A DNA stretch of 64,000 nt from Agrococcus jejuensis. GTDB taxonomy: Bacteria; Actinomycetota; Actinomycetes; Actinomycetales; Microbacteriaceae. How positions within the stretch are numbered: the stretch's first letter is position 1; the number at the start of each line of letters is the position of its first letter. Under the pieces are notes generated by a model. That model saw nothing but the letters and a program-made list of their open reading frames with translations, searched no databases and was not told where the DNA came from. Made by a program: the position numbers and the translations under genes. This document shows positions 1 through 64,000 of the stretch, piece by piece. Location of the stretch: the NCBI RefSeq assembly GCF_900099705.1, contig NZ_LT629695.1, positions 1 through 64,000 of the forward strand, given 5' to 3'.

Positions 1-847
1 GACATCTTCCAGCCGATCTACGCCGCGACGAGCGGCATCGACGGCCGCGTGTCGATCGAGGTGTCGCCGAACCTCGCGTTCGACACCGAGGGCACGGTCG
101 CGGAGGCCAAGGAGCTGCACGAGCGCGTCGCCAAGGAGAATGTGCTCATCAAGATCCCCGCGACGAAGCAGGGCCTCGAGGCCATCGCCGCGACGATCGG
201 CGCCGGCATCAGCGTCAACGTCACGCTGATCTTCTCGCTCGACCGCTACCGCGACGTCATCAACGCCTACCTCACGGGCCTCGAGCGCGCGCAGCAGGCG
301 GGCCACGACTCTCGACGATCCACTCGGTCGCCTCGTTCTTCGTGTCGCGCGTCGACACCGAGATCGACAAGCGCCTCGACGCGATCGGCACCGAGGAGGC
401 CACGGCGCTCAAGTCGAAGGCGGGCGTCGCGAACGCGCGCCTCGCCTACGGCGTCTGGCAGGAGGCGTCTCGTCGGAGCGCGCGCAGACGCTGCTCGCCG
501 CCGGCGCCAACGCGCAGCGCGCGCTGTGGGCCTCGACGGGCGTCAAGGACCCGTCGCTGCCCGACACGCTGTACGTCACGGAGCTCGCAGCGCCCGAGAC
601 CGTCAACACGATGCCCGAGAAGACGCTCGAGGCGCTCGCCGACCACGGCGTCGTGACGGGCGACGAGATCACGGCCAACGTCGAGTCCGCACAGGGCGTG
701 CTCGACGCCGTCGAGGCGCAGGGCGTCTCGTACGTCGAGGTCACCGAGCTGCTCGAGCGCGAGGGCGTCGACAAGTTCATCGCCTCGTGGGACGAGCTCG
801 TCGAGACCGTCCGCGGCCAGCTCGCGCAGGCGGGAGGTGCGGCATGA
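1..847 (+). CDS. tal: Transaldolase, 5' partial, frame broken twice
   Basis: Transaldolase moves a dihydroxyacetone unit between sugar phosphates in the non-oxidative pentose phosphate pathway. The gene enters the window already in frame 1 and shows the family block [12 protein letters not shown] followed by [14 protein letters not shown], whose Lys is the expected Schiff-base residue. The frame shifts by -1 near 310 ([13 protein letters not shown] continues in frame 3) and again by -1 near 467 ([13 protein letters not shown] continues in frame 2), then runs to the TGA at 845-847. Each shift is explained by one lost base in a short C or G run, so I infer sequencing error rather than decay. 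The stop overlaps the pgi start as ATGA. Confidence 0.9.
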
Positions 848-2429
848 GCTTCGTGCTCCACGCCACCGGCGCCGCGCAGGAGGCCATCGACCGCGTCGTG
901 CCGCAGCTCGTGGCCGACGGCGTCGCGGGCCGCATCGCCGCGAAGGACTCGACGCTCTGGGGCGAGGCCGCCGAGGCCGAGGCATCGAAGCGCCTCGGCT
1001 GGATCGACGCCGCCTCGAACACGCGCGGCCTCGTCGACGACGTGCTCGAGCTCAAGGCCGACCTGGCGGCGAAGGGCGTCGACCGCTTCGCCCTCGCTGG
1101 CATGGGCGGCTCGTCGCTCGCGCCCGAGGTCATCACGCGCACGTTCGGCGTGCACCTCACGGTGCTCGACTCGACCGAGCCCGGCCAGGTGCTCACGGCC
1201 CTGCGCGACGAGCTCGAGCGCACCGCGATCGTCGTCTCGTCGAAGTCGGGCTCGACGCTCGAGACCGACTCCGCGAAGCGCGTCTTCGAGCAGTGGTACC
1301 GCGAGGCGGGCATCGACCCGACCGAGCGCATCATCGTCGTGACCGACCCGGGCAGCCCGCTCGACGGCGCCGCGCGCGCGGCGGGCTACCGCGTCTTCAA
1401 CGCCGACCCGAACGTCGGTGGCCGCTACTCGGCGCTCACGGCCTTCGGCATCGTCCCGTCGGCCCTCGCGGGCGTCGACGTCGCCGAGCTGCTCGACGAG
1501 GCGGAGGCGGCCCTGCCGCTCGTCTCGGAGGACGACGAGTCGAACCCGGGCCTCCAGCTCGGCGCCGTGCTCGCCGGCACGAAGCCGCTCAAGGACTACA
1601 TCGGGATCGTCGCCGACGGCACGCACATCGTCGGCTTCGCCGACTGGGCCGAGCAGCTCATCGCCGAGTCGACGGGCAAGCAGGGCACGGGCGTGCTGCC
1701 CGTGGTGCTCGACGTCGACGCAGCCGAGCTCGGCGAGGACCTCGCCGACCTGCAGGTCATCCGCGTCGTCGGCTCGCGCGCCGAGGCGCGCGAGGTCGCT
1801 GCCGGCGAGGTCGAGGTCGCCGGCACGCTCGGCGCCCAGCTGCTGGTGTGGGAGTTCGCGACGGCCGTCGCCGGACGCCTGCTCGGCATCGACCCGTTCG
1901 ACCAGCCCGACGTCGAGTCGGCCAAGGACGCGCGCGAGGCCTGCTGGAGGACCTCGCCCCCGGCGCCCGCGACGGTCGTCGACGGCTCGATCGAGCTGCG
2001 CGGCTCCGTCTCGGGCGACACGCTCGAGTCGTCGCTCGACGCGCTGCTCGCCGCGATCCCCGCCGACGGCTACCTCGCGGTGCACACGTACCTCGACCGC
2101 CTCGGCGAGGAGCGATTCGCGACGCTCCGCGACCTGCTCGCGGCACGCACGCAGCGCCCCGTCACGTTCGGCTGGGGTCCGCGCTTCCTGCACTCGACCG
2201 GCCAGTACCACAAGGGCGGCAAGCCCGTGGGCGTGTTCCTGCAGATCCTCGGCACCCCGCCGAGGACCTCGAGATCCCCGAGCGCCCGTTCACGTTCGGC
2301 CAGCTGCTGCAGGCGCAGGCTGGCGGCGACGCCGCCGTGCTCGCGGGCCACGACCGCCCCGTGCTCACGCTGACGCTGACCGACCTCGACGACGGGTACC
2401 GCCGCCTGGCCACCGCAGCCGCCGCATGA
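844..2429 (+). CDS. pgi: Glucose-6-phosphate isomerase, frame disrupted near the 3' end
   Basis: Interconverts glucose-6-phosphate and fructose-6-phosphate in the cytoplasm. The start ATG at 844 overlaps the tal stop. Sugar-phosphate isomerase features are clear: [21 protein letters not shown], then [17 protein letters not shown] and [10 protein letters not shown]. The reconstructed length of about 528 residues is normal for the actinobacterial form. A -1 shift near 2262, in a run of four C where five are expected, moves the end ([18 protein letters not shown]) to frame 3 and the stop at 2429. Between about 1935 and 1960 a pair of compensating indels probably garbles [14 protein letters not shown], because neighbouring frame 3 reads GLLEDLAP as the family would. 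Both look like homopolymer errors. Confidence 0.9.
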
Positions 2430-3955
2430 GCGCCGGCGGGCTGGTCGAATCCGCTGCGCGACGCGTCGGACCTCCGTCTGACGCGCATCCCCGAGCCGAA
2501 CGCGCTCGTGCTGTTCGGCGTCACGGGCGACCTCGCGCAGAAGAAGCTGCTGCCGGCGATCTACGACCTCGCCAACCGCGGCCTGCTGCCGCCCGGCTTC
2601 TCGCTCGTCGGCTACGGCCGTCGCGAGTGGGATGCCGAGGCGTTCCGCGGCGTCGTCGAGAAGGCCGTGCGCGCCCACGCGCGCACGCCCTTCCGCGAGG
2701 ACGTGTTCGCGCAGCTCGCCGAGGGCTTCCGCTTCGTGCAGGGAGACTTCGACGACGACGCGGCGTTCGACCGGCTCGCCGAGACGCTCCGCGAGCTCGA
2801 CGACGCGCGCGGCACCATGGGCAACTACGCCTTCTACCTGTCGATCCCGCCGGGCAGTTCCCGGTCGTGACGCAGCAGCTGAAGCGCTCGGGCGTCGCGA
2901 CGAGCGACGAGTCGTGGCGCCGCGTCGTCATCGAGAAGCCGTTCGGCCACGACCTCGCCTCGGCGAGGGACCTCGCGTCGGTCGTCGACTCGGTCTTCCC
3001 GCCCGACAGCGTTCCGCATCGACCACTACCTCGGCAAGGAGACGGTCCAGAACATCCTCGCCCTCAGGTTCGCGAACAACCTGTGGGAGCCGATCTGGAA
3101 CGCCAACTACATCGACCACGTGCAGATCACGATGGCCGAGGACATCGGCGTGGGTGGCCGTGCGGGCTACTACGACGGCATCGGCGCCGCGCGCGACGTC
3201 ATCCAGAACCACCTGCTGCAGCTCTTCGCCCTCACGGCGATGGAGGAGCCGGTGTCGTTCGACGCCGTCGACCTGCGCACCGAGAAGGAGAAGGTGCTCT
3301 CGGCCGCCCGCATCCCGGGCGACCTGGACGCCTCGACCGCACGCGGCCAGTACGCGGGCGGCTGGCAGGGCGGCACGCAGGTGACGGGCTTCCTCGACGA
3401 GGACGGCATGGCAGAGGACTCGGCCACCGAGACCTACGCCGCCATCACGCTCGAGGTCGACAACCGCCGCTGGCGGGCGTGCCCTTCTACCTGCGCGCCG
3501 GCAAGCGCCTCGGCCGACGCGTCACCGAGATCGCGATCGTCTTCAAGCGCGCGTCGCAGTACCTGTTCCCCGAGACGGCGACGCAGTCGATGGGCGAGAA
3601 CGCCCTCGTCATCCGCGTGCAGCCCGACGAGGGCACCTCGCTGCGCTTCGGCTCGAAGGTGCCGGGATCCGGCATGCACGTGCGCGACGTCACGATGGAC
3701 TTCGGCTACGGCCACGCGTTCACCGAGGAGTCGCCCGAGGCGTACGAGCGCCTCATCCTCGACGTGCTGCTCGGCGACCCGCCCCTGTTCCCGCAGGCGC
3801 GCGAGGTCGAGCTGTCGTGGGCGATCCTCGACCCCGTCGAGGAGCACTGGGCCGCCGTCGGCAGCCCGCTCGAGCAGTACGCACCGGGCTCCTGGGGGCC
3901 CGCGAGCGCCGACGCCATGCTGCGTCGCACCAACAGGCATTGGAGGCGCCCGTGA
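2426..3955 (+). CDS. zwf: Glucose-6-phosphate dehydrogenase, frame broken several times
   Basis: Oxidises glucose-6-phosphate with NADP+, the first step of the oxidative pentose phosphate pathway. The dinucleotide motif FGVTGDLAQKKLLPA lies near the N-terminus, and the active-site block RIDHYLGKETVQN follows in a different frame. The product must be stitched from frame 2 (ATG at 2426), frame 3 (from about 2433), frame 2 (from about 2854), frame 3 (from about 3011) and frame 2 again (from about 3474) to the TGA at 3953. The breaks at about 2854 and 3474 fit single lost bases in CC or GGG runs. The stitched protein matches the family along its length, so the gene is probably intact in the organism. 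The ATG overlaps the pgi stop, and the zwf TGA overlaps the opcA start as GTGA. Confidence 0.9.
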   Translation: MSAGGLVESAARRVGPPSDAHPRAERARAVRRHGRPRAEEAAAGDLRPRQPRPAAARLLARRLRPSRVGCRGVPRRRREGRARPRAHALPRGRVRAARRGLPLRAGRLRRRRGVRPARRDAPRARRRARHHGQLRLLPVDPAGQFPVVTQQLKRSGVATSDESWRRVVIEKPFGHDLASARDLASVVDSVFPPDSVPHRPLPRQGDGPEHPRPQVREQPVGADLERQLHRPRADHDGRGHRRGWPCGLLRRHRRRARRHPEPPAAALRPHGDGGAGVVRRRRPAHREGEGALGRPHPGRPGRLDRTRPVRGRLAGRHAGDGLPRRGRHGRGLGHRDLRRHHARGRQPPLAGVPFYLRAGKRLGRRVTEIAIVFKRASQYLFPETATQSMGENALVIRVQPDEGTSLRFGSKVPGSGMHVRDVTMDFGYGHAFTEESPEAYERLILDVLLGDPPLFPQAREVELSWAILDPVEEHWAAVGSPLEQYAPGSWGPASADAMLRRTNRHWRRP

Positions 3956-4929
3956 TCGTCACGCTCGAGGGCACGACGACGAGCGCGATCCAGCGCCGAC
4001 TCATCGAGATCCGCGAGGAGGGCGGCGTGCTCGCCCTCGGGCGCGTGCTCACGCTCGTCATCCACACGCATCTCGGCGAGGAGGAGGACGCGATCGCGGC
4101 CGCCAACGAGGCGAGCCGCGAGCACCCCATGCGCGTGCTCGTCGTGTCGCGGTCGATCGACGAGATCGCCGCGACCGAGGAGCCGCGCCTCGACGCCGAG
4201 ATCCGCGTCGGCGGCGACGCCGGCGCCAGCGAGGTCGTGCTGCTGCAGTGCTACGGCGAGGTCGGCGCGCACCTCATCGGCGTCGTGCAGGGCCTCCTGC
4301 TGCCCGATGCGCCCGTCGTCGCGTGGTGGCCGCACCGCATGCCCGAGCACCCCGCATCCGCGCAGCTCGGCGCGCTCGCGCAGCGCCGCATCACCGACTC
4401 GGCACGCCAGGAGGACCCCCGCACGGTGCTCCGCGGCCTCGCCGAGGGCTACGAGCCCGGCGACACGGACCTCGCGTGGACGCGCGTCACGAACTGGCGC
4501 GCCCAGCTCGCGGCCGTGCTCGACCAGCCGCCGTACGAGCCCGTGATCCACGCGCGCGTCACCGGCGCGCTGCGCAGCCCGTCGGTGCACCTCATGGCGG
4601 CCTGGCTGCGCCTGCGCCTCGGCGTCGACGTCGACGTGTCGTCGCGCGCCGACGGCCCGCTCGGCTCGAGCGGCCTGTCGTCGGTCACGCTCACGCGGGC
4701 GTCGGGCGACGCGACGCTCACGCGCATCCGTCCGTCGACGGGTCTGCTGCAGATCCCCGGCCAGCCCGACCACGAGGTCGCGTTGTCGCACCGGCAGCTG
4801 CGCGACCAGCTCGCGGAGGAGCTGCGCAGGCTCGACCCCGACGAGATGTACCACCAGGTGCTCGAGGCGATCCGCATCTCGGGCACGGCGGGCACGAGCG
4901 TGCCCGCGCCCGAGGGAGGCAGCCGATGA
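3952..4929 (+). CDS. opcA: Glucose-6-phosphate dehydrogenase assembly protein OpcA
   Basis: A 325-residue OpcA, the redox-sensitive partner that assembles or activates Zwf in actinobacteria and cyanobacteria. The N-terminus LEGTTTSAIQRRLIEIREEG followed by GGVLALGRVLTLVI is typical. The WWPHRMPEHPA segment and a long acidic C-terminal helix also fit. It starts with GTG at 3952, overlapping the zwf TGA, and ends overlapping the pgl ATG, so the three products are translationally coupled. It is the only gene of this operon with no frame disruption. Confidence 0.9.
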   Translation: MIVTLEGTTTSAIQRRLIEIREEGGVLALGRVLTLVIHTHLGEEEDAIAAANEASREHPMRVLVVSRSIDEIAATEEPRLDAEIRVGGDAGASEVVLLQCYGEVGAHLIGVVQGLLLPDAPVVAWWPHRMPEHPASAQLGALAQRRITDSARQEDPRTVLRGLAEGYEPGDTDLAWTRVTNWRAQLAAVLDQPPYEPVIHARVTGALRSPSVHLMAAWLRLRLGVDVDVSSRADGPLGSSGLSSVTLTRASGDATLTRIRPSTGLLQIPGQPDHEVALSHRQLRDQLAEELRRLDPDEMYHQVLEAIRISGTAGTSVPAPEGGSR

Positions 4930-5644
4930 GTCGCGAGCTCGTGATCCACGCCGACCGCGCCGCGCTCGTCGCCGAGACCGCCGACCGCTTCGCGGCGACG
5001 ATCACGGCGGTGCTCGCCGAGCAGGACGAGTGCCACGTCGCCCTCACGGGCGGCTCCGTCGGCATCGAGCTGCTCGCCGCGCTGCGCGGTCGCGCGCTCG
5101 ACTGGGCGCGCATCCACTGCTGGTGGGGCGACGAGCGCTTCGTCGCCGCCGCCGACGGCGACCGCAACGCGCTGCAGGCGCGCGAGGCGCTGCTCGACCA
5201 CGTCGACATCCCCGCGGCGAACGTGCATGAGCTGCCCGCATCCGATGCGGGGCTCGACCTCGACGCCGCGGCGATCGCTGCGACGGCCGAGCTCGGCGAT
5301 CGCGTGCTCGACCTCGTGCTGCTGGGCATGGGACCCGACGCGCACGTCGCGTCGCTCTTCCCCGGCCACGACGGCACCGACGTCGAGGGGGCGGGCGTCA
5401 TCGCCGTGCGCGACTCCCCAAGCCGCCGCCCGAGCGCCTGAGCCTCACGTTCGACGCGCTCAACCGCGCCCCGCGCGTGTGGCTCGTCGTCGCGGGCGAC
5501 GACAAGGCGTCGGCCCTCGCCCTCGCCATGTCGACGGCCGACCGGCACGAGGTGCCCGCAGCGGGCGTGCACGGCACGCGCGAGACGCGCTACCTCGTCG
5601 ACCGCGCCGCGGCGTCGCTGCTCCCCGACGGCATGCTCGACTGA
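4926..5644 (+). CDS. pgl: 6-phosphogluconolactonase, one frameshift
   Basis: Hydrolyses 6-phosphogluconolactone, the second step of the oxidative pentose phosphate pathway. Family motifs are HVALTGGSVGIELL, WWGDERFV (the sugar-phosphate binding signature) and LLGMGPDAHVASLFPGH. At about 5418 a run of four C should be five. Before it the frame reads AVRDSP; after it frame 2 continues PPERLSLTFDALNRAPRVW to the TGA at 5642. The reconstructed protein is about 239 residues, the normal size. It is the last gene of the operon and is followed by a strong terminator. Confidence 0.87.
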
Positions 5645-5661
5645 GCACCGTCCATCCGGAC

Positions 5662-5703
5662 ACGACGAAGGCCCGCATCCAGCGGATGCGGGGCCTTCGT
5701 CGT
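5662..5703. terminator. Hairpin terminator between pgl and rbpA
   Basis: Two arms of about 19 bp (5662-5680 and 5684-5703), with one extra G in the right arm and a 3-nt loop. It lies between convergent pgl (+) and rbpA (-), so it can end transcription from both sides. Confidence 0.8.
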
Positions 5704-5718
5704 TGCGCGTGACGCGGG

Positions 5719-6078
5719 TCAGGAAGCCTGACCGCGGCGGGCGCGCAGCTTCTGCAGCGCCTCCTCGAGCAGCTGCTCCGCCTCCTCGGGCGTGCGGCGC
5801 TCCTTCACGTACGCGAGGTGCGTCTTGTAGGGCTCGGCCTTCGAGACCTGCGGGGGTGCATCCTTGTCGCGGCCGGCGGGCAGACCCGTCGACGGCGAGT
5901 CGATGACCTCGGGGATCTCGTCCTCGGGCAGGTCGGCCGCGAAGTAGCGCACCGTCTCGTTGCCCGCGGCGTCCCAGTAGGACACCGCCACGCGCTCGGC
6001 GTGGAAGCCGCGGTCCTGCTCGCCCATGGGGCCCGCGCCGACGCGCGAGCCGCGGATGGCGCTGCCGCCGGAGGCCAT
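5719..6078 (-). CDS. rbpA: RNA polymerase-binding protein RbpA
   Basis: RbpA is the actinobacterial transcription factor that binds RNA polymerase and the principal sigma factor and stabilises the open complex. The 119-residue product has the N-terminal tail MASGGSAIRGSRVGAGPMGE, the RbpA core with FHAERVAVSYWDAAGNETV (the family sometimes carries zinc ligands here; none are present), and the basic sigma-interaction region PYKTHLAYVKERR. Its ATG at 6078 overlaps the secG stop as TGATG, so it is coupled to secG. Confidence 0.93.
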   Translation of the reverse strand: MASGGSAIRGSRVGAGPMGEQDRGFHAERVAVSYWDAAGNETVRYFAADLPEDEIPEVIDSPSTGLPAGRDKDAPPQVSKAEPYKTHLAYVKERRTPEEAEQLLEEALQKLRARRGQAS

Positions 6079-6329
6079 CAGCCGGCTCCGTTGAAGCGCG
6101 TGATGACGCCGAGCACCGTGATCGACGTGATCCAGGTGAGCACGAACGTCACCGTCAGGATGTTCAGGTTGCGCTCGGCGACGCCCGACGAGCCCATCGA
6201 CGACGAGATGCCGCCGCCGAACATGTCGGACAGGCCGCCACCGCGGCCCTTGTGCAGCAGGATGAGCAGCGTCAGCAGCACCGACGTGATGCCGAGGATC
6301 ACCTGCATGATGATCTGGAGGATCTCCAC
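6078..6329 (-). CDS. secG: Preprotein translocase subunit SecG
   Basis: Small non-essential subunit of the SecYEG protein-export channel. Two transmembrane segments flank the conserved cytoplasmic stretch LLHKGRGGGLSDMFGGG. I prefer the GTG at 6329 (MEILQIIMQ...) because a GAGAGG ribosome-binding site lies 5 nt upstream; a GTG at 6335 would add two residues but leave no room for that site. A possible -10 box TAGACT (6364-6369) sits in the 78-nt gap after tpiA, so secG-rbpA may have a promoter of its own as well as read-through. Confidence 0.9.
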   Translation of the reverse strand: MEILQIIMQVILGITSVLLTLLILLHKGRGGGLSDMFGGGISSSMGSSGVAERNLNILTVTFVLTWITSITVLGVITRFNGAG

Positions 6330-6407
6330 GTTCACCTCTCGTGGGAAGTCTGGACGATCGGTCAGTCTACCGCAGTGCCGGGGTCTCCCCCGGCGCCGCG
6401 GCGCGCG

Positions 6408-7190
6408 TCACGTGCCGACGTGATGCGTGAAGCGACTGATGGCGGCGAACTCGACCGGGTCGAGGCTCGCACCGCCGACGAGCGCGCCGTCGACGTCGGG
6501 CTGGCGCATGAAGCCTGCGATGTTCGCCGACTTCACCGAGCCGCCGTAGAGGATGCGCGTCGACTCGGCTGCCTCGGCGCCGCGGACGTCGGCGATGGCG
6601 GCGCGGATCGCGGCGCACACCTCCTGCGCCTGCTCCGCCGTCGCGGCCTGGCCGGAGCCGATGGCCCACACGGGCTCGTACGCGACGACGACGTCGCCTG
6701 CGGGCAGGTCGGCGAGGATCGTGCGGATCTGCTGCACCGGCACCGCGGAGGCGCCGTGCTGCTCGAGGTCCTCGGCCGTCTCGCCGATGCAGATGACCGG
6801 CGTCACCCCGTGGCGCAGCGCTGCAGCCGACTTGCGGCCGATGAGCTCGTCGGTCTCGCCGTGGATCTGGCGACGCTCCGAGTGGCCCACGAGCACGTAC
6901 TGGCAGTCGAGACGCGCGAGGAACACGGGGCTGATCTCGCCCGTGTACGCGCCGGAGTCGTGCTCGGACACGTCCTGGCCGCCGTAGGCCAGATCGAAGC
7001 GCTCGGCCGCGACGAGCGACTGCACGCTGCGCAGGTCGGTGAAGGGCGGGAAGACCGCGACCTCCGCGTCCTTCGTGTCGTGCTTCGCGTCCTGCAGCGT
7101 CCAGGCGAGCTTCTGCACCACCCGGATCGCGTCCAGGTGGTCGAGGTTCATCTTCCAGTTGCCTGCGATGAGCGGGGTACGGGTCACCAT
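6408..7190 (-). CDS. tpiA: Triose-phosphate isomerase
   Basis: Interconverts dihydroxyacetone phosphate and glyceraldehyde-3-phosphate. The 260-residue product contains the catalytic Lys in LIAGNWKMN, the catalytic His in VLVGHSERR, the catalytic Glu in [10 protein letters not shown] and the phosphate-binding [11 protein letters not shown]. It overlaps the end of pgk by 7 nt and is the third gene of gap-pgk-tpiA. Confidence 0.96.
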
Positions 7191-8394
7191 CCGAGTGCCT
7201 CCAGTCCTGGCAGCCGCTTGCCCTCGAGGAACTCGAGGCTCGCACCGCCGCCGGTCGAGATGTGGTCGAAGTCGGAGTCTGCGAAGCCGAGCCTGCGCAC
7301 CGCGGCCGCGGAATCCCCGCCGCCGACGACTCCGAGGCCATCGACCTCGGTGAGCGCCTGCGCGACGGCCTTCGTGCCCGCTGCGAACGCCGGCATCTCG
7401 AACACGCCCATCGGGCCGTTCCAGAACACCGTGCGGGATGCCGCGATGCGGGCGGCGAAGTCTGCGGCCGTGGTCGGGCCGATGTCGAGGCCGATGCCGG
7501 CGGCGCCGAAGGCGCTCGACTCGATGGCGGAGGCTTCGACGGTCTCGTGCGCGGCGTCGGCGTCGAACGCCTCCGCGACGACGACGTCCGTCGGCAGCAC
7601 GATCTCGACGCCGGAGGCCTCGGCCTGGTGGAGGTAGCCGCGCACGGTCTCGAGCTGGTCGACCTCGAGCAGGCTCTTGCCGACGCCGTGGCCCTGGGCC
7701 GCGAGGAACGTGAAGAGCATGCCGCCACCGACGAGCAGCTGGTCGACGCGCGGCAGCAGGTGCTCGATCACGCCGAGCTTGTCGGAGACCTTCGAGCCGC
7801 CGAGCACGACCGTGTACGTGTGCTCGGGCGACTCGGTGAGGCGCGACAGCACGTCGAGCTCGCCCGCGACGAGGAGGCCGGCGGCGCTCGGCACGAGGCT
7901 CGCGACCTCGTAGACGCTCGCCTGCTTCCGGTGCACGACGCCGAAGCCGTCGGACACGAACGCGTCCGCGCCGTCGACGAGCTGCGCGGCGAAGGCCGCG
8001 CGTTCGGCCTCGTCCTTGCTCGTCTCCCGCGCGTCGAAGCGCAGGTTCTCGAGCAGCACGATGCCGCCGTCGGTCAGCGCGGCGCGCTTGGCGGCCGCAT
8101 CCTCGCCGACGGTGTCGGTCGCGAACGCGACCGGGGTGCCGAGCAGCTCGCCGAGCCGCTCGGCGACCGGCGCCAGCGAGAACGCCGGGTTCGGCGAGCC
8201 GTCCGGACGCCCGAGGTGGGACATCGCCACGACCTTCGCGCCGGCATCCAGCAGATGGCGCAGCGTCGGCACGGAGGCCGCGATGCGGCCCTCGTCGCCG
8301 ATGACGCCGTCCTTCAGCGGCACGTTGAGGTCGCACCGCACCAGCACGGTGCGGCCGGCGAGGTCCCCGAGGGACTCGAGCGTCCGGACCGGCA

Positions 8395-8395
<1 letters not shown>
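7184..8395 (-). CDS. pgk: Phosphoglycerate kinase
   Basis: Transfers phosphate from 1,3-bisphosphoglycerate to ADP in glycolysis. The 403-residue product shows [11 protein letters not shown] at the N-terminus, HLGRPDG, and the nucleotide-binding end [14 protein letters not shown] with GGGDSAAAV. The ATG at 8395 shares a base with the gap stop (TGATG). Confidence 0.96.
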
Positions 8396-10100
<1,705 letters not shown>

Positions 10101-10196
10101 GCGTGTCTCCTTCGATCGTCGATGGGCATTCGCGTACGTCTCGTACAGCGATCCTAGTCGCGCGGATGTTCCCGCGACGGGGCCTTGAGATGCGGC

Positions 10197-11162
10197 TCAG
10201 TCGAGCTCGGGGACGCTCGCCTCGGTGTCGGGGATGCCCCGATCCTCGGCCGTCTTGTCGGCGAGCGCGAGCAGGCGACGGATGCGGCCGGCGACGGCGT
10301 CCTTCGTCATCGGCGGGTCGGCGCGACGACCGAGGTCGTCGAGCGACGCGTCGCGGTGGTCGAGACGCAGGCGACCCGCGTACGCGAGGTGCTCGGGCGT
10401 CTCGTCGCCCAGGATCTCGAGGGCGCGCTCGACGCGCGCGCACGCCGCGACCGCCGCCTGCGCGCTGCGGCGCAGGTTCGCGTCGTCGAAGTTGACGAGG
10501 CGGTTCGCGTTCGCGCGCACCTCGCGCTGCTGGCGCAGCTGCATCCACGACTCGACGGTGTCGCTCGCGCCCATGGCGGAGAGCAGGCGCGAGATCGGCT
10601 CGGTGTCGCGCACGATGACGCGGTGCACGCCGCGCACCTCGCGCGACTTCGCGGGCACGCCGAGGCGCTGCGCGGCGCCGACGATGGCCATGGCCGCCTC
10701 GCTGCCCGGGCTCGCGATCTCGAGCGCCGCCGATCGGCCGGGGTCGGTGAGCGAGCCGTGCGCGAGGAACGCGCCGCGCCACACGGCGGCGAGGTCCTCG
10801 AGCGAGCCCGTCGTGAGGCGGTTCGGCAGGCCGCGCACCGGGCGACGGCGAGCGTCGAGCAGGCCCGTCTGCCGGGCGAGCGTCTCGCCCTGCGCCACGA
10901 CGCGCACGAGGTACGCGCGCTGGCGCGAGCCGCCCGAGATCACCGCGATCTCGGCACGCACCCCGTAGAGGTCGAGCAGGTCGCGTCCCAGGCGGCGCGC
11001 GATGGCGGCGGACTCGACCTCGCTCTCCACCGCCACGCGGCCGGAGATGACGTGGAGCCCGCCCGAGAAGCGCAGCAGGGAGGCGACCTCCGCTGCTCGC
11101 GCTTGCGGTCGCTGCACGCGCACGCGTGCGAGCTCCTCCTTGACGTCGTGCGTCAGGGTCAC
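10197..11162 (-). CDS. whiA: DNA-binding protein WhiA
   Basis: WhiA combines a degenerate LAGLIDADG homing-endonuclease fold with a helix-turn-helix and acts as a cell-division and sporulation regulator in actinobacteria. The 321-residue product shows [21 protein letters not shown] and a C-terminal DNA-binding part ending [19 protein letters not shown]. It starts with GTG at 11162, one nt after the rapZ stop, behind a GGGAG ribosome-binding site. The rapZ-whiA order is conserved in Gram-positive bacteria; the usual intervening yvcK homologue is absent here. Confidence 0.93.
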
Positions 11163-11163
11163 G

Positions 11164-12024
11164 TCACTCCCTTCCCAGGTCTCGGTGCTGCACCGTCACC
11201 GACACGCCGGAGTCGGCGAGGCGGGCGGCGAGATGCTCGGACATCGCCACGGAGCGGTGCTTGCCGCCCGTGCATCCGATGCCGAGCACGGCGTATCGCT
11301 TGTTCTCGCGGGCGTAGCCGGCCAGGACCGGCCGGAGCGCCTCGAGGTACGCGTCGGCGAACTCCGACGCGCCCTCCTGCGCGAGCACGTAGTCACGGAC
11401 CGCCTCGTCGAGGCCCGTGTGCGACTTGAGCTCCGGCTGCCAGAACGGGTTCGGCAGGAAGCGCATGTCGGCGATGAGGTCGGCGTCCGGCGGCGTGCCG
11501 TACTTGAAGCCGAAGGAGAGCACGGTCAGGCGCACCTGATCCTCGCGGTCGCGCGAGAAGCGATCGCGCACGCGGTTCGTGAGCTCGTGGACGTTGATGT
11601 CGCTCGTGTCGAGCAGCACGTCGGCGACGTCGCGGATGCCCGAGAGGCGCGCGCGCTCGGTGCGGATGCCGTCGAGGATCGTGCCGTCGCCCTGCAGCGG
11701 ATGCGGGCGGCGCACGGCCTCGAAGCGGCGCACGAGCGTCGCGTCGGAGGCCTCGAGGTACACGACCGTGATCGGCATCTCGGTGCGGAGCGTCTCGATG
11801 AGGCGCATGGCGTCGTCGAAGAGCACGCCACCGCGCACGTCGACGACGATCGCGAGGCGCTGCAGCTGCTCGGACGCGGCGGGCACGAGATCGACGAGCT
11901 GGCGCAGCATGACGGGCGGCAGGTTGTCGACCACGTAGTAGCCGAGATCCTCGAGTGCGTTCGCGACAGTGGATCGACCAGCACCCGACATGCCGGTGAT
12001 GATGAGCACCTCGCGCGCAGTCAC
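11164..12024 (-). CDS. rapZ: RNase adapter / nucleotide-binding protein RapZ (YvcJ family)
   Basis: P-loop protein of the RapZ/YvcJ family, 286 residues, the standard length. Its P-loop at residues 11-18 reads GMSGAGRS, with Arg where the classic motif has Lys. The C-terminal signature [19 protein letters not shown] is complete. In E. coli the homologue steers RNase E toward a small RNA; the role in actinobacteria is less clear, so only the family is firm. It begins with GTG overlapping the uvrC stop (GTGA). Confidence 0.92.
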
Positions 12025-13913
12025 GATCCCCCTCGTCCTTCGTCCTCCACCGTATCGGTTCTCAGGGAGGTGAAGACCTGCTCGGCGAGCCCCGGACCGA
12101 AGCCCTGCACCTCGGCGATCTGCTCGGGCGAGGCTGCACGGACCCGCTTCGCGGAGCCGAAGTGCTTGAGCAGCCTGCGCACGCGCTCCTCCCCCAGGCC
12201 CGGGATCGCCGAGAGCTCGCTCTGGATCGCGCTCGAGCGCTGCTGGCGCTGGAACGTGATGGCGAAGCGGTGCGCCTCGTCGCGCAGGCGCTGCACGAGG
12301 TACAGCGACTCGCTCGTGCGCGGCAGGATCACGGGGTGGTCGTCGCCGGGCAGCCACAGCTCCTCGAGGCGCTTGGCGATGCCGGCGATCGCGATCGACT
12401 GGCCCGACTCCCGCACGGCGCGCGCCGCCGCGGCGACCTGCGGCTGGCCGCCGTCGACGAGCAGCAGCTGCGGCGGATACGCGAACCGCGAACGCCCCTC
12501 CGACGCCTCGGGGTCGCCGTCGACGAGGTAGCGCAGCCTGCGCGTGAGCACCTGATGCATCGCGTCGGTGTCGTCGGCCGCCTGGGCGATCTTGAACTTG
12601 CGGTACTGGTCCTTGCGCGGCAGGCCGTCCTCGAAGACGACCATCGAGGCGACGATGCCGGTGCCGCCGAGGTGCGAGACGTCGAAGCACTCGATGCGCA
12701 GCGGCGCCTCGGTCATGCCGATCGCCTCCTGCAGGTCGGCGAGCGCCGCCGACCGCGAGCCGTAGTCGCTCGTGCGCCGCGTCTTCGCGACCTGCAACGC
12801 GTGGGAGGCGTTGGCCATGGCCGAGTCGGCGAGCTGCTTGCGGTCGCCGCGCTGCGGCACGCGCAGGCGCACGGCGCCGCGCAGCCCGTGCGCCTCGCGA
12901 CGCTCGCCCAGCCACGTCTCGACCTCGTCGGCGCTCTCGGGCAGCGTCGGCACGAGCACGTCGCGCGGCGGGGCGTCGTCGCCCTGGTACGCGACACGCA
13001 GCATCTGGCTCGACAGCTCGGCGGGCGTCATGTCGAGCTCGGTGTCGACGACCCACGAGCGGGTGCCGCGGATGCGGCCGCCGCGCACCGAGAACAGGTG
13101 CACCGCCGCCGACAGCTCGTCCTGCACGGTGCCGAACACGTCGGCGTCGACCCCGTCGGAGAGCACGACCGACGTCTTCGACAGCACGTTCTCGAGCGCG
13201 AGCATCTGGTCGCGCAGCGTCGCGGCGCGCTCGAACTCCTCGCGGGCGCTCGCGCGCTGCATCTGCCGGCGCACGTCGTCGACGACGCGCTCGTCGCGAC
13301 CGCCCATGAACTCCGCGAGGCCCTCGGCGATCTCGCGGTGCTCGTCCTTCGTCACGCGGCCGACGCAGGGCGCCGAGCACTTGCCGATGTCGCCGAGCAG
13401 GCACGGCCGATTCGAGCGCTCGGCCTTGCGGTACACCGCCTGCGAGCACGTGCGCACCGGGAACGCCTTGAGCAGCACGTCGAGCGTCTCGCGGATCGCC
13501 CACGTCTTCGCGTACGGCCCGAAGTAGCGGGCGCCGCGGATGTCGTGGTTGCGCGTGACCATCGCCCGCGGCACGTCGTCGGCGAACGTCACCGCGAGGT
13601 ACGGGTACGACTTGTCGTCGCGGAACTGCACGTTGAACGGCGGCTCGAACTCCTTGATCCACGTGTACTCGAGCTCGAGCGCCTCGAGCTCCGAGCCCAC
13701 GATCGTCCATTCGACGCGCGCCGCGGACAGCACCATGCGACGCGTGCGCTCGTGCAGCGACCGCAGCGGCTGGAAGTAGTTCGAGAGCCGCTGGCGCAGG
13801 TTCTTCGCCTTGCCGACGTAGAGCACGCGCTCGTGCTCGTCGCGGAACCGGTACACGCCGGGCGTCGTCGGGATCTCGCCCGGCCGCGGCTTGTACGGGA
13901 CGGTGTCTGCCAT
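12021..13913 (-). CDS. uvrC: Excinuclease ABC subunit C
   Basis: UvrC makes the two incisions around a DNA lesion in nucleotide excision repair. The 630-residue product has the N-terminal GIY-YIG nuclease domain ([20 protein letters not shown]), the four-Cys region (CSQAVYR then [13 protein letters not shown]), a UVR motif near residue 220, the RNase H-like endonuclease domain with [11 protein letters not shown], and C-terminal helix-hairpin-helix repeats ([17 protein letters not shown]). It follows uvrA by 16 nt in one operon. Confidence 0.95.
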
Positions 13914-13929
13914 GCTCCTGCGCCCTGCG

Positions 13930-16818
13930 CTAGAGGATCTCGGCGAGGAACCTGCCCGTGTGGCTCGCCTCGATCGTCGCGAGGTGCTCGGGCGTGCCCT
14001 GGCCGACGAGCGTGCCGCCGCCGGAGCCGCCCTCGGGACCCAGGTCGATGAGCCAGTCCGCCGACTTGATGACGTCGAGCGAGTGCTCGATCGTCAGCAC
14101 GGTGTTGCCCTTCTCGACGAGGCTCTCGAGCACGGCGAGCAGCTTGCGCACGTCCTCGAAGTGCAGGCCGGTCGTGGGCTCGTCGAGCACGTAGATCGAG
14201 CGGCCGTTCGAGCGCTTCTGCAGCTCGGTCGCGAGCTTGACGCGCTGCGCCTCGCCGCCCGAGAGCGTCGTCGCCGACTGCCCGAGGCGCACGTAGCCGA
14301 GCCCCACGTCGACGAGCGTCTTGAGGTAGCGGTGGATCGACGAGATCGCCTCGAAGAAGTCGGCGGCCTCCTCGATCGGCATGTCGAGCACCTCGGCGAT
14401 CGACTTGCCCTTGTAGTGCACCGAGAGCGTGTCGCGGTTGTAGCGGGCACCGTCGCAGACCTCGCACGCGACGTAGACGTCGGGCAGGAAGTTCATCTCG
14501 ATCTTGATGGTGCCGTCGCCCTGGCAGTGCTCGCAGCGACCGCCCTTGACGTTGAAGGAGAAGCGCCCGGGCAGGTAGCCGCGCGTCTTCGCCTCGGTCG
14601 TCTCGGAGAACAGCACGCGGATCTTGTCGAAGACGCCCGTGTACGTCGCGGGGTTCGAGCGCGGCGTGCGACCGATGGGCGCCTGGTCGACGTGCACGAC
14701 CTTGTCGAGGTGCTCGAGGCCCGTGACGCGGCGGTGCCGTGCCGGCACCTGCTTGGCGCCGTTGAGGCCGTTGGCGAGCACCTTGTAGAGGATGTCGTTG
14801 ATGAGCGACGACTTGCCGGAGCCCGAGACGCCCGTCACGGCCACGAAGAGGCCGAGCGGCACGTCGACGTCGATGCCCTGCAGGTTGTTCGCGCGAGCGC
14901 CCTCGATGCGCAGCATGCGCGCGGGATCGACGGGGCGGCGCTTCGCGGGCACCGCGATCGCCTCGCGGCCGGCGAGGAAGTCGCCCGTGATCGACCGCGG
15001 GTTCGCGAGCAGCTCGTCGTAGGTGCCCGAGTGCACGATCTCGCCGCCGTGCTCGCCGGCGCGCGGGCCGACGTCGACGATCCAGTCGGCCGTGCGGATC
15101 GTGTCCTCGTCGTGCTCGACGACGATGAGCGTGTTGCCGAGGTCGCGCAGGTTCACGAGCGACTCGATGAGGCGGCGGTTGTCGCGCTGGTGCAGGCCGA
15201 TCGACGGCTCGTCGAGCACGTAGAGCACGCCCGTGAGGCCCGAGCCGATCTGCGTCGCGAGGCGGATGCGCTGCGCCTCGCCGCCCGAGAGCGTGCCGGC
15301 GGCGCGCGCGAGCGACAGGTACTGCAGGCCGACCTGGATGAGGAACGACAGTCGCGCGCGGATCTCGCGCAGCACCGCCGCGGCGATCTTCGCCTCGCGG
15401 TCGGTGAGGTCGAGCGTGTCCATGAACTCCGACGCGTCGGCGAGGCTCATGTCGGTGACCGACGAGATCGAGTGGCCGTGCACGAGCACCGACAGCACCT
15501 CGGGCATGAGGCGCGCGCCACCGCAGTCGGGGCAGGGGATCTCGCGCAGGTACTCGCCGTGCTTCGAGCGCGACCAGTCGCTGTCGGCCTCCATGAACTT
15601 GCGGTGCACGTAGGGCATGAGGCCCTCGTAGCCCGAGTTGTACGAGAGGGTGCGGCCGTAGCGGTTGCGCCACTTGACGGTGACGTTGCCCTCGGAGCCG
15701 CGCAGCACGACCTCGCGGACGTCGTCGCCGAGCTCGGCCCACGGGGTGTCGAGCGAGAAGTCGAGCTCCTTCGCGAGGCCCTTCATGAGGCGCTCGAAGT
15801 ACGTGTAGAGGCCCTTGCCCGTCTGCGTCCACGGCAGCAGCACGCCCTCGGCGATCGACAGCGCCGGGTCGCCGAGCACGAGGTCCTCGTCGACGGCCAT
15901 GCGCGTGCCGAGGCCGTCGCAGGTCTTGCACGACCCGAACGGCGCGTTGAACGAGAACGTGCGCGGCTCGATCTCGGTGAGCGTGACGGGGTGGCGGTTC
16001 GGGCACGAGAGCTTCTCGCTGAACGTGCGGGTGCCCGCCGCGGAGTCGTCGTCGACGAAGTCGATCGTCACGAGGCCGTCGGCGAGGCGCAGCGCCGTCT
16101 CGAGCGAGTCGGTGAGGCGCGTGAGGATGTCGGGGCCTGCGACGAGGCGGTCGACGACGACCGCGATGTCGTGCTTGACCTGCTTCTTCAGCGCAGGCGC
16201 CTCGGCGAGCTGCACGACCTCGCCGTCGATGACGGCGCGCGAGTAGCCCGTCGCGACGAGGTTGCGGATGAGGTCGGCGAACTCGCCCTTCTTCTGCTGC
16301 ACGACGGGCGCGAGCAGCTGGTAGCGCGTGCGCTCGTCGAGCTCCATGAGCTCGTCGGCGATCTGCTGCACCGTCTGGCGCTGGATGCGCTCGCCGCAGA
16401 CCGCGCAGTGCGGGATGCCGATGCGCGCCCAGAGCAGGCGCATGTAGTCGTAGACCTCGGTGATGGTGCCGACGGTCGAGCGCGGGTTGCGGTTCGTCGA
16501 CTTCTGGTCGATCGACACGGCGGGGCTCAGGCCCTCGATGAAGTCGACGTCGGGCCGGTCGACCTGGCCGAGGAACTGGCGTGCGTACGCCGAGAGGGAC
16601 TCGACGTAGCGGCGCTGGCCCTCGGCGAAGATCGTGTCGAACGCGAGCGACGACTTGCCCGATCCCGAGAGCCCGGTGAACACCACGAGAGCGTCGCGCG
16701 GGATCGCGAGGTCGACGTCCTTGAGGTTGTGGACGCGCGCGCCCTTGACGCTCAGCTGCGGCGTGTCGGGGTCCAACGAGGAGTCCACGGCGCGGTGGGA
16801 GGCGATGTCGACGGTCAC
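13930..16818 (-). CDS. uvrA: Excinuclease ABC subunit A
   Basis: Damage-recognition ATPase of nucleotide excision repair, 962 residues. Two ABC-type halves are visible, with Walker [10 protein letters not shown] at about residue 49 and GVSGSGKSS in the second half, signature [12 protein letters not shown] and [12 protein letters not shown], and Walker [15 protein letters not shown] and [14 protein letters not shown]. Zinc-binding CxxC motifs occur at CAVCG, CPDCGG and CEHCQGDG. It starts with GTG at 16818, only 6 nt after a TAGGCT -10 box, so the mRNA is probably leaderless. The promoter matches the PafBC damage-response consensus. Confidence 0.96.
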
Positions 16819-16824
16819 CAGTCG

Positions 16825-16846
16825 AGCCTACGACCGACCACCGACA
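16825..16846 (-). promoter_or_regulatory. PafBC-type DNA-damage promoter of uvrA
   Basis: On the minus strand TGTCGGTG (16846-16839) is followed by exactly 8 nt and then TAGGCT (16830-16825), and the uvrA GTG begins 6 nt later. The mycobacterial RecA-NDp/PafBC consensus is TTGTCRGTG-N8-TAnnnT, which this matches at every position except the first T. The short spacing to the start predicts a leaderless transcript. Confidence 0.7.
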
Positions 16847-16887
16847 CAACCCACCGGGTTCGCGTCGGGCGCAGCGCCTGGCATGCC

Positions 16888-16916
16888 GACGGGGCCGGCA
16901 CTCGGCCGGCCCCGTC
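16888..16916 (-). terminator. Terminator after dps
   Basis: Perfect 11-bp GC-rich arms (16888-16898 and 16906-16916) with a 7-nt loop, located 23 nt after the dps stop and before the uvrA promoter. Confidence 0.75.
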
Positions 16917-16939
16917 GAGCGTCGTCGCGACGTGCGCGA

Positions 16940-17518
16940 TCAGGATGCTGCCTCTGCGGCGGCCGCCGCCTCGAGCTCGGTGTCGCCGGACTCCGCGGCG
17001 ATCGTGCCCGTCGCGTCCTCCAGGTGCGCGCGCAGGAACCACTGGAACTGCTCGAGCCCTCGGATCTGCTCCACCGCGAGGTCCTCGGACATCGCGTCGA
17101 GCTCGCCGAGCCGGGCCTGCGCCGTGCGGTAGTCCGCGATCACGCCGTCGTACACGAGGTTGAGCGCGGCGATGTGCGCCTGCGTCGGTGCGCGGTGGAC
17201 CGAGTAGTCGTCCCACGACCGCGCCGCGACGATGGCGCCGGGGAGGCCGTTCGGCGAGACGCCGAGCGTCGCGATGCGCTCGGCGAGGTCGTCGACCCAG
17301 CCGCGCACGAGGTCGATCTGCGGGTCGAGCATCTCGTGCACCGCGATGAACTGCGGCCCGACCACGTTCCAGTGGGCGTGCTTGAGCGTGAGCTGCAGGT
17401 CGTTGAGCGCGTGCAGGCGGTCCTGCAGGATCCGCGCGCTCTCGTGGCCCTCGCTGAGGGAGAGTCCGGGCACCGTGAACGCGGCCTCGTCGAGCTTCGA
17501 GCTGGTGACGTTCGTCAT
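16940..17518 (-). CDS. dps: Dps family DNA-protecting ferritin-like protein
   Basis: Dps proteins form 12-mers that oxidise and store iron and coat DNA under stress. The 192-residue product contains the ferroxidase-centre motif [18 protein letters not shown] followed by [12 protein letters not shown] tail of about 15 residues rich in Ala and Glu extends beyond the fold. The ATG at 17518 has a GGAAGGAGCC ribosome-binding site; in-frame sequence further upstream overlaps the preceding terminator and is unlikely to be coding. Confidence 0.92.
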
Positions 17519-17613
17519 GGGGAAGGCTCCTTCCGTCTCGTCTGCGTCAACGCTGCCAGCGCGGCGCGGCTTCCGCCTGGCCTTGACGAGCGACGGGAGT
17601 TCGCCCACGGCGC

Positions 17614-17631
17614 ACCCGGGACGGCCCGGGT
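17614..17631 (-). terminator. Hairpin at the end of the oxoproline operon
   Basis: Perfect 7-bp arms (17614-17620 and 17625-17631) with a 4-nt loop, overlapping the first base of the biotin carboxylase stop codon. It is placed to end the five-gene operon. Confidence 0.5.
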
Positions 17632-19364
17632 CAGGCGATGCGGCCCAGCGCATCCCCGATCGCCGTCGTCGCGCCCTCCTCGACCGACCGCGCGAGCGTG
17701 CCTGCGCGGTGCGCGACGACCGTCGTCTCCATCTTCATGGCGTCGAGCACGGCGACGGCGTCGCCCTCGGCGACGGTCGCGCCATCGTCGACGAGCCAGC
17801 GCACGAGCGTGCCGGGCACGGGCGCCTCGAGCACCGACTCGTCGCGCGCGGCGGATGCGGGCGCTCCCGAACCTCCGTCGGCGCCGCCAGCACCCGCCGC
17901 CGCCGCGAGCAGCGCATCCGGCAGCCCCAGCACGACGCGGCGGCCGTCGACCTCGATCGCGACGCGACGCAGCGCATCCTGCGGCGCCGGCGCGGGGCGC
18001 AGCTGCGGCTCGAGGCGCGGCATGAGCTCGGCCTCGATCCACTGCGTCGACACGGCGAAGCCGTCGGTCGAGAACGCGGGCTCGTCGAGCACCGCGAGAG
18101 CGAACGACGCGACGGTCGCGACGCCGTCGACCTCGAGCTCGCCGATCGCTCGGCGCAGGCGCACGAGCGCCGCGTCGCGGTCGGGCGCGTGCACGATGAG
18201 CTTGGCGGCGAGCGAGTCGAACGCGGCCTCGACCCGATCGCCCGCCTCGACGCCCGCATCCCACCGCACGCCCGGCCCGCCGGGCACGCGCAGGCGCTCG
18301 ATGCGGCCGGGGCTCGGCAGGAAGCCGCGGCCCGGATCCTCGGCGTTGACGCGCAGCTCGATCGCGTGGCCGACGGGCTCGGGCGTCTCGGCGAACGAGA
18401 TGCCGAGGCCCGCGGCGATGCGCAGCTGCTCGCGCACGAGGTCGGTGCCCGTGACGAGCTCGGTCACGGGGTGCTCGACCTGCAGCCGCGTGTTGACCTC
18501 GAGGAACGCGATCGTGCCGTCGCTCGCGAGCAGGAACTCGACCGTGCCCGCACCGCGGTAGTCGACGGCGGCGCAGATGTCGTGCGCGGCCTCGTGGATG
18601 CGCGTGCGCTGCTCGGGCGTGAGGCCGGGAGCGGGCGCCTCCTCGACGAGCTTCTGGCTGCGACGCTGCAGCGAGCAGTCGCGGTCGCCCACGACGACCA
18701 CGGTGCCGCGGCCGTCGCCGAGCACCTGCGCCTCGACGTGCCGCGGGTGCTCGAGGTAGCGCTCGACGAAGCACTCGCCTCGCCCGAACGCGCCGACGGC
18801 CTCGCGCGACGCCGCGTCGAACGCGTCGGGCACCTCCTCGAGCGTGCGTGCGATGCGCATGCCGCGCCCGCCGCCGCCGAACGCGGCCTTGATGACGACG
18901 GGCAGCCCGTGCTCCCGCGCGAACGCGACGGCCTCGTCGGCGCCCTCGAGCGGGCGGTCGATGCCCGGGGCGAGCGGTGCGCCGGCCGCGATGGCGATGC
19001 GGCGGGCCGAGACCTTGTCGCCGAGCTGCTCGATGCTCTCGGGCGTCGGCCCGATCCACGTGAGCCCCGCCTCCTCGACCGCGCGCGCGAACGCGGCGCT
19101 CTCGGAGAGGAAGCCGTAGCCGGGGTGCACGGCGTCGGCCCCCGAGGCGCGCGCGGCGGCGAGCAGCGAGGGGATGTCGAGGTACGTGTCGGCGGCGGTC
19201 GTGCCGTCGAGCGCGACCGCCGCGTCGGCGGCGCGGACGTGCATGGCGTCGACGTCCTGGTCGGCGTAGACCGCGACGGAGCGGATGCCCGCCTCGGCGC
19301 ACGCGCGCGCGACGCGCACGGCGATCTCGCCGCGGTTGGCGATGAGCACGGTCTGGATGGTCAT
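17631..19364 (-). CDS. Biotin carboxylase fused to biotin carboxyl carrier domain
   Basis: ATP-dependent biotin carboxylase, 577 residues, with its own carrier. The N-terminus [20 protein letters not shown], the ATP-grasp loop [14 protein letters not shown], and [14 protein letters not shown] mark the carboxylase (about residues 1-450). The C-terminal biotinyl domain carries DAMKMETTV, with the biotin acceptor at about Lys544. A linker rich in Gly and Ala joins the two. It is ATGA-coupled to pxpBC. PxpB and PxpC resemble the carboxyltransferase part of urea carboxylase, so together these two genes look like a split urea-carboxylase-type enzyme in a 5-oxoproline context. The acceptor substrate is unknown; a general acetyl-CoA carboxylase alpha chain is the alternative. 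Confidence 0.85.
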
Positions 19365-20920
19365 GCCTGGTCTCCCGGGTGGACGATGCGGAGTCGGATG
19401 CGCGCGCCGGGCGGCACCTGGCCCGCGAGGTCGAGGTCGGCGTCGACGACGGCGCCGACGATCGGATAGCCGCCCGTGAGCGGGTGGTCGGCGAGGAACA
19501 GCACGGGCTGGCCGTCGGGCGGCACCTGGATGGCGCCGGTCACGGCGCCCTCGCTGGGCAGCTCGCCGTCGACGGCGCGCTCGAGCGGCGCGCCCGCGAG
19601 GCGCACGCCGACACGGTCGGAGCGGGGTGTGACCTCCCACGCCTGGCCGACGAGCGTCTCGAGCGCCGCCGGCGTGAACCAGTCGTCACGGGGGCCGAGC
19701 ACGATGCGCAGCACCGCCTCGTCGCCGGCGGCGGGCAGGGCACGAGCGGGCGCCGCCACGGGCTCGACGGCGTGCGGCGCCGTGGCTGGGCCGTGCAGCG
19801 GCAGCACGCTGCCCACGACGAGCGGCGCGGGACCGAGTCCGGCGAGCGTATCGGTGGCGAGGCTGTCGAGCACGGGCTCGAGGGCGATGCCACCGCGGAT
19901 CGCGACGATCGCACGCAGTCCCTCGCGCACCGCGCCGATGCGCAGCTCGTCGCCGTCGTCGAGCGCGAACGGCGTGCCGTGGGCGGGCGTCGCGGTGCCT
20001 GCCGCGCCCTCGACGGTCGCGTCGGCGACGCCGCCGGCGAGCGCCACGACGGCAGCGCCGCGGGCGCGCAGCACGGCACCGCCGCCCGCGAGCTCGAGCA
20101 CCGCGGCATCCTGGCGGTTGCCCACGGCACGGTTGGCGTCGCGCAGGGCCGTGCGGTCGGCGACGCCCGACTGGCTCACGCCCGTCGCCGCCATCGAGGG
20201 GCGACCGAGGTCCTGCACGAGCAGCTGCAGACCGGGCCGCACGACCTCGAGGGCGTGCGCCGCCTCGATGGCGGGGCGCTCGGCGGGTGCGAGGACGGCG
20301 AGCTCGCGCTCGATGCGCTCGAACCGCACGGTCGCGCCCGGCGACAGCAGCGCGGGCTCCTCGCGCTCGAGGTCCCACATGCGCGCATCCGTCGTGCCGA
20401 TGAGCTGCCAGCCGCCAGGGCTCTCGCGCGGGTAGACGCCCGAGAACGCACCGGCGAGGCCGACCGATCCAGCCGGGATGCGCGTGCGCGGGCTCGATCG
20501 CCGCGGCACCTGGAACAGGTCGTCGTCGCCGACGAGGTAGCCGAACCCGGGCGCGTAGCCCGTGAACGCGACCGTCCACGTCGCCGCCTGGTGGCGCGCG
20601 ACGACCCCGTCGGTCGACACCGACAGCAGGCTCGCGACCTCGTCGAGGTCCTGGCCGTCGTAGCGCACGGGGATCGTGACGACGGCGTCGCTCGCGATGC
20701 GCTCGTCGGCGGGCTCGACCGCGAGCAGCCGCTCGGCCAGTGCGTCGGCTGCCACGACGCGCGGGTCGAAGCGCACGAGGATGGTGCGGGCGGCGGGCAC
20801 GAGCTCGGTGACGCCCGGCAGCGACGCCTCGCGCAGGCGCGGCAGCAGGCGCATCGACTCGTCGAGGTCCGCGGCCTCGAGCATGAGCGCCGTGTCGGCG
20901 GCGGCGAGGATGCGCGTCAT
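19361..20920 (-). CDS. 5-oxoprolinase subunits PxpB-PxpC, fused (KipI-KipA)
   Basis: A 519-residue fusion of KipI/PxpB (about residues 1-205, with [11 protein letters not shown] and [18 protein letters not shown]) and KipA/PxpC (about 210-519, with [20 protein letters not shown] and [13 protein letters not shown]). With PxpA these subunits hydrolyse 5-oxoproline to glutamate using ATP. In B. subtilis kipI and kipA are separate genes; the fusion also occurs in actinobacteria and in urea amidolyase-type proteins. It starts at the ATG at 20920, overlapping the DUF1445 stop, and its own stop overlaps the next start. Confidence 0.88.
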
Positions 20921-21711
20921 GCGGCGTACGCCGCGTCGGGCACGTCGAGCAGCATCATGTGGCCGGGCGCGTGCGTGATCGCGAACGGGGGCCGCGACGC
21001 CATGATCGCCGCCTGCGGCGTCACGCCGCACGCCCAGAACACCGGCACCTCGCCGTCGCGCACCTCGGGAGCGTCGCCGAAGTCGGGGTGGTCGAGGTCG
21101 ATGCCGAGCGCGGCGGGCTCCCCCACGTGCACGGGTGCGCCATGCACCGCGGGGAAGCGGCCCGAGATCGTCACGGCGTCCGCGACGCGATCGGCGGGGA
21201 TCGGCCGCATCGACACGACGAGCTCGCCCGAGAGGCGGCCTGCGGGCGCGCAGTCGCGGTTGGTGCGGTACATCGGCACGTTGCGGCCGAGCTCCTGATG
21301 GCGGATGGGGATGCCGGCGTCGGCGAGACCGGCCTCGAACGTGAACGAGCAGCCGATGAGGAAGGCCACGAGCGGCTGCTCGGCCCACGCGGCGGTCGCG
21401 TCGGCGACCTCCTCGGCGAGCTCGCCGTCGCGCCACACGCGGTAGGCGGGGATGTCGGTGCGCAGGTCGGCGCCGGGCGCGAGCCGCGGCTCGAACGAGC
21501 CGGCCTCGACGACCTCGAGCACGGGGCACGGCTTCGGGTTGCGCTGCGCGAAGAGCAGCATGTCGAACGCCCAGTCCTCGGGCACCGCGATGAGGTTCGC
21601 CTGCACGAGCCCGTGGGCGACGCCGCTCGTGGGCGCCACGACGCCCGACCGGTACGACGCGCGAGCCTCGCGCGCCGAGGCGTGCTGCGCCGCGCTCGCG
21701 ACCGCGGTCAT
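20917..21711 (-). CDS. DUF1445 family putative hydro-lyase (YcsI-like)
   Basis: The 264-residue product belongs to the DUF1445/UPF0317 family, whose members include the B. subtilis YcsI and a mammalian D-glutamate cyclase domain. Typical segments are [36 protein letters not shown] and [12 protein letters not shown]. Because it lies inside a 5-oxoproline operon, production or racemic clean-up of 5-oxoproline from D-glutamate is a reasonable guess, but only the family is certain. It is ATGA-coupled on both sides. Confidence 0.85.
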
Positions 21712-22475
21712 CGCGCGCCCGCGAACGGCGCGATCGTCACACCGGCCGCCTCGAGCGCCGCGCGCGTCGCCTCCGCCATCGCGATGGCGCCGGGGCTGTC
21801 GCCGTGCACGCAGATCGATTCGGCGCGCACGGCGACGTCGGAGCCGTCGATCGCCTGCACGACGCCCTCCTGCGCGAGCCGCACCATGCGGGCTGCCACG
21901 GCATCCGCGTCGTGCAGCACCGAGCCCTCCTGCGAGCGCGACACGAGGTGGCCGTCGGGCGTGTACGCGCGGTCGGCGAACGCCTCCGCCGCCGTCGCGA
22001 GCCCCGCCGCCTCGGCGACGTCGAGCACGACGCCACCCGCGAGCCCCAGCAGCACGAGCGACGGATCGATCGCCTGCACGGCCGCCACGACCACGCGGGC
22101 CTGCCGCTCGTCGCGCGCGATCGTGTTGTAGAGCGCGCCGTGCGGCTTCACGTAGACCATGCGGCCGCCCGCCGACGACGCGAGCGCGCCGAGCGCGCCG
22201 AGCTGGTACTCGACGTGCGCCTGCAGCGTCGCGTCGTCGACGTCCATCTCCCTGCGCCCGAAGCCCTCGTAGTCGCGGTAGCCCGGGTGGGCGCCGATCG
22301 CGACGCCGCGTGCGACGGCCTCGACGAGCGTCGCGCGGATGCCCTCGGGGCTGCCTGCGTGGAAGCCGCACGCCACGTTGGCGCTCGTCACGACGCGCAG
22401 CATGGCCGCGTCGTCGCCCACGATGCGCTCGGGGACGTTCTCGCCGAGGTCGGAGTTGAGATCGATGGCGGGCAT
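21708..22475 (-). CDS. pxpA: 5-oxoprolinase subunit PxpA (LamB/YcsF family)
   Basis: PxpA is the third component of ATP-dependent prokaryotic 5-oxoprolinase. The 255-residue product has the family N-terminus DLNSDLGEN, the motifs [24 protein letters not shown] and VKPHGALYN, and the C-terminal CVHGDSPGA. It follows the transporter gene by 9 nt and overlaps DUF1445 by 4 nt. Confidence 0.93.
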
Positions 22476-22484
22476 GCGTGCTCC

Positions 22485-23765
22485 TTACGCGGTGAGGAAG
22501 GCGAAGATCGGGCCGACCGACACCGCACCCATGTACCAGGTGAGCGCGGTCGCGAGCGTGCCGATGACCAGCAGCCACACCGGGTAGCGGTAGCCGCCCA
22601 GCACGTCCTTCTGCCGGAACCAGCCGATGTACATGAAGATCGTGAGGCCGATCGGCAGGATGAGGCCGTTGAAGCCGCCGACGAAGACGAGCAGCGCCGC
22701 CGGGGCCGTGCCGATGAGCAGGTACACGACGAGCGACACGACGATGAACGCGACGGTCGCGAGCTGCAGCGGCCAGCCACCCTTGAGCGTCTTCGAGAAG
22801 ACCGACAGGAACGTCGCCGACGTGTAGGCGGCGCCGATCACGGAGGTGATGGCGGCTGCCCAGAAGATGAAGCCGAAGATGCGGAAGCCCGCGTCGCCCA
22901 GCACGGCGGCGAACGCTGCGCCGGCCGGGTTGGCACCCTGACCCGAGACGTCGAGCACGACGCCCGAGGCCACGACGCCGAGGATGGCGAGGAACAGCAC
23001 GTAGCGCATGACGCCGGTGACGAGGATGCCCTGGAACGACGCGCGGTGCACGTCCTTCACGTGCTCGGGGCCTGTGAGGCCCGACTCGAGGTAGCGGTGG
23101 GCGCCGGCGTACGTGATGTAGCCACCGACGGTGCCGCCGACGATCGTCGTGATCGTGGCGAAGTTCAGCTCGTCGGGCACGAACGTCTGGCGGAAGGCGT
23201 CGCCGATCGGCGGGTTCGAGACGATCGCGACGACGATCGTCATCACGATCATGCCGACGCCGAGCACCATGACCACGACGTCGACGACGCGGCCCGCCCG
23301 CTTGAACAGGAAGATGCAGATCGCGAGCAGGCCCGTGACGAGGCCGCCGATCTTCGCGTCCATGCCCAGCAGGGCGTTGAGGCCGAGGCCGCCGCCGGCG
23401 ATGTTGCCGATGTTGAACGCGAGGCCGCCGATGACGATGAGCACGGCGAGCACGTGGCCCGAGAACGGCACGGCGCTGTTGGCGAGGTCGCCCGCGCGCT
23501 TGCCAGAGACCGTGATCATGCGCCAGATGTTCATCTGCACCGCGAGGTCGATGAGGATCGACACGAGGATCGCGAACGCGAACGCGGCGCCGAGCGTCGC
23601 GGTGAACGTCGCGGTCTGGGTGATGAAGCCCGGCCCGATGGCCGAGGTCGCCATGAGGAAGATCGCGCCGAGGATGGGACCTCGGCGACTCTTGGCGAAG
23701 GCCTTCGCCTTCTCGGCGGAGGTCGCCTCGGTGGACTGCTGCGAATCGGTCACGAGCGTTCCCAT
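22485..23765 (-). CDS. NRAMP-family transporter (YcsG-like)
   Basis: Inner-membrane protein of 426 residues with about 11 hydrophobic segments and the NRAMP start [20 protein letters not shown]. Classical NRAMP metal transporters have DPGN in this first helix; here the position reads GPGF, so metal transport is doubtful. The homologue ycsG occupies the same place in the B. subtilis ycsFGI-kipIAR operon, so uptake of 5-oxoproline or a related compound is the likelier role (inference). It is the first gene of the operon, with a TAGGCT -10 candidate at 23809-23814 and a short leader. Confidence 0.85.
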
Positions 23766-23808
23766 CGTCGTCGGTGGGCTCTGGCGTCGCGGATGCGGCG
23801 CTGGGCAG

Positions 23809-23814
23809 AGCCTA
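23809..23814 (-). promoter_or_regulatory. -10 box for the oxoproline operon
   Basis: TAGGCT on the minus strand, 44 nt before the transporter ATG. No convincing -35 box is visible. The palindrome at 23840-23852 lies about 25 bp upstream of it. Confidence 0.4.
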
Positions 23815-23839
23815 CGGTTCGTAGGACAGCATCGCAATG

Positions 23840-23852
23840 ATTGTTCAACAAT
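23840..23852. promoter_or_regulatory. Perfect palindrome, candidate GntR operator
   Basis: ATTGTT-C-AACAAT, a perfect 6-bp inverted repeat around one base, in the 160-bp region between gntR and the divergent oxoproline operon. It is an AT-rich island in GC-rich DNA. FadR-type GntR proteins bind operators of this size and symmetry next to their own gene, so it is the natural site for the product of 23926-24561. Confidence 0.6.
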
Positions 23853-23913
23853 GCGTGCCGATCGTGTTTCGATCCTGTTGCAGATGCTCCGACGATCCGG
23901 CCGTCGGCGCGCG

Positions 23914-23919
23914 TAGCAT
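23914..23919 (+). promoter_or_regulatory. -10 box of gntR, probably leaderless
   Basis: TAGCAT ends 6 nt before the gntR ATG and no ribosome-binding site is visible, which predicts transcription starting at or very near the start codon. Confidence 0.4.
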
Positions 23920-23925
23920 CGGGGC

Positions 23926-24561
23926 ATGAGCGACACGACCCTCGCCGACGCCCTGCGCGCGCGCATCATCGCGGGCGAGTTCGCGCCCGGCGAGCGCCTG
24001 TCGGAGGCCGCGCTCGCCGCACGCCTCGACGTGTCGCGCAACACGCTGCGCGAGGCCTTCCGCGTCCTCGCGCAGCACGGCCTCGTCGAGCACGTGCCCA
24101 ACCGCGGCGTCTCGGTGGCCTCCCCCACGACCGCCGACGTCGTCGACATCTACCGCGCCCGCAGGCAGATCGAGTGCGGCATCCTGCGCGACGCATCCGC
24201 GCTGCACCCGAGCATCGCCGTCATGCGCGAGGAGCTCGAACGTGCAGAGGCCGGCGTCGAGGCAGGCGACTGGCCCACCGTCGCGGCCGCGAACATGGCC
24301 TTCCACCGCGCGCTCGTCGCCCTCTCCGACAGCCCGAGGCTCGAGCGCACGCACGAGCAGCTGCTCGCCGAGCTGCGCCTCGCGTTCCTCGCGATCGCCG
24401 ACTTCGAGTCGCTGCACCGTCCGTTCGTCACGCGCAACCGTGCCGTGCTCGACGCGCTCGTCGACCAGGGGCCGCAGGCTGCAGCCGACGAGCTCGAGGA
24501 CTACCTCACGGAGTCCGAGCGCCGCGTGCTCGGCGCGTACGCGCGCCTCGGCCGCGGCTGA
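23926..24561 (+). CDS. GntR family transcriptional regulator (FadR/FCD type)
   Basis: The 211-residue product has an N-terminal winged helix-turn-helix (GERLSEAALAARLDVSRNTL, then REAFRVLAQHGLVE) and an all-helical FCD ligand-binding domain with NMAFHRALVALSDSPRLE and a late RNRAVLDAL. FCD domains usually bind carboxylic acids, often with a metal. Its divergent position suggests that it controls the oxoproline operon in response to 5-oxoproline or glutamate (inference). It ends 18 nt before the convergent uvrB stop. Confidence 0.9.
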   Translation: MSDTTLADALRARIIAGEFAPGERLSEAALAARLDVSRNTLREAFRVLAQHGLVEHVPNRGVSVASPTTADVVDIYRARRQIECGILRDASALHPSIAVMREELERAEAGVEAGDWPTVAAANMAFHRALVALSDSPRLERTHEQLLAELRLAFLAIADFESLHRPFVTRNRAVLDALVDQGPQAAADELEDYLTESERRVLGAYARLGRG

Positions 24562-24566
24562 CCCAC

Positions 24567-24583
24567 CTGACGCGATGCGTCAG
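24567..24583. terminator. Short hairpin between gntR and uvrB
   Basis: CTGACGC-GAT-GCGTCAG, perfect 7-bp arms, overlapping the uvrB stop codon. It may serve both convergent genes. Confidence 0.4.
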
Positions 24584-26631
24584 CTCGCCTCGCGCAGCTG
24601 CCGCAGGTCGCGCTTGAGGTCGTGCAGCTCGTCGCGGATGCGCGCGGCGAGCTCGAACTTCAGCTCGCCAGCCGCCTCCGACATCTGGGCGGACAGGTCG
24701 GCGATGATCTGCTCGAGCTGCGCCGGGCCGTCGAGGCTCGAGCGATCGTTCGCGAGCCGCGGCGTGGGCGCGCCGCGCTTCGTGCCCGAGAGCAGCTCGG
24801 CCGTGTCGGCCTCCTCGCGCGCGAGCATCGCGGTGATGTCGCCGATCTTCTTGCGCAGCGGCTGCGGGTCGATGCCGTGCTCGGCGTTGTACGCCTGCTG
24901 GATCTCGCGGCGACGCTCGGTCTCCTCCATCGCCAGCTGCATCGAGTCGGTGATGGTCGAGGCGTACATGTGCACCTCGCCCGAGACGTTGCGCGCCGCG
25001 CGCCCGATCGTCTGGATGAGCGACGTCGACGAGCGCAGGAAGCCCTCCTTGTCGGCGTCGAGGATCGCGACGAGCGACACCTCGGGCAGGTCGAGGCCCT
25101 CGCGCAGCAGGTTGATGCCGACGAGCACGTCGAAGACGCCGGCGCGCAGCTGCGTGAGCAGCTCGACGCGCCGCAAGGTGTCGACGTCGGAGTGCAGGTA
25201 CCGCACCCGCACGCCGGCGTCGGTGAGATAGTCGGTGAGCTCCTCGGCCATGCGCTTCGTGAGCGTCGTGACGAGCACGCGCTCGTCGCGGTCGGCGCGC
25301 ACGCGGATCTCCTCGAGCAGGTCGTCGATCTGGCCCTCGACGGGCTTCACGACGAGCTTCGGGTCGACGAGGCCCGTCGGACGGATGATCTGCTCGACGA
25401 TCGTGTCGGCGCGCTCGCGCTCGTATCGGGCGGGCGTCGCCGAGAGGTAGACGGTCTGGCCGACGCGGTCGAGGAACTCGTCGAACTTCAGCGGCCGGTT
25501 GTCGAGCGCCGACGGCAGGCGGAAGCCATGCTCGACGAGCGTGCGCTTGCGGCTCGCGTCGCCCTCGTACATCGCGCCGATCTGCGGCACCGTGACGTGG
25601 CTCTCGTCGATGACGACGAGGAAGTCCTCGGGGAAGTAGTCGAGCAGGCAGTCGGGTGCCTCGCCGGGCTCGCGACCGTCGATGTGGCGCGAGTAGTTCT
25701 CGATGCCCGAGCAGAAGCCGATCTGCTCCATCATCTCGAGGTCGAACGTCGTGCGCATGCGCAGCCGCTGCGCCTCGAGCAGCCTCCCCTGCCGCTCGAG
25801 GTCGGCGAGGCGCTCGTCGAGCTCGGTGCGGATGCGCTCCATCGCCCGATGCATGCGATCGGTGCCCGAGACGTAGTGGCTGCCAGGGAAGACCGAGACG
25901 GCGTCGAGCCGCTGGATGACCTCGCCCGTGAGCGGATGCAGCGTCGAGATCGACTCGATCTCGTCGCCGAACAGCTCGATGCGGATCGCGTGCTCCTCGT
26001 ACATCGGGATGATCTCGATGGTGTCGCCGCGCACGCGGAACGTGCCGCGCTGGAAGGCGACGTCGTTGCGCTGGTACTGCATGCTCACGAACCGGCGCAG
26101 CAGCTCCTGCCGATCGATGCGCATGCCGACCTGCAGCGCGATCATGGCCTCGAGGTACTCGGCGGGCGAGCCGAGGCCGTAGATGCACGACACGGTCGAC
26201 ACCACGATGACGTCGCGCCGCGACAGCAGCGCGTTCGTCGCCGAGTGGCGCAGGCGCTCGACCTCGGCGTTGAGCGACGAGTCCTTCTCGATGAAGGTGT
26301 CCGTCTGCGGCACGTACGCCTCGGGCTGGTAGTAGTCGTAGTACGAGACGAAGTACTCGACGGCGTTGTTCGGCAGCAGCTCGCGGAACTCGTTCGCGAG
26401 CTGGGCGGCGAGCGTCTTGTTGTGCGCGAGCACGAGCGTCGGCCGCTGCACCTGCTCGACGAGCCAGGCGGTCGTCGCCGACTTGCCCGTGCCGGTCGCG
26501 CCGAGCAGCACGATGTCGGTCTCGCCGCGGTTCACGGCAGCCGCGAGCTCGGCGATGGCCTTCGGCTGGTCGCCGGAGGGCTGGTACTCGGACTCGACCT
26601 TGAACGGTCGCACGGCACGAGTGGGTTCCAT
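24580..26631 (-). CDS. uvrB: Excinuclease ABC subunit B
   Basis: DNA-damage verification helicase of nucleotide excision repair, 683 residues. Walker A GATGTGKS is at residues 44-51, the damage-probing beta-hairpin is in [16 protein letters not shown], and helicase motifs [18 protein letters not shown] and TIGRAARN follow, with a C-terminal UVR domain ([20 protein letters not shown]). The ATG at 26631 lies 7 nt after a TAGGCT box, so it is probably leaderless and damage-inducible. The -10 hexamer shares its TAG with the stop codon of the gene upstream. Confidence 0.96.
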
Positions 26632-26638
26632 GCCCTCG

Positions 26639-26660
26639 AGCCTAGGAGCGACCTCCGACA
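26639..26660 (-). promoter_or_regulatory. PafBC-type DNA-damage promoter of uvrB
   Basis: Minus-strand TGTCGGAG (26660-26653), 8-nt spacer, TAGGCT (26644-26639), then 7 nt to the uvrB ATG. It differs from the TTGTCRGTG-N8-TAnnnT consensus at two positions. It overlaps the end of the serine hydrolase gene. Confidence 0.6.
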
Positions 26661-28114
26661 GAGCCTGCATCCTGGCGGTACGCCTCGAGCGATCGGGCAG
26701 GCTCGAGCCGCCAGCCGCCCGTGATGCGACGCACGGATCCCCGCGCGTCGAACTCGTAGCGGATGGGCTCGCCCACCGAGCCGTAGCCGCCGGCGTCGTC
26801 GGCGCGCAGCGTCGAGTCGTCGAGCACCGTGAGCCGCTGCGCCTCTGCCATGGGGCGTGCTGCGCCCGGCGGGATGGCGTAGAGCGCGTCGCCAAGGCGC
26901 ACGACGTCGACGAGCTGCCACGGGCTCTGGAACCGGCCCGTGAAGCGCATGAGGTCGACGCGGCGCGCACCGCGCACCGGCTCCATCGACGCCGAGCCGT
27001 GCTCGGGCACGTCGTGGCCAGACGGCATGGCGAGGTCGTCGGCCTCGCGCCGCTGCGTCGCCATGAGGATCTCGACGATGCCCTCCGCGAGCTCGGCCGC
27101 AGGTCCGTCGATCGCGTTCGTGAGCACGCTCACCGCGATGCCGAGGCGCGGCTCGAAGAGCGTGCGCGTGATCTGGCCGGGCCAGCCACCGCCGTGGCCG
27201 AGCCACGTGCGACCCGCGATCTGCCGCAGCTGCATGCCGAGGCCGTAGCCGGCGGGCACGCCGTCGCGATCGACCGTCGACCACTGCTGCTGCCCCATCC
27301 ACCGCTTCGAGCGGTCGTCGAGCAGCTCGTCGGAGCCGAGGAAGTGCCCGGCAGCGAACCGTACGAGCTCCGCGGCGGTCGACGTGACGCCCGTCGCTGC
27401 GGCGAGGGAGCCCGACGTGGGGCTCTCGAGCACCTCGCGCGTCATCGTCGTGTGGATGCCCGAGTGCGACGACACATGCTTCGCGCTCTTGCGCACGTCG
27501 ACGTCGGGCACCGTGCGGATGAGGCCGAGCGGCTTCACGACGCCCTCGCGCACCGCATCCTCGTAGCGGCCGCCCGTGACGGCCTCCACGACGAGGCCCA
27601 GGATGCCGAAGCCGATGTTCGAGTACTTGAAGCCCGTCGTCGACGGCAGCACGTCGAGGGGCTCGGCGAGGATCGCGTCGAGCTCGATGGCGTCGGGGAA
27701 CGGCTTCTGCAGCGACCAGAACGTCGTGTCGGCCGAGTCGCGCGTGATGCCCGAGCCATGGCTGAGCAGCTCGCGGATCGTCACGTGCTCGGCGCCGGTG
27801 CCCAGCAGCTGCGGCACGTGCGCGCTCGCGAGGTCGTCGAGGCGCAGGCGTCCCTGCTCGACCAGCTGCAGCACGACGGTCGCGGCGAGCATCTTCGAGT
27901 GGCTCGCGACGCGGAACTGGTGCGTCGCCGTGAGGCGCTCGCCCGTCGCGACGTCGGCGACGCCGAACGCCTTCGACATGCGCAGCCCGCCACCGAACCA
28001 GATCGCCACCTGCGCACCGGGCACGCGCGTGCGCCACACGCGGTACTCGATCCAGCTCACGAGGTAGTCGAGCGCCGCCTTCGCCGCGATCGACGCGTCG
28101 GACTCCTTCACCAT
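26642..28114 (-). CDS. Serine hydrolase, beta-lactamase class C-like
   Basis: The 490-residue product has the three active-site elements of the serine beta-lactamase/esterase fold: SHSK (Ser71, Lys74), YSN (Tyr164, Asn166) and the late GHGGGWPG. There is no signal peptide, so unlike true class C beta-lactamases it should stay in the cytoplasm. A C-terminal domain of about 110 residues follows the catalytic domain, as in esterase EstB-like or peptidase-like relatives. The substrate cannot be told. It overlaps coaE by 7 nt, and its TAG stop is part of the uvrB promoter. Confidence 0.82.
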
Positions 28115-28710
28115 GCCGTCCCCTCCTCGATCGCGCGCCAGAGCTCGTCGACCTGCGCGATCGTCTCCTCCATCGTGCCCGACGTGTCGACGACGACCGT
28201 CGCGACCGCGAGCCGCTCGTCGTCGCTCGCCTGCGACCGCACGCGCCGCTCGGCCTCCTCCTGCGCGATGCCGCGCAGCTCGACGAGCCGCGCGATGCGC
28301 TGCTCGGCGGGCGCGTGCGCCACGACGATCGCGTCGAACGCGTGCGGCACGCGCGCCTCGACGAGCAGCGGCACGTCGTAGACGACGACGGCGTCCGGGT
28401 CGTCGGCGTGCGCGGCGATGCGCTCGGCGACCCGCGCCTGGATCGCCGGATGCGTGATGCGCTCGAGGTCGCGACGCGCGTCGGCGTCGGCGAAGACGAT
28501 CGCGCCGAGCGCCGGCCGGTCGAGGGCGCCGTCGACGACGACGTGCTCGCCGAAGCGCGACGCGATGCTCGCGAGGGCCGGCTCCCCCGGCTCCACGACC
28601 TCGCGTGCCACGCGATCCGCGTCGATGACGATGGCGCCGTGCTCGGCCAGCCGAGCGGCGACGGTGGACTTGCCGGCGGCGATGCCGCCGGTGAGGCCGA
28701 TGAGTCGCAT
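28108..28710 (-). CDS. coaE: Dephospho-CoA kinase
   Basis: Phosphorylates dephospho-CoA in the last step of coenzyme A synthesis. The 200-residue product begins MRLIGLTGGIAAGKSTVAARL, with the P-loop at about residues 8-15, and contains DADRVAREVVEPG and the family segment VVYDVPLLVEA. I chose the ATG at 28710; an earlier in-frame ATG would add ten residues unlike the family. Confidence 0.94.
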   Translation of the reverse strand: MRLIGLTGGIAAGKSTVAARLAEHGAIVIDADRVAREVVEPGEPALASIASRFGEHVVVDGALDRPALGAIVFADADARRDLERITHPAIQARVAERIAAHADDPDAVVVYDVPLLVEARVPHAFDAIVVAHAPAEQRIARLVELRGIAQEEAERRVRSQASDDERLAVATVVVDTSGTMEETIAQVDELWRAIEEGTAW

Positions 28711-28791
28711 CGACCCATCATCCCAGGTCTCGAGCACCCCTCGGGGCTACCATCGCGATCGAGGGGGACGCTCCCCCGATGGGAGGCCCCG

Positions 28792-29412
28792 ATGCTCGAG
28801 CTCCTCACCGGCTCCGGACTCGCCGCCGCGGCAGGCATGAACGCCTACATCCCGCTCCTGGCGGTGGGCGTCGCGAACCGCTTCCTGCCGCAGGTCCTGA
28901 ACCTGCCGGAGGGCTGGCAGTGGCTGTCGAACGAGTGGGTGCTCGGCATCGTCGCCGTGCTGCTCGTCGTCGAGATCGTCGCCGACAAGATCCCCGCCGT
29001 CGACACCGTCAACGACGTGCTGCAGACGATCGTGCGCCCGACGGCCGGCGGGCTCGTGTTCGGCTCGTCGTCGACCGCGTCGACCGTCGCCGTCACGGAC
29101 CCCGCAGCGTTCTTCGCCTCGAACCAATGGGTGCCGATCGTGATCGGCGCGGTCATCGCGCTGGCGGTGCACGGCACGAAGATGGCCGTGCGCCCCATCG
29201 CCAACGTCGCGACGGGCGGCACGGCCGCTCCCGTCATCTCGACATTCGAGGACGTCGGCGCCGTCGGCATGACCGTGCTCGCCATCGTCATGCCCGTGCT
29301 CGTCATCGTCGGCATCCTGCTGCTCGTCGGCGTCGCCGTCGCGATCGTGCGGCGTGGCAGGCGTGGCTCCGGCGCTCCGCTGCAGCAGCCGCCCGGGCCG
29401 ACGACGGCCTAG
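28792..29412 (+). CDS. DUF4126 family membrane protein
   Basis: A 206-residue integral membrane protein with about five hydrophobic segments. DUF4126 members share GSGLAAAAGMNAYIPLLAVG, ADKIPAVDTVNDVLQTIVRP and the late FEDVGAVGMTVLAIVMPVL. The function is not established. The ATG at 28792 has a GGGAGG site upstream, and a possible -10 TACCAT lies at about 28748. It runs divergently from coaE and convergently to rpsA. Confidence 0.82.
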   Translation: MLELLTGSGLAAAAGMNAYIPLLAVGVANRFLPQVLNLPEGWQWLSNEWVLGIVAVLLVVEIVADKIPAVDTVNDVLQTIVRPTAGGLVFGSSSTASTVAVTDPAAFFASNQWVPIVIGAVIALAVHGTKMAVRPIANVATGGTAAPVISTFEDVGAVGMTVLAIVMPVLVIVGILLLVGVAVAIVRRGRRGSGAPLQQPPGPTTA

Positions 29413-29447
29413 CCGCGCCGCCGCCGCGGCGCCGCCCGCACACGCGA

Positions 29448-29481
29448 CGAGGGCCGCATCCCCGTGGGGATGCGGCCCTCG
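29448..29481. terminator. Bidirectional terminator between DUF4126 gene and rpsA
   Basis: Near-perfect 16-bp arms (29448-29463 and 29466-29481) with a minimal loop, between two convergent genes. Confidence 0.8.
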
Positions 29482-29499
29482 AACGTGGGGCGGAGAGAC

Positions 29500-30957
29500 T
29501 CAGTCGGCGCGGCCGGTGAGCTTCTCGCGGAGCGCTGCGAGCGCCTCGTCGTCGGCCAGCGTGCCGCCGCCGTTCGACTCGGACGAGTAGCTCGAGCCCG
29601 TCGACGCGCCAGCGGCCACGTCTGCGGCCTCGACCTCGCGAGCGTTCTTGACCTGCTCCTTGTGCGACTCCCAGCGAGCCTGGGCAGCCGCGTACTCGGC
29701 CTCCCATGCCTCGCGCTGGGCGTCGAAGCCCTCGCGCCACTCGTTGGTCTCGGCGTCGAAGCCCTCGGGGAACTTGTAGTTGCCCTGCTCGTCGTACTCG
29801 GCGAGCATGCCGTAGAGCGCGGGGTCGAACTCCGTGGCCTCGGGGTCGACGTCGAAGTTCGCCTGCTTGAGCGACAGCGAGATGCGGCGACGCTCGAGGT
29901 CGATGTCGATGATCTTGACGAAGACCTCGTCGTTGACCGACACGACCTGGTCGGCGGTCTCGACGTGCTTCTCGGAGAGCTCCGAGATGTGCACGAGACC
30001 CTCGATGCCGTCTGCGACGCGCACGAACGCACCGAACGTGACGAGCTTCGTGACCTTGCCCGGTGCGAGCTGACCGATCGCGTGGGTGCGGGCGAAGACC
30101 TGCCACGGGTCCTCCTGCGTCGCCTTGAGCGACAGCGAGACGCGCTCGCGGTCACGCTCGACGGTGAGGACCTCGACCGTGACCTCCTGGCCGACCTCGA
30201 CGACCTCGGAGGCGTGCTCGATGTGCTTCCACGAGAGCTCCGAGACGTGCACGAGGCCGTCGACGCCGCCGAGGTCGACGAACGCGCCGAAGTTGACGAT
30301 CGACGAGACGACGCCCTTGCGGATCTGGCCCTTCTGGAGCCCGTCGAGGAACTGGCTGCGCGACTCCGACTGCGTCTGCTCGAGCAGCGCACGGCGCGAG
30401 AGCACCACGTTGTTGCGGTTCTTGTCGAGCTCGAGGATCTTCGCCTCGATCTCCTGGCCGAGGTACGGCGTGAGGTCGCGGACGCGGCGCAGCTCGATGA
30501 GCGAGGCCGGGAGGAAGCCGCGGAGGCCGATGTCGACGATGAGGCCACCCTTGACGACCTCGATGACCGAACCGGTCACGACGCCGTCGGTCTCCTTGAT
30601 CTTCTCGACGTCGCCCCATGCGCGCTCGTACTGGGCACGCTTCTTGGAGAGGATCAGACGACCCTCCTTGTCCTCCTTCTGGAGGACGAGCGCCTCGACG
30701 GCATCGCCGACCTCGACGACCTCCGTGGGGTCGACGTCGTGCTTGATGGAGAGCTCGCGCGAGGGGATGACGCCCTCGGTCTTGTAGCCCACGTCGAGAA
30801 GGACCTCATCGCGGTCGATCTTGACGACGGTGCCCTCGATCAGGTCGCCATCGTTGAAGAACTTCAGGGTCTTCTCGACGGCGGCCATGAAGTCGTCGGC
30901 GCTGCCGATGTCGTTCACGGCGACCTGCTTCGGGGCCTTGGTCGTTGCAGTGGTCAT
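29500..30957 (-). CDS. rpsA: 30S ribosomal protein S1
   Basis: A 485-residue S1 with four S1 RNA-binding domains (each with a GxVxxI...FGAFVDLG-type core, for example VVSSIVNFGAFVDLGGVDG and VTKLVTFGAFVRVADGIEG). E. coli has six domains and actinobacteria four. An acidic, low-complexity C-terminal tail rich in Ala and Ser follows. S1 binds the 30S subunit and helps initiation on structured mRNAs. Confidence 0.95.
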   Translation of the reverse strand: MTTATTKAPKQVAVNDIGSADDFMAAVEKTLKFFNDGDLIEGTVVKIDRDEVLLDVGYKTEGVIPSRELSIKHDVDPTEVVEVGDAVEALVLQKEDKEGRLILSKKRAQYERAWGDVEKIKETDGVVTGSVIEVVKGGLIVDIGLRGFLPASLIELRRVRDLTPYLGQEIEAKILELDKNRNNVVLSRRALLEQTQSESRSQFLDGLQKGQIRKGVVSSIVNFGAFVDLGGVDGLVHVSELSWKHIEHASEVVEVGQEVTVEVLTVERDRERVSLSLKATQEDPWQVFARTHAIGQLAPGKVTKLVTFGAFVRVADGIEGLVHISELSEKHVETADQVVSVNDEVFVKIIDIDLERRRISLSLKQANFDVDPEATEFDPALYGMLAEYDEQGNYKFPEGFDAETNEWREGFDAQREAWEAEYAAAQARWESHKEQVKNAREVEAADVAAGASTGSSYSSESNGGGTLADDEALAALREKLTGRAD

Positions 30958-31115
30958 GTGGTGTTGGTTGCCTTCGGTTCGGACAGAGTCTGGCCCGTGG
31001 AGTCATCCTGGATGGAGTGCGCTCCGCGAGCATGCGGAAGTGAGTGCCGCCAATGGCGACGGTCCAGGCTACCGCACTCCTGCCGCTCGTGCAGTCGCGA
31101 CCTGGCGATCGTCGT
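30958..31115 (-). promoter_or_regulatory. rpsA leader region
   Basis: These 158 nt separate the LamG gene from rpsA. A TAGCCT hexamer at 31066-31071 is a plausible -10 box, which would give an untranslated leader of about 100 nt. No hairpin strong enough to end the LamG transcript is visible. Confidence 0.3.
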
Positions 31116-32939
31116 CTAGCGGGCGTTCGCGTAATGCGACTGGATCTCCGCGTTCGTGAGCACGCGATCGTAGATCGCGATCTCGTCGAGGTTGCCGCGG
31201 TAGTACTGACCGGCGATGTTCGTCTGCAGACGACCGAAGTCGATGCTGGCGGAGGAGTTGAGCGACTGCGTTCCGCCGGTCACGGTTCCGACGCTCCTGC
31301 CGTCGATCCAGAGCTCGACGATCCCGGTGGCGTTGCTGCGCGTCATGACGACGTGATGCCAGGCGTTGTTCGCCAGGCCGGCCTGCGAGGCGATGTTGAC
31401 GTCGCCGACGCCCGGCCGCCCGACGCCCGCGATCACGCGCCCATCGGCCATGAGCGCGATGCCGAAGTCGTTCGCGACGCCCGGCCACTCGGCGTCGACG
31501 AGGCCGGCGCCGTTGTACCAGTTCGAGCCGGCGCCCTTGCCGCCGTTGTCGGAGCGGAACCAGAACTCGATCGTGAAGGAGTCCTGGATCGTGCGCTGGG
31601 TGCGGATGAAGTCGTTCGAGCCGTCGAAGAAGGCCGAGGAGCCGCCGTCGCCCGCGATCGGCGAGTCGCTGGTCGCCGTCGGTCGCGTGTCCATCGACGT
31701 CGTCGACCCGTTCGTGCCGATGGAGTTGCGGAGCACGTTCGCGGAGTCGAACGTGTACTGGCCCACGACCCCCGAGGTGCCCGACACGAGACCTTGGTAC
31801 GGCGGCTTGACCTTCACGACGTTCGTGCCGGTCGACTCCAGCGTGTTGGCCACGGCGTCCGTCACGACGTAGCGGTACTGCACGCACGTGCCGACTGGCG
31901 CCGCGTCGCTCACGGTCTGCGCCCGGTTGTCGCCGAAGGTCGCGATCGCCGCCCACGAACCGTAGGTGCTGCCGCAGGCGTCGCCGGTCAACGGCGCCGT
32001 CCTGCGCTCGAGCACGCGAGTGGCGACGCCGGAGCCGTTCAAGTCGGCGACCGCGCCGACCGACACCGACACGGCGCCGGTGGATGCGGTCGCCGAGCTC
32101 GTGCGCACCGTGCCCGAGGCGTACGAGATCGCGCCGCCGGTCGGCGCCGTGTTGTCGTTGGCGAAGGTGAGCGTGCTCGCAGCGGTGTTGCCCGCGCGGT
32201 CGATGCCCGAGATGCCGAGCGTCGGGGTGCCCGTCGTCCCCGGCCCCCACGCGACGGGGTTCGAGAAGTACCGGCCATCGGTCGCCGTGCTCACCGGACC
32301 AGCCGTGTGGGACCAGCCGCTGGTGTCTCCCGTGAGCATGCCCGTGACGCTCTGCGCGGGTCCGGACAGATCGTCCGTGAGCGCGTTCACGATGCGGAGC
32401 GATCCGTTGCCGGCGCCACGGAACCAGACGGTGCTGCCGACCAGCACGGCGCGCCCCGACGTCACGTCGATCGACAGCGCGTTCGTCGGCGGGACGGTGT
32501 CCGCGATCGCGACGGCGCTCGACGCGCTCGACGGACCCGTCCAGCTCGTGGCGAAGCGCGCGACGATCGCGTAGGTCCAGCGGCCGTCGGGCACGGCGGC
32601 CTCGAGGCACGTCGTCGCGGTGCCGACGTTCGCGCATCCGCCCGTCGCGGCGAACGACGTGCCGGTGTCCGCGTTCGTGCGCGTCACGAGGTAGCCGCCG
32701 ACGGCGGTGCCGTCGGCGAGCGTCGTCGCGGGCCAGGAGACCGTGACGTCGTTCCGCGACGCGACGGTGGCCGTCGGCGTGCCGACCTGCTGCACCGTCG
32801 TCGCCTGCGCCGCGCTCGAGCCGCCGCTCGTGCTCGCGCTCCAGAACGCCTCGCTGCTGGGGCTCGGCATGACGAGCGACGCGACGAGCGCGGCCACCGT
32901 GGCGCCGACGACGATCGGCACGATCGCGAGCCGGCGCAT
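31116..32939 (-). CDS. Exported LamG (concanavalin A-like) domain protein
   Basis: A 607-residue exported protein. It begins with a signal sequence (MRRLAIVPIVVGATVAALVA) and the motif EAFWSAS after it. A fibronectin III-like segment spans about residues 50-135 (VTVSWPATTLADGTAVGGYL), Ser/Thr/Gly-rich beta repeats follow, and a LamG/pentraxin-like domain fills about residues 410-607 (FTIEFWFRSDNGG, WHHVVMTRSNATG, LDEIAIYDRVLTNAEIQSHY). There is no sortase motif or late membrane helix. It is TGATG-coupled to the small exported protein upstream. I infer a carbohydrate- or surface-binding role together with the three small proteins of this cluster. Confidence 0.8.
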   Translation of the reverse strand: MRRLAIVPIVVGATVAALVASLVMPSPSSEAFWSASTSGGSSAAQATTVQQVGTPTATVASRNDVTVSWPATTLADGTAVGGYLVTRTNADTGTSFAATGGCANVGTATTCLEAAVPDGRWTYAIVARFATSWTGPSSASSAVAIADTVPPTNALSIDVTSGRAVLVGSTVWFRGAGNGSLRIVNALTDDLSGPAQSVTGMLTGDTSGWSHTAGPVSTATDGRYFSNPVAWGPGTTGTPTLGISGIDRAGNTAASTLTFANDNTAPTGGAISYASGTVRTSSATASTGAVSVSVGAVADLNGSGVATRVLERRTAPLTGDACGSTYGSWAAIATFGDNRAQTVSDAAPVGTCVQYRYVVTDAVANTLESTGTNVVKVKPPYQGLVSGTSGVVGQYTFDSANVLRNSIGTNGSTTSMDTRPTATSDSPIAGDGGSSAFFDGSNDFIRTQRTIQDSFTIEFWFRSDNGGKGAGSNWYNGAGLVDAEWPGVANDFGIALMADGRVIAGVGRPGVGDVNIASQAGLANNAWHHVVMTRSNATGIVELWIDGRSVGTVTGGTQSLNSSASIDFGRLQTNIAGQYYRGNLDEIAIYDRVLTNAEIQSHYANAR

Positions 32940-33514
32940 CACGAGCCGGCCTTGAGGTACACCGTCACGGTCGCGCCCTGGCAGCCCGAGGGCGCCGACG
33001 AGGTCATGGCCAGCGCGCCGGAGAGGCTGATGGTCGTCGAGCCGTTGGCGGGCACGTTCCAGCCCGCCGAGCTCTCCGAGAACGTGAACGCGGACGCAGG
33101 GCACGTGCCGGACGCCCCGGTGATGCCGAAGCCGCTGCTGCCGCGCGCCGTGTCCAGCACGAGCGAGGTGATGCGCACGTCCGCGGCGTTCGGGTTGGTC
33201 GCGGTCGTGGCGACGGCCACCGATGCACCGGGGCGCAGCGACCCCGTCGAGGCGCCCTCCGACAACGCCACCGAGGCCGACGCGGTTCCCGTCGTCGAGG
33301 TCCCGGAGCCGGAGCCCTGCGCGCTCCAGACCGCGTTCGCGGTGCCTCCGACGCCGACGATCGCGGTCACGGCGACGGCCGCGACGAGCCAGCCTCGCGT
33401 GCGTGCGCCCATCCCGGCGCGCGCCGGGATGCGGCGGTGGCGTCCGCCGATCGTGCGGTGGTGGCCAGCCGCGGCGAGCTCGGTGGCGACGTCGTCGCGC
33501 TCGCGGACGCTCAT
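32939..33514 (-). CDS. Small exported two-cysteine protein (cluster member 3)
   Basis: A 191-residue protein with no family I can name. A long basic N-terminal region of about 40 residues precedes a membrane segment (GWLVAAVAVTAIVGVGGTANA), then VWSAQGSGSGTSTTGTAS. The mature part is beta-rich, with ISGxC-like GTCPASAFTF and a final GCQGATVTVYL. These match positions in the neighbours at 33511 and 34136 and suggest a conserved disulfide. The start overlaps the stop of the upstream gene (ATGA). An internal ATG 34 codons in would give a more ordinary signal peptide. Confidence 0.7.
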   Translation of the reverse strand: MSVRERDDVATELAAAGHHRTIGGRHRRIPARAGMGARTRGWLVAAVAVTAIVGVGGTANAVWSAQGSGSGTSTTGTASASVALSEGASTGSLRPGASVAVATTATNPNAADVRITSLVLDTARGSSGFGITGASGTCPASAFTFSESSAGWNVPANGSTTISLSGALAMTSSAPSGCQGATVTVYLKAGS

Positions 33515-34062
33515 GCGGGGGTACCGACCGCGGCGTACTCGAGCGCGAGCGTCGCGCCGACGCAGCCGGCCTGGTCGACGTCGGTGTCGAGCATCGACAG
33601 CAGCGGCAGGTCAGCGGCCACGGCACCCGCACCGGTGAGCGACGACGACGACGCGCCGGCGAGCTCGAAGCCGAACGTCGACTGCTCGATCGCGAAGTCG
33701 GCGACCGAGCATCCCAGCTCCGCGGTCGCGTTCGGGGCGACGACGTCGGCGATGCGCACCGAGAGCCCGCTCACGGCGAGCGCCGCGTCGGTCTCGTTGA
33801 GGATGACGAGGTCGAGGCGCTCGCCCATCCCGGGCTGCAGCGGCACCGTGAGCGAGCCGGAGATCGACAGCGCGCCCGACGGAGCCGTGACCGACTCCTG
33901 GTCGGTGCCGCCGCCGACGACGATCACGCCGTCGCGGCCGGCATCGACGACCGCCCAGGTCGCCACCGTGCCGAGCCAGAGGAGGAGCAGCACGACGAGC
34001 GCGATCACGAGGGGGCGGCGGCGGCGAGTGCGCTCACGCTCCCCTGCTGTCGCAGTCGTCAT
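33511..34062 (-). CDS. Small membrane-anchored two-cysteine protein (cluster member 2)
   Basis: A 183-residue protein with a basic N-terminus (ERERTRRRR), one strong membrane segment (PLVIALVVLLLLWLGTVATW) and an exported beta-rich domain. Two Cys lie in ELGCSVADFAIEQSTF and QAGCVGATLALEY, aligning with the two small neighbours. I prefer the ATG at 34062 over 34068 because the GGAGAGG ribosome-binding site is then 6 nt away. No cleavage site is obvious, so it may stay anchored and act as the base or a minor subunit (inference). Confidence 0.7.
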   Translation of the reverse strand: MTTATAGERERTRRRRPLVIALVVLLLLWLGTVATWAVVDAGRDGVIVVGGGTDQESVTAPSGALSISGSLTVPLQPGMGERLDLVILNETDAALAVSGLSVRIADVVAPNATAELGCSVADFAIEQSTFGFELAGASSSSLTGAGAVAADLPLLSMLDTDVDQAGCVGATLALEYAAVGTPA

Positions 34063-34105
34063 GGTCATCCTCTCCGTCGCTCGTTCGTCTCGTCACCGTC
34101 GGGAT

Positions 34106-34127
34106 GGGGCGGCGCGATCGCCGCCCC
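34106..34127 (-). terminator. Intra-operon hairpin after cluster member 1
   Basis: Perfect 9-bp GC arms (34106-34114 and 34119-34127) with a 4-nt loop, 8 nt after the stop of the first gene and 43 nt before the second. It could be a partial terminator or a 3' stabiliser that makes the first product more abundant. Confidence 0.6.
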
Positions 34128-34135
34128 ACGCCCGG

Positions 34136-34621
34136 TCAGCCGACCGTGTAGCTGAGGTTGACGGTCACGCCCTGGCAGGCGTTCTGGTTCGCGGCGCGGT
34201 TGTTGAACTGGATCGACGCGCCGGTCCATGCCTGCTGGCCGCTGGCGGGGATGTCCTGGTTCACGGCAGCGGGCTGGACGAGCGTGTAGTCGGCGGCCGT
34301 GCAGCCGGTGACGGCCGTGCCGTTCTTCGTGATGCTCGAGATCGACACCGTGACGGTCGACACGTAGAGCGCGCTCGTCGTGGTGTTCGAGATGGTGCCG
34401 GCGAGGGGCTGCGCGGCGCGGCCCGGCGCGAGCCCGCCGACCTCGGAGGTCTGCGCGACGGCGACGACGCCGGCCGTGCCGGTCGTCGCGGTGCCGGTGC
34501 CGGTGCCGGTCGTCGACCACCAGGCGTAGGCGACGCCACCGCCGGCGAGCACGAATGCAGCGGTGACGATCGCGATCAGCTTCTTGCGGTGGGTGCGACG
34601 GGTGGGCGCGTTCGTGGACAT
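34136..34621 (-). CDS. Small exported two-cysteine protein (cluster member 1)
   Basis: A 161-residue protein. Its N-terminus is MSTNAPTRRTHRKKLIAIVT, then a hydrophobic stretch ending VAYAWWSTTGTGTGTATTGT. The exported domain has VTGCTAADYTL and ends NACQGVTVNLSYTVG. The layout (basic n-region, hydrophobic core, A-x-A then an aromatic-Trp-Ser motif, two Cys) recalls SipW/TasA-type alternate-signal exported proteins of Gram-positive bacteria, but I see no firm family motif. It is the first gene behind a good promoter and is followed by a hairpin, which suggests high expression. Confidence 0.72.
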   Translation of the reverse strand: MSTNAPTRRTHRKKLIAIVTAAFVLAGGGVAYAWWSTTGTGTGTATTGTAGVVAVAQTSEVGGLAPGRAAQPLAGTISNTTTSALYVSTVTVSISSITKNGTAVTGCTAADYTLVQPAAVNQDIPASGQQAWTGASIQFNNRAANQNACQGVTVNLSYTVG

Positions 34622-34712
34622 GACGAGACTCCGAGCTCTGAGAGATGAGAAGGAGGATCGCCGTGTGCGGCGCAAGAAGCTGCTCGTCGCGTGCATCGAC
34701 CCTCGGCGCACG

Positions 34713-34741
34713 ACCATACAGATTCGAGCATCCCTCACCAA
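34713..34741 (-). promoter_or_regulatory. Promoter of the exported-protein cluster
   Basis: Minus-strand TTGGTG (34741-34736), 17-nt spacer, TATGGT (34718-34713). This is the best sigma-70-type match I noticed in the window. It gives a leader of roughly 85 nt. Sequence around it is visibly lower in GC than the surroundings. Confidence 0.6.
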
Positions 34742-34805
34742 ATGTTCTTGTGACCGGGGTACAAACTCGTGTTCTGCAACCCGGGTTGCGCGTGAGCATC
34801 CCTCA
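34726..34805 (-). promoter_or_regulatory. Direct repeats and palindrome upstream of the exported-protein cluster
   Basis: The 12-mer TGAGGGATGCTC occurs twice in the same orientation (34737-34726, inside the promoter spacer, and 34805-34794). Between them lies the perfect 14-bp palindrome GCAACCCGGGTTGC (34776-34789). The arrangement looks like a regulated promoter with at least two binding sites. Confidence 0.45.
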
Positions 34806-34837
34806 TTCTCGACGCTCGAGGCGTCTGAGATGTCCCG

Positions 34838-35341
34838 TCAGTCGTCGGCGAGCGCGGCCAGCCGATGCCAGTCGCCGAAGCCTCCGTCGAGCGTGAACGC
34901 CACGAGATGCGACGGGTAGAGGTCGCGGCTCACCAACCCGCGCAGGGCCGCCTCGCGGTCCACCTCGAGCGCGGCCAGCCACGCGGGATCGAGCGTCGCG
35001 CGCCACGCCGCGAGCTCGCCGGAGGTGCGGGGCTCGACGTCGTCGCGCTCGGCCCGCCACGCCTCGTAGGCAGCCTGCTGCGCGTCCCAGGCGGCACCGT
35101 GGTCGCGGGCATCGGGCACGAGCCAGCGCAGCAGGGCACCCGGCGACGCGGGACGGTGCGGCGAGGGCCGCGATGGCCGTGCGAGCTCGAGCTCGTCGAG
35201 CGCGGCACGCTGCTGCGTGACGAGCGCCACGAGGGCCGCGGCGGCGGGGTGCTCCCCCATCGCCGCGGCCTCGAGCGTCGCGAGCGTCGCGTAGTGGTCG
35301 ACGAGGTCGGTCATCCGACCCGCCGCGTCGACGGCGCTCAT
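34838..35341 (-). CDS. Hypothetical protein, 167 residues
   Basis: I do not recognise this family. The product is predicted cytoplasmic, with a His/Ala-rich helical N-terminal half (VDHYATLATLEAAAMGEHPA) and a C-terminus SRDLYPSHLVAFTLDGGFGD. It has no Cys and no membrane segment. The ATG at 35341 overlaps the stop of the DUF885 gene (ATGA), so it is coupled to that gene and may assist it. Confidence 0.75.
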   Translation of the reverse strand: MSAVDAAGRMTDLVDHYATLATLEAAAMGEHPAAAALVALVTQQRAALDELELARPSRPSPHRPASPGALLRWLVPDARDHGAAWDAQQAAYEAWRAERDDVEPRTSGELAAWRATLDPAWLAALEVDREAALRGLVSRDLYPSHLVAFTLDGGFGDWHRLAALADD

Positions 35342-37020
35342 CGGCCGCGCAGCACCGCGCCCTTGAGGGTGTCGAGGCCGACGCCGCCGATGTTCAGCAC
35401 GCGCATGTGGAAGTCCTTGAGGTCGAACGCGTCGCCCTCCGCGGCCTTCGCCTCGTCGCGGATCTGCTCGAAGATGCGCTGGCCGATCTTGTACGACGGC
35501 GCCTGGCCCGGCCACCCGAAGTAGCGGTTGACCTCGAAGCGCACGAACGGCTCGTTCATGTTCACGTTCGACTTGAGGAACTCGAACGCGTAGTCGAAGT
35601 CCCACGAGCCGGTGCCGTCGAGGCGCGGCTTGCCCAGGTGCACGCCGATGTCGAGCACGACGCGCGCCGCGCGCATCCGCTGCCCGTCGAGCATGCCGAG
35701 GCGGTCGGCCGGGTCGTCGAGGTAGCCGAGCGACTCCATGAGGCGCTCCGCGTAGAGCGCCCAGCCCTCCGCGTGGCCCGACGTGCCCGCGAGGCGGCGC
35801 CACGTGTTCAGCTGCGCGCGGTTGTACGTCGCCTGCGCGATCTGCAGGTGATGCCCGGGCACGCCCTCGTGGTACACCGTCGTGAGCTCGCGCCACGTGT
35901 CGAACTCCGTGACGCCCTTCGGCACCGACCACCACATGCGGCCCGGACGCGAGAAGTCGTCGGCGGGACCCGTGTAGTAGATGCCGCCCGTCTGCGTCGG
36001 CGCGATCATGCACTCGAGCGCCTCGATGGGCTTCGCGATGTCGAAGTGCGTCGTGCCGAGCTCGGCGATCGCCGCATCGCTCGTCTCCTGCATCCACGCC
36101 TTGAGGGCATCCGTGCCGTGCAGCTTTCGCGACGCGTCGCCGTCGAGATGCGCGATCGCCTCGGCGACGGATGCGCCGGGCACGATCTCGTTCGCGATGC
36201 GCTCCTGCTCGTCGCGCATGCGGGCGAGCTCCTCGATGCCCCACTCGTACGTCTCGTCGAGGTCGACCGTCGCGCCCAGGAAGCGGCGCGACATGAGCGA
36301 GTAGAACTCGCGGCCCACCGCATCCTCCTCGCGCGCGGCGGGCAGCAGCTCGTCGCGCAGGAAGTCGCGCAGCACGCCGTAGGACAGCGTCGCCGACTGC
36401 GCGCCACCCTGCAGGTCGCTGCGCAGGCCCTGGCTGAGGTCGCCCTCGTCGGCCTTGGCGTCGTTCGCGAGCTCGTGGAAGAAGCCGGCGCCGTCGCCGA
36501 AGTCGTCGAGCTGCTCGAGCACCTGCTCGACCTGACGGCGCGCAGGCGTGTTGCCGGCCTCGATGCCGGCGCGCAGGCTGTCGACATAGCCGTCGATCGC
36601 GCCGCGCACCGTGCGCATGCGGCCCGAGATGTCGCTCCAGTGCTCCTCGGTCGCCGTCGGCATCATGTCGAAGATGTCGCGGATGCCCTGCGCCTCGGAG
36701 GCGAGGTTGTTGAGGTCGCGCTGCCACCAGCCCGACTCGATCGTCTCGACCTCGAGCTCGAGCTCACGGGTGAGGTCGGTCTTCGTGACCCAGTCGACGT
36801 CGTCGACGGGCTCCTCGGCGGCGAGGGCTGCGAGCGTGCCGCGCGCGGCCTCCAGGCGGGGCTCGATGCCCGCGCGCGAGAGGTCGCCGTACTGGGTCTT
36901 GTCGCCCTCGGCGCCGAGCCAGACGCGCGTGCGCGGCTCGAGCTCGATCTCCTTTTGCACGACCGCCTCGGCGATCGCGTCGATGGGCGTGGGGGTGCGT
37001 TCCTGCGGGGTCTCCGTCAT
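35338..37020 (-). CDS. DUF885 family protein, predicted metallopeptidase-like
   Basis: A 560-residue soluble protein of the DUF885 family. The zinc-site-like motif VYHEGVPGHHLQIA is complete, with a downstream GHAEGWALYAERLMESLG that would supply the third ligand. This layout is shared with carboxypeptidase-like helical metallopeptidases. No signal peptide is present. The ATG at 37020 lies 6 nt after a TAGGGT box, so the mRNA may be leaderless. The substrate is unknown. Confidence 0.85.
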   Translation of the reverse strand: MTETPQERTPTPIDAIAEAVVQKEIELEPRTRVWLGAEGDKTQYGDLSRAGIEPRLEAARGTLAALAAEEPVDDVDWVTKTDLTRELELEVETIESGWWQRDLNNLASEAQGIRDIFDMMPTATEEHWSDISGRMRTVRGAIDGYVDSLRAGIEAGNTPARRQVEQVLEQLDDFGDGAGFFHELANDAKADEGDLSQGLRSDLQGGAQSATLSYGVLRDFLRDELLPAAREEDAVGREFYSLMSRRFLGATVDLDETYEWGIEELARMRDEQERIANEIVPGASVAEAIAHLDGDASRKLHGTDALKAWMQETSDAAIAELGTTHFDIAKPIEALECMIAPTQTGGIYYTGPADDFSRPGRMWWSVPKGVTEFDTWRELTTVYHEGVPGHHLQIAQATYNRAQLNTWRRLAGTSGHAEGWALYAERLMESLGYLDDPADRLGMLDGQRMRAARVVLDIGVHLGKPRLDGTGSWDFDYAFEFLKSNVNMNEPFVRFEVNRYFGWPGQAPSYKIGQRIFEQIRDEAKAAEGDAFDLKDFHMRVLNIGGVGLDTLKGAVLRGR

Positions 37021-37026
37021 GCTCCG

Positions 37027-37032
37027 ACCCTA
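37027..37032 (-). promoter_or_regulatory. -10 box of the DUF885 gene, probably leaderless
   Basis: TAGGGT on the minus strand ends 6 nt before the ATG, and no ribosome-binding site fits between them. Confidence 0.4.
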
Positions 37033-37065
37033 CTCGCGACGGGGCGCCGCACGCCCGGGTCGCGC

Positions 37066-38070
37066 TCAGTCGAGCAGGGGCAGCACGGCCTCCTCGAAGG
37101 CGTCGATGCCCTCGTGGCCGTAGGCGACGTCGGGCATGTACACGACGAGGTAGTCGCACCCAGCGGCCTGCAGCGCTCGGATGCGGTCGGCCACCTGCTC
37201 GGGGCTGCCGACGGCCGCGCCCTCGGGCTTGAACGCGGCGCCTGCCTGGTCTGCGGGCAGCGTGCGATCCGTGCGCGCGTGCACCTCGTCGACGACGCGA
37301 CGCGCCTCCGCCTCCGTCGCCCGCACGACGACGTTGAGGTTCGTCGAGTTCGTGATCGTGCCCGGGTCGCGGCCCACGTCGTCGCAGTGGCGGTGCAGGA
37401 TGTCGCGCTTCCGGGCGAACTGCTCGGGAGTGCCGCCGAAGTTCGACGCGTCGCCCCAGCGTGCGACGTACCGCAGCGTGCGCTGCTCGCCGCCCCCCGC
37501 GATCCACGTGGGGATGTGCGGCGTGCCGTCTGGCCGGCGCTGCAGCGGCTGCGGCTGGCAGATGGCGCCGTCGACCGAGTACCACTCCCCCTCGAGCGTC
37601 GCCTCGCCCTCGTGCCACAGGCGCTGCATGATCTGCACGCCGTCGCGCAGGCGGCCGATGCGCTCGCCGGTGCCGGGGAATCCGTAGCCGTAGGCGCGGA
37701 ACTCGTGCTCGTACCAGCCGGCGCCGATGCCCATCTCGACGCGGCCGCCCGAGATCGCGTCGACCGTCGCGGCGATCTTCGCGAGGTGCGCCGGGTGGCG
37801 GTAGCCCATGCACGTGCACATCTGGCCGAGGCGGATGCGGTCGGTCGCCGCGGCGAGGGCCGCCATGAGCGTCCAGGCCTCGTGCGTCGCCTCCTGCGTC
37901 GGATGCGGCGTCGTGTGGAAGTGGTCGTACACCCACACCGACTCCCACGAGCCGGCCTCGGCGCGCCTGGCGACGTCGAGCATCGTGCGCCACTGCTCGG
38001 CGGGCTCGACGTCGACGAGGTCGAGGCGCCAGCCCTGCGGCACGAACAGTCCGGTACGCAGCGTCGTCAT
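37066..38070 (-). CDS. LLM class F420-dependent oxidoreductase
   Basis: A 334-residue luciferase-like monooxygenase-fold protein. Characteristic segments are SVWVYDHFHTTPHPTQEATH, MCTCMGYRHPAHLAKIAATV, DAISGGRVEMGIGAGWYEHE and WIAGGGEQRTLR. Members of this subgroup in actinobacteria use cofactor F420, but the sequence does not exclude FMN and the substrate is unknown. A TAGGCT box at 38078-38083 ends 7 nt before the ATG, so it is probably leaderless and transcribed separately from polA. Confidence 0.87.
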   Translation of the reverse strand: MTTLRTGLFVPQGWRLDLVDVEPAEQWRTMLDVARRAEAGSWESVWVYDHFHTTPHPTQEATHEAWTLMAALAAATDRIRLGQMCTCMGYRHPAHLAKIAATVDAISGGRVEMGIGAGWYEHEFRAYGYGFPGTGERIGRLRDGVQIMQRLWHEGEATLEGEWYSVDGAICQPQPLQRRPDGTPHIPTWIAGGGEQRTLRYVARWGDASNFGGTPEQFARKRDILHRHCDDVGRDPGTITNSTNLNVVVRATEAEARRVVDEVHARTDRTLPADQAGAAFKPEGAAVGSPEQVADRIRALQAAGCDYLVVYMPDVAYGHEGIDAFEEAVLPLLD

Positions 38071-38106
38071 GGCTCGCAGCCTACGCGGCGTCGGGCGTGC
38101 GGTCGG

Positions 38107-40758
38107 TCAGTGACCGGCGGCATCCCAGTTCGGGCCGACGCCGACCGCGACGTCGAGGGGCACGGACAGGTCGGCGGCGCCGCCCATGCCGTCGCGCACG
38201 ATCTCGGTCATGCGGTCGAGCTCGCCGGGCGCGACCTCGAAGACGAGCTCGTCGTGCACCTGCAGCAGCATGCGCGACTGCAGGCCCTCGTCGATGATCT
38301 GCGCGTCGATCGCGAGCATGGCGCGCTTGATGATGTCGGCCGCCGAGCCCTGGATGGGCGAGTTGAGCGCCTGGCGCTCGGCGTTCTCGCGCAGCACGCG
38401 GTTCGCCGAGTGCAGGTCGGGGAACGGCCGGCGACGCCCGAAGATCGTCGTCGTGTAGCCGTCGTCCTTCGCCTGCATGACGACGCCGCGCAGGTAGGCG
38501 CGCACGCCGCCGAAGCGCTCGAAGTAGTCGAGCATGAGCTGCTTCGCCTCGGACTGCGGGATGCGCAGCTGCTTCGAGAGGCCGAAGGCGCTGAGGCCGT
38601 ACGCGAGGCCGTACGACATCGCCTTGACCTTCGTGCGCATGAGCGGCGACACGTCGGCGGGGTCGACGCCGAAGACGCGCGAGCCGACGAAGCGGTGGAG
38701 GTCCTCGCCCGAGTGGAACGCCTCGATGAGTCCCGCATCCTCCGACAGGTGCGCCATGATGCGCATCTCGATCTGCGAGTAGTCGGCGGTCAGCAGCGTC
38801 TCGAAGCCCTCGCCGTGCACGAACGCCGTGCGGATCTCGCGGCTCACGTCGGTGCGGATCGGGATGTTCTGCAGGTTCGGGTCGTTCGACGACAGGCGGC
38901 CCGTGTTGGAGCCCGTCTGGTCGTACGTCGTGTGGATGCGGGCATCCGTCTGGATGCCCTTCTGCAGCGTCTCGATGATCTGCATGAGCTTCGTCGCCTC
39001 GCGGTGCTGCAGCAGCAGCCCGAGGAACGGATGCGGGCTCGACTCCTGCAGGTCGGCGAGCGCCTGCGCGTCGGTCGAGTAGCCCGTCTTCGTCGCACGC
39101 GTCTTGGGCATGCCGAGCTCGTCGAACAGCACGGTCTGCAGCTGCTTGGGGCTGCCGAGGTTCACCTCGTGGCCGATCTCGGCGAACGCATCCTGCGCAT
39201 GCCCGTCGGCCTTCTCGCGCATCGTCGCGTGGATGCGCTCGAGCACCGACGCATCGATCGTGACGCCCGCGTTCTCCATGCGGGTCAGCACGGGCTGCAG
39301 CGGCAGCTCGATGTCGGCCTCGACGCCCTGCGTGCCCTCGTCGAGGTTCGCGGTGAGCGGGTCGGCGATGCGCGCGACGTACCAGGCGATCGTGCCGATG
39401 GCGCTCGGCTCGACGTCGGGCACGAGCTGCGTCGGATCGGGCTTCGGCATCGTCTCGCCGAGGATCGTGAAGACCTGGTGGTCGAGCTCGTACGTCTTCG
39501 CCAGCGCCGTCGGCGCCGCGAGCCACGCGGCGATGCGCGTGTCGACGACGACGCCGCCGAGGTCGAGGCCCGCCGCCCACAGCCAGCGGCGCTGCAGCTT
39601 TGCGTCGTGCAACGCCTTCGGGTGGTCGCCCGCGAGCCACTCGGCGAGCGCGACGTAGTCGCCCGTGCCCGCCTGGTACGGCACGTAGACGCTCGCCTGG
39701 TCGGTCGACAGGCCGATGCCCGTGAGCTCGTCGCCCGTGCGCTCGAGGTGCACGGCGACCTGCGCCGTCTGCCGCTCGAGCCAGGTCGCGAGCTCCTCGT
39801 CGACCATCGTGTGCACGGCGGGTGCCGCGGGGCCGCTCGCCGCGGGTGCGGACTCGCCGTCGGCGCCGCCGCCCTCCTGCGTGAGCACGCGGTCGAGCAG
39901 CGTGCGGAACTGCAGGCGCTGCGAGAACATCTCGCGCACCTTCGCCTCGTCGATCGGCTGCCTCGCGACGTCGGTCGGCCCGATCGGCAGCTCGACGTCG
40001 TTCACGAGCCGGTTCAGCCTGCGGTTCCTGACCGCGCGGTCCTGCTGCTCGCGGAGGTTGTTGCCGACGACGCCCTTGATCTCGTCGGCGTGCTCGAGGA
40101 TGTTCGCGACGGTGCCCCACTGCTGCACCCACTTGACGGCCGTCTTCTCGCCGACCTTGTCGATGCCCTGCAGGTTGTCGCTCGTCTCGCCGACGAGCGC
40201 CGCGATCTCGGGGTACTGGTGCGGCTCGATGCCGTAGCGCTCGCGCACGGTCTCGGGCGTGTAGCGCTTGAGCTCGGAGACGCCGCGCGCCGACGGGTAC
40301 AGCAGCGTCACATCCTCGTTCACGAGCTGGATCGTGTCGCGGTCGCCCGAGACGACCAGCACGTCCATGCCGTCCTCGACGCCCCGCCTCGCCATCGTGG
40401 CGAGGATGTCGTCGGCCTCGAAGTCCTCCTTCGAGATCGTGCGGATGCCCATCGCGTGCAGCGCCTCCTCGAGGAGCGGGATCTGCCCCTTGAACTCCGG
40501 CGGCGTCTCCGCGCGCGTGCCCTTGTACTCCGCGTACTCGCGGGTGCGGAACGAGAACCGCGAGATGTCGAACGCGACGGCGAGATGCGTCGGCCGCTCG
40601 TTCTTGAGGATGAGCAGCAGCATCGAGATGAACCCGTGGATGGCGTTCGTGTGCTGCCCCTCGCTGTTGACGAAGTTGTCGAGCGGCAGGGCGAAGAACG
40701 CCCGGAACGCCAGCGAGTGGCCGTCGATGACCATGAGGGTAGGCTTCGTGTCCGGCAC
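38107..40758 (-). CDS. polA: DNA polymerase I
   Basis: An 883-residue polymerase for repair and Okazaki-fragment processing. The 5' nuclease domain is intact (LMVIDGHSLAFRAFFALP, ISKEDFEADDILATMAR, VVSGDRDTIQLV). The 3'-5' exonuclease domain is degenerate: the first acidic motif reads VAVHLERTGDELTGIG, without the catalytic Asp, as in other actinobacterial PolA. Polymerase motifs are TADYSQIEMRIMAHLSED, RTKVKAMSYGLAYG (Tyr at the nucleotide-selecting position) and LLQVHDELVFEV. It starts with GTG at 40758, 7 nt after a TAGGCT box, so it is probably leaderless and damage-inducible. Confidence 0.95.
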   Translation of the reverse strand: MPDTKPTLMVIDGHSLAFRAFFALPLDNFVNSEGQHTNAIHGFISMLLLILKNERPTHLAVAFDISRFSFRTREYAEYKGTRAETPPEFKGQIPLLEEALHAMGIRTISKEDFEADDILATMARRGVEDGMDVLVVSGDRDTIQLVNEDVTLLYPSARGVSELKRYTPETVRERYGIEPHQYPEIAALVGETSDNLQGIDKVGEKTAVKWVQQWGTVANILEHADEIKGVVGNNLREQQDRAVRNRRLNRLVNDVELPIGPTDVARQPIDEAKVREMFSQRLQFRTLLDRVLTQEGGGADGESAPAASGPAAPAVHTMVDEELATWLERQTAQVAVHLERTGDELTGIGLSTDQASVYVPYQAGTGDYVALAEWLAGDHPKALHDAKLQRRWLWAAGLDLGGVVVDTRIAAWLAAPTALAKTYELDHQVFTILGETMPKPDPTQLVPDVEPSAIGTIAWYVARIADPLTANLDEGTQGVEADIELPLQPVLTRMENAGVTIDASVLERIHATMREKADGHAQDAFAEIGHEVNLGSPKQLQTVLFDELGMPKTRATKTGYSTDAQALADLQESSPHPFLGLLLQHREATKLMQIIETLQKGIQTDARIHTTYDQTGSNTGRLSSNDPNLQNIPIRTDVSREIRTAFVHGEGFETLLTADYSQIEMRIMAHLSEDAGLIEAFHSGEDLHRFVGSRVFGVDPADVSPLMRTKVKAMSYGLAYGLSAFGLSKQLRIPQSEAKQLMLDYFERFGGVRAYLRGVVMQAKDDGYTTTIFGRRRPFPDLHSANRVLRENAERQALNSPIQGSAADIIKRAMLAIDAQIIDEGLQSRMLLQVHDELVFEVAPGELDRMTEIVRDGMGGAADLSVPLDVAVGVGPNWDAAGH

Positions 40759-40765
40759 GGCAGCA

Positions 40766-40787
40766 AGCCTAGCCAGCACCAGCGACA
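40766..40787 (-). promoter_or_regulatory. PafBC-type DNA-damage promoter of polA
   Basis: Minus-strand TGTCGCTG (40787-40780), 8-nt spacer, TAGGCT (40771-40766), then 7 nt to the polA GTG. It differs from TTGTCRGTG-N8-TAnnnT at two positions. Confidence 0.58.
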
Positions 40788-40805
40788 CTGCCTTCTGGAG
40801 GCCCC

Positions 40806-41273
40806 TTGTCCGACGCGCCGGCACCCGCGACTCCCCCGCATCCGATCCCCTCCGACGTCGCTGCAGATCCGGGCGCGTCGTCGCTGCTCGGCGAGCGAGG
40901 CCGCGGCGAGCTCGCGGAGCGCATGGGCATCGAGTTCACGGAGCTCTCGGCGTCGCGCTCGGTCGCGACGATGCCCGCGGAGGGCAACCGGCAGCCGATC
41001 GGCCTCATCCACGGCGGGGCCTACTGCGTGCTCGCGGAGTCGCTCGGCTCGATGTCGGCGAACGCCCACGCCATCACGCTCGACCGCTACGCCGTCGGCA
41101 TCGACATCAACGCGACGCACACCCGCTCGGTGCGCTCGGGCACCGTGACCGGCACGTGCACGGCCGTGCACCTCGGCTCGACGATGACGGTGCACGAGAT
41201 CGTGATCACCGACGAGGCGGGCGCTCGCATCTCGACGGCGCGCATCACGAACCTGCTGCGCGAGCGCCGCTGA
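40806..41273 (+). CDS. Hotdog-fold thioesterase (PaaI/EntH type)
   Basis: A 155-residue acyl-CoA thioesterase-like protein. The hotdog signature IGLIHGGAYCVLAESLGS has the catalytic-position acidic residue in the helix. The start is TTG at 40806, chosen because GGAGG lies 6 nt upstream. The first 30 residues are Pro/Ala-rich and unlike the family. It runs divergently from polA with only 47 nt between starts. Its 3' end points into the repeat-bounded nuclease cassette. Confidence 0.85.
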   Translation: MSDAPAPATPPHPIPSDVAADPGASSLLGERGRGELAERMGIEFTELSASRSVATMPAEGNRQPIGLIHGGAYCVLAESLGSMSANAHAITLDRYAVGIDINATHTRSVRSGTVTGTCTAVHLGSTMTVHEIVITDEAGARISTARITNLLRERR

Positions 41274-41290
41274 CGCGTCCGCGTCGATCG

Positions 41291-41350
41291 ATTGGCCACT
41301 TCCTGCGGCGATTGGCCACTTTCTGCGGTGATTGGCCCCTTTCTGTAGGT
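41291..41350 (+). repeat. Three tandem 20-bp repeats, left array of the nuclease cassette
   Basis: Units at 41291-41310 (ATTGGCCACTTCCTGCGGCG), 41311-41330 and 41331-41350, each more diverged toward the cassette. They are the same repeat as the right array at 42474-42593 but in the opposite orientation. Confidence 0.9.
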
Positions 41351-41360
41351 GCGGCCCAGT

Positions 41361-41386
41361 CGATTGGTCCACAACTGGACCAATCG
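41361..41386. repeat. Left hairpin of the nuclease cassette
   Basis: CGATTGGTCCA-CAAC-TGGACCAATCG, perfect 11-bp arms, 4 nt beyond the stop of the nuclease gene. It may double as that gene's terminator. Its arms share the GATTGG core of the 20-bp repeat and match the right hairpin at 42424-42453. Confidence 0.85.
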
Positions 41387-41390
41387 ATCG

Positions 41391-42296
41391 TCATCGAGCT
41401 CCAGAGCCTGACCGCCGGATCGCGGCGCGAACCAGCTGCACGACCTTCCGCCCGCCGTCGTCCAGATCGCGAGCCGTGACACGCACGATCGTCCAGCCGG
41501 CCTGCTGCAGACGACGATGCCGATCGATGTCGAGCGCATACTGACGATCCTCGAGGCGATGCTGCTGGCCGTCGTACTCGACGCCGACGCGGAGCGCACG
41601 CCATCCCATGTCGAGCCGCCCGATGAACTCCCCGTCGTCGGTTCGCACGACAACCTGGAGCTCTGGCGCCGGGATGCCGGCTCGAACGAGCAGCAGGCGC
41701 AACCGCGTCTCGCGCGGCGACTCCGATCCCACGCGGATCGCGCCGAGTGCGCGACCCACTCTGCTCATCCCCCGCGCCCCTCGGAAGTGCTCCGTGTGCT
41801 CGGTCAGCTCTCCGATCGTCAGTCGATTCGAGCGCCCGGTCGCCACGATGGCGTCGCCGACGACCACCAGCTCGTCGTGGTCCAGCTCGCTGGCGACGTG
41901 CACGAAGCAATCCTCGAGCGACTCGACGGCGAAGCCGGCGACCTCGACCACGCGAGCCTTGATCCGATGGCCCACGACGCCCGGCCGGCGCATCCTGGCG
42001 GTGTAGGACGGCGACGCGACGTGGATGGGTACGAGCCTGATGCGTCTCGGCAGCGGGAGTCCATGGATCATCGCGGCGGTCGAGTGCGAGAAGAACTGGC
42101 GCGGGCGCTGCACGGCGAGCAGCGCCGCGAACAAGTCGTGGGCGGTATCGCCGACCGCCGACGGCAGTCGGACGCCCCGCGTCGGGGCAGCGAGCGTGCC
42201 GTCGCGCAGCGCATGCTGCGAGAAGCCGAGGTCTACGGCCTCGTGGACGGCGAACGCATCGAGTCGATGCGGGATGCGGGGGTCCGGTTGATGCAT
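41391..42296 (-). CDS. DUF559 (Vsr-like) endonuclease-domain protein with AbiEi-like N-terminus
   Basis: A protein of about 301 residues. The C-terminal 100 residues form a Vsr/DUF559 PD-(D/E)xK nuclease-like domain: VGVEYDGQQHR (Glu240, Asp242, His246), then DIDRHRRLQQAGWTIVRVT. The N-terminal half resembles the AbiEi/winged-helix proteins of actinobacteria (GFSQHALRDGT, then FFSHSTAAMIHGLPLPRR). The ATG at 42296 gives a family-like start but has no clear ribosome-binding site; in-frame sequence continues upstream through the hairpin and repeats and is unlikely to be coding. The gene is bracketed by paired hairpins and inverted repeat arrays. Its role is unknown; defence, homing and toxin-antitoxin functions are all possible. 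Confidence 0.78.
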   Translation of the reverse strand: MHQPDPRIPHRLDAFAVHEAVDLGFSQHALRDGTLAAPTRGVRLPSAVGDTAHDLFAALLAVQRPRQFFSHSTAAMIHGLPLPRRIRLVPIHVASPSYTARMRRPGVVGHRIKARVVEVAGFAVESLEDCFVHVASELDHDELVVVGDAIVATGRSNRLTIGELTEHTEHFRGARGMSRVGRALGAIRVGSESPRETRLRLLLVRAGIPAPELQVVVRTDDGEFIGRLDMGWRALRVGVEYDGQQHRLEDRQYALDIDRHRRLQQAGWTIVRVTARDLDDGGRKVVQLVRAAIRRSGSGAR

Positions 42297-42423
42297 CGCG
42301 CCAGCATGACCGCCGAGGTCGCGGTCGAGCCGACCGGCTCCGAACGCCTGACGATCCCGAGGTTGTGAGGGACGCGCAGGCCGCCAACTTCCGGGAACGC
42401 GTGACGCACCCGTAGGCGCAGAC

Positions 42424-42453
42424 GTCGATTGGTCCAGTTTCGGACCAATCGAC
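42424..42453. repeat. Right hairpin of the nuclease cassette
   Basis: GTCGATTGGTCC and GGACCAATCGAC, perfect 12-bp arms around a 6-nt loop. The arms are the same sequence as in the left hairpin at 41361-41386, so the pair can also act as inverted repeats bounding the gene. Confidence 0.9.
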
Positions 42454-42473
42454 GGGCGGACACCGACCTGACT

Positions 42474-42593
42474 TGGCCAATCACCGCAGGAAGTGGCCAA
42501 TCACCGCAGGAAGTGGCCAATCACCGCAGGAAGTGGCCAATCACCGCAGGAAGTGGCCAATCACCGCAGGAAGTGGCCAATCGACGCACGAAG
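42474..42593 (-). repeat. Six tandem 20-bp repeats, right array of the nuclease cassette
   Basis: Five units of TGGCCAATCACCGCAGGAAG (plus-strand sequence) are identical and adjacent from 42474 to 42573; a sixth, diverged unit follows at 42574-42593. Read on the minus strand the unit is ATTGGCCACTTCCTGCGGTG, the same as the left array, so the arrays are inverted relative to each other. There are no spacers, so this is not a CRISPR array. Confidence 0.95.
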
Positions 42594-42628
42594 CGTCGGC
42601 GGTGGACTCGCAGAGGAGCCCGAGGGCG

Positions 42629-43273
42629 TCAGCCCTTCTTGCCGTCGCCCAGCTGCTCGATGACGGCGCGGGCGACCTCGCCCATCGTCAGGCGGCGGTC
42701 CATCGACGCCTTCTGGATCCAGCGGAACGCCTCGGGCTCCGACAGGCCCATGCGCTGGCCGAGCAGGCCCTTCGCACGGTCGACGAGCTTGCGCGTCTCG
42801 AAGCGCTCGGCGAGGTCGGCGACCTCGGTCTCGAGCGCCTGGATCTGGTCGTAGCGAGCGAGCGCGATCTCGATCGCGGGCAGCAGGTCGTTCGGCGTGA
42901 ACGGCTTCACGACGTACGCGAGCGCGCCGGCCTCCGACGCGCGCTCGACGAGCTCCTTCTGCGAGAAGGCGGTGAGCAGCACGACGGGGGCGATCTTGCC
43001 CTCCGACAGCTTCTCGGCCGCCGAGATGCCGTCCATCTTCGGCATCTTCACGTCCATGACGACGAGGTCGGGCTTCAGCTCGGTCGCGAGCTCGACGGCC
43101 TTCTCGCCATCGCCGGCCTCGCCGACGATCTCGAAGCCGTTGTCCTGCAGCGTCTCGACGATGTCGAGGCGGATGAGCGACTCGTCCTCCGCGACGACGA
43201 CGCGGCGCCGGGTGCTGCTCGTGGCGGCCTCCGGCTCGGGGAGCTCGGGCTCCAGGAACGTGGCATCGGTCAT
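42629..43273 (-). CDS. pdtaR: ANTAR-domain response regulator (PdtaR-like)
   Basis: A 214-residue two-component regulator. The receiver domain has the acidic pair Asp30/Glu31 (VVVAEDESLIRLD), the phosphorylation site Asp74 (VVMDVKMPKMDG), Thr101 and Lys123. The C-terminal ANTAR RNA-binding domain follows (LVDRAKGLLGQRMGLSEPEA, then FRWIQKASMDRR). In mycobacteria PdtaR with the kinase PdtaS acts on transcripts by antitermination. No kinase gene is in this window. A TAGGCT box at 43280-43285 ends 6 nt before the ATG, so it is probably leaderless. Confidence 0.93.
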   Translation of the reverse strand: MTDATFLEPELPEPEAATSSTRRRVVVAEDESLIRLDIVETLQDNGFEIVGEAGDGEKAVELATELKPDLVVMDVKMPKMDGISAAEKLSEGKIAPVVLLTAFSQKELVERASEAGALAYVVKPFTPNDLLPAIEIALARYDQIQALETEVADLAERFETRKLVDRAKGLLGQRMGLSEPEAFRWIQKASMDRRLTMGEVARAVIEQLGDGKKG

Positions 43274-43279
43274 GGGACT

Positions 43280-43285
43280 AGCCTA
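43280..43285 (-). promoter_or_regulatory. -10 box of pdtaR, probably leaderless
   Basis: TAGGCT on the minus strand, 6 nt before the ATG. Unlike uvrA, uvrB and polA it lacks a TGTCRGTG element 8 nt upstream. Confidence 0.45.
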
Positions 43286-43312
43286 TGGGATGCGCGCGCG
43301 GCTTCCGCCCGC

Positions 43313-43397
43313 GCCGGCATGGCGGAATTGGCAGACGCGGCGCACTCAAACTGCGCTTCCTCACGGAGTCAGGGTTCGAGTCCCTGTGCCGGCACCA
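43313..43397 (+). tRNA. tRNA-Leu (CAA anticodon)
   Basis: An 85-nt class II tRNA with acceptor GCCGGCA pairing with TGCCGGC, D-loop GGCGGAATTGGCAGAC, anticodon loop CTCAAAC (anticodon CAA, reading UUG), a long variable arm, T-loop GGTTCGAGTCC and an encoded CCA end. UUG is rare in this GC-rich genome. It stands alone, followed by a strong terminator. Confidence 0.96.
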
Positions 43398-43430
43398 GAC
43401 GAGCGCAGACGCGCAACGGGGCCGCACGCG

Positions 43431-43464
43431 CGAACGCCCCCACCCGATCGGGTGGGGGCGTTCG
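43431..43464. terminator. Bidirectional terminator between tRNA-Leu and pyk
   Basis: A perfect 34-nt palindrome (17-bp arms, GC-rich stem with CGAACG ends). It can end both the tRNA transcript (+) and pyk (-). Confidence 0.85.
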
Positions 43465-43486
43465 TCACGAACGGGGTCGACGCGCG

Positions 43487-44995
43487 TCAGACCGCCGGCG
43501 TCGACGCGGCGCGGGCGCGCTCCTGCGCGACCGTCGGCACCTCGATGCGTCGCATGCCGTGGTACGCCTGCGCCGCCTCGTTGTGGGCGTCGCCGACGAC
43601 GTGCACGCGCAGGTCGTTCGTCGAGCCCGAGATGCCGGGAGGGGATCCCGAGATCACGACGACCTTCTCGCCCATGGCGACGAGGCCGCGGCCGATGAGG
43701 ATGTCGTCGGCGAGCGCGATCATCTCGTCGGTGTGCGTCACGCGGTCGACGAGGTACGTCTGCATGCCCCAGATGAGCTGCATGCGCGACTCGATCTCGG
43801 GGTCGGGCGTGAGCGCGATCGTCGGGATCGACGTGCGCAGGCGCGACATGCGGCGTGCCGAGTCGCCCGACTCGGTGAAGACCACGATGGCCTTCGCCTC
43901 GACGAACTCGGCGACCTCGCGGGCGGCGAGCGTGATGGCGCCACCCTGCGTGCGCGGCTTCGTGCCGAGCGGCGGGATGCGCGTGAGGCCGTGCGCCTCG
44001 GTCGACTCGATGATGCGCGCCATCGTCTGGATCGTGACGATCGGGTACGCGCCCACGCTCGTCTCGCCCGAGAGCATGACCGCGTCGGCGCCATCGAGGA
44101 TGGCGTTGGCGCAGTCGGATGCCTCCGCGCGCGTCGGGCGCGGCGCGTCGATCATCGACTCGAGCACCTGCGTCGCGACGATGACGGGCTTCGCCCAGCG
44201 CCTCGAGAGCTCGACGGCGCGCTTCTGCACGAGCGGCACCTGCTCGAGCGGCAGCTCGACGCCGAGGTCGCCGCGCGCGACCATGATCGCGTCGAACGCG
44301 TCGATGATCTCGGCGAGGTTGTCGACGGCCTGCGGCTTCTCGACCTTCGCGACGACGGGCAGGCGACGGCCCTCCTCGTCCATGATCTCGTGCACGCGCT
44401 GGATGTCGGCGGCGTCGCGCACGAACGACAGCGCGATGATGTCGGCGCCCAGCTGCAGCGCCCAGCGCAGGTCCGCCTCGTCCTTCTCGGACAGGGCGGG
44501 CACGTTCACGGCGACGCCGGGCAGGTTGATGCCCTTGTTGTCGCTGACCTTGCCGCCCACGACGACCTTCGTGACGACGCGCACGCCGTCGGTCGAGATG
44601 ACCTCGAGCGCGATGCGGCCGTCGTCGATCAGCAGCGGGTCGCCCGGCTTGACGTCGGCGGGCAGGCCCTTGAACGTCGTCGAGACGACGTCCTTGTCGC
44701 CGGGCACGTCCTCGATGGTGATGGTGAAGATGTCGCCGTCGGCCAGGATCTGCGGGCCGGCCGCGATCTTGCCGAGGCGGATCTTCGGACCCTGCAGGTC
44801 GACGAGGATGCCCACGGGCATCCCCAGCTCGTCGGATGCCCTGCGGATGTCCTCGTACACGGCCTCGTGCACCGGGTAGGCGCCGTGGCTCAGGTTCAGG
44901 CGGGCGACGTTGACGCCGGCCGCGATCGCGGCCTTCGTCTGCTCGTATCCCGACAGCGCCGGCCCGAAGGTGGCGACGATCTTCGCTCGTCTCAT
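43487..44995 (-). CDS. pyk: Pyruvate kinase
   Basis: Converts phosphoenolpyruvate and ADP to pyruvate and ATP. The 502-residue product shows MRRAKIVATFGPA, NLSHGAYPVHEA, the substrate-site helix AIMVARGDLGVELPLEQVP and a C-terminal regulatory domain (VVISGSPPGISGSTNDLRVH). It follows gltD by 59 nt; that gap can fold into a small hairpin and its own promoter may lie at the end of gltD. Confidence 0.95.
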   Translation of the reverse strand: MRRAKIVATFGPALSGYEQTKAAIAAGVNVARLNLSHGAYPVHEAVYEDIRRASDELGMPVGILVDLQGPKIRLGKIAAGPQILADGDIFTITIEDVPGDKDVVSTTFKGLPADVKPGDPLLIDDGRIALEVISTDGVRVVTKVVVGGKVSDNKGINLPGVAVNVPALSEKDEADLRWALQLGADIIALSFVRDAADIQRVHEIMDEEGRRLPVVAKVEKPQAVDNLAEIIDAFDAIMVARGDLGVELPLEQVPLVQKRAVELSRRWAKPVIVATQVLESMIDAPRPTRAEASDCANAILDGADAVMLSGETSVGAYPIVTIQTMARIIESTEAHGLTRIPPLGTKPRTQGGAITLAAREVAEFVEAKAIVVFTESGDSARRMSRLRTSIPTIALTPDPEIESRMQLIWGMQTYLVDRVTHTDEMIALADDILIGRGLVAMGEKVVVISGSPPGISGSTNDLRVHVVGDAHNEAAQAYHGMRRIEVPTVAQERARAASTPAV

Positions 44996-45054
44996 TGCTC
45001 TCTCTCGCACGTGACTCGACTGCGGCACGGATGCCGTGACGAGTCTTCCACTGT

Positions 45055-46509
45055 CTACGCGCGGATGGGGAGGTCGGTCGCGCGCACCGGTGCCGGCAGG
45101 GTCGTCGACCCCTCCAGGAACCGGTCCACGGCCGCTGCCACCGCGCGTCCCTCTGCGATCGCCCACACGATGAGCGATGCACCTCGACCGGCGTCGCCAG
45201 CCACGAAGACGCCTTCCGTCGAGGTCGCGTAGTCCGCGTCGCGCGTGACGGCGCCGCGGGTGAACTGGGTGCCGAGCTGACCGCCGAGGGTCTCCTGCTC
45301 CGCACCGGTGAATCCGAGGGCGAGCAGCACGAGGTCCGCGGGGATCTCGCGCTCGGTGCCCGCCTTGGGGCGTCGCACGCCGTCGACGATCTCGGTCTCG
45401 GCGACCTTGAGGGCGCGCACCTCGCCGACCTCGTTCGACACGAACTCGACGGTCGAGGCGAGGAACGTGCGCTCGCCGCCCTCCTCGTGGCTCGACTGCA
45501 CCTCGAAGATCGCGGGATGCGTCGGCCACGGCTGGTGGTCGGGTCGCTCGGCGGGCGGCTGCACGCCGATCGCGAGGTTCGTGACCGACAGCGCGCCCTG
45601 GCGGTGCGCCGTGCCGATGCAGTCGGCGCCGGTGTCGCCGCCGCCGAGCACGACGACGTGCTTGCCCTCTGCCGTGATCTGGCTCGAGACGGCCGTGCCT
45701 GCGACGGCGCGGTTCTGCTGCGTCAGGTACTCCATGGCGTAGTGCACGCCCGCGAGGTCGCGGCCGGGGATCGCGAGGTCGCGCGGCACCATGGCGCCGG
45801 TCGCGACGACGATGGCGTCGAACCGCTCGCGCAGCGCATCCCACGTGATGTCGGTGCCGATGTCCACACCGGCCCGGAAGCGGGTGCCCTCTGCCGTCAT
45901 CTGCGCGAGACGCTGGTCGATCGTGCGCTTCTCGAGCTTGAAGTCGGGGATGCCGTAGCGCAGCAGGCCGCCGATGCGGTCGTCGCGCTCGTACACGGCC
46001 ACGGTGTGGCCGGCGCGAGTGAGCTGCTGCGCCGCCGCGAGGCCCGCGGGGCCCGAGCCGACGACCGCGACGGTCTTGCCCGTGAGGCGAGCGGGCGGGT
46101 GCGGCTCGATCCAGCCGTGCTGGAACGCGTCGGCGGCGATCGACTGCTCGACCTGCTTGATCGTCACGGCGGGCTGGTTGATGCCGAGCACGCACGACGA
46201 CTCGCACGGCGCGGGGCACAGCTTGCCCGTGAGCTCGGGGAAGTTGTTCGTCGCGTGCAGGCGGTCGCTCGCCGCACGGCCCTCGCCGCGCCACGTGAGG
46301 TCGTTGAACTCGGGGATGAGGTTGCCGAGCGGGCAGCCCTGGTGGCAGAACGGCACGCCGCAGTCCATGCAGCGACCGGCCTGGCGGCGCAGCACGGCCT
46401 TGTCGCCGAGCTCGCCGATCTCCTTCCAGTCCATGATGCGCACCGAGACGGGGCGCTTGGGAGCGAGCTCTCGCTCCGTCGTCTTCAGGAATCCGCGGGG
46501 ATCAGCCAC
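45055..46509 (-). CDS. gltD: Glutamate synthase (NADPH) small subunit
   Basis: Electron-input subunit of GOGAT, 484 residues. The N-terminal Cys motif CMDCGVPFCHQGCPLGN and CPAPCESSCV bind two 4Fe-4S clusters; VVGSGPAGLAAAQQL binds FAD and VVLGGGDTGADCIG binds NADPH. The start is GTG at 46509, overlapping gltB by 8 nt, so the two subunits are made in balance. Confidence 0.95.
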   Translation of the reverse strand: MADPRGFLKTTERELAPKRPVSVRIMDWKEIGELGDKAVLRRQAGRCMDCGVPFCHQGCPLGNLIPEFNDLTWRGEGRAASDRLHATNNFPELTGKLCPAPCESSCVLGINQPAVTIKQVEQSIAADAFQHGWIEPHPPARLTGKTVAVVGSGPAGLAAAQQLTRAGHTVAVYERDDRIGGLLRYGIPDFKLEKRTIDQRLAQMTAEGTRFRAGVDIGTDITWDALRERFDAIVVATGAMVPRDLAIPGRDLAGVHYAMEYLTQQNRAVAGTAVSSQITAEGKHVVVLGGGDTGADCIGTAHRQGALSVTNLAIGVQPPAERPDHQPWPTHPAIFEVQSSHEEGGERTFLASTVEFVSNEVGEVRALKVAETEIVDGVRRPKAGTEREIPADLVLLALGFTGAEQETLGGQLGTQFTRGAVTRDADYATSTEGVFVAGDAGRGASLIVWAIAEGRAVAAAVDRFLEGSTTLPAPVRATDLPIRA

Positions 46510-49500
46510 CGGTCACCTCCAGGATGCGCGTCCAGATCTGGTCGGAGTCGGGATCGATGCCCGCATCCTCGGCCTGCTTGCGGATGTCCCGCACGGCAGC
46601 CCAGTCGCGGGGCACGATCTTCGTGAAGCCCGCGAGCCCGCCGCGGCCGTCGAGGAGGCGTGCGGCGACGGTCGACTCGGTGAGCTCGACGTGGCGCTCG
46701 AGGATCGCGCGGAGCTCGATCTCGTCCTCCTCGCTCAGGCGCTCGAGCAGCAGCTCGCCCGCATGCAGCGACTCGCGGTTGATGCGCGCGGCGTCGAGGT
46801 CGAGCACGTACGCGACGCCGCCGGACATGCCGGCGCCGAGGTTGCGGCCCGTCTGCCCGAGGATCACGGCGATGCCGCCCGTCATGTACTCGAGCGCGTG
46901 GTCGCCGGTGCCCTCGCACACGGCGGTCGCGCCGGAGTTGCGCACGAGGAAGCGCTCGCCGACGATGCCGCGGATGTGCAGCGAGCCGGAGGTCGCGCCG
47001 TAGCCGATGACGTTGCCCGCGATGACGTTGCGCTCGGCGACGTACGGCGCTGCCGGGTCGGGGCGCACGGTGATGAGCCCACCGGAGAGGCCCTTGCCGA
47101 CGTAGTCGTTCGAGTCGCCGATCAGGCGCAGCGTGATGCCGCGCGGGATGAAGGCGCCGAACGACTGGCCGGCGGAGCCGCGCAGCGTGATGTCGATCGA
47201 GTCCGGCGGCATGCCGGCCTCGCCGTGGCGCTTCGTGACCTCGTTGCCGAGCATCGTGCCGACGGCGCGGTCGGTGTTCGCGACCGGGATGTCGAGACGC
47301 ACGGTCTCGCCGGCGTGGTGCGCGCGCAGCACGTCGTCGAGCAGGCGCATGTCGAGCTGGTCGTCGAGCTCGTGGTCCTGCACGGTCGTGTTGCGTCGCT
47401 CGCCTGCACCCTCGGGCACGTCGAGCACCTTCTGCAGGTCGAGGCCGTCTGCCTTCCAGTGGTGGATGGCGTCGTCGACGTCGAGCAGCTCGGAGCGGCC
47501 GATGGCCTCGTCGATCGAGCGCAGGCCGAGCGACGCCAGCAGCTCGCGCACCTCCTCGGCGACGTACTCGAAGAACGTGACGACGAACTCGGGCTTGCCC
47601 GTGTAGCGCTCGCGCAGCGTGGGGTTCTGCGTCGCGACGCCCACGGGGCACGTGTCGAGGTGGCAGACGCGCATCATGATGCAGCCGGACACGACGAGCG
47701 GCGCCGTGGCGAAGCCGTACTCCTCGGCACCGAGCAGCGCGCCGATGAGCACGTCGCGGCCGGTCTTCAGCTGGCCGTCGACCTGCACGACGACGCGCTC
47801 GCGCAGGCCGTTGACCATGAGCGTGTGCTGCGCCTCGGCGAGGCCGATCTCCCACGGCGTGCCCGCGTGCTTCAGCGAGTTCAGCGGGCTCGCGCCCGTG
47901 CCGCCGTCGTGACCGGACACGAGCACGACGTCGGCCTTCGCCTTCGCGACGCCCGCCGCGACCGCGCCGATGCCCGACTGCGACACGAGCTTCACGTGGA
48001 TGCGCGCCTCGCGGTTGGCCCGCTTGAGGTCGAAGATGAGCTGCTTGAGGTCCTCGATCGAGTAGATGTCGTGGTGCGGCGGCGGCGAGATGAGGCCGAC
48101 GCCCGTCGTCGCGTGCCGCGTGCGCGCGACCCACGGGTACACCTTCGCGGGCGGCAGCTGGCCGCCCTCGCCGGGCTTCGCGCCCTGCGCCATCTTGATC
48201 TGGATGTCGTCGGCGTGCGTCAGGTACATCGACGTGACGCCGAAGCGACCCGAGGCGACCTGCTTGATCGACGAGCGGCGCTCGGGGTCGAGCAGTCGGT
48301 CGACGTCCTCGCCGCCCTCGCCCGTGTTCGACTTCGCGCCGAGGCGGTTCATCGCGATCGCGAGCGTCTCGTGCGCCTCCTTCGAGATGGAGCCGTACGA
48401 CATGGCACCCGTCGAGAAGCGCTTCACGATCTCGCTGACCGGCTCGACCTCGTCGATCGGGATGGGCGTGACGCCCTCGGTCTTGAGGCGGAAGAGGCCG
48501 CGCAGCGTCTTCAGCTCGCGCGACTGCTCGTCGACGGCCGTCGAGTACTCGCGGAACACGTCGTACTGACGGGTGCGCGTCGAGTGCTGCAGACGGAAGA
48601 CCGTCTCGGGGTTGAAGAGGTGCGGCGTCGAGTCGCGACGCCACTGGTACTCGCCGCCCGTCGGCAGGCCCTCGTGCGCGAACGGCGCCTTCTCTGCCGG
48701 GTACGCGATCGCGTGGCGCTGCGCGGACTCGCTCGCGAGCACCTCGACGCCGACGCCGCCGAGACGCGTGGGCGTGCCCTCGAAGTAGCGCTCGACGAGC
48801 GCCTCCGACAGACCGACCGCCTCGAACGCCTGCGCGCCCGCGTACGACCCGACCGTCGAGATGCCCATCTTCGACATGATCTTCGTCACGCCCTTGCCGA
48901 GCGCCTTGATGACGTTGTGCACGGCATCCTCGGGGCTGATGCCCGGGATGCGGCCCGTGATCGCCAGCTGCTCGGCGGTCTCCATCGCGAGGTACGGGTT
49001 GATCGCCGAGGCGCCGTAGCCGATGAGGAGCGCGACGTGGTGCACCTCGCGCACGTCGCCGGTCTCGGCGACGAGGCCCACGCGCATGCGCGTCTCGGCG
49101 TCGATGAGGTGGTGGTGCACGGCCGACACGGCGAGGAGGCTCGGGATCGGCGCGAGCTGCTCGTTCGAGTCGCGGTCCGACAGCACGACGTACTGCGCGC
49201 CCTCGGCGATCGCCTCGTCGACCTCGGCGCACATGGCGTCGAGGCGCGCGACCATCGCGTCCGCTCCCCCGTCGACCGGGTAGAGCGCCGAGATCGTCAC
49301 GGTGCGGCGCGAGCCGGGCGTGCGGTCGATGTGGCGGATCTTCGCGAGCTCGTCGTTGTCGATGACGGGGAAGTCGAGGATGACCTGGCTCGCGTGCGCG
49401 GCGGAGGCGGTGAGCAGGTTGCGCACGGGGCCGAGGCCCAGCCGCATCGACGTGACGACCGACTCGCGGATGGAGTCGAGCGGCGGGTTCGTGACCTGCG

Positions 49501-51046
49501 CGAACGCCTGCGCGAAGTAGTCGAACAGCAGGCGCGGACGCTCGGAGAGCACCGCGATGGGCGTGTCCGATCCCATGGCGCCGAGGGGCTCGGCACCCGT
49601 CGCCGCCATGGGCGTCAGCAGGATGCGCACCTCCTCCTCGGTGTAGCCGAAGGTGCGCTGACGGCGCGTGACCGACGCGGGCGTGTGGATGACGTGCTCG
49701 CGGTCGGGCAGCTCGCTCAGGTGGATGCGGCTCGACTCGAGCCACTCGCCCCACGGCTGCGACCGTGCGAGCTCCATCTTCGTCTGGAAGTTGTCGAGCA
49801 GGCGGCCGTGCTCGGTGTCCACGAGGAACAGGCGGCCGGGCTGCAGGCGGCCGCGCTGCACGACCCGGGCGGGGTCGATCGGCAGCACGCCGGTCTCGGA
49901 GGCGACGACGACGAGGCCGTCGTCGGTCACGAGCCAGCGCCCCGGGCGCAGGCCGTTGCGGTCGAGCGTCGCACCGACGAGCGTGCCGTCGGTGAACGAG
50001 ATGGCGGCGGGGCCGTCCCACGCCTCCATGAGCAGCGAGTGGTACTCGTAGAACGCGCGCAGCTCGTCGGGGAGGTCGGTGGCGTTCTCCCACGCCTCCG
50101 GCACCATCATCATCATGGCGTGCGGCAGGCTGCGGCCCGAGAGGGTCAGCAGCTCGAGCACCTCGTCGAACGAGCCGGAGTCGGAGATGCCGGGCGTGAC
50201 GATGGGGTAGAGCGGCTTGAGGTCGCCGAGCAGCTCGCTGCGCAGCTGCGACTGGCGTGCGCGCATCCAGTTGCGGTTGCCCTCGACCGTGTTGATCTCG
50301 CCGTTGTGGGCGATCATGCGCAGCGGCTGGGCGAGCGGCCACGACGGGAACGTGTTCGTCGAGTACCGCGAGTGCACGATCGCGAGCTTCGTGGCGAAGC
50401 GCTCGTCGGACAGGTCGGGGTAGAACGGCTCGAGCTGCAGCGTCGTGACCATGCCCTTGTAGGTGATGGTCCGGGCAGAGAGCGACGGGAGGTAGTCGCC
50501 GACCTCGCGCTCGATGCGCTTGCGCAGGCGGAAGGTCAGGCGGTCGAGGTCGATGCCCGATGCCTGCGTGCCCGCCGAGGCGACGAAGAGCTGCTCGATG
50601 GCCGGCATCGCGGCGCGCGCGAGCTCGCCGAGCGTCTCGGGGCGCACGGGCACCTCGCGCCAGCCGAGCACCGTGAGGCGCTCCTCGCCGGCGAGGCGCT
50701 CGATGTCGCGCTTCGCCGTGGCGCGCTCGGCGTCGTCGACGGGCAGGAACGCGAGTCCCGCCGCGTAGGCGCCGGCCTGCGGCAGGGCGAAGCCCGCGAC
50801 GGCGCGCAGGAACTCGTCGGGCATCTGCGTGAGGATGCCCGCACCGTCGCCGGTGCCGGCGTCGGAGCCGACGGCACCGCGGTGCTCGAGGTTGCGCAGC
50901 GCGTCGAGGGCGTGCACGACGATGTCATGGCCGGCGCTGCGGCGCAGCGTCGCGACCATGGCGAGGCCGCACGAGTCGCGATCCAGTCGCGGGTCGTACA
51001 TCCCCGACTCGGGGTGGCCACCGAGGTGGCGGAGCATGGATGCCAT
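46502..51046 (-). CDS. gltB: Glutamate synthase large subunit
   Basis: Transfers the amide of glutamine to 2-oxoglutarate, giving two glutamates. The 1514-residue product has a glutamine amidotransferase domain whose nucleophile is Cys26 (RDSCGLAMVAT, normally exposed by propeptide cleavage), a central domain, the FMN-binding synthase domain (GEGGQLPPAKVYPWVA, VSGHDGGTGASPL), the 3Fe-4S motif CIMMRVCHLDTCPVG, and a C-terminal beta-helix. I chose the ATG at 51046 because GGAGG lies 6 nt upstream. Confidence 0.96.
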   Translation of the reverse strand: MASMLRHLGGHPESGMYDPRLDRDSCGLAMVATLRRSAGHDIVVHALDALRNLEHRGAVGSDAGTGDGAGILTQMPDEFLRAVAGFALPQAGAYAAGLAFLPVDDAERATAKRDIERLAGEERLTVLGWREVPVRPETLGELARAAMPAIEQLFVASAGTQASGIDLDRLTFRLRKRIEREVGDYLPSLSARTITYKGMVTTLQLEPFYPDLSDERFATKLAIVHSRYSTNTFPSWPLAQPLRMIAHNGEINTVEGNRNWMRARQSQLRSELLGDLKPLYPIVTPGISDSGSFDEVLELLTLSGRSLPHAMMMMVPEAWENATDLPDELRAFYEYHSLLMEAWDGPAAISFTDGTLVGATLDRNGLRPGRWLVTDDGLVVVASETGVLPIDPARVVQRGRLQPGRLFLVDTEHGRLLDNFQTKMELARSQPWGEWLESSRIHLSELPDREHVIHTPASVTRRQRTFGYTEEEVRILLTPMAATGAEPLGAMGSDTPIAVLSERPRLLFDYFAQAFAQVTNPPLDSIRESVVTSMRLGLGPVRNLLTASAAHASQVILDFPVIDNDELAKIRHIDRTPGSRRTVTISALYPVDGGADAMVARLDAMCAEVDEAIAEGAQYVVLSDRDSNEQLAPIPSLLAVSAVHHHLIDAETRMRVGLVAETGDVREVHHVALLIGYGASAINPYLAMETAEQLAITGRIPGISPEDAVHNVIKALGKGVTKIMSKMGISTVGSYAGAQAFEAVGLSEALVERYFEGTPTRLGGVGVEVLASESAQRHAIAYPAEKAPFAHEGLPTGGEYQWRRDSTPHLFNPETVFRLQHSTRTRQYDVFREYSTAVDEQSRELKTLRGLFRLKTEGVTPIPIDEVEPVSEIVKRFSTGAMSYGSISKEAHETLAIAMNRLGAKSNTGEGGEDVDRLLDPERRSSIKQVASGRFGVTSMYLTHADDIQIKMAQGAKPGEGGQLPPAKVYPWVARTRHATTGVGLISPPPHHDIYSIEDLKQLIFDLKRANREARIHVKLVSQSGIGAVAAGVAKAKADVVLVSGHDGGTGASPLNSLKHAGTPWEIGLAEAQHTLMVNGLRERVVVQVDGQLKTGRDVLIGALLGAEEYGFATAPLVVSGCIMMRVCHLDTCPVGVATQNPTLRERYTGKPEFVVTFFEYVAEEVRELLASLGLRSIDEAIGRSELLDVDDAIHHWKADGLDLQKVLDVPEGAGERRNTTVQDHELDDQLDMRLLDDVLRAHHAGETVRLDIPVANTDRAVGTMLGNEVTKRHGEAGMPPDSIDITLRGSAGQSFGAFIPRGITLRLIGDSNDYVGKGLSGGLITVRPDPAAPYVAERNVIAGNVIGYGATSGSLHIRGIVGERFLVRNSGATAVCEGTGDHALEYMTGGIAVILGQTGRNLGAGMSGGVAYVLDLDAARINRESLHAGELLLERLSEEDEIELRAILERHVELTESTVAARLLDGRGGLAGFTKIVPRDWAAVRDIRKQAEDAGIDPDSDQIWTRILEVTGG

Positions 51047-51102
51047 GTCGGACCTCCGAAGAAGAGAGGGCGGCACGGAACGTCGTCGGCCCGTGTGGCG
51101 AA

Positions 51103-52122
51103 TCAGGTGGTGGTCGTCGCGGTTCCCGCGCCCACCGCCGGCTCGGCCGTTGTGTCGGCCTCGTCGAGCTCGGAGTACGTCTCGGAGTCTACCGCGTCGT
51201 CCTCGGGCTCCCGACCAGGCTGCCACGGCGTGGGCTCGAGACCCGGGTGCCTGCGGCTCTGCACGAGCCAGATGATGACGCCGAGCACGACGGCACCGAT
51301 GGCGGCCCACACGTTGACGCGGATGCCGAAGAAGACCTCGGAGGGGTTGATGCGGATCGACTCCCACACGATGCGGCCCACGCCGTACCAGATGAGGTAG
51401 AGGCCGGCCGCCTTGCCCCACTGGATGTCGCGCCGACGGTCGAGCCACAGGATCACGGCGGCGCCGACGAGGTTCCAGATGATCTCGTACAGGAACGTCG
51501 GGTGGAAGAGCGTGCCCTCGGGCAGGCCGACGGGGAACGCGGGGTTCGTCGCCTCGATCTGCAGGCCCCACGGCAGGCCGGTGGGCTGGCCGAAGAGCTC
51601 GTGGTTCACGTAGTTGCCGAGGCGGCCAGCGGCCTGCGCGATGAGCATGCCGGGCGCGAGGGCGTCGACGAACGTCGTGAAGCGCAGTCCCGTGTACTTG
51701 CAGCCGAGCCAGATGCCCAGGGCACCCGCGATGAGGGCGCCGAAGATCGCGACGCCGCCGTTCCAGACGGCGATGACGTTGTAGAGGTCGAAGTTCTCGC
51801 CCAGGTACTCGTCGGGATACGTGAGCACGTGGAAGACGCGAGCGCCGATGATGCCGAGGATGACGGCGAACACGGCGACGTCGATCACGAGGCCGCCGTC
51901 GACGCCGCGCTGACGCAGGCGGCGGGCGGTGAGCCAGGCGGCGAGGAGGATGCCGAGCAGGATGCACAGCGCGTACGTGCGGATGTCGAAGTTCGCGAGG
52001 TTGAACGTCGCGCCCCACGGCAGCGTCACGTCGTTCCCGAGGAACGGCATGAGGTTCGTCAGCCACTCGCCGACGGGGACGCCCTGCCACTCGGGCGACG
52101 GGCTGGGGATGCTCTGGAGCAC
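51103..52122 (-). CDS. lgt: Prolipoprotein diacylglyceryl transferase
   Basis: Attaches diacylglycerol to the lipobox Cys of exported lipoproteins. The 339-residue membrane protein has about seven membrane segments and the Lgt signature AAGRLGNYVNHELFGQPTGLP. The loop that is HGG in E. coli reads WNGGVAIFGALIAG. A hydrophilic acidic tail of about 60 residues follows the last helix, as in other actinobacteria. The start is GTG at 52122 with GGAGG 4 nt upstream. Confidence 0.93.
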   Translation of the reverse strand: MLQSIPSPSPEWQGVPVGEWLTNLMPFLGNDVTLPWGATFNLANFDIRTYALCILLGILLAAWLTARRLRQRGVDGGLVIDVAVFAVILGIIGARVFHVLTYPDEYLGENFDLYNVIAVWNGGVAIFGALIAGALGIWLGCKYTGLRFTTFVDALAPGMLIAQAAGRLGNYVNHELFGQPTGLPWGLQIEATNPAFPVGLPEGTLFHPTFLYEIIWNLVGAAVILWLDRRRDIQWGKAAGLYLIWYGVGRIVWESIRINPSEVFFGIRVNVWAAIGAVVLGVIIWLVQSRRHPGLEPTPWQPGREPEDDAVDSETYSELDEADTTAEPAVGAGTATTTT

Positions 52123-52157
52123 GGATCCTCCGGGATCGGTGGGTCCCGACCGAATGG

Positions 52158-52955
52158 TCAGTGGGACTGGACGAGTGTACCCGCGGCGAGGTCGGCGACC
52201 CGCGCGCGCAGGCCCTCCTGACCTCCGTCGCGCAGGGCGGCGACGAGCGCGGAGCCCGTGATGGCGCCCTCGGCGTAGCCGAGCACGTCGGCGACCTGCG
52301 CGCCGGTCGAGATGCCGAGGCCGACGCAGCGGGGCAGGTCGAGGCCGAGCGCCGTGCGGCGCGTGTCGAGGCGGTCGGCGAGCGTGCGCGCAGCCGTGTC
52401 CATCTCGCCGCGCGCACCCGTGGTGCCCATGGTCGAGACGGTGTAGACGAAGCCGCGCGACGCCTGCAGCACGACGTCGAGGCGCTCGTCCGACGACGAC
52501 GGGGCCGCGAGGAAGATGCGGTCGAGGTCGTGGTGCTCGGACGCGGCCATCCACTCGGCGCCGTTCTCGGGCACGAGGTCGGGCGTGATGAGCCCTGCTC
52601 CCCCGGCCTCCGCGAGGCGGCCGGCGAATCGGTCGACGCCCCAGCGCAGCACGGGGTTCCAGTACGTCATGACGAGCACGGGGATGCTCGTGCGGCGCGT
52701 GACCTCGGCGATGGTCTCGAAGGCCTCCTCGATGCGGAAGCCGCGGTCGAGCGTGCCCTGCGTCGCCGCCTGGATCACGGGGCCGTCGAGGCTCGGGTCC
52801 GAGTACGGCAGGCCGAGCTCGATGGCGGTGAAGCCGCCCTCGGCGAGCGCGACGCACGCGTCGACGCAGCCCTGCTGGTCGGGGTAGCCGGCCGGCAGGT
52901 AGCCGATGAGGGCGCGGCCGTTCGAGGCGTCGATCGCCTGCTGCGTGCGGCTCAT
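52158..52955 (-). CDS. trpA: Tryptophan synthase alpha subunit
   Basis: Cleaves indole-3-glycerol phosphate to indole. The 265-residue product shows the alpha-subunit segments [38 protein letters not shown] (with the catalytic Asp) and [15 protein letters not shown]. The ATG at 52955 overlaps the trpB stop. Confidence 0.95.
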
Positions 52956-54163
52956 GACTGCGTGGCCCCTTCGTCGAGCACGTCGAACCACTTCGCTGCG
53001 GTCGCGACGTCCTTGTCGCCGCGACCCGAGAGCGACACGAGCAGCACGGCGTCGGGGCCGAGCTCGCGTGCGAGGCGCATGGCGCCCGCGACGGCGTGCG
53101 CCGACTCGATCGCCGGCATGATGCCCTCGAGCCTCGTGAGCTCGCGGAAGGCATCCATGGCCTCGGCGTCGGAGACGGGCTGGTACTCGGCGCGGCCGAT
53201 GTCGTGCAGCCACGCGTGCTCCGGGCCGACGCCCGGGTAGTCGAGGCCTGCGGAGATCGAGTGAGAGTCGAGCGTCTGGCCGTCGGCGTCCTGCAGCATG
53301 TACGACCGCGAGCCGTGGAGCACGCCGGGGCTGCCCTTGCCGATCGTCACGGCGTGCCGCTCGGTCTCGGCGCCGTCGCCGGCCGCCTCGAACCCGATGA
53401 GGCGCACGTCGGCGTCGTCGAGGAAGGCGTGGAAGATGCCCATGGCGTTCGAGCCGCCACCGACGCACGCGAGCACGGCATCCGGCAGCCTGCCTGCCTG
53501 CTCGAGCATCTGCGCGCGGGCCTCCTCGCCGATCTGGGCGTGGAAGTCGCGCACCATGACCGGGTAGGGGTGCGGGCCCGCGACGGTGCCCATGAGGTAG
53601 TGGCTCGTGTCGACGGTGCGCACCCAGTCGCGGAGGCCCTCGTTGATGGCGTCCTTGAGCGTGCGCGCGCCCGTCCTCACGGGCACGACCTCGGCGCCGA
53701 GCAGGCGCATGCGGGCGACGTTGAGCGCCTGGCGCTCGGTGTCGACCTCGCCCATGTAGATCGTGCACTCCATGCCGAAGAGCGCGGCGGCCGTCGCGGT
53801 GGCGACGCCGTGCTGGCCCGCGCCCGTCTCGGCGACGAGGCGCGTCTTGCCGAGGCGCTGCGCGAGCAACGCCTGGCCGAGCACGTTGTTGATCTTGTGC
53901 GAGCCGGTGTGGTTGAGATCCTCGCGCTTGAGGAAGATGCGCGCGCCGCCGACCGACGCCGACAGGCGCGGCGCCTCGGTGAGCAGCGACGGTCGACCCG
54001 TGTACTCGCGGCCGAGGCGTGCGAGCTCCTCGCCGAACGCGGGGTCCTGACGGGCCTCCTCGTAGGCGGCGGCGAGCTCGTCGATCGCGGCCATGAGCGG
54101 CTCGGGCATGTGGATGCCGCCGAACTCGCCGAAGTCGGGGCCGCGCTCGGCCCGCAGGCTCAC
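52952..54163 (-). CDS. trpB: Tryptophan synthase beta subunit
   Basis: Joins indole and serine with pyridoxal phosphate. The 403-residue product carries the PLP Lys in [19 protein letters not shown], the substrate motif [13 protein letters not shown] and phosphate-binding [10 protein letters not shown]. It begins with GTG overlapping the trpC stop (GTGA). Confidence 0.96.
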
Positions 54164-54939
54164 GATGCGCTCCGGAACGCCGCGACGCGCGCGGCGGGCT
54201 CGCCGTCGCGCACGAGCGTCTCGCCGACGAGCACCGCGTGGGCACCTGCCGCCTTGTACGCCTGCACGTCCCCGACGGACTGCACGCCCGACTCCGCGAC
54301 GGCGACGACGCCCGCCGGGATGAGCGGACGCAGCTCCGTGAATCGCTCGGGGTGCATCTCGAACGTCTTGAGGTCGCGCGTGTTCACGCCGACGATGCGG
54401 GCGCCGACCGCGAGAGCGCGGGCGACCTCGTCGGCGTCGTGCACCTCGACGAGCACCGACAGGCCGAGCTCCTCGGCGAAGCCGTGGAGGTCGGCGAGCG
54501 TCGCGTCGTCGAGCGCCGCGACGATGAGCAGCACGAGGTCGGCACCTGCCGCGCGAGCCTCGAGCAGCTGGTAGCGCGTCGAGAGGAAGTCCTTGCGCAG
54601 CACGGCGACGTCGACGGCCGCGCGCACGGCACGCAGGTCGTCGAGCGTGCCGAGGAAGCGGCGACCCTCGGTGAGCACCGAGATGACGCTCGCGCCACCC
54701 TCGGCGTACGCGGCCGCGAGGGCTGCGGGCTCGGGGATGTCGGCGATGCGACCCTTCGACGGGCTCGCGCGCTTCACCTCGGCGATGACGTGCACGCCGT
54801 CGACCGGCTGCGACAGCAGCGCGACGACGTCGATCGGGGTGCGGGAGGCACGCGCGACGGTGTCGAGCTCGTCGTACGGCAGATCGCCACGACGAGCCTC
54901 GGCATCCTCGAGCGCCCCAGCGGTGAGGGCGTCGAGCAT
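54160..54939 (-). CDS. trpC: Indole-3-glycerol phosphate synthase
   Basis: Closes the indole ring. The 259-residue TIM-barrel protein has the motifs [46 protein letters not shown] and [11 protein letters not shown]. The ATG at 54939 overlaps the stop of the HGxxPAAW gene. Confidence 0.95.
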
Positions 54940-55184
54940 CAGTGCTCCTTGGGGGTGTACTTCGGTCCGTTGACGCCGTAGCCGGCCTTCGCGAGGCCCC
55001 AGCCCACGAGCGCGCCGACGGGCACGAACGCGGCCGAGATCCACACGAGCGCGGGGATGTCGAGCCAGAAGAAGAGCGTGCCGGCCGCGATGGCGACGAG
55101 CATGATGATCACGGCCGCCCAGGCGGCAGGCGAGTGGCCCTCGCCAGGCTCGGCGTGCGCTTCGATGGCGGTCTGGTCGCTCAC
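54939..55184 (-). CDS. Small HGxxPAAW-type membrane protein of the trp operon
   Basis: An 81-residue membrane protein with two hydrophobic segments. Near its N-terminus is [17 protein letters not shown], the GHxPAAW motif found in small proteins placed inside actinobacterial trp operons. The function is unknown. I chose the GTG at 55184 because GAGGAG lies 5 nt upstream; an ATG at 55202 would add six residues. Confidence 0.8.
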
Positions 55185-55215
55185 GGTGCTCCTCGAATCC
55201 ATGGGTTCGGTCAGT

Positions 55216-55785
55216 CTATCGGTCGTGGGTGCCGCGCTCGTCCGCCCGGCCGCTCGCCGTCGGATCCTCGCCGTCGTCGAGCGCATCCCACGCGAGGCCA
55301 GACTCCGCGCGCTCGAAGCGCTGCTGCGCCTGCCTGCGCTGCCAGTGCGGCGCCGTGACGAACGCCCAGACCGCCGAGGCGAGCGCGAGCACGAGGCCCA
55401 CGACCGCGAGGGCGGGCGCCGCGGTGGTCGTCGATGCAGCGTCGAGCGTCGTGACGCCCGTCGCGGCGCTCGCGGCGTCGGCGATCGTGTCGCCGAGCGT
55501 CGCGACGCGCTGCGCGAGGTGCGTCGCGCCGATGCCGACGACCGCGACGCCGAGGATCGCGAGCACGCGAGCGACGATGGGCGACGCGATCGTGAGCGCG
55601 AGGCCGAGGGCGCCGAGCGTGAGGGCGACGGGGGCGAGCGCCGGCGCGACCGTCGTGCCGTCGAGCTCGACGGACGGGGCGTCGGCCGGGACGACGGTCG
55701 CCCACACGAGCACCGAGCCCGCGAGGATGAGGGCGCCGCCGACGAGGTGCGCGAGCACCGCGACGATGCGACCCCGGGCCCTCAT
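55216..55785 (-). CDS. Trp biosynthesis-associated membrane protein
   Basis: A 189-residue protein with four hydrophobic segments of the Trp_oprn_chp type, found next to trpE in many actinobacteria. It begins [20 protein letters not shown] and ends in a charged cytoplasmic tail. Its function is not known. The ATG overlaps the trpE stop. Confidence 0.82.
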   Translation of the reverse strand: MRARGRIVAVLAHLVGGALILAGSVLVWATVVPADAPSVELDGTTVAPALAPVALTLGALGLALTIASPIVARVLAILGVAVVGIGATHLAQRVATLGDTIADAASAATGVTTLDAASTTTAAPALAVVGLVLALASAVWAFVTAPHWQRRQAQQRFERAESGLAWDALDDGEDPTASGRADERGTHDR

Positions 55786-57302
55786 CGCACGATCCTGCGC
55801 ATCGCGTCCGCTCGCGCCGTCGCCCGCAGCGGCGCGGCGGCCTTGCTGCGCACCTCGGCGTGCTCGGTGGCGGGCACGCTGTCGGCGACGAGGCCGGCGC
55901 CCGCCTGCACGTGCGCCATGCCGTCGACGATCGTCACGGTGCGGATCGCGATCGCGAGGTCCGCGTCGCCCGCGAAGTCGAAGTAGCCCACGACGCCGCC
56001 GTAGACGCCGCGCTGCGCGGGCTCGAGCGCGTCGATGATCTCGAGCGCGCGCGGCTTCGGTGCCCCCGAGAGCGTGCCCGCCGGGAACGTGGCGCGGAAC
56101 GCGTCGACCGCGGAGGCGTCGGCGCGCATCCGCCCCTCGACCGTCGAGACGATGTGCATGATGTGGCTGAAGCGCTCGATGACCATGAACTCGGTCACGG
56201 CGACCGAGCCCGCCTCGCACACCTTGGCGAGGTCGTTGCGCGCGAGGTCGACGAGCATCACGTGCTCCGACCGCTCCTTCGGGTCGGCGAGCAGGTCGTC
56301 GGCGAGGGCGTTGTCGGCCGCCGCGTCGGCGCCGCGCGGTCTCGAGCCGGCGATGGGATGCATCGTCGCGGCACCCTCGTGCAGCGTGACGAGCGCCTCG
56401 GGGCTCGAGCCCACGACCTGGTACGGCTTGCCCGAGGCATCCTCGAGCGTCAGCAGGTAGAGGTACGGCGACGGGTTCAGGAGCCGCAGCACGCGGTACA
56501 CGTCGAGCGGATGCGCGTCGAGCGGCACGTCGAAGCGGCTCGACAGCACGACCTGGAACACGTCGCCGTCGACGATGTGCTCCTTCGCGCGCTCGACCAT
56601 GGCGGCGAAGCCGTCGGGCGACACGGATGCGGTCGGCTCGGGCTCGACGTCGGCGAGCGGCTCGGCGAGCCATGCGGGCGCGCCGTCGGCGAGGCGCGCC
56701 TGCATGTCGTCGAGCTGGCGCTGCGCCCCCGCCCACAGGCGGTCGGCGTCCTCGACGCCGTCGGCGAGCGCCGTCGCGATGAGCAGCGCCGTGCCCGAGC
56801 GGTGGTCGAGCACGACGAGCTCGGCGACGAACGACAGGCCGATCGCGGGCACGTCGACCTGGCGCTCCGGCGGGTTCGGCAGGTGCTCGAGCTCGCGCAC
56901 GGCCTCCCAGCCGATGTGGCCGACGAGGCCGCCCGTGAGGCGCGGCAGGCCGGGGATGCGCGGCGTGCGCCACCGGTCGAGCACGTGCGCGACGGTCTCG
57001 AGGGGTGTGCGCCGGGCGTCGTCGCCCAGCAGGCGCTCGATGCTGAGGCCGTGGCTGCGCCACGACACGTCGCCCTCGTCGGCCGTGAGCTGGCCGAACG
57101 ACGAGACGCCGACGAACGAGAAGCGGTTCCAGACGCCCTGCTCGGCGGACTCGAGCAGGAACGAGCCCGGGCGGTCGACCGCGAGCTTGCGGTAGACGCC
57201 GACGGGCGTCTCGGTGTCGGCGAGGATCTCGCGCACGACCGGGATCACGCGGTGCGTCGGCAGCAGCGCGTCGAACGCCTCGCGCGTCGTCGTCGCGGTC
57301 AC
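55782..57302 (-). CDS. trpE: Anthranilate synthase component I
   Basis: Converts chorismate to anthranilate. The 506-residue product contains [10 protein letters not shown], the usual tryptophan feedback site, and the catalytic segments [47 protein letters not shown] and [12 protein letters not shown]. No trpG lies nearby, so the amidotransferase must be encoded elsewhere. It begins with GTG overlapping the hisI stop (GTGA). Confidence 0.95.
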
Positions 57303-57628
57303 GAGGTCACCTCGATGGGCGTGAAGAAGCACGTGCGGCTTCCCGTGTGGCACGCGGGACCCGTCTGCTGCACGCGCACGAGCAGCGTGTCGGCGTCGCA
57401 GTCGATCGCGATCGACACGGGCACCTGGACGTTGCCCGACGTGTCGCCCTTGCGCCAGTACTCCTGGCGCGACCGCGACCAGAACGTCACGCGACCCTCG
57501 GTCGACGTGCGGCGCAGCGCCTCGGCGTCCATGTAGCCGACCATGAGCACGTCGCCCGTCGCGTCGTCCTGGATCACCGCGGGCACGAGGCCGTGCTCGT
57601 CGGTCTTGAGCTCGGGCAGCGTGGTCAT
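57299..57628 (-). CDS. hisI: Phosphoribosyl-AMP cyclohydrolase
   Basis: Third step of histidine synthesis. The 109-residue stand-alone enzyme has the metal-binding motifs [17 protein letters not shown] and [11 protein letters not shown]. The ATG overlaps the stop of a tiny open frame created by a local duplication. Confidence 0.95.
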
Positions 57629-57729
57629 CGCACCGTCTTCCCCGCCGCGCGCATCGCGGCCGTCGTCTCGTCGCTCGAGGGGATCAGCACCGTCATCGCA
57701 CCGTCTTCCCCGCCGCGCGCATCGCGGCC
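57624..57729 (-). repeat. 38-bp direct repeat at the hisF-hisI junction
   Basis: 38 identical bases at 57624-57661 and 57692-57729, offset by 68 bp. The right copy encodes the last residues of HisF ([10 protein letters not shown]) with its stop and an ATG. The left copy repeats exactly that, ending at the hisI start. It is the trace of a tandem duplication. Confidence 0.9.
57625..57696 (-). CDS. Possible 23-residue peptide between hisF and hisI
   Basis: The open frame reads [20 protein letters not shown] followed by TVR and a stop. Its last ten residues are identical to the HisF C-terminus because of the 38-bp duplication. Its ATG overlaps the hisF TGA and its TGA overlaps the hisI ATG, so ribosomes would pass through it. 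It is more likely a coupling relic than a working peptide. Confidence 0.35.
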
Positions 57730-58451
57730 TTCACGTCGTCGATCGTGCACTGCTGCGAGTGGAAGATGCTCGCGGCGAGCACGGCGTCCGCGCCGGCGTC
57801 GACCGCGGGTGCGAAGTGCTCGGGGCCGCCCGCTCCCCCGCTCGCGACGACGGGCACGCCCGTCGCGTCGCGCACGGCGCGGATGAGCTCGAGGTCGAAG
57901 CCGGCCTTCGTGCCGTCGGCGTCGATCGAGTTCACGAGCAGCTCGCCAGCACCGCGACGGTCGACCTCGGCAGCCCAGCCGATGGCGTCGATGCCGGTGC
58001 GGCGACGGCCGCCGTGCGTCGTGACCTCGAAGCCGCTGGGCGTGTCGGTCGAGCGCAGCACGTCGAGCGACACGACGAGCACCTGCGCGCCGAACGCGGC
58101 CGAGATCTCGTCGACGACCTCGGGGCGTGCGATCGCGGCCGAGTTCACGCCGACCTTGTCGGCGCCGTGGGCCAGCAGCCGCGAGACGTCGGCGACCGTG
58201 CGCACGCCGCCGCCCACCGTCAGGGGGATGAAGACCTGCTCGGCGCAGCGCTCGACGACCTCGAGGATCGTGTCGGCGCCCTCGACCGTCGCGGTGACGT
58301 CGAGGAACGTCAGCTCGTCGGCGCCCTGGCTCGCGTAGCGCGCCGCGAGCTCGACCGGGTCGCCCTGGTCGGCGAGGTCCTGGAAGTTCACGCCCTTCAC
58401 GACGCGGCCGCCGGCCACGTCGAGGCAGGGGATGACGCGCGTCGTGAGCAT
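57693..58451 (-). CDS. hisF: Imidazole glycerol phosphate synthase subunit HisF
   Basis: Cyclase subunit that forms imidazole glycerol phosphate and AICAR. The 252-residue barrel has the catalytic Asp near the N-terminus ([18 protein letters not shown]), LTVGGGVRT, and the second Asp in [17 protein letters not shown]. The ATG shares bases with the hisG stop. The partner hisH is not in this window. Confidence 0.95.
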
Positions 58452-59290
58452 CAGACCCTCGCTGCGTGGATGCGCGTGACGATGATCGCCTTCGCGCCTG
58501 CGGCCTCGAGGGCATCCATGACGCGGTTCACGTCGTGCGACTCCGTCATGACGCGCACGGCGACCCAGTCGTCGTCGCGCAGCGGCGAGATCGTCGCCGA
58601 CTCCTTGCCGGGGCACACGCGCACGGCGGCGTCGAGGTCCTCGCGGCGCACGTCGTAGTCGACCATGACGTAGCGGCGAGCCACGAGCACGCCCTCGAGG
58701 CGGCGGCGCAGCGTGCGCGCGCCCTCGTGCTCGCCACCCGACGAGATGAGCACGGCCTCCGACGACAGGATCGGGTCGCCGAACGTCTCGAGGCCCTGCT
58801 TGCGCAGCGTCGCCCCGGTCTCGACGACGTCGGCGATCGCGTCGGCGACGCCGAGGCGCACGGCCGACTCCACGGCGCCGTCGAGGTGCACGAGCGTCGC
58901 GTCGAGGCCTCGGGCGTCGAGCCACGAGCGCACGAGGCCCGTGTAGCTCGAGGCGATGCGCACGCCGGCGAGCTCGTCCTGCGACGAGAACGCGCCGACG
59001 GGGCCCGCGAAGCGGAAGGTCGAGCGGCCGAAGCCGAGGCCCTGCACCTCGATGGCGGGCGAGCCCGAGTCGAGCAGCAGGTCGCGGCCCGTGATGCCGA
59101 CGTCGATGACGCCGGAGCCCACGTACGTCGCGATGTCGCGGGGGCGGAGGTAGAAGAACTCGACGTCGTTCGACGGGTCGGAGACGATGAGCTCCTTGCC
59201 GTCGCGGCGGCCGTGGTAGCCGGCCTCCTCGAGCATGCCGGCGGCGGTCTCGGACAGCGCGCCCTTGTTGGGCACGGCGATCTTCAGCAT
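58451..59290 (-). CDS. hisG: ATP phosphoribosyltransferase, long form
   Basis: First and feedback-controlled step of histidine synthesis. The 279-residue product is the long form: catalytic domains ([48 protein letters not shown]) and a C-terminal ACT-like regulatory domain that binds histidine. It lies 49 nt after hisE, with a GAGAGACC site before the start. Confidence 0.95.
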
Positions 59291-59339
59291 GGCTGGTGGT
59301 CTCTCTGGGTCTGCGGGCGAAGGGATGCGAGCGGCAGGC

Positions 59340-59600
59340 TCAGAGATGTCGGTAGACGTCCTGCAGGGTCAGCCCCTTCGCGAGCATGAGCGTCTGCAGG
59401 TGGTACAGCAGCTGCGAGATCTCGAGCGCGGTCTGCTCGTCGCCCTCGTGCTCGGCGGCCATCCACACCTCGGCGGCCTCCTCGACGATCTTCTTGCCGA
59501 TCGAGTGCACGCCGCCCTCGACGCGCGAGAGCGTGTTGCCCTCGCGACGCTCGGCCACCGCCTGCTCGAGGTCGGCGAACAGGGTGTCGAAGGTCTTCAC
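59340..59600 (-). CDS. hisE: Phosphoribosyl-ATP diphosphatase
   Basis: Second step of histidine synthesis. The 86-residue all-helical protein of the MazG-like fold has the motif [18 protein letters not shown]. It begins with GTG overlapping the rpe stop (GTGA). Confidence 0.94.
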
Positions 59601-60262
59601 GATCCCAGGGTATCGGCCGTGGCGAGCACGTCGCGCAGCGCCTGGATGCGCGGAGCCGGGTCGCCGTGCCCGTAGACGGCGCTGCCGGCCACGAACGTGT
59701 CGGCGCCGGCCGCTGCCGCCTCGGCGATCGTCGCGGTCGAGATGCCGCCGTCGACCTGCAGCAGCACCTCGACGCCGGCGTCGGCGGCGGCGCGGCGCAG
59801 CGTGCCGAGCTTCGGCAGCACCTCGGGCATGAACGACTGGCCGCCGAAGCCGGGCTCGACCGTCATGACCAGCACCATGTCGAACGCGTCGATGCGGTCG
59901 GCGAACGGTGCGACGTCGGTGCCGGGCTTGATCGCGACCGACGCGGCGACGCCCGCATCCCGCAGCGTGCGCGCGAGCGCGAACGGGTCGCGGCTCGCCT
60001 CGGCGTGGAACGTGACGCTCGTGACGCCCGGCAGCACGTACTGCGGCGCCCAGCGGTCGGCGTCGTCGATCATGAGGTGCACGTCGAGCGGGACGGGCGA
60101 GACCTGGCCGATGCGCTCGACGATCGGCAGTCCGAGCGTGAGGTTCGGCACGAAGTGGCCGTCCATGACGTCGACGTGCACGGCGTCGGCCGTCGCGATC
60201 GCGTGCAGCTCGCGCTCGAGGTTCGCGAAGTCGGCGGACAGGATGCTCGGGTGGATGCGCAC
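59597..60262 (-). CDS. rpe: Ribulose-phosphate 3-epimerase
   Basis: Interconverts ribulose-5-phosphate and xylulose-5-phosphate. The 221-residue barrel shows [47 protein letters not shown] and QVDGGIS. I chose the GTG at 60262: it fits the family start, and a TAGCCT -10 box ends 7 nt before it, predicting a leaderless transcript. An ATG at 60292 would add ten residues overlapping rsmB. Confidence 0.92.
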
Positions 60263-60269
60263 GGACTCG

Positions 60270-60275
60270 AGGCTA
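60270..60275 (-). promoter_or_regulatory. -10 box of rpe overlapping the rsmB stop codon
   Basis: TAGCCT on the minus strand; its TAG is the stop codon of rsmB. The rpe GTG follows after 7 nt. Confidence 0.45.
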
Positions 60276-61697
60276 TCGAGGCTCGGATGCATCGCCTGCC
60301 GCCGCGGGCCGGCGCAGCAGCTGCACGAACATCGCGTCGGTGCCGTTGCGGTGCGGCCACAGCTGCACGGCCGCGCCCGAGCCGCCGAGCGGCGTGCCGG
60401 GTGCGACGCGCTCGAGCACCGCGCGGGTGTCGATCGCCTCGGCGCCGTCGGCGATCGCGCCCTGCACGATCGCGCGCGTCTCGGCGAGGTGCGGCGAGCA
60501 CGTGACGTAGGCGACGATGCCGCCAGGCTTCACGGCACGCATGGCGGCGCGCAGCAGCTCGCCCTGCAGGCGCGCGAGCTCGGGCACGTCGCTCGGCTGC
60601 TTGCGCCAGCGCGCCTCGGGACGGCGGCGCAGCGCGCCGAGGCCCGTGCACGGCGCGTCGAGCAGGATGCGGTCGTAGACGCCGTCGCGGTCGCCGTAGC
60701 GGCGGCCGTCGCCGACCGACACCTCCACGTCAGGGTCGACGGCGGCGAGCGCCTGGCGCACGAGGCCGGCGCGGGCGGGCACGAGCTCGTTCGCCTCGAG
60801 GTGGGCGTCGCCGACGCGCGCCTCGGCCGCGAGCAGGGCGGCCTTGCCGCCGGGGCCGGCGCAGAGGTCGAGCCAGCGCTCCCCCGCCGCGACGGGCGTC
60901 GCGCGGGTGAGCGCGAGCGCGGCGAGCTGGCTGCCGGCATCCTGCACGCGGGCACGACCGTCGCGCACCGCGGGGACGCGCCAGGGGTCGCCCGAGGGTG
61001 CGAGGCGCCCGACGGGCGACGCCGTGGGCTCGTCGCCGAGCTCCTCGGGCTCCGCGAGGCCGGGCAGCGCGACGAGCTGCACGCGCGGCGCGTCGTTGTC
61101 TGCGGCGAGCAGGTCGTCGAGCTCGGCGCCGGCGCCCTCGGCGTCGAGCGAGCGGCGCAGTGCGCGCACGACCCACGTGGGATGCGCGGCGCGCAGCGCG
61201 AGCGCGTCGTCGTCGCCCATCGTGCGGGCGATGGCGTCGACCTGGTCGTCGACGGGCGTCGCGGCGACCTTGCGCAGCACGGCGTTGGCGAAGCCGCGAC
61301 GGCCGCGGTGGTCGCCGAGCAGCTCGATCGACTCGTGCACCGCGGCGTGCGCGGGCACGCGCATGCGGGCGAGCTGGTGCACGGCGACGCGCAGCACCGA
61401 GAGCGTCGTCGGGTCGATCTCGTCGATCGGGCGGCCCGCGGCGGCCGACAGGACGGCGTCGAGCTGCCCCTGCCAGCGCAGCGTGCCGTAGGTCAGCTCG
61501 GTCGCGAACGCGGCATCCTGCGCGTCGAGGCCCGCCTCGCGGATGCGCGCGGGCAGCAGCAGGTTGGCGTAGGCGTCGTCGACGTCGACGTCGCGCACGA
61601 CCTCCTGCGCGACGCGACGCGGCGTCGGGCGCTCGTCGATGCGACGACGCTGCGGCGGGCGACCACCGCGCCCGCGCGACTGCTGACGATCAGGCAT
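60273..61697 (-). CDS. rsmB: 16S rRNA (cytosine-C5) methyltransferase RsmB (Sun/Fmu)
   Basis: A 474-residue protein with an N-terminal NusB-like RNA-binding domain (about residues 25-165) and a C-terminal SAM-dependent methyltransferase. LDLCAGPGGKAALLA binds SAM, the two catalytic Cys are in LDAPCTGLG and VTCSPHLAET. In E. coli it methylates C967 of 16S rRNA. A basic tail rich in Arg and Gln begins the protein. It overlaps fmt by 8 nt. Confidence 0.92.
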   Translation of the reverse strand: MPDRQQSRGRGGRPPQRRRIDERPTPRRVAQEVVRDVDVDDAYANLLLPARIREAGLDAQDAAFATELTYGTLRWQGQLDAVLSAAAGRPIDEIDPTTLSVLRVAVHQLARMRVPAHAAVHESIELLGDHRGRRGFANAVLRKVAATPVDDQVDAIARTMGDDDALALRAAHPTWVVRALRRSLDAEGAGAELDDLLAADNDAPRVQLVALPGLAEPEELGDEPTASPVGRLAPSGDPWRVPAVRDGRARVQDAGSQLAALALTRATPVAAGERWLDLCAGPGGKAALLAAEARVGDAHLEANELVPARAGLVRQALAAVDPDVEVSVGDGRRYGDRDGVYDRILLDAPCTGLGALRRRPEARWRKQPSDVPELARLQGELLRAAMRAVKPGGIVAYVTCSPHLAETRAIVQGAIADGAEAIDTRAVLERVAPGTPLGGSGAAVQLWPHRNGTDAMFVQLLRRPAAAGDASEPR

Positions 61698-62601
61698 CGA
61701 GCACGACCTCTCCCCCGCGACCGCGCAGCCAGTCGGCTGCCCGCATCGCCTGCTTGCCCGCCGGCTGCACCTCGCCGAGCGCGAGCGCGCCCGTGCCCGT
61801 GCCGAGCACGGCATCCTTGCCCACGAGCCGCGCCGTGCCGGCCGGCAGCGGATCGGCGGCGCTGCGCGAGAGCGCGAGCACCTTCACGCGCTCGCCGCCC
61901 AGCAGCACGTGCGCGCCGGGCTCGGGCGTCACGCCGCGGAAGCGGTCGAGCACGACGGCGGCGGGCTCGGCGAGCCGCAGCCGTCCGTCGGCGAGCTCGA
62001 GCTTCGGTGCGAACGACGGCTCGCCCGTCTGCTCCTCGAACGTGGCCGAGCCATCCGCGATCGCGTCGACGGCATCCACGAGCACGCCGGCGCCGGATGC
62101 CGCGAGCTCGGCGAGCAGATCGCCCGCGGTCGCGAGCGGCGGCACCGACGACGCGACCATGCGCACGATCGGGCCGGCGTCGAGCTCGGGCACGAGGCGG
62201 AAGACGCTCACGCCCGTGTCGTGCTCGCCCGCGACGAGCGCGCGCTGCACGGGTGCCGCGCCGCGGTAGGCGGGCAGCAGCGAGAAGTGCAGGTTGATCC
62301 AGCCGTGCTCGGGCGTCGACAGCAGCGGCTCGCGCACGAGGCCGCCGTAGGCGACGACGACGCCGAGCGACGCGCCGACGGCCGTGATCGCCTCGGTCGC
62401 GGCGGCGTCGAGCCGGTTCGCCTCGAGCACGGGCAGGCCCAGGCGCTCGGCGGCGGCGGCGACGGGCGTCGGCGTCAGCACGCGCTTGCGGCCCTGCGGC
62501 GACGCGGCGCGCGTGACGACGAGCGCGACCTCGTGCCGACGGCTGAGCGCCTCGAGGCTCGGCACGGCGGCGGCCGGGCTCCCGGCGAAGACGATGCGCA
62601 T
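61690..62601 (-). CDS. fmt: Methionyl-tRNA formyltransferase
   Basis: Formylates initiator Met-tRNA. The 303-residue product has MRIVFAGSPAAAVPSLEAL, the formyl-transfer site NLHFSLLPAYRGAAPVQ with its catalytic His and the following GVSVF segment, and a C-terminal OB-like domain. Its ATG overlaps the priA stop (TGATG). Confidence 0.94.
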   Translation of the reverse strand: MRIVFAGSPAAAVPSLEALSRRHEVALVVTRAASPQGRKRVLTPTPVAAAAERLGLPVLEANRLDAAATEAITAVGASLGVVVAYGGLVREPLLSTPEHGWINLHFSLLPAYRGAAPVQRALVAGEHDTGVSVFRLVPELDAGPIVRMVASSVPPLATAGDLLAELAASGAGVLVDAVDAIADGSATFEEQTGEPSFAPKLELADGRLRLAEPAAVVLDRFRGVTPEPGAHVLLGGERVKVLALSRSAADPLPAGTARLVGKDAVLGTGTGALALGEVQPAGKQAMRAADWLRGRGGEVVLDA

Positions 62602-64000
62602 CAGATCCCCTCGAACGGCTCGTGGTCGTCGACGTGCACGCGCACGGGCGCGCCCTTCGCGACGCGCGAGCGCGACTGCGTGGCCGCCCGCACGATCTCG
62701 GCGCGCAGGGCGTGCGCCACGTCGACGCCCGCTCCGTAGTCGAAGCGGACGATCGACCGTACCGCGCCGTCGCCCACGTCGACGGGACCCAGCGCATCCG
62801 TCGCGCCGATCTCGCCGACGGCGCGCACGACGCGCTCGACCTCGTCGGGGCCGCCGACGACGGAGGCGACGCGCACGGCGGGCGGGAAGCGCAGCGAGCG
62901 GCGGTCGGCGAGCTCGGCGGCGGCGAAGCCCGCGGCGTCGCGCGTCGTCATGGCGGCGGCGACGCGGCCGACGGCGCCCGTGAGCACGATCGTCGCGTCG
63001 TCGCGCGCGAGCGCACGGGCGCTCGACCAGGCGCGCACGGCGTCCTCGGCGACGCGCAGGCTCTCGCGGGCGAGCAGCCGCTCGCCGTCGAGCAGCAGCA
63101 CGGCGCGGTATCCGCCGGCCGCGACGGGCTCGGCGCCGCGCGTCGCGACGACGAGGCGCGGCTGGTCGTCAACCTCGAGGCGCTCGTGCTGGCCGTCGGC
63201 GACGACGACGGGCACGTTCGGGAACGCGCGGCCCAGCTCGTCGGCCGTGCGCACCGAGCCGCGGCCGAGGTCGGTGAGCCCGCGGCCGCCGCACGACGCG
63301 CATGCCCACGCCGCGTGCACGGCACCGCACCACGCGCACGATGGCGAGGCGTCGGCGCGCGCGCGGCGCAGGGGGCCCTGGCAGCGGCGGCAGCGGGCGC
63401 GCTCGCCGCAGGTCGAGCACGCGAGCGCCGGCGCATGTCCCGGGCGTGCGACCTGCACGAGCACGGGGCCGTGGGCGATCGCCTCCTTCGCGACCTGGAA
63501 CGCCATCGCCGGGATGCGGCCCTGCTGCCCCTGCTGCAGCGCCGCCGGCAGCGTGCGCGGCGGGCGGCCGCGCACGACGGCCTCGAGGAAGCCGAGCTCG
63601 ACGAGGCGCTGCGCCTCGGTCGAGCGCGCGTGCCCCGCGAGCACGAGCGCGCAGCCCGACTGCTGCTGGCGCACGAGCGCGACATCCCTCGTGGTCGCGT
63701 ACGGCGAGAGCGGCTCGACGTGCAGCGGATCGCCGTCGTCCCACACCGCGAGCAGGCCGAGGTTCGCCGCCGGCGCGTAGACGGCGCTGCGCGGCCCGAC
63801 GATCGCCACGGGTCCGCCGTCGAGGGCGCGCAGGAAGGCGCGGTACCGGTCGGGGTTCGACTGCCGCGCGTCGAGCTCGACGACGCGGTCGCCGACGACG
63901 GCCTCGAGCGCCGCCACCAACTGGCGCTGCTCGCGGTGGTCGGGCACGACGAGGATGGCCTGCTCGCCCCGAGCGAGCGCGTCGCGTGCGAGTCCCGCGA
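62601..64000 (-). CDS. priA: Primosomal protein N' (PriA), degenerate helicase, 5' end outside window
   Basis: The last 466 or so residues of PriA; the frame stays open to the window edge. The Cys cluster for zinc is present (CSTCGERARCRRCQGPL, CAWCGAVHAAWACASCGG). The helicase motif II region reads LGLLAVWDDGDPLHVEP where active PriA has a DEEH box, so ATP-driven helicase activity is unlikely. This is usual for actinobacterial PriA, whose role would be structural in restart of stalled replication forks. Confidence 0.88.
   Translation of the reverse strand, partial: AGLARDALARGEQAILVVPDHREQRQLVAALEAVVGDRVVELDARQSNPDRYRAFLRALDGGPVAIVGPRSAVYAPAANLGLLAVWDDGDPLHVEPLSPYATTRDVALVRQQQSGCALVLAGHARSTEAQRLVELGFLEAVVRGRPPRTLPAALQQGQQGRIPAMAFQVAKEAIAHGPVLVQVARPGHAPALACSTCGERARCRRCQGPLRRARADASPSCAWCGAVHAAWACASCGGRGLTDLGRGSVRTADELGRAFPNVPVVVADGQHERLEVDDQPRLVVATRGAEPVAAGGYRAVLLLDGERLLARESLRVAEDAVRAWSSARALARDDATIVLTGAVGRVAAAMTTRDAAGFAAAELADRRSLRFPPAVRVASVVGGPDEVERVVRAVGEIGATDALGPVDVGDGAVRSIVRFDYGAGVDVAHALRAEIVRAATQSRSRVAKGAPVRVHVDDHEPFEGI

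Follow-up and report, generated by a model that had tools for sequence, protein, structure and literature searches.

The nuclease gene at 41391-42296 (reverse strand) of the 64,000-nt stretch of Agrococcus jejuensis DNA analysed here (the window) is bracketed by inverted copies of a repeat of its own, and such bracketing by a gene-specific repeat is common in the family. In several genomes the repeats are also dispersed between other genes, and gaps flanked by convergent genes are favoured. The gene encodes a protein with conserved catalytic-type residues and has long remained at the same locus, though some genomes have lost it. We consider it probable (roughly 0.6) that the gene makes up, together with the repeats beside it, a two-component, REPtron-like system, comparable to REP/RAYT pairs but based on an unrelated enzyme, in which the nuclease recognises and maintains its own repeats, and probably also spreads them, without the participation of a Y1 transposase. 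Weighing against this reading are, as detailed below, the loci that have no bracket, the absence of dispersal in one relative, the protein-repeat correlation that loses significance outside the genus, two bracketed genes of other kinds, the results on the F5 pattern and on the paralog P5, the divergent slots and the compared sites that have no repeat-related indel. In the mechanism that we propose, the cognate DNA of the nuclease would be the short repeat that flanks its gene on either side: the AbiEi-type head would bind the repeat or its hairpin; the Vsr/EDxHD-type nuclease would nick or cut the repeat; and repair or recombination would copy repeats to new intergenic sites, and would keep the two flanks of the gene alike.

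The window locus and its predicted nuclease

The locus carries, in this order, forward repeats, a hairpin, the nuclease gene, a second hairpin and reverse repeats, an arrangement described in the earlier note and confirmed here with small corrections (a degraded third unit on the left and five perfect units on the right). The left array (41290-41349, forward strand), downstream of the stop of a thioesterase gene (41273), includes three 20-bp units GATTGGCCACTTCCTGCGGY, starting at 41290, 41310 and, for the degraded one, 41330. The right array (42474-42593, reverse strand), downstream of the pdtaR stop (42629), runs in the opposite orientation through six 20-bp periods, with the perfect unit in 5/6 of them. 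The 3′ hairpin of the nuclease gene (41360-41387; stem TCGATTGGTCCA, 4-nt loop) is separated by 3 nt from the stop codon (41391-41393), and the 5′ hairpin (42423-42454; stem CGTCGATTGGTCC, 6-nt loop) lies 126 nt upstream of the ATG. Both hairpins had been noticed before, with stems given as 11 and 12 bp; the hairpins stand, and their perfect stems measure 12 and 13 bp, with DNA fold z values of -5.8 and -6.2 and a fold as good in 0/200 shuffles. Allowing up to 3 mismatches, the 20-bp unit had 7 matches in the window and none in 100 dinucleotide shuffles. The ends of the 1.3-kb locus, which had been called nearly mirror-symmetric, are indeed inverted copies (98 nt at 84%), and the locus lies, as proposed, between two genes convergent on it: a 4HBT thioesterase (ending at 41273, forward strand) and pdtaR, an ANTAR-domain response regulator (stop at 42629, reverse strand). 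No Rfam family matched the window locus up to E 0.1, and in the 15 other fetched loci only tRNAs exceeded the gathering score.

The reading frame of the nuclease gene is open further upstream, and its start is therefore inferred: the 301 aa are counted from the ATG where the conserved part begins, and the searches used positions 41394-42290. The C-terminal part scores 21.0 bits with the DUF559 model (cut-off 20.6), and its match to MTES_1575 is weak (30.7 against a cut-off of 38.2); the N-terminal part is weakly matched by AbiEi models. In the predicted protein the N-terminal half has the AbiEi fold, and the C-terminal nuclease has the EDxHD catalytic fold with its E-D-H-D residues, the closest nuclease fold being that of the homing endonuclease I-Bth0305I. 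The protein is thus predicted to consist of an AbiEi-like head joined to a Vsr/EDxHD homing-endonuclease fold, in agreement with the DUF559/Vsr-like nuclease and the AbiEi-like N-terminus recognised in the earlier note. A partial homolog (P0009, 74% identity) is labelled Burkholderia cenocepacia, and is perhaps a contaminant record.

Bracketing by private repeats in the genome and in the class

Five members of the nuclease family (P1-P5) were found by searching the genome of the window (G000, 3.40 Mb), and all five are enclosed by an inverted pair of repeats whose sequence is different for each: the window gene, P1, between repeats of the 20-bp unit family F1 (inverted alignment score 124); P2 (2880412) between GAGTGGTCACTTCCTGCCGC-like units (score 69); P3 (545827) between copies of GACTGGTCGCAGTTGCACC (score 166); P4 (2415103) between copies of a 50-bp hairpin, GTTGAGGTTTTCGGCCCGATG... 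(score 99); and P5 (997957) between copies of GAGGTGCGCTTGCTGCATT... (score 113). Cassettes with the same ends at unrelated loci had been named in the earlier note as possible support for its reading; what is found instead are four other paralogs only 34-49% identical, with other repeats. The family membership of P5 rests on its 34% identity to P1, and a Pfam search with this protein matched no family. Bracketing of 5/5 paralogs compares with 2/309 control genes scoring above 45 in a 400-kb stretch of that genome without a tblastn-detected nuclease (Fisher 9e-10; gene ends set two ways). These two bracketed non-nuclease genes are TfoX-like (score 107) and enoyl-CoA-hydratase-like (score 55; named by eye).

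The bracket of the TfoX-N gene (L299:13046-13381, corresponding to C1:1493046-1493381 of the genome) is made of another hairpin family, GCGTTTTGCAGGYGATTCCGG..., and no nuclease of the P1-P5 kind was found within the 400 kb that hold this gene.

Homologs of the nuclease are present in 89 of the 118 sampled genomes of the class, that of the window included, often with several per genome. The top loci of the protein search (L191-L219, 29 genomes; L202 was left out for its short flank) were scored against a bracket threshold of 35, the 99% level of 756 mismatched flank pairs: 19/28 top loci outside the genus exceed it, or 22/28 if direct matches count. Twenty further stretches were hand-picked from the homolog list for spread, with genes called by a simple ORF caller, as in the 400-kb stretches. 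With ORF-called ends, 12/19 targets exceeded 35 (7/19 at or below; L333 yielded no scored gene) versus 2/270 neighbouring genes; with alignment-based ends, 15/20 targets exceeded it and 5/20 were at or below. One of these loci (L325, genome G096) has a below-threshold score with alignment-based ends, yet lies between matches of the repeat pattern. In total, 54/69 loci are bracketed. The idea, already raised in the earlier note, of a nuclease tied to its own inverted repeats is thereby strongly supported; the 15/69 loci that have no inverted bracket above the threshold count against it.

In 400 kb of the relative G012, 353 genes were scored by their inverted flanks only, in a stretch centred on its known nuclease, which makes the test half-blind. 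The ortholog of the window gene ranked first (403); the second rank (93) was a DUF559 protein by Pfam (39.1 bits, cut-off 20.6) that had been missed by tblastn with P1-P5; and the third scored 46. Similarity between proteins was correlated with similarity between repeats across the 54 bracketed loci (rho 0.25, reached in 0/2000 permutations); for the 34 loci outside Agrococcus the value was lower and not significant (rho 0.13, 200/2000 permutations, Mantel test). Folding of one badly placed DNA stretch of L196 revealed nothing.

Outside the genus, 34 loci are bracketed. Their upstream copy starts 165 nt (median) ahead of the inferred start codon (120-240 nt in 30/34), and their downstream copy starts 12.5 nt (median) past the stop codon (at most 50 nt in 30/34). 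The upstream distance, together with the AbiEi fold in the N-terminal half of the predicted protein, would fit autoregulation only, in which the AbiEi-type head would bind the repeats beside its own gene as operators, the dispersed copies being ordinary duplications or decoys, and the nuclease domain acting elsewhere. AbiEi antitoxins bind inverted repeats. The downstream copy, however, occupies no place expected for an operator, and the dispersed copies in the window's genome are mostly non-coding and often located between convergent genes, so that we regard autoregulation as an unlikely explanation of the whole arrangement.

Persistence at one locus and comparison with known systems

The gene is syntenic in 16 of the 21 genomes examined at the locus, the window's included (the genus comprises 24 genomes), and inverted repeats surround it in 15/15 relatives fetched, with scores of 56-413. 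Most of these 15 orthologs have arrays of period 20 built from several different unit sequences (e.g. GAGTGGCGCCTCCCGCACCT). Five of the 21 genomes are gene-free at the locus; in G013 the thioesterase and pdtaR genes are 9 nt apart, the kind of relative that the earlier note had suggested looking for. In the gene-free L190 and L092, other hairpin-like sequences were seen by eye in the same intergenic slot. The midpoint-rooted tree of the two neighbour genes is compatible with a single gain plus two losses, or with three losses. Left and right flanks of the same genome had a median score of 127, and mismatched flanks a median of 34.5 (95%, 205); left-left scores include sequence of the neighbouring gene, so the direct left-right comparison (84/240) says little.

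Compared with G009, the nuclease is 65% identical and its two neighbours 96% and 99%. This far greater divergence of the nuclease, the existence of gene-free sites and the resemblance of its fold to I-Bth0305I are compatible with a homing-type selfish gene, whose nuclease would cut solo repeats and whose bracketed copy would then be used for repair, carrying the gene into them. Across much of the genus, however, the gene has kept the same position, and this long stay argues against recent homing. Moreover, each of the five paralogs has a different repeat, so there is no sign of a gene spreading into solo copies of its repeat. We judge homing to be rather improbable.

The closest parallel to such a nuclease-repeat pair is the REP/RAYT system. 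According to passages of the papers concerned, rayt genes are flanked by a pair of REPs in inverted orientation (PMC2817692), REPINs spread through extragenic DNA (PMC3116915), and RAYT genes are inherited vertically as single copies (PMC8049555). The features shared with the system described here are an enzyme gene enclosed by an inverted pair of short palindromic repeats, the extragenic dispersal of such repeats, repeat families that each go with their own gene, and vertical inheritance of the gene. The differences lie in the enzyme and in the repeats: RAYTs are Y1 enzymes (PF01797), whereas here a Vsr/EDxHD-like nuclease with an AbiEi-like head is found, in Actinobacteria, and the Agrococcus repeats are mostly tandem 20-bp arrays, with hairpins in the window. 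The search for the Y1 HUH transposase (PF01797) gave 0 matches in the window's genome and was positive in 5/14 control genomes; no RAYT was thus found in this genome, and the system is not a member of REP/RAYT.

Other known systems are more distant. EDxHD homing endonucleases (I-Bth0305I) and Vsr differ from the nuclease described here, which has a stable locus and its own flanking repeats; furthermore, no Rfam family, and hence no group I intron, matched at the locus up to E 0.1. In contrast to AbiE toxin-antitoxin systems, no AbiEii partner is present beside the window gene, whose neighbours are the thioesterase and the ANTAR regulator, and the AbiEi-like part is fused to a nuclease. CGTC-tagged REPs are dispersed palindromes said, in a passage of PMC3733652, to lack a dedicated transposase; the words Actinobacteria, Streptomyces and Mycobacterium do not occur in the main text of that paper. 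In the open-licence literature on DUF559 or MTES_1575 we found no role for these nucleases with flanking repeats. The single mention of MTES_1575 in PMC9879509 concerns a Borg protein that itself contains repeats, and is not relevant here.

Beyond the window, Vsr/EDxHD nucleases with AbiEi heads might drive dispersed palindromic repeats in Actinobacteria, as a second, independently evolved REPtron in which a metal-dependent nuclease, and not a tyrosine transposase, would propagate a private repeat family, several such pairs being possible per genome (five here). This wider proposal is tentative, and in our estimate falls a little short of even odds. Should every nuclease prove to be paired with a private repeat, this would account at once for an orphan enzyme family and for many of the intergenic repeats of high-GC bacteria. 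It would also add a second, independent case to the question of how a population of tiny repeats and the gene serving them are kept together in a bacterial genome. The likely substrate is named in advance by the repeat beside each gene, which makes the idea directly testable.

Dispersal and placement of the repeats

The F1 unit has 51 matches at up to 3 mismatches in the window's genome, those of the window included, compared with 1 for the reversed pattern, and many of these copies adjoin unrelated genes; the window hairpin has 7 sites, 2 of them in the window. Repeats common genome-wide beside unrelated genes are what the earlier note itself had named as evidence against its proposal of a 1.3-kb mobile cassette, and, with the gene syntenic in 16/21 genomes, that proposal is not supported. 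Other families, those of the paralogs, are dispersed in the same genome: F3 (99 matches, control 2) and F4 (52 matches, control 0); the F5 pattern was too loose (137 matches versus 175 for the control). Among 84,980 species genomes scanned, from which the window's genome is perhaps absent, the exact tandem pattern was found in only six stretches, all of A. jejuensis DE0131. A related pattern, searched in the 24 genomes of the genus, had 61 matches in the window's genome and 29 in G009; every other genome gave 0-6 (reversed control there, 0-1).

Dispersal was also observed in other genomes. In G096 the arm of the bracket hairpin has 138 matches (control 0), often in pairs 40 bp apart among the matches listed, and two listed nuclease genes, out of four matches, sit between repeat copies. 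Matches of the bracket repeat numbered 40 in G078, 43 in G112, 20 in G150 and 3 in G139 (controls 0), the own bracket of G139 being different from the pattern that gave its 3 matches. Solo copies scoring at least 40 numbered 1 in G050 and about 3 in G141, in 200 kb each (reversed controls 0). The units at the nuclease gene of G012 were found nowhere else in the 400 kb fetched, indicating that a bracket needs no dispersal and that dispersal is not universal.

Placement was analysed in 400 kb of the window's genome. Thirteen of its 26 non-coding repeat clusters lie between convergent genes, versus 28/180 gaps (p 2e-4); divergent slots were not significantly avoided (3/26 clusters versus 48/180 gaps, p 0.14); and 10/111 pattern matches fall inside called genes (the patterns overlap). 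In the same 400 kb, 5/6 F4 hairpins are no more than 5 nt away from the end of a called gene, and 4/6 have a TGA stop inside the hairpin arm; fifteen distinct F4 copies are 96% paired. These positions, the enrichment of convergent slots and the strength of the hairpins would suit plain bidirectional transcription terminators, two of which would insulate the nuclease gene because its expression is harmful; but terminators need no shared sequence on both sides, the brackets share more than a stem (arrays of 20-bp units included), and neighbouring genes are rarely bracketed (2/270 above 35), all of which makes this explanation highly doubtful. An IS21-type element with multiple terminal binding sites was rejected, since a second inverted pair of F1 arrays (1129926-1132722 of the window's genome) encloses open frames that resemble, by eye, ordinary genes; the two arrays of this pair were interpreted as independent repeats, one at each of two convergent gene ends. 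The region that they bound also contains an F3 array with a hairpin (L015:3297-3395).

As for the repeats that the nuclease would maintain and probably spread, six sites chosen for carrying F1 in A. jejuensis DE0131 were compared with their counterparts in the window's genome. One site carries F4 instead of F1 in the latter, array length differs at 1/6 sites, and no repeat-related indel of at least 25 nt was found at 4/6.

A further dispersed repeat, CAGCTGGTCGAGGAG..., to which no nuclease is assigned, was seen in C1:1100001-1500000 of the window's genome (L280-L299), where its 14-mers recur in as many as 16 intergenic regions. The F4 sites found (27/27) are located between 0.76 and 2.81 Mb of the 3.40 Mb, which looks like avoidance of part of the chromosome.
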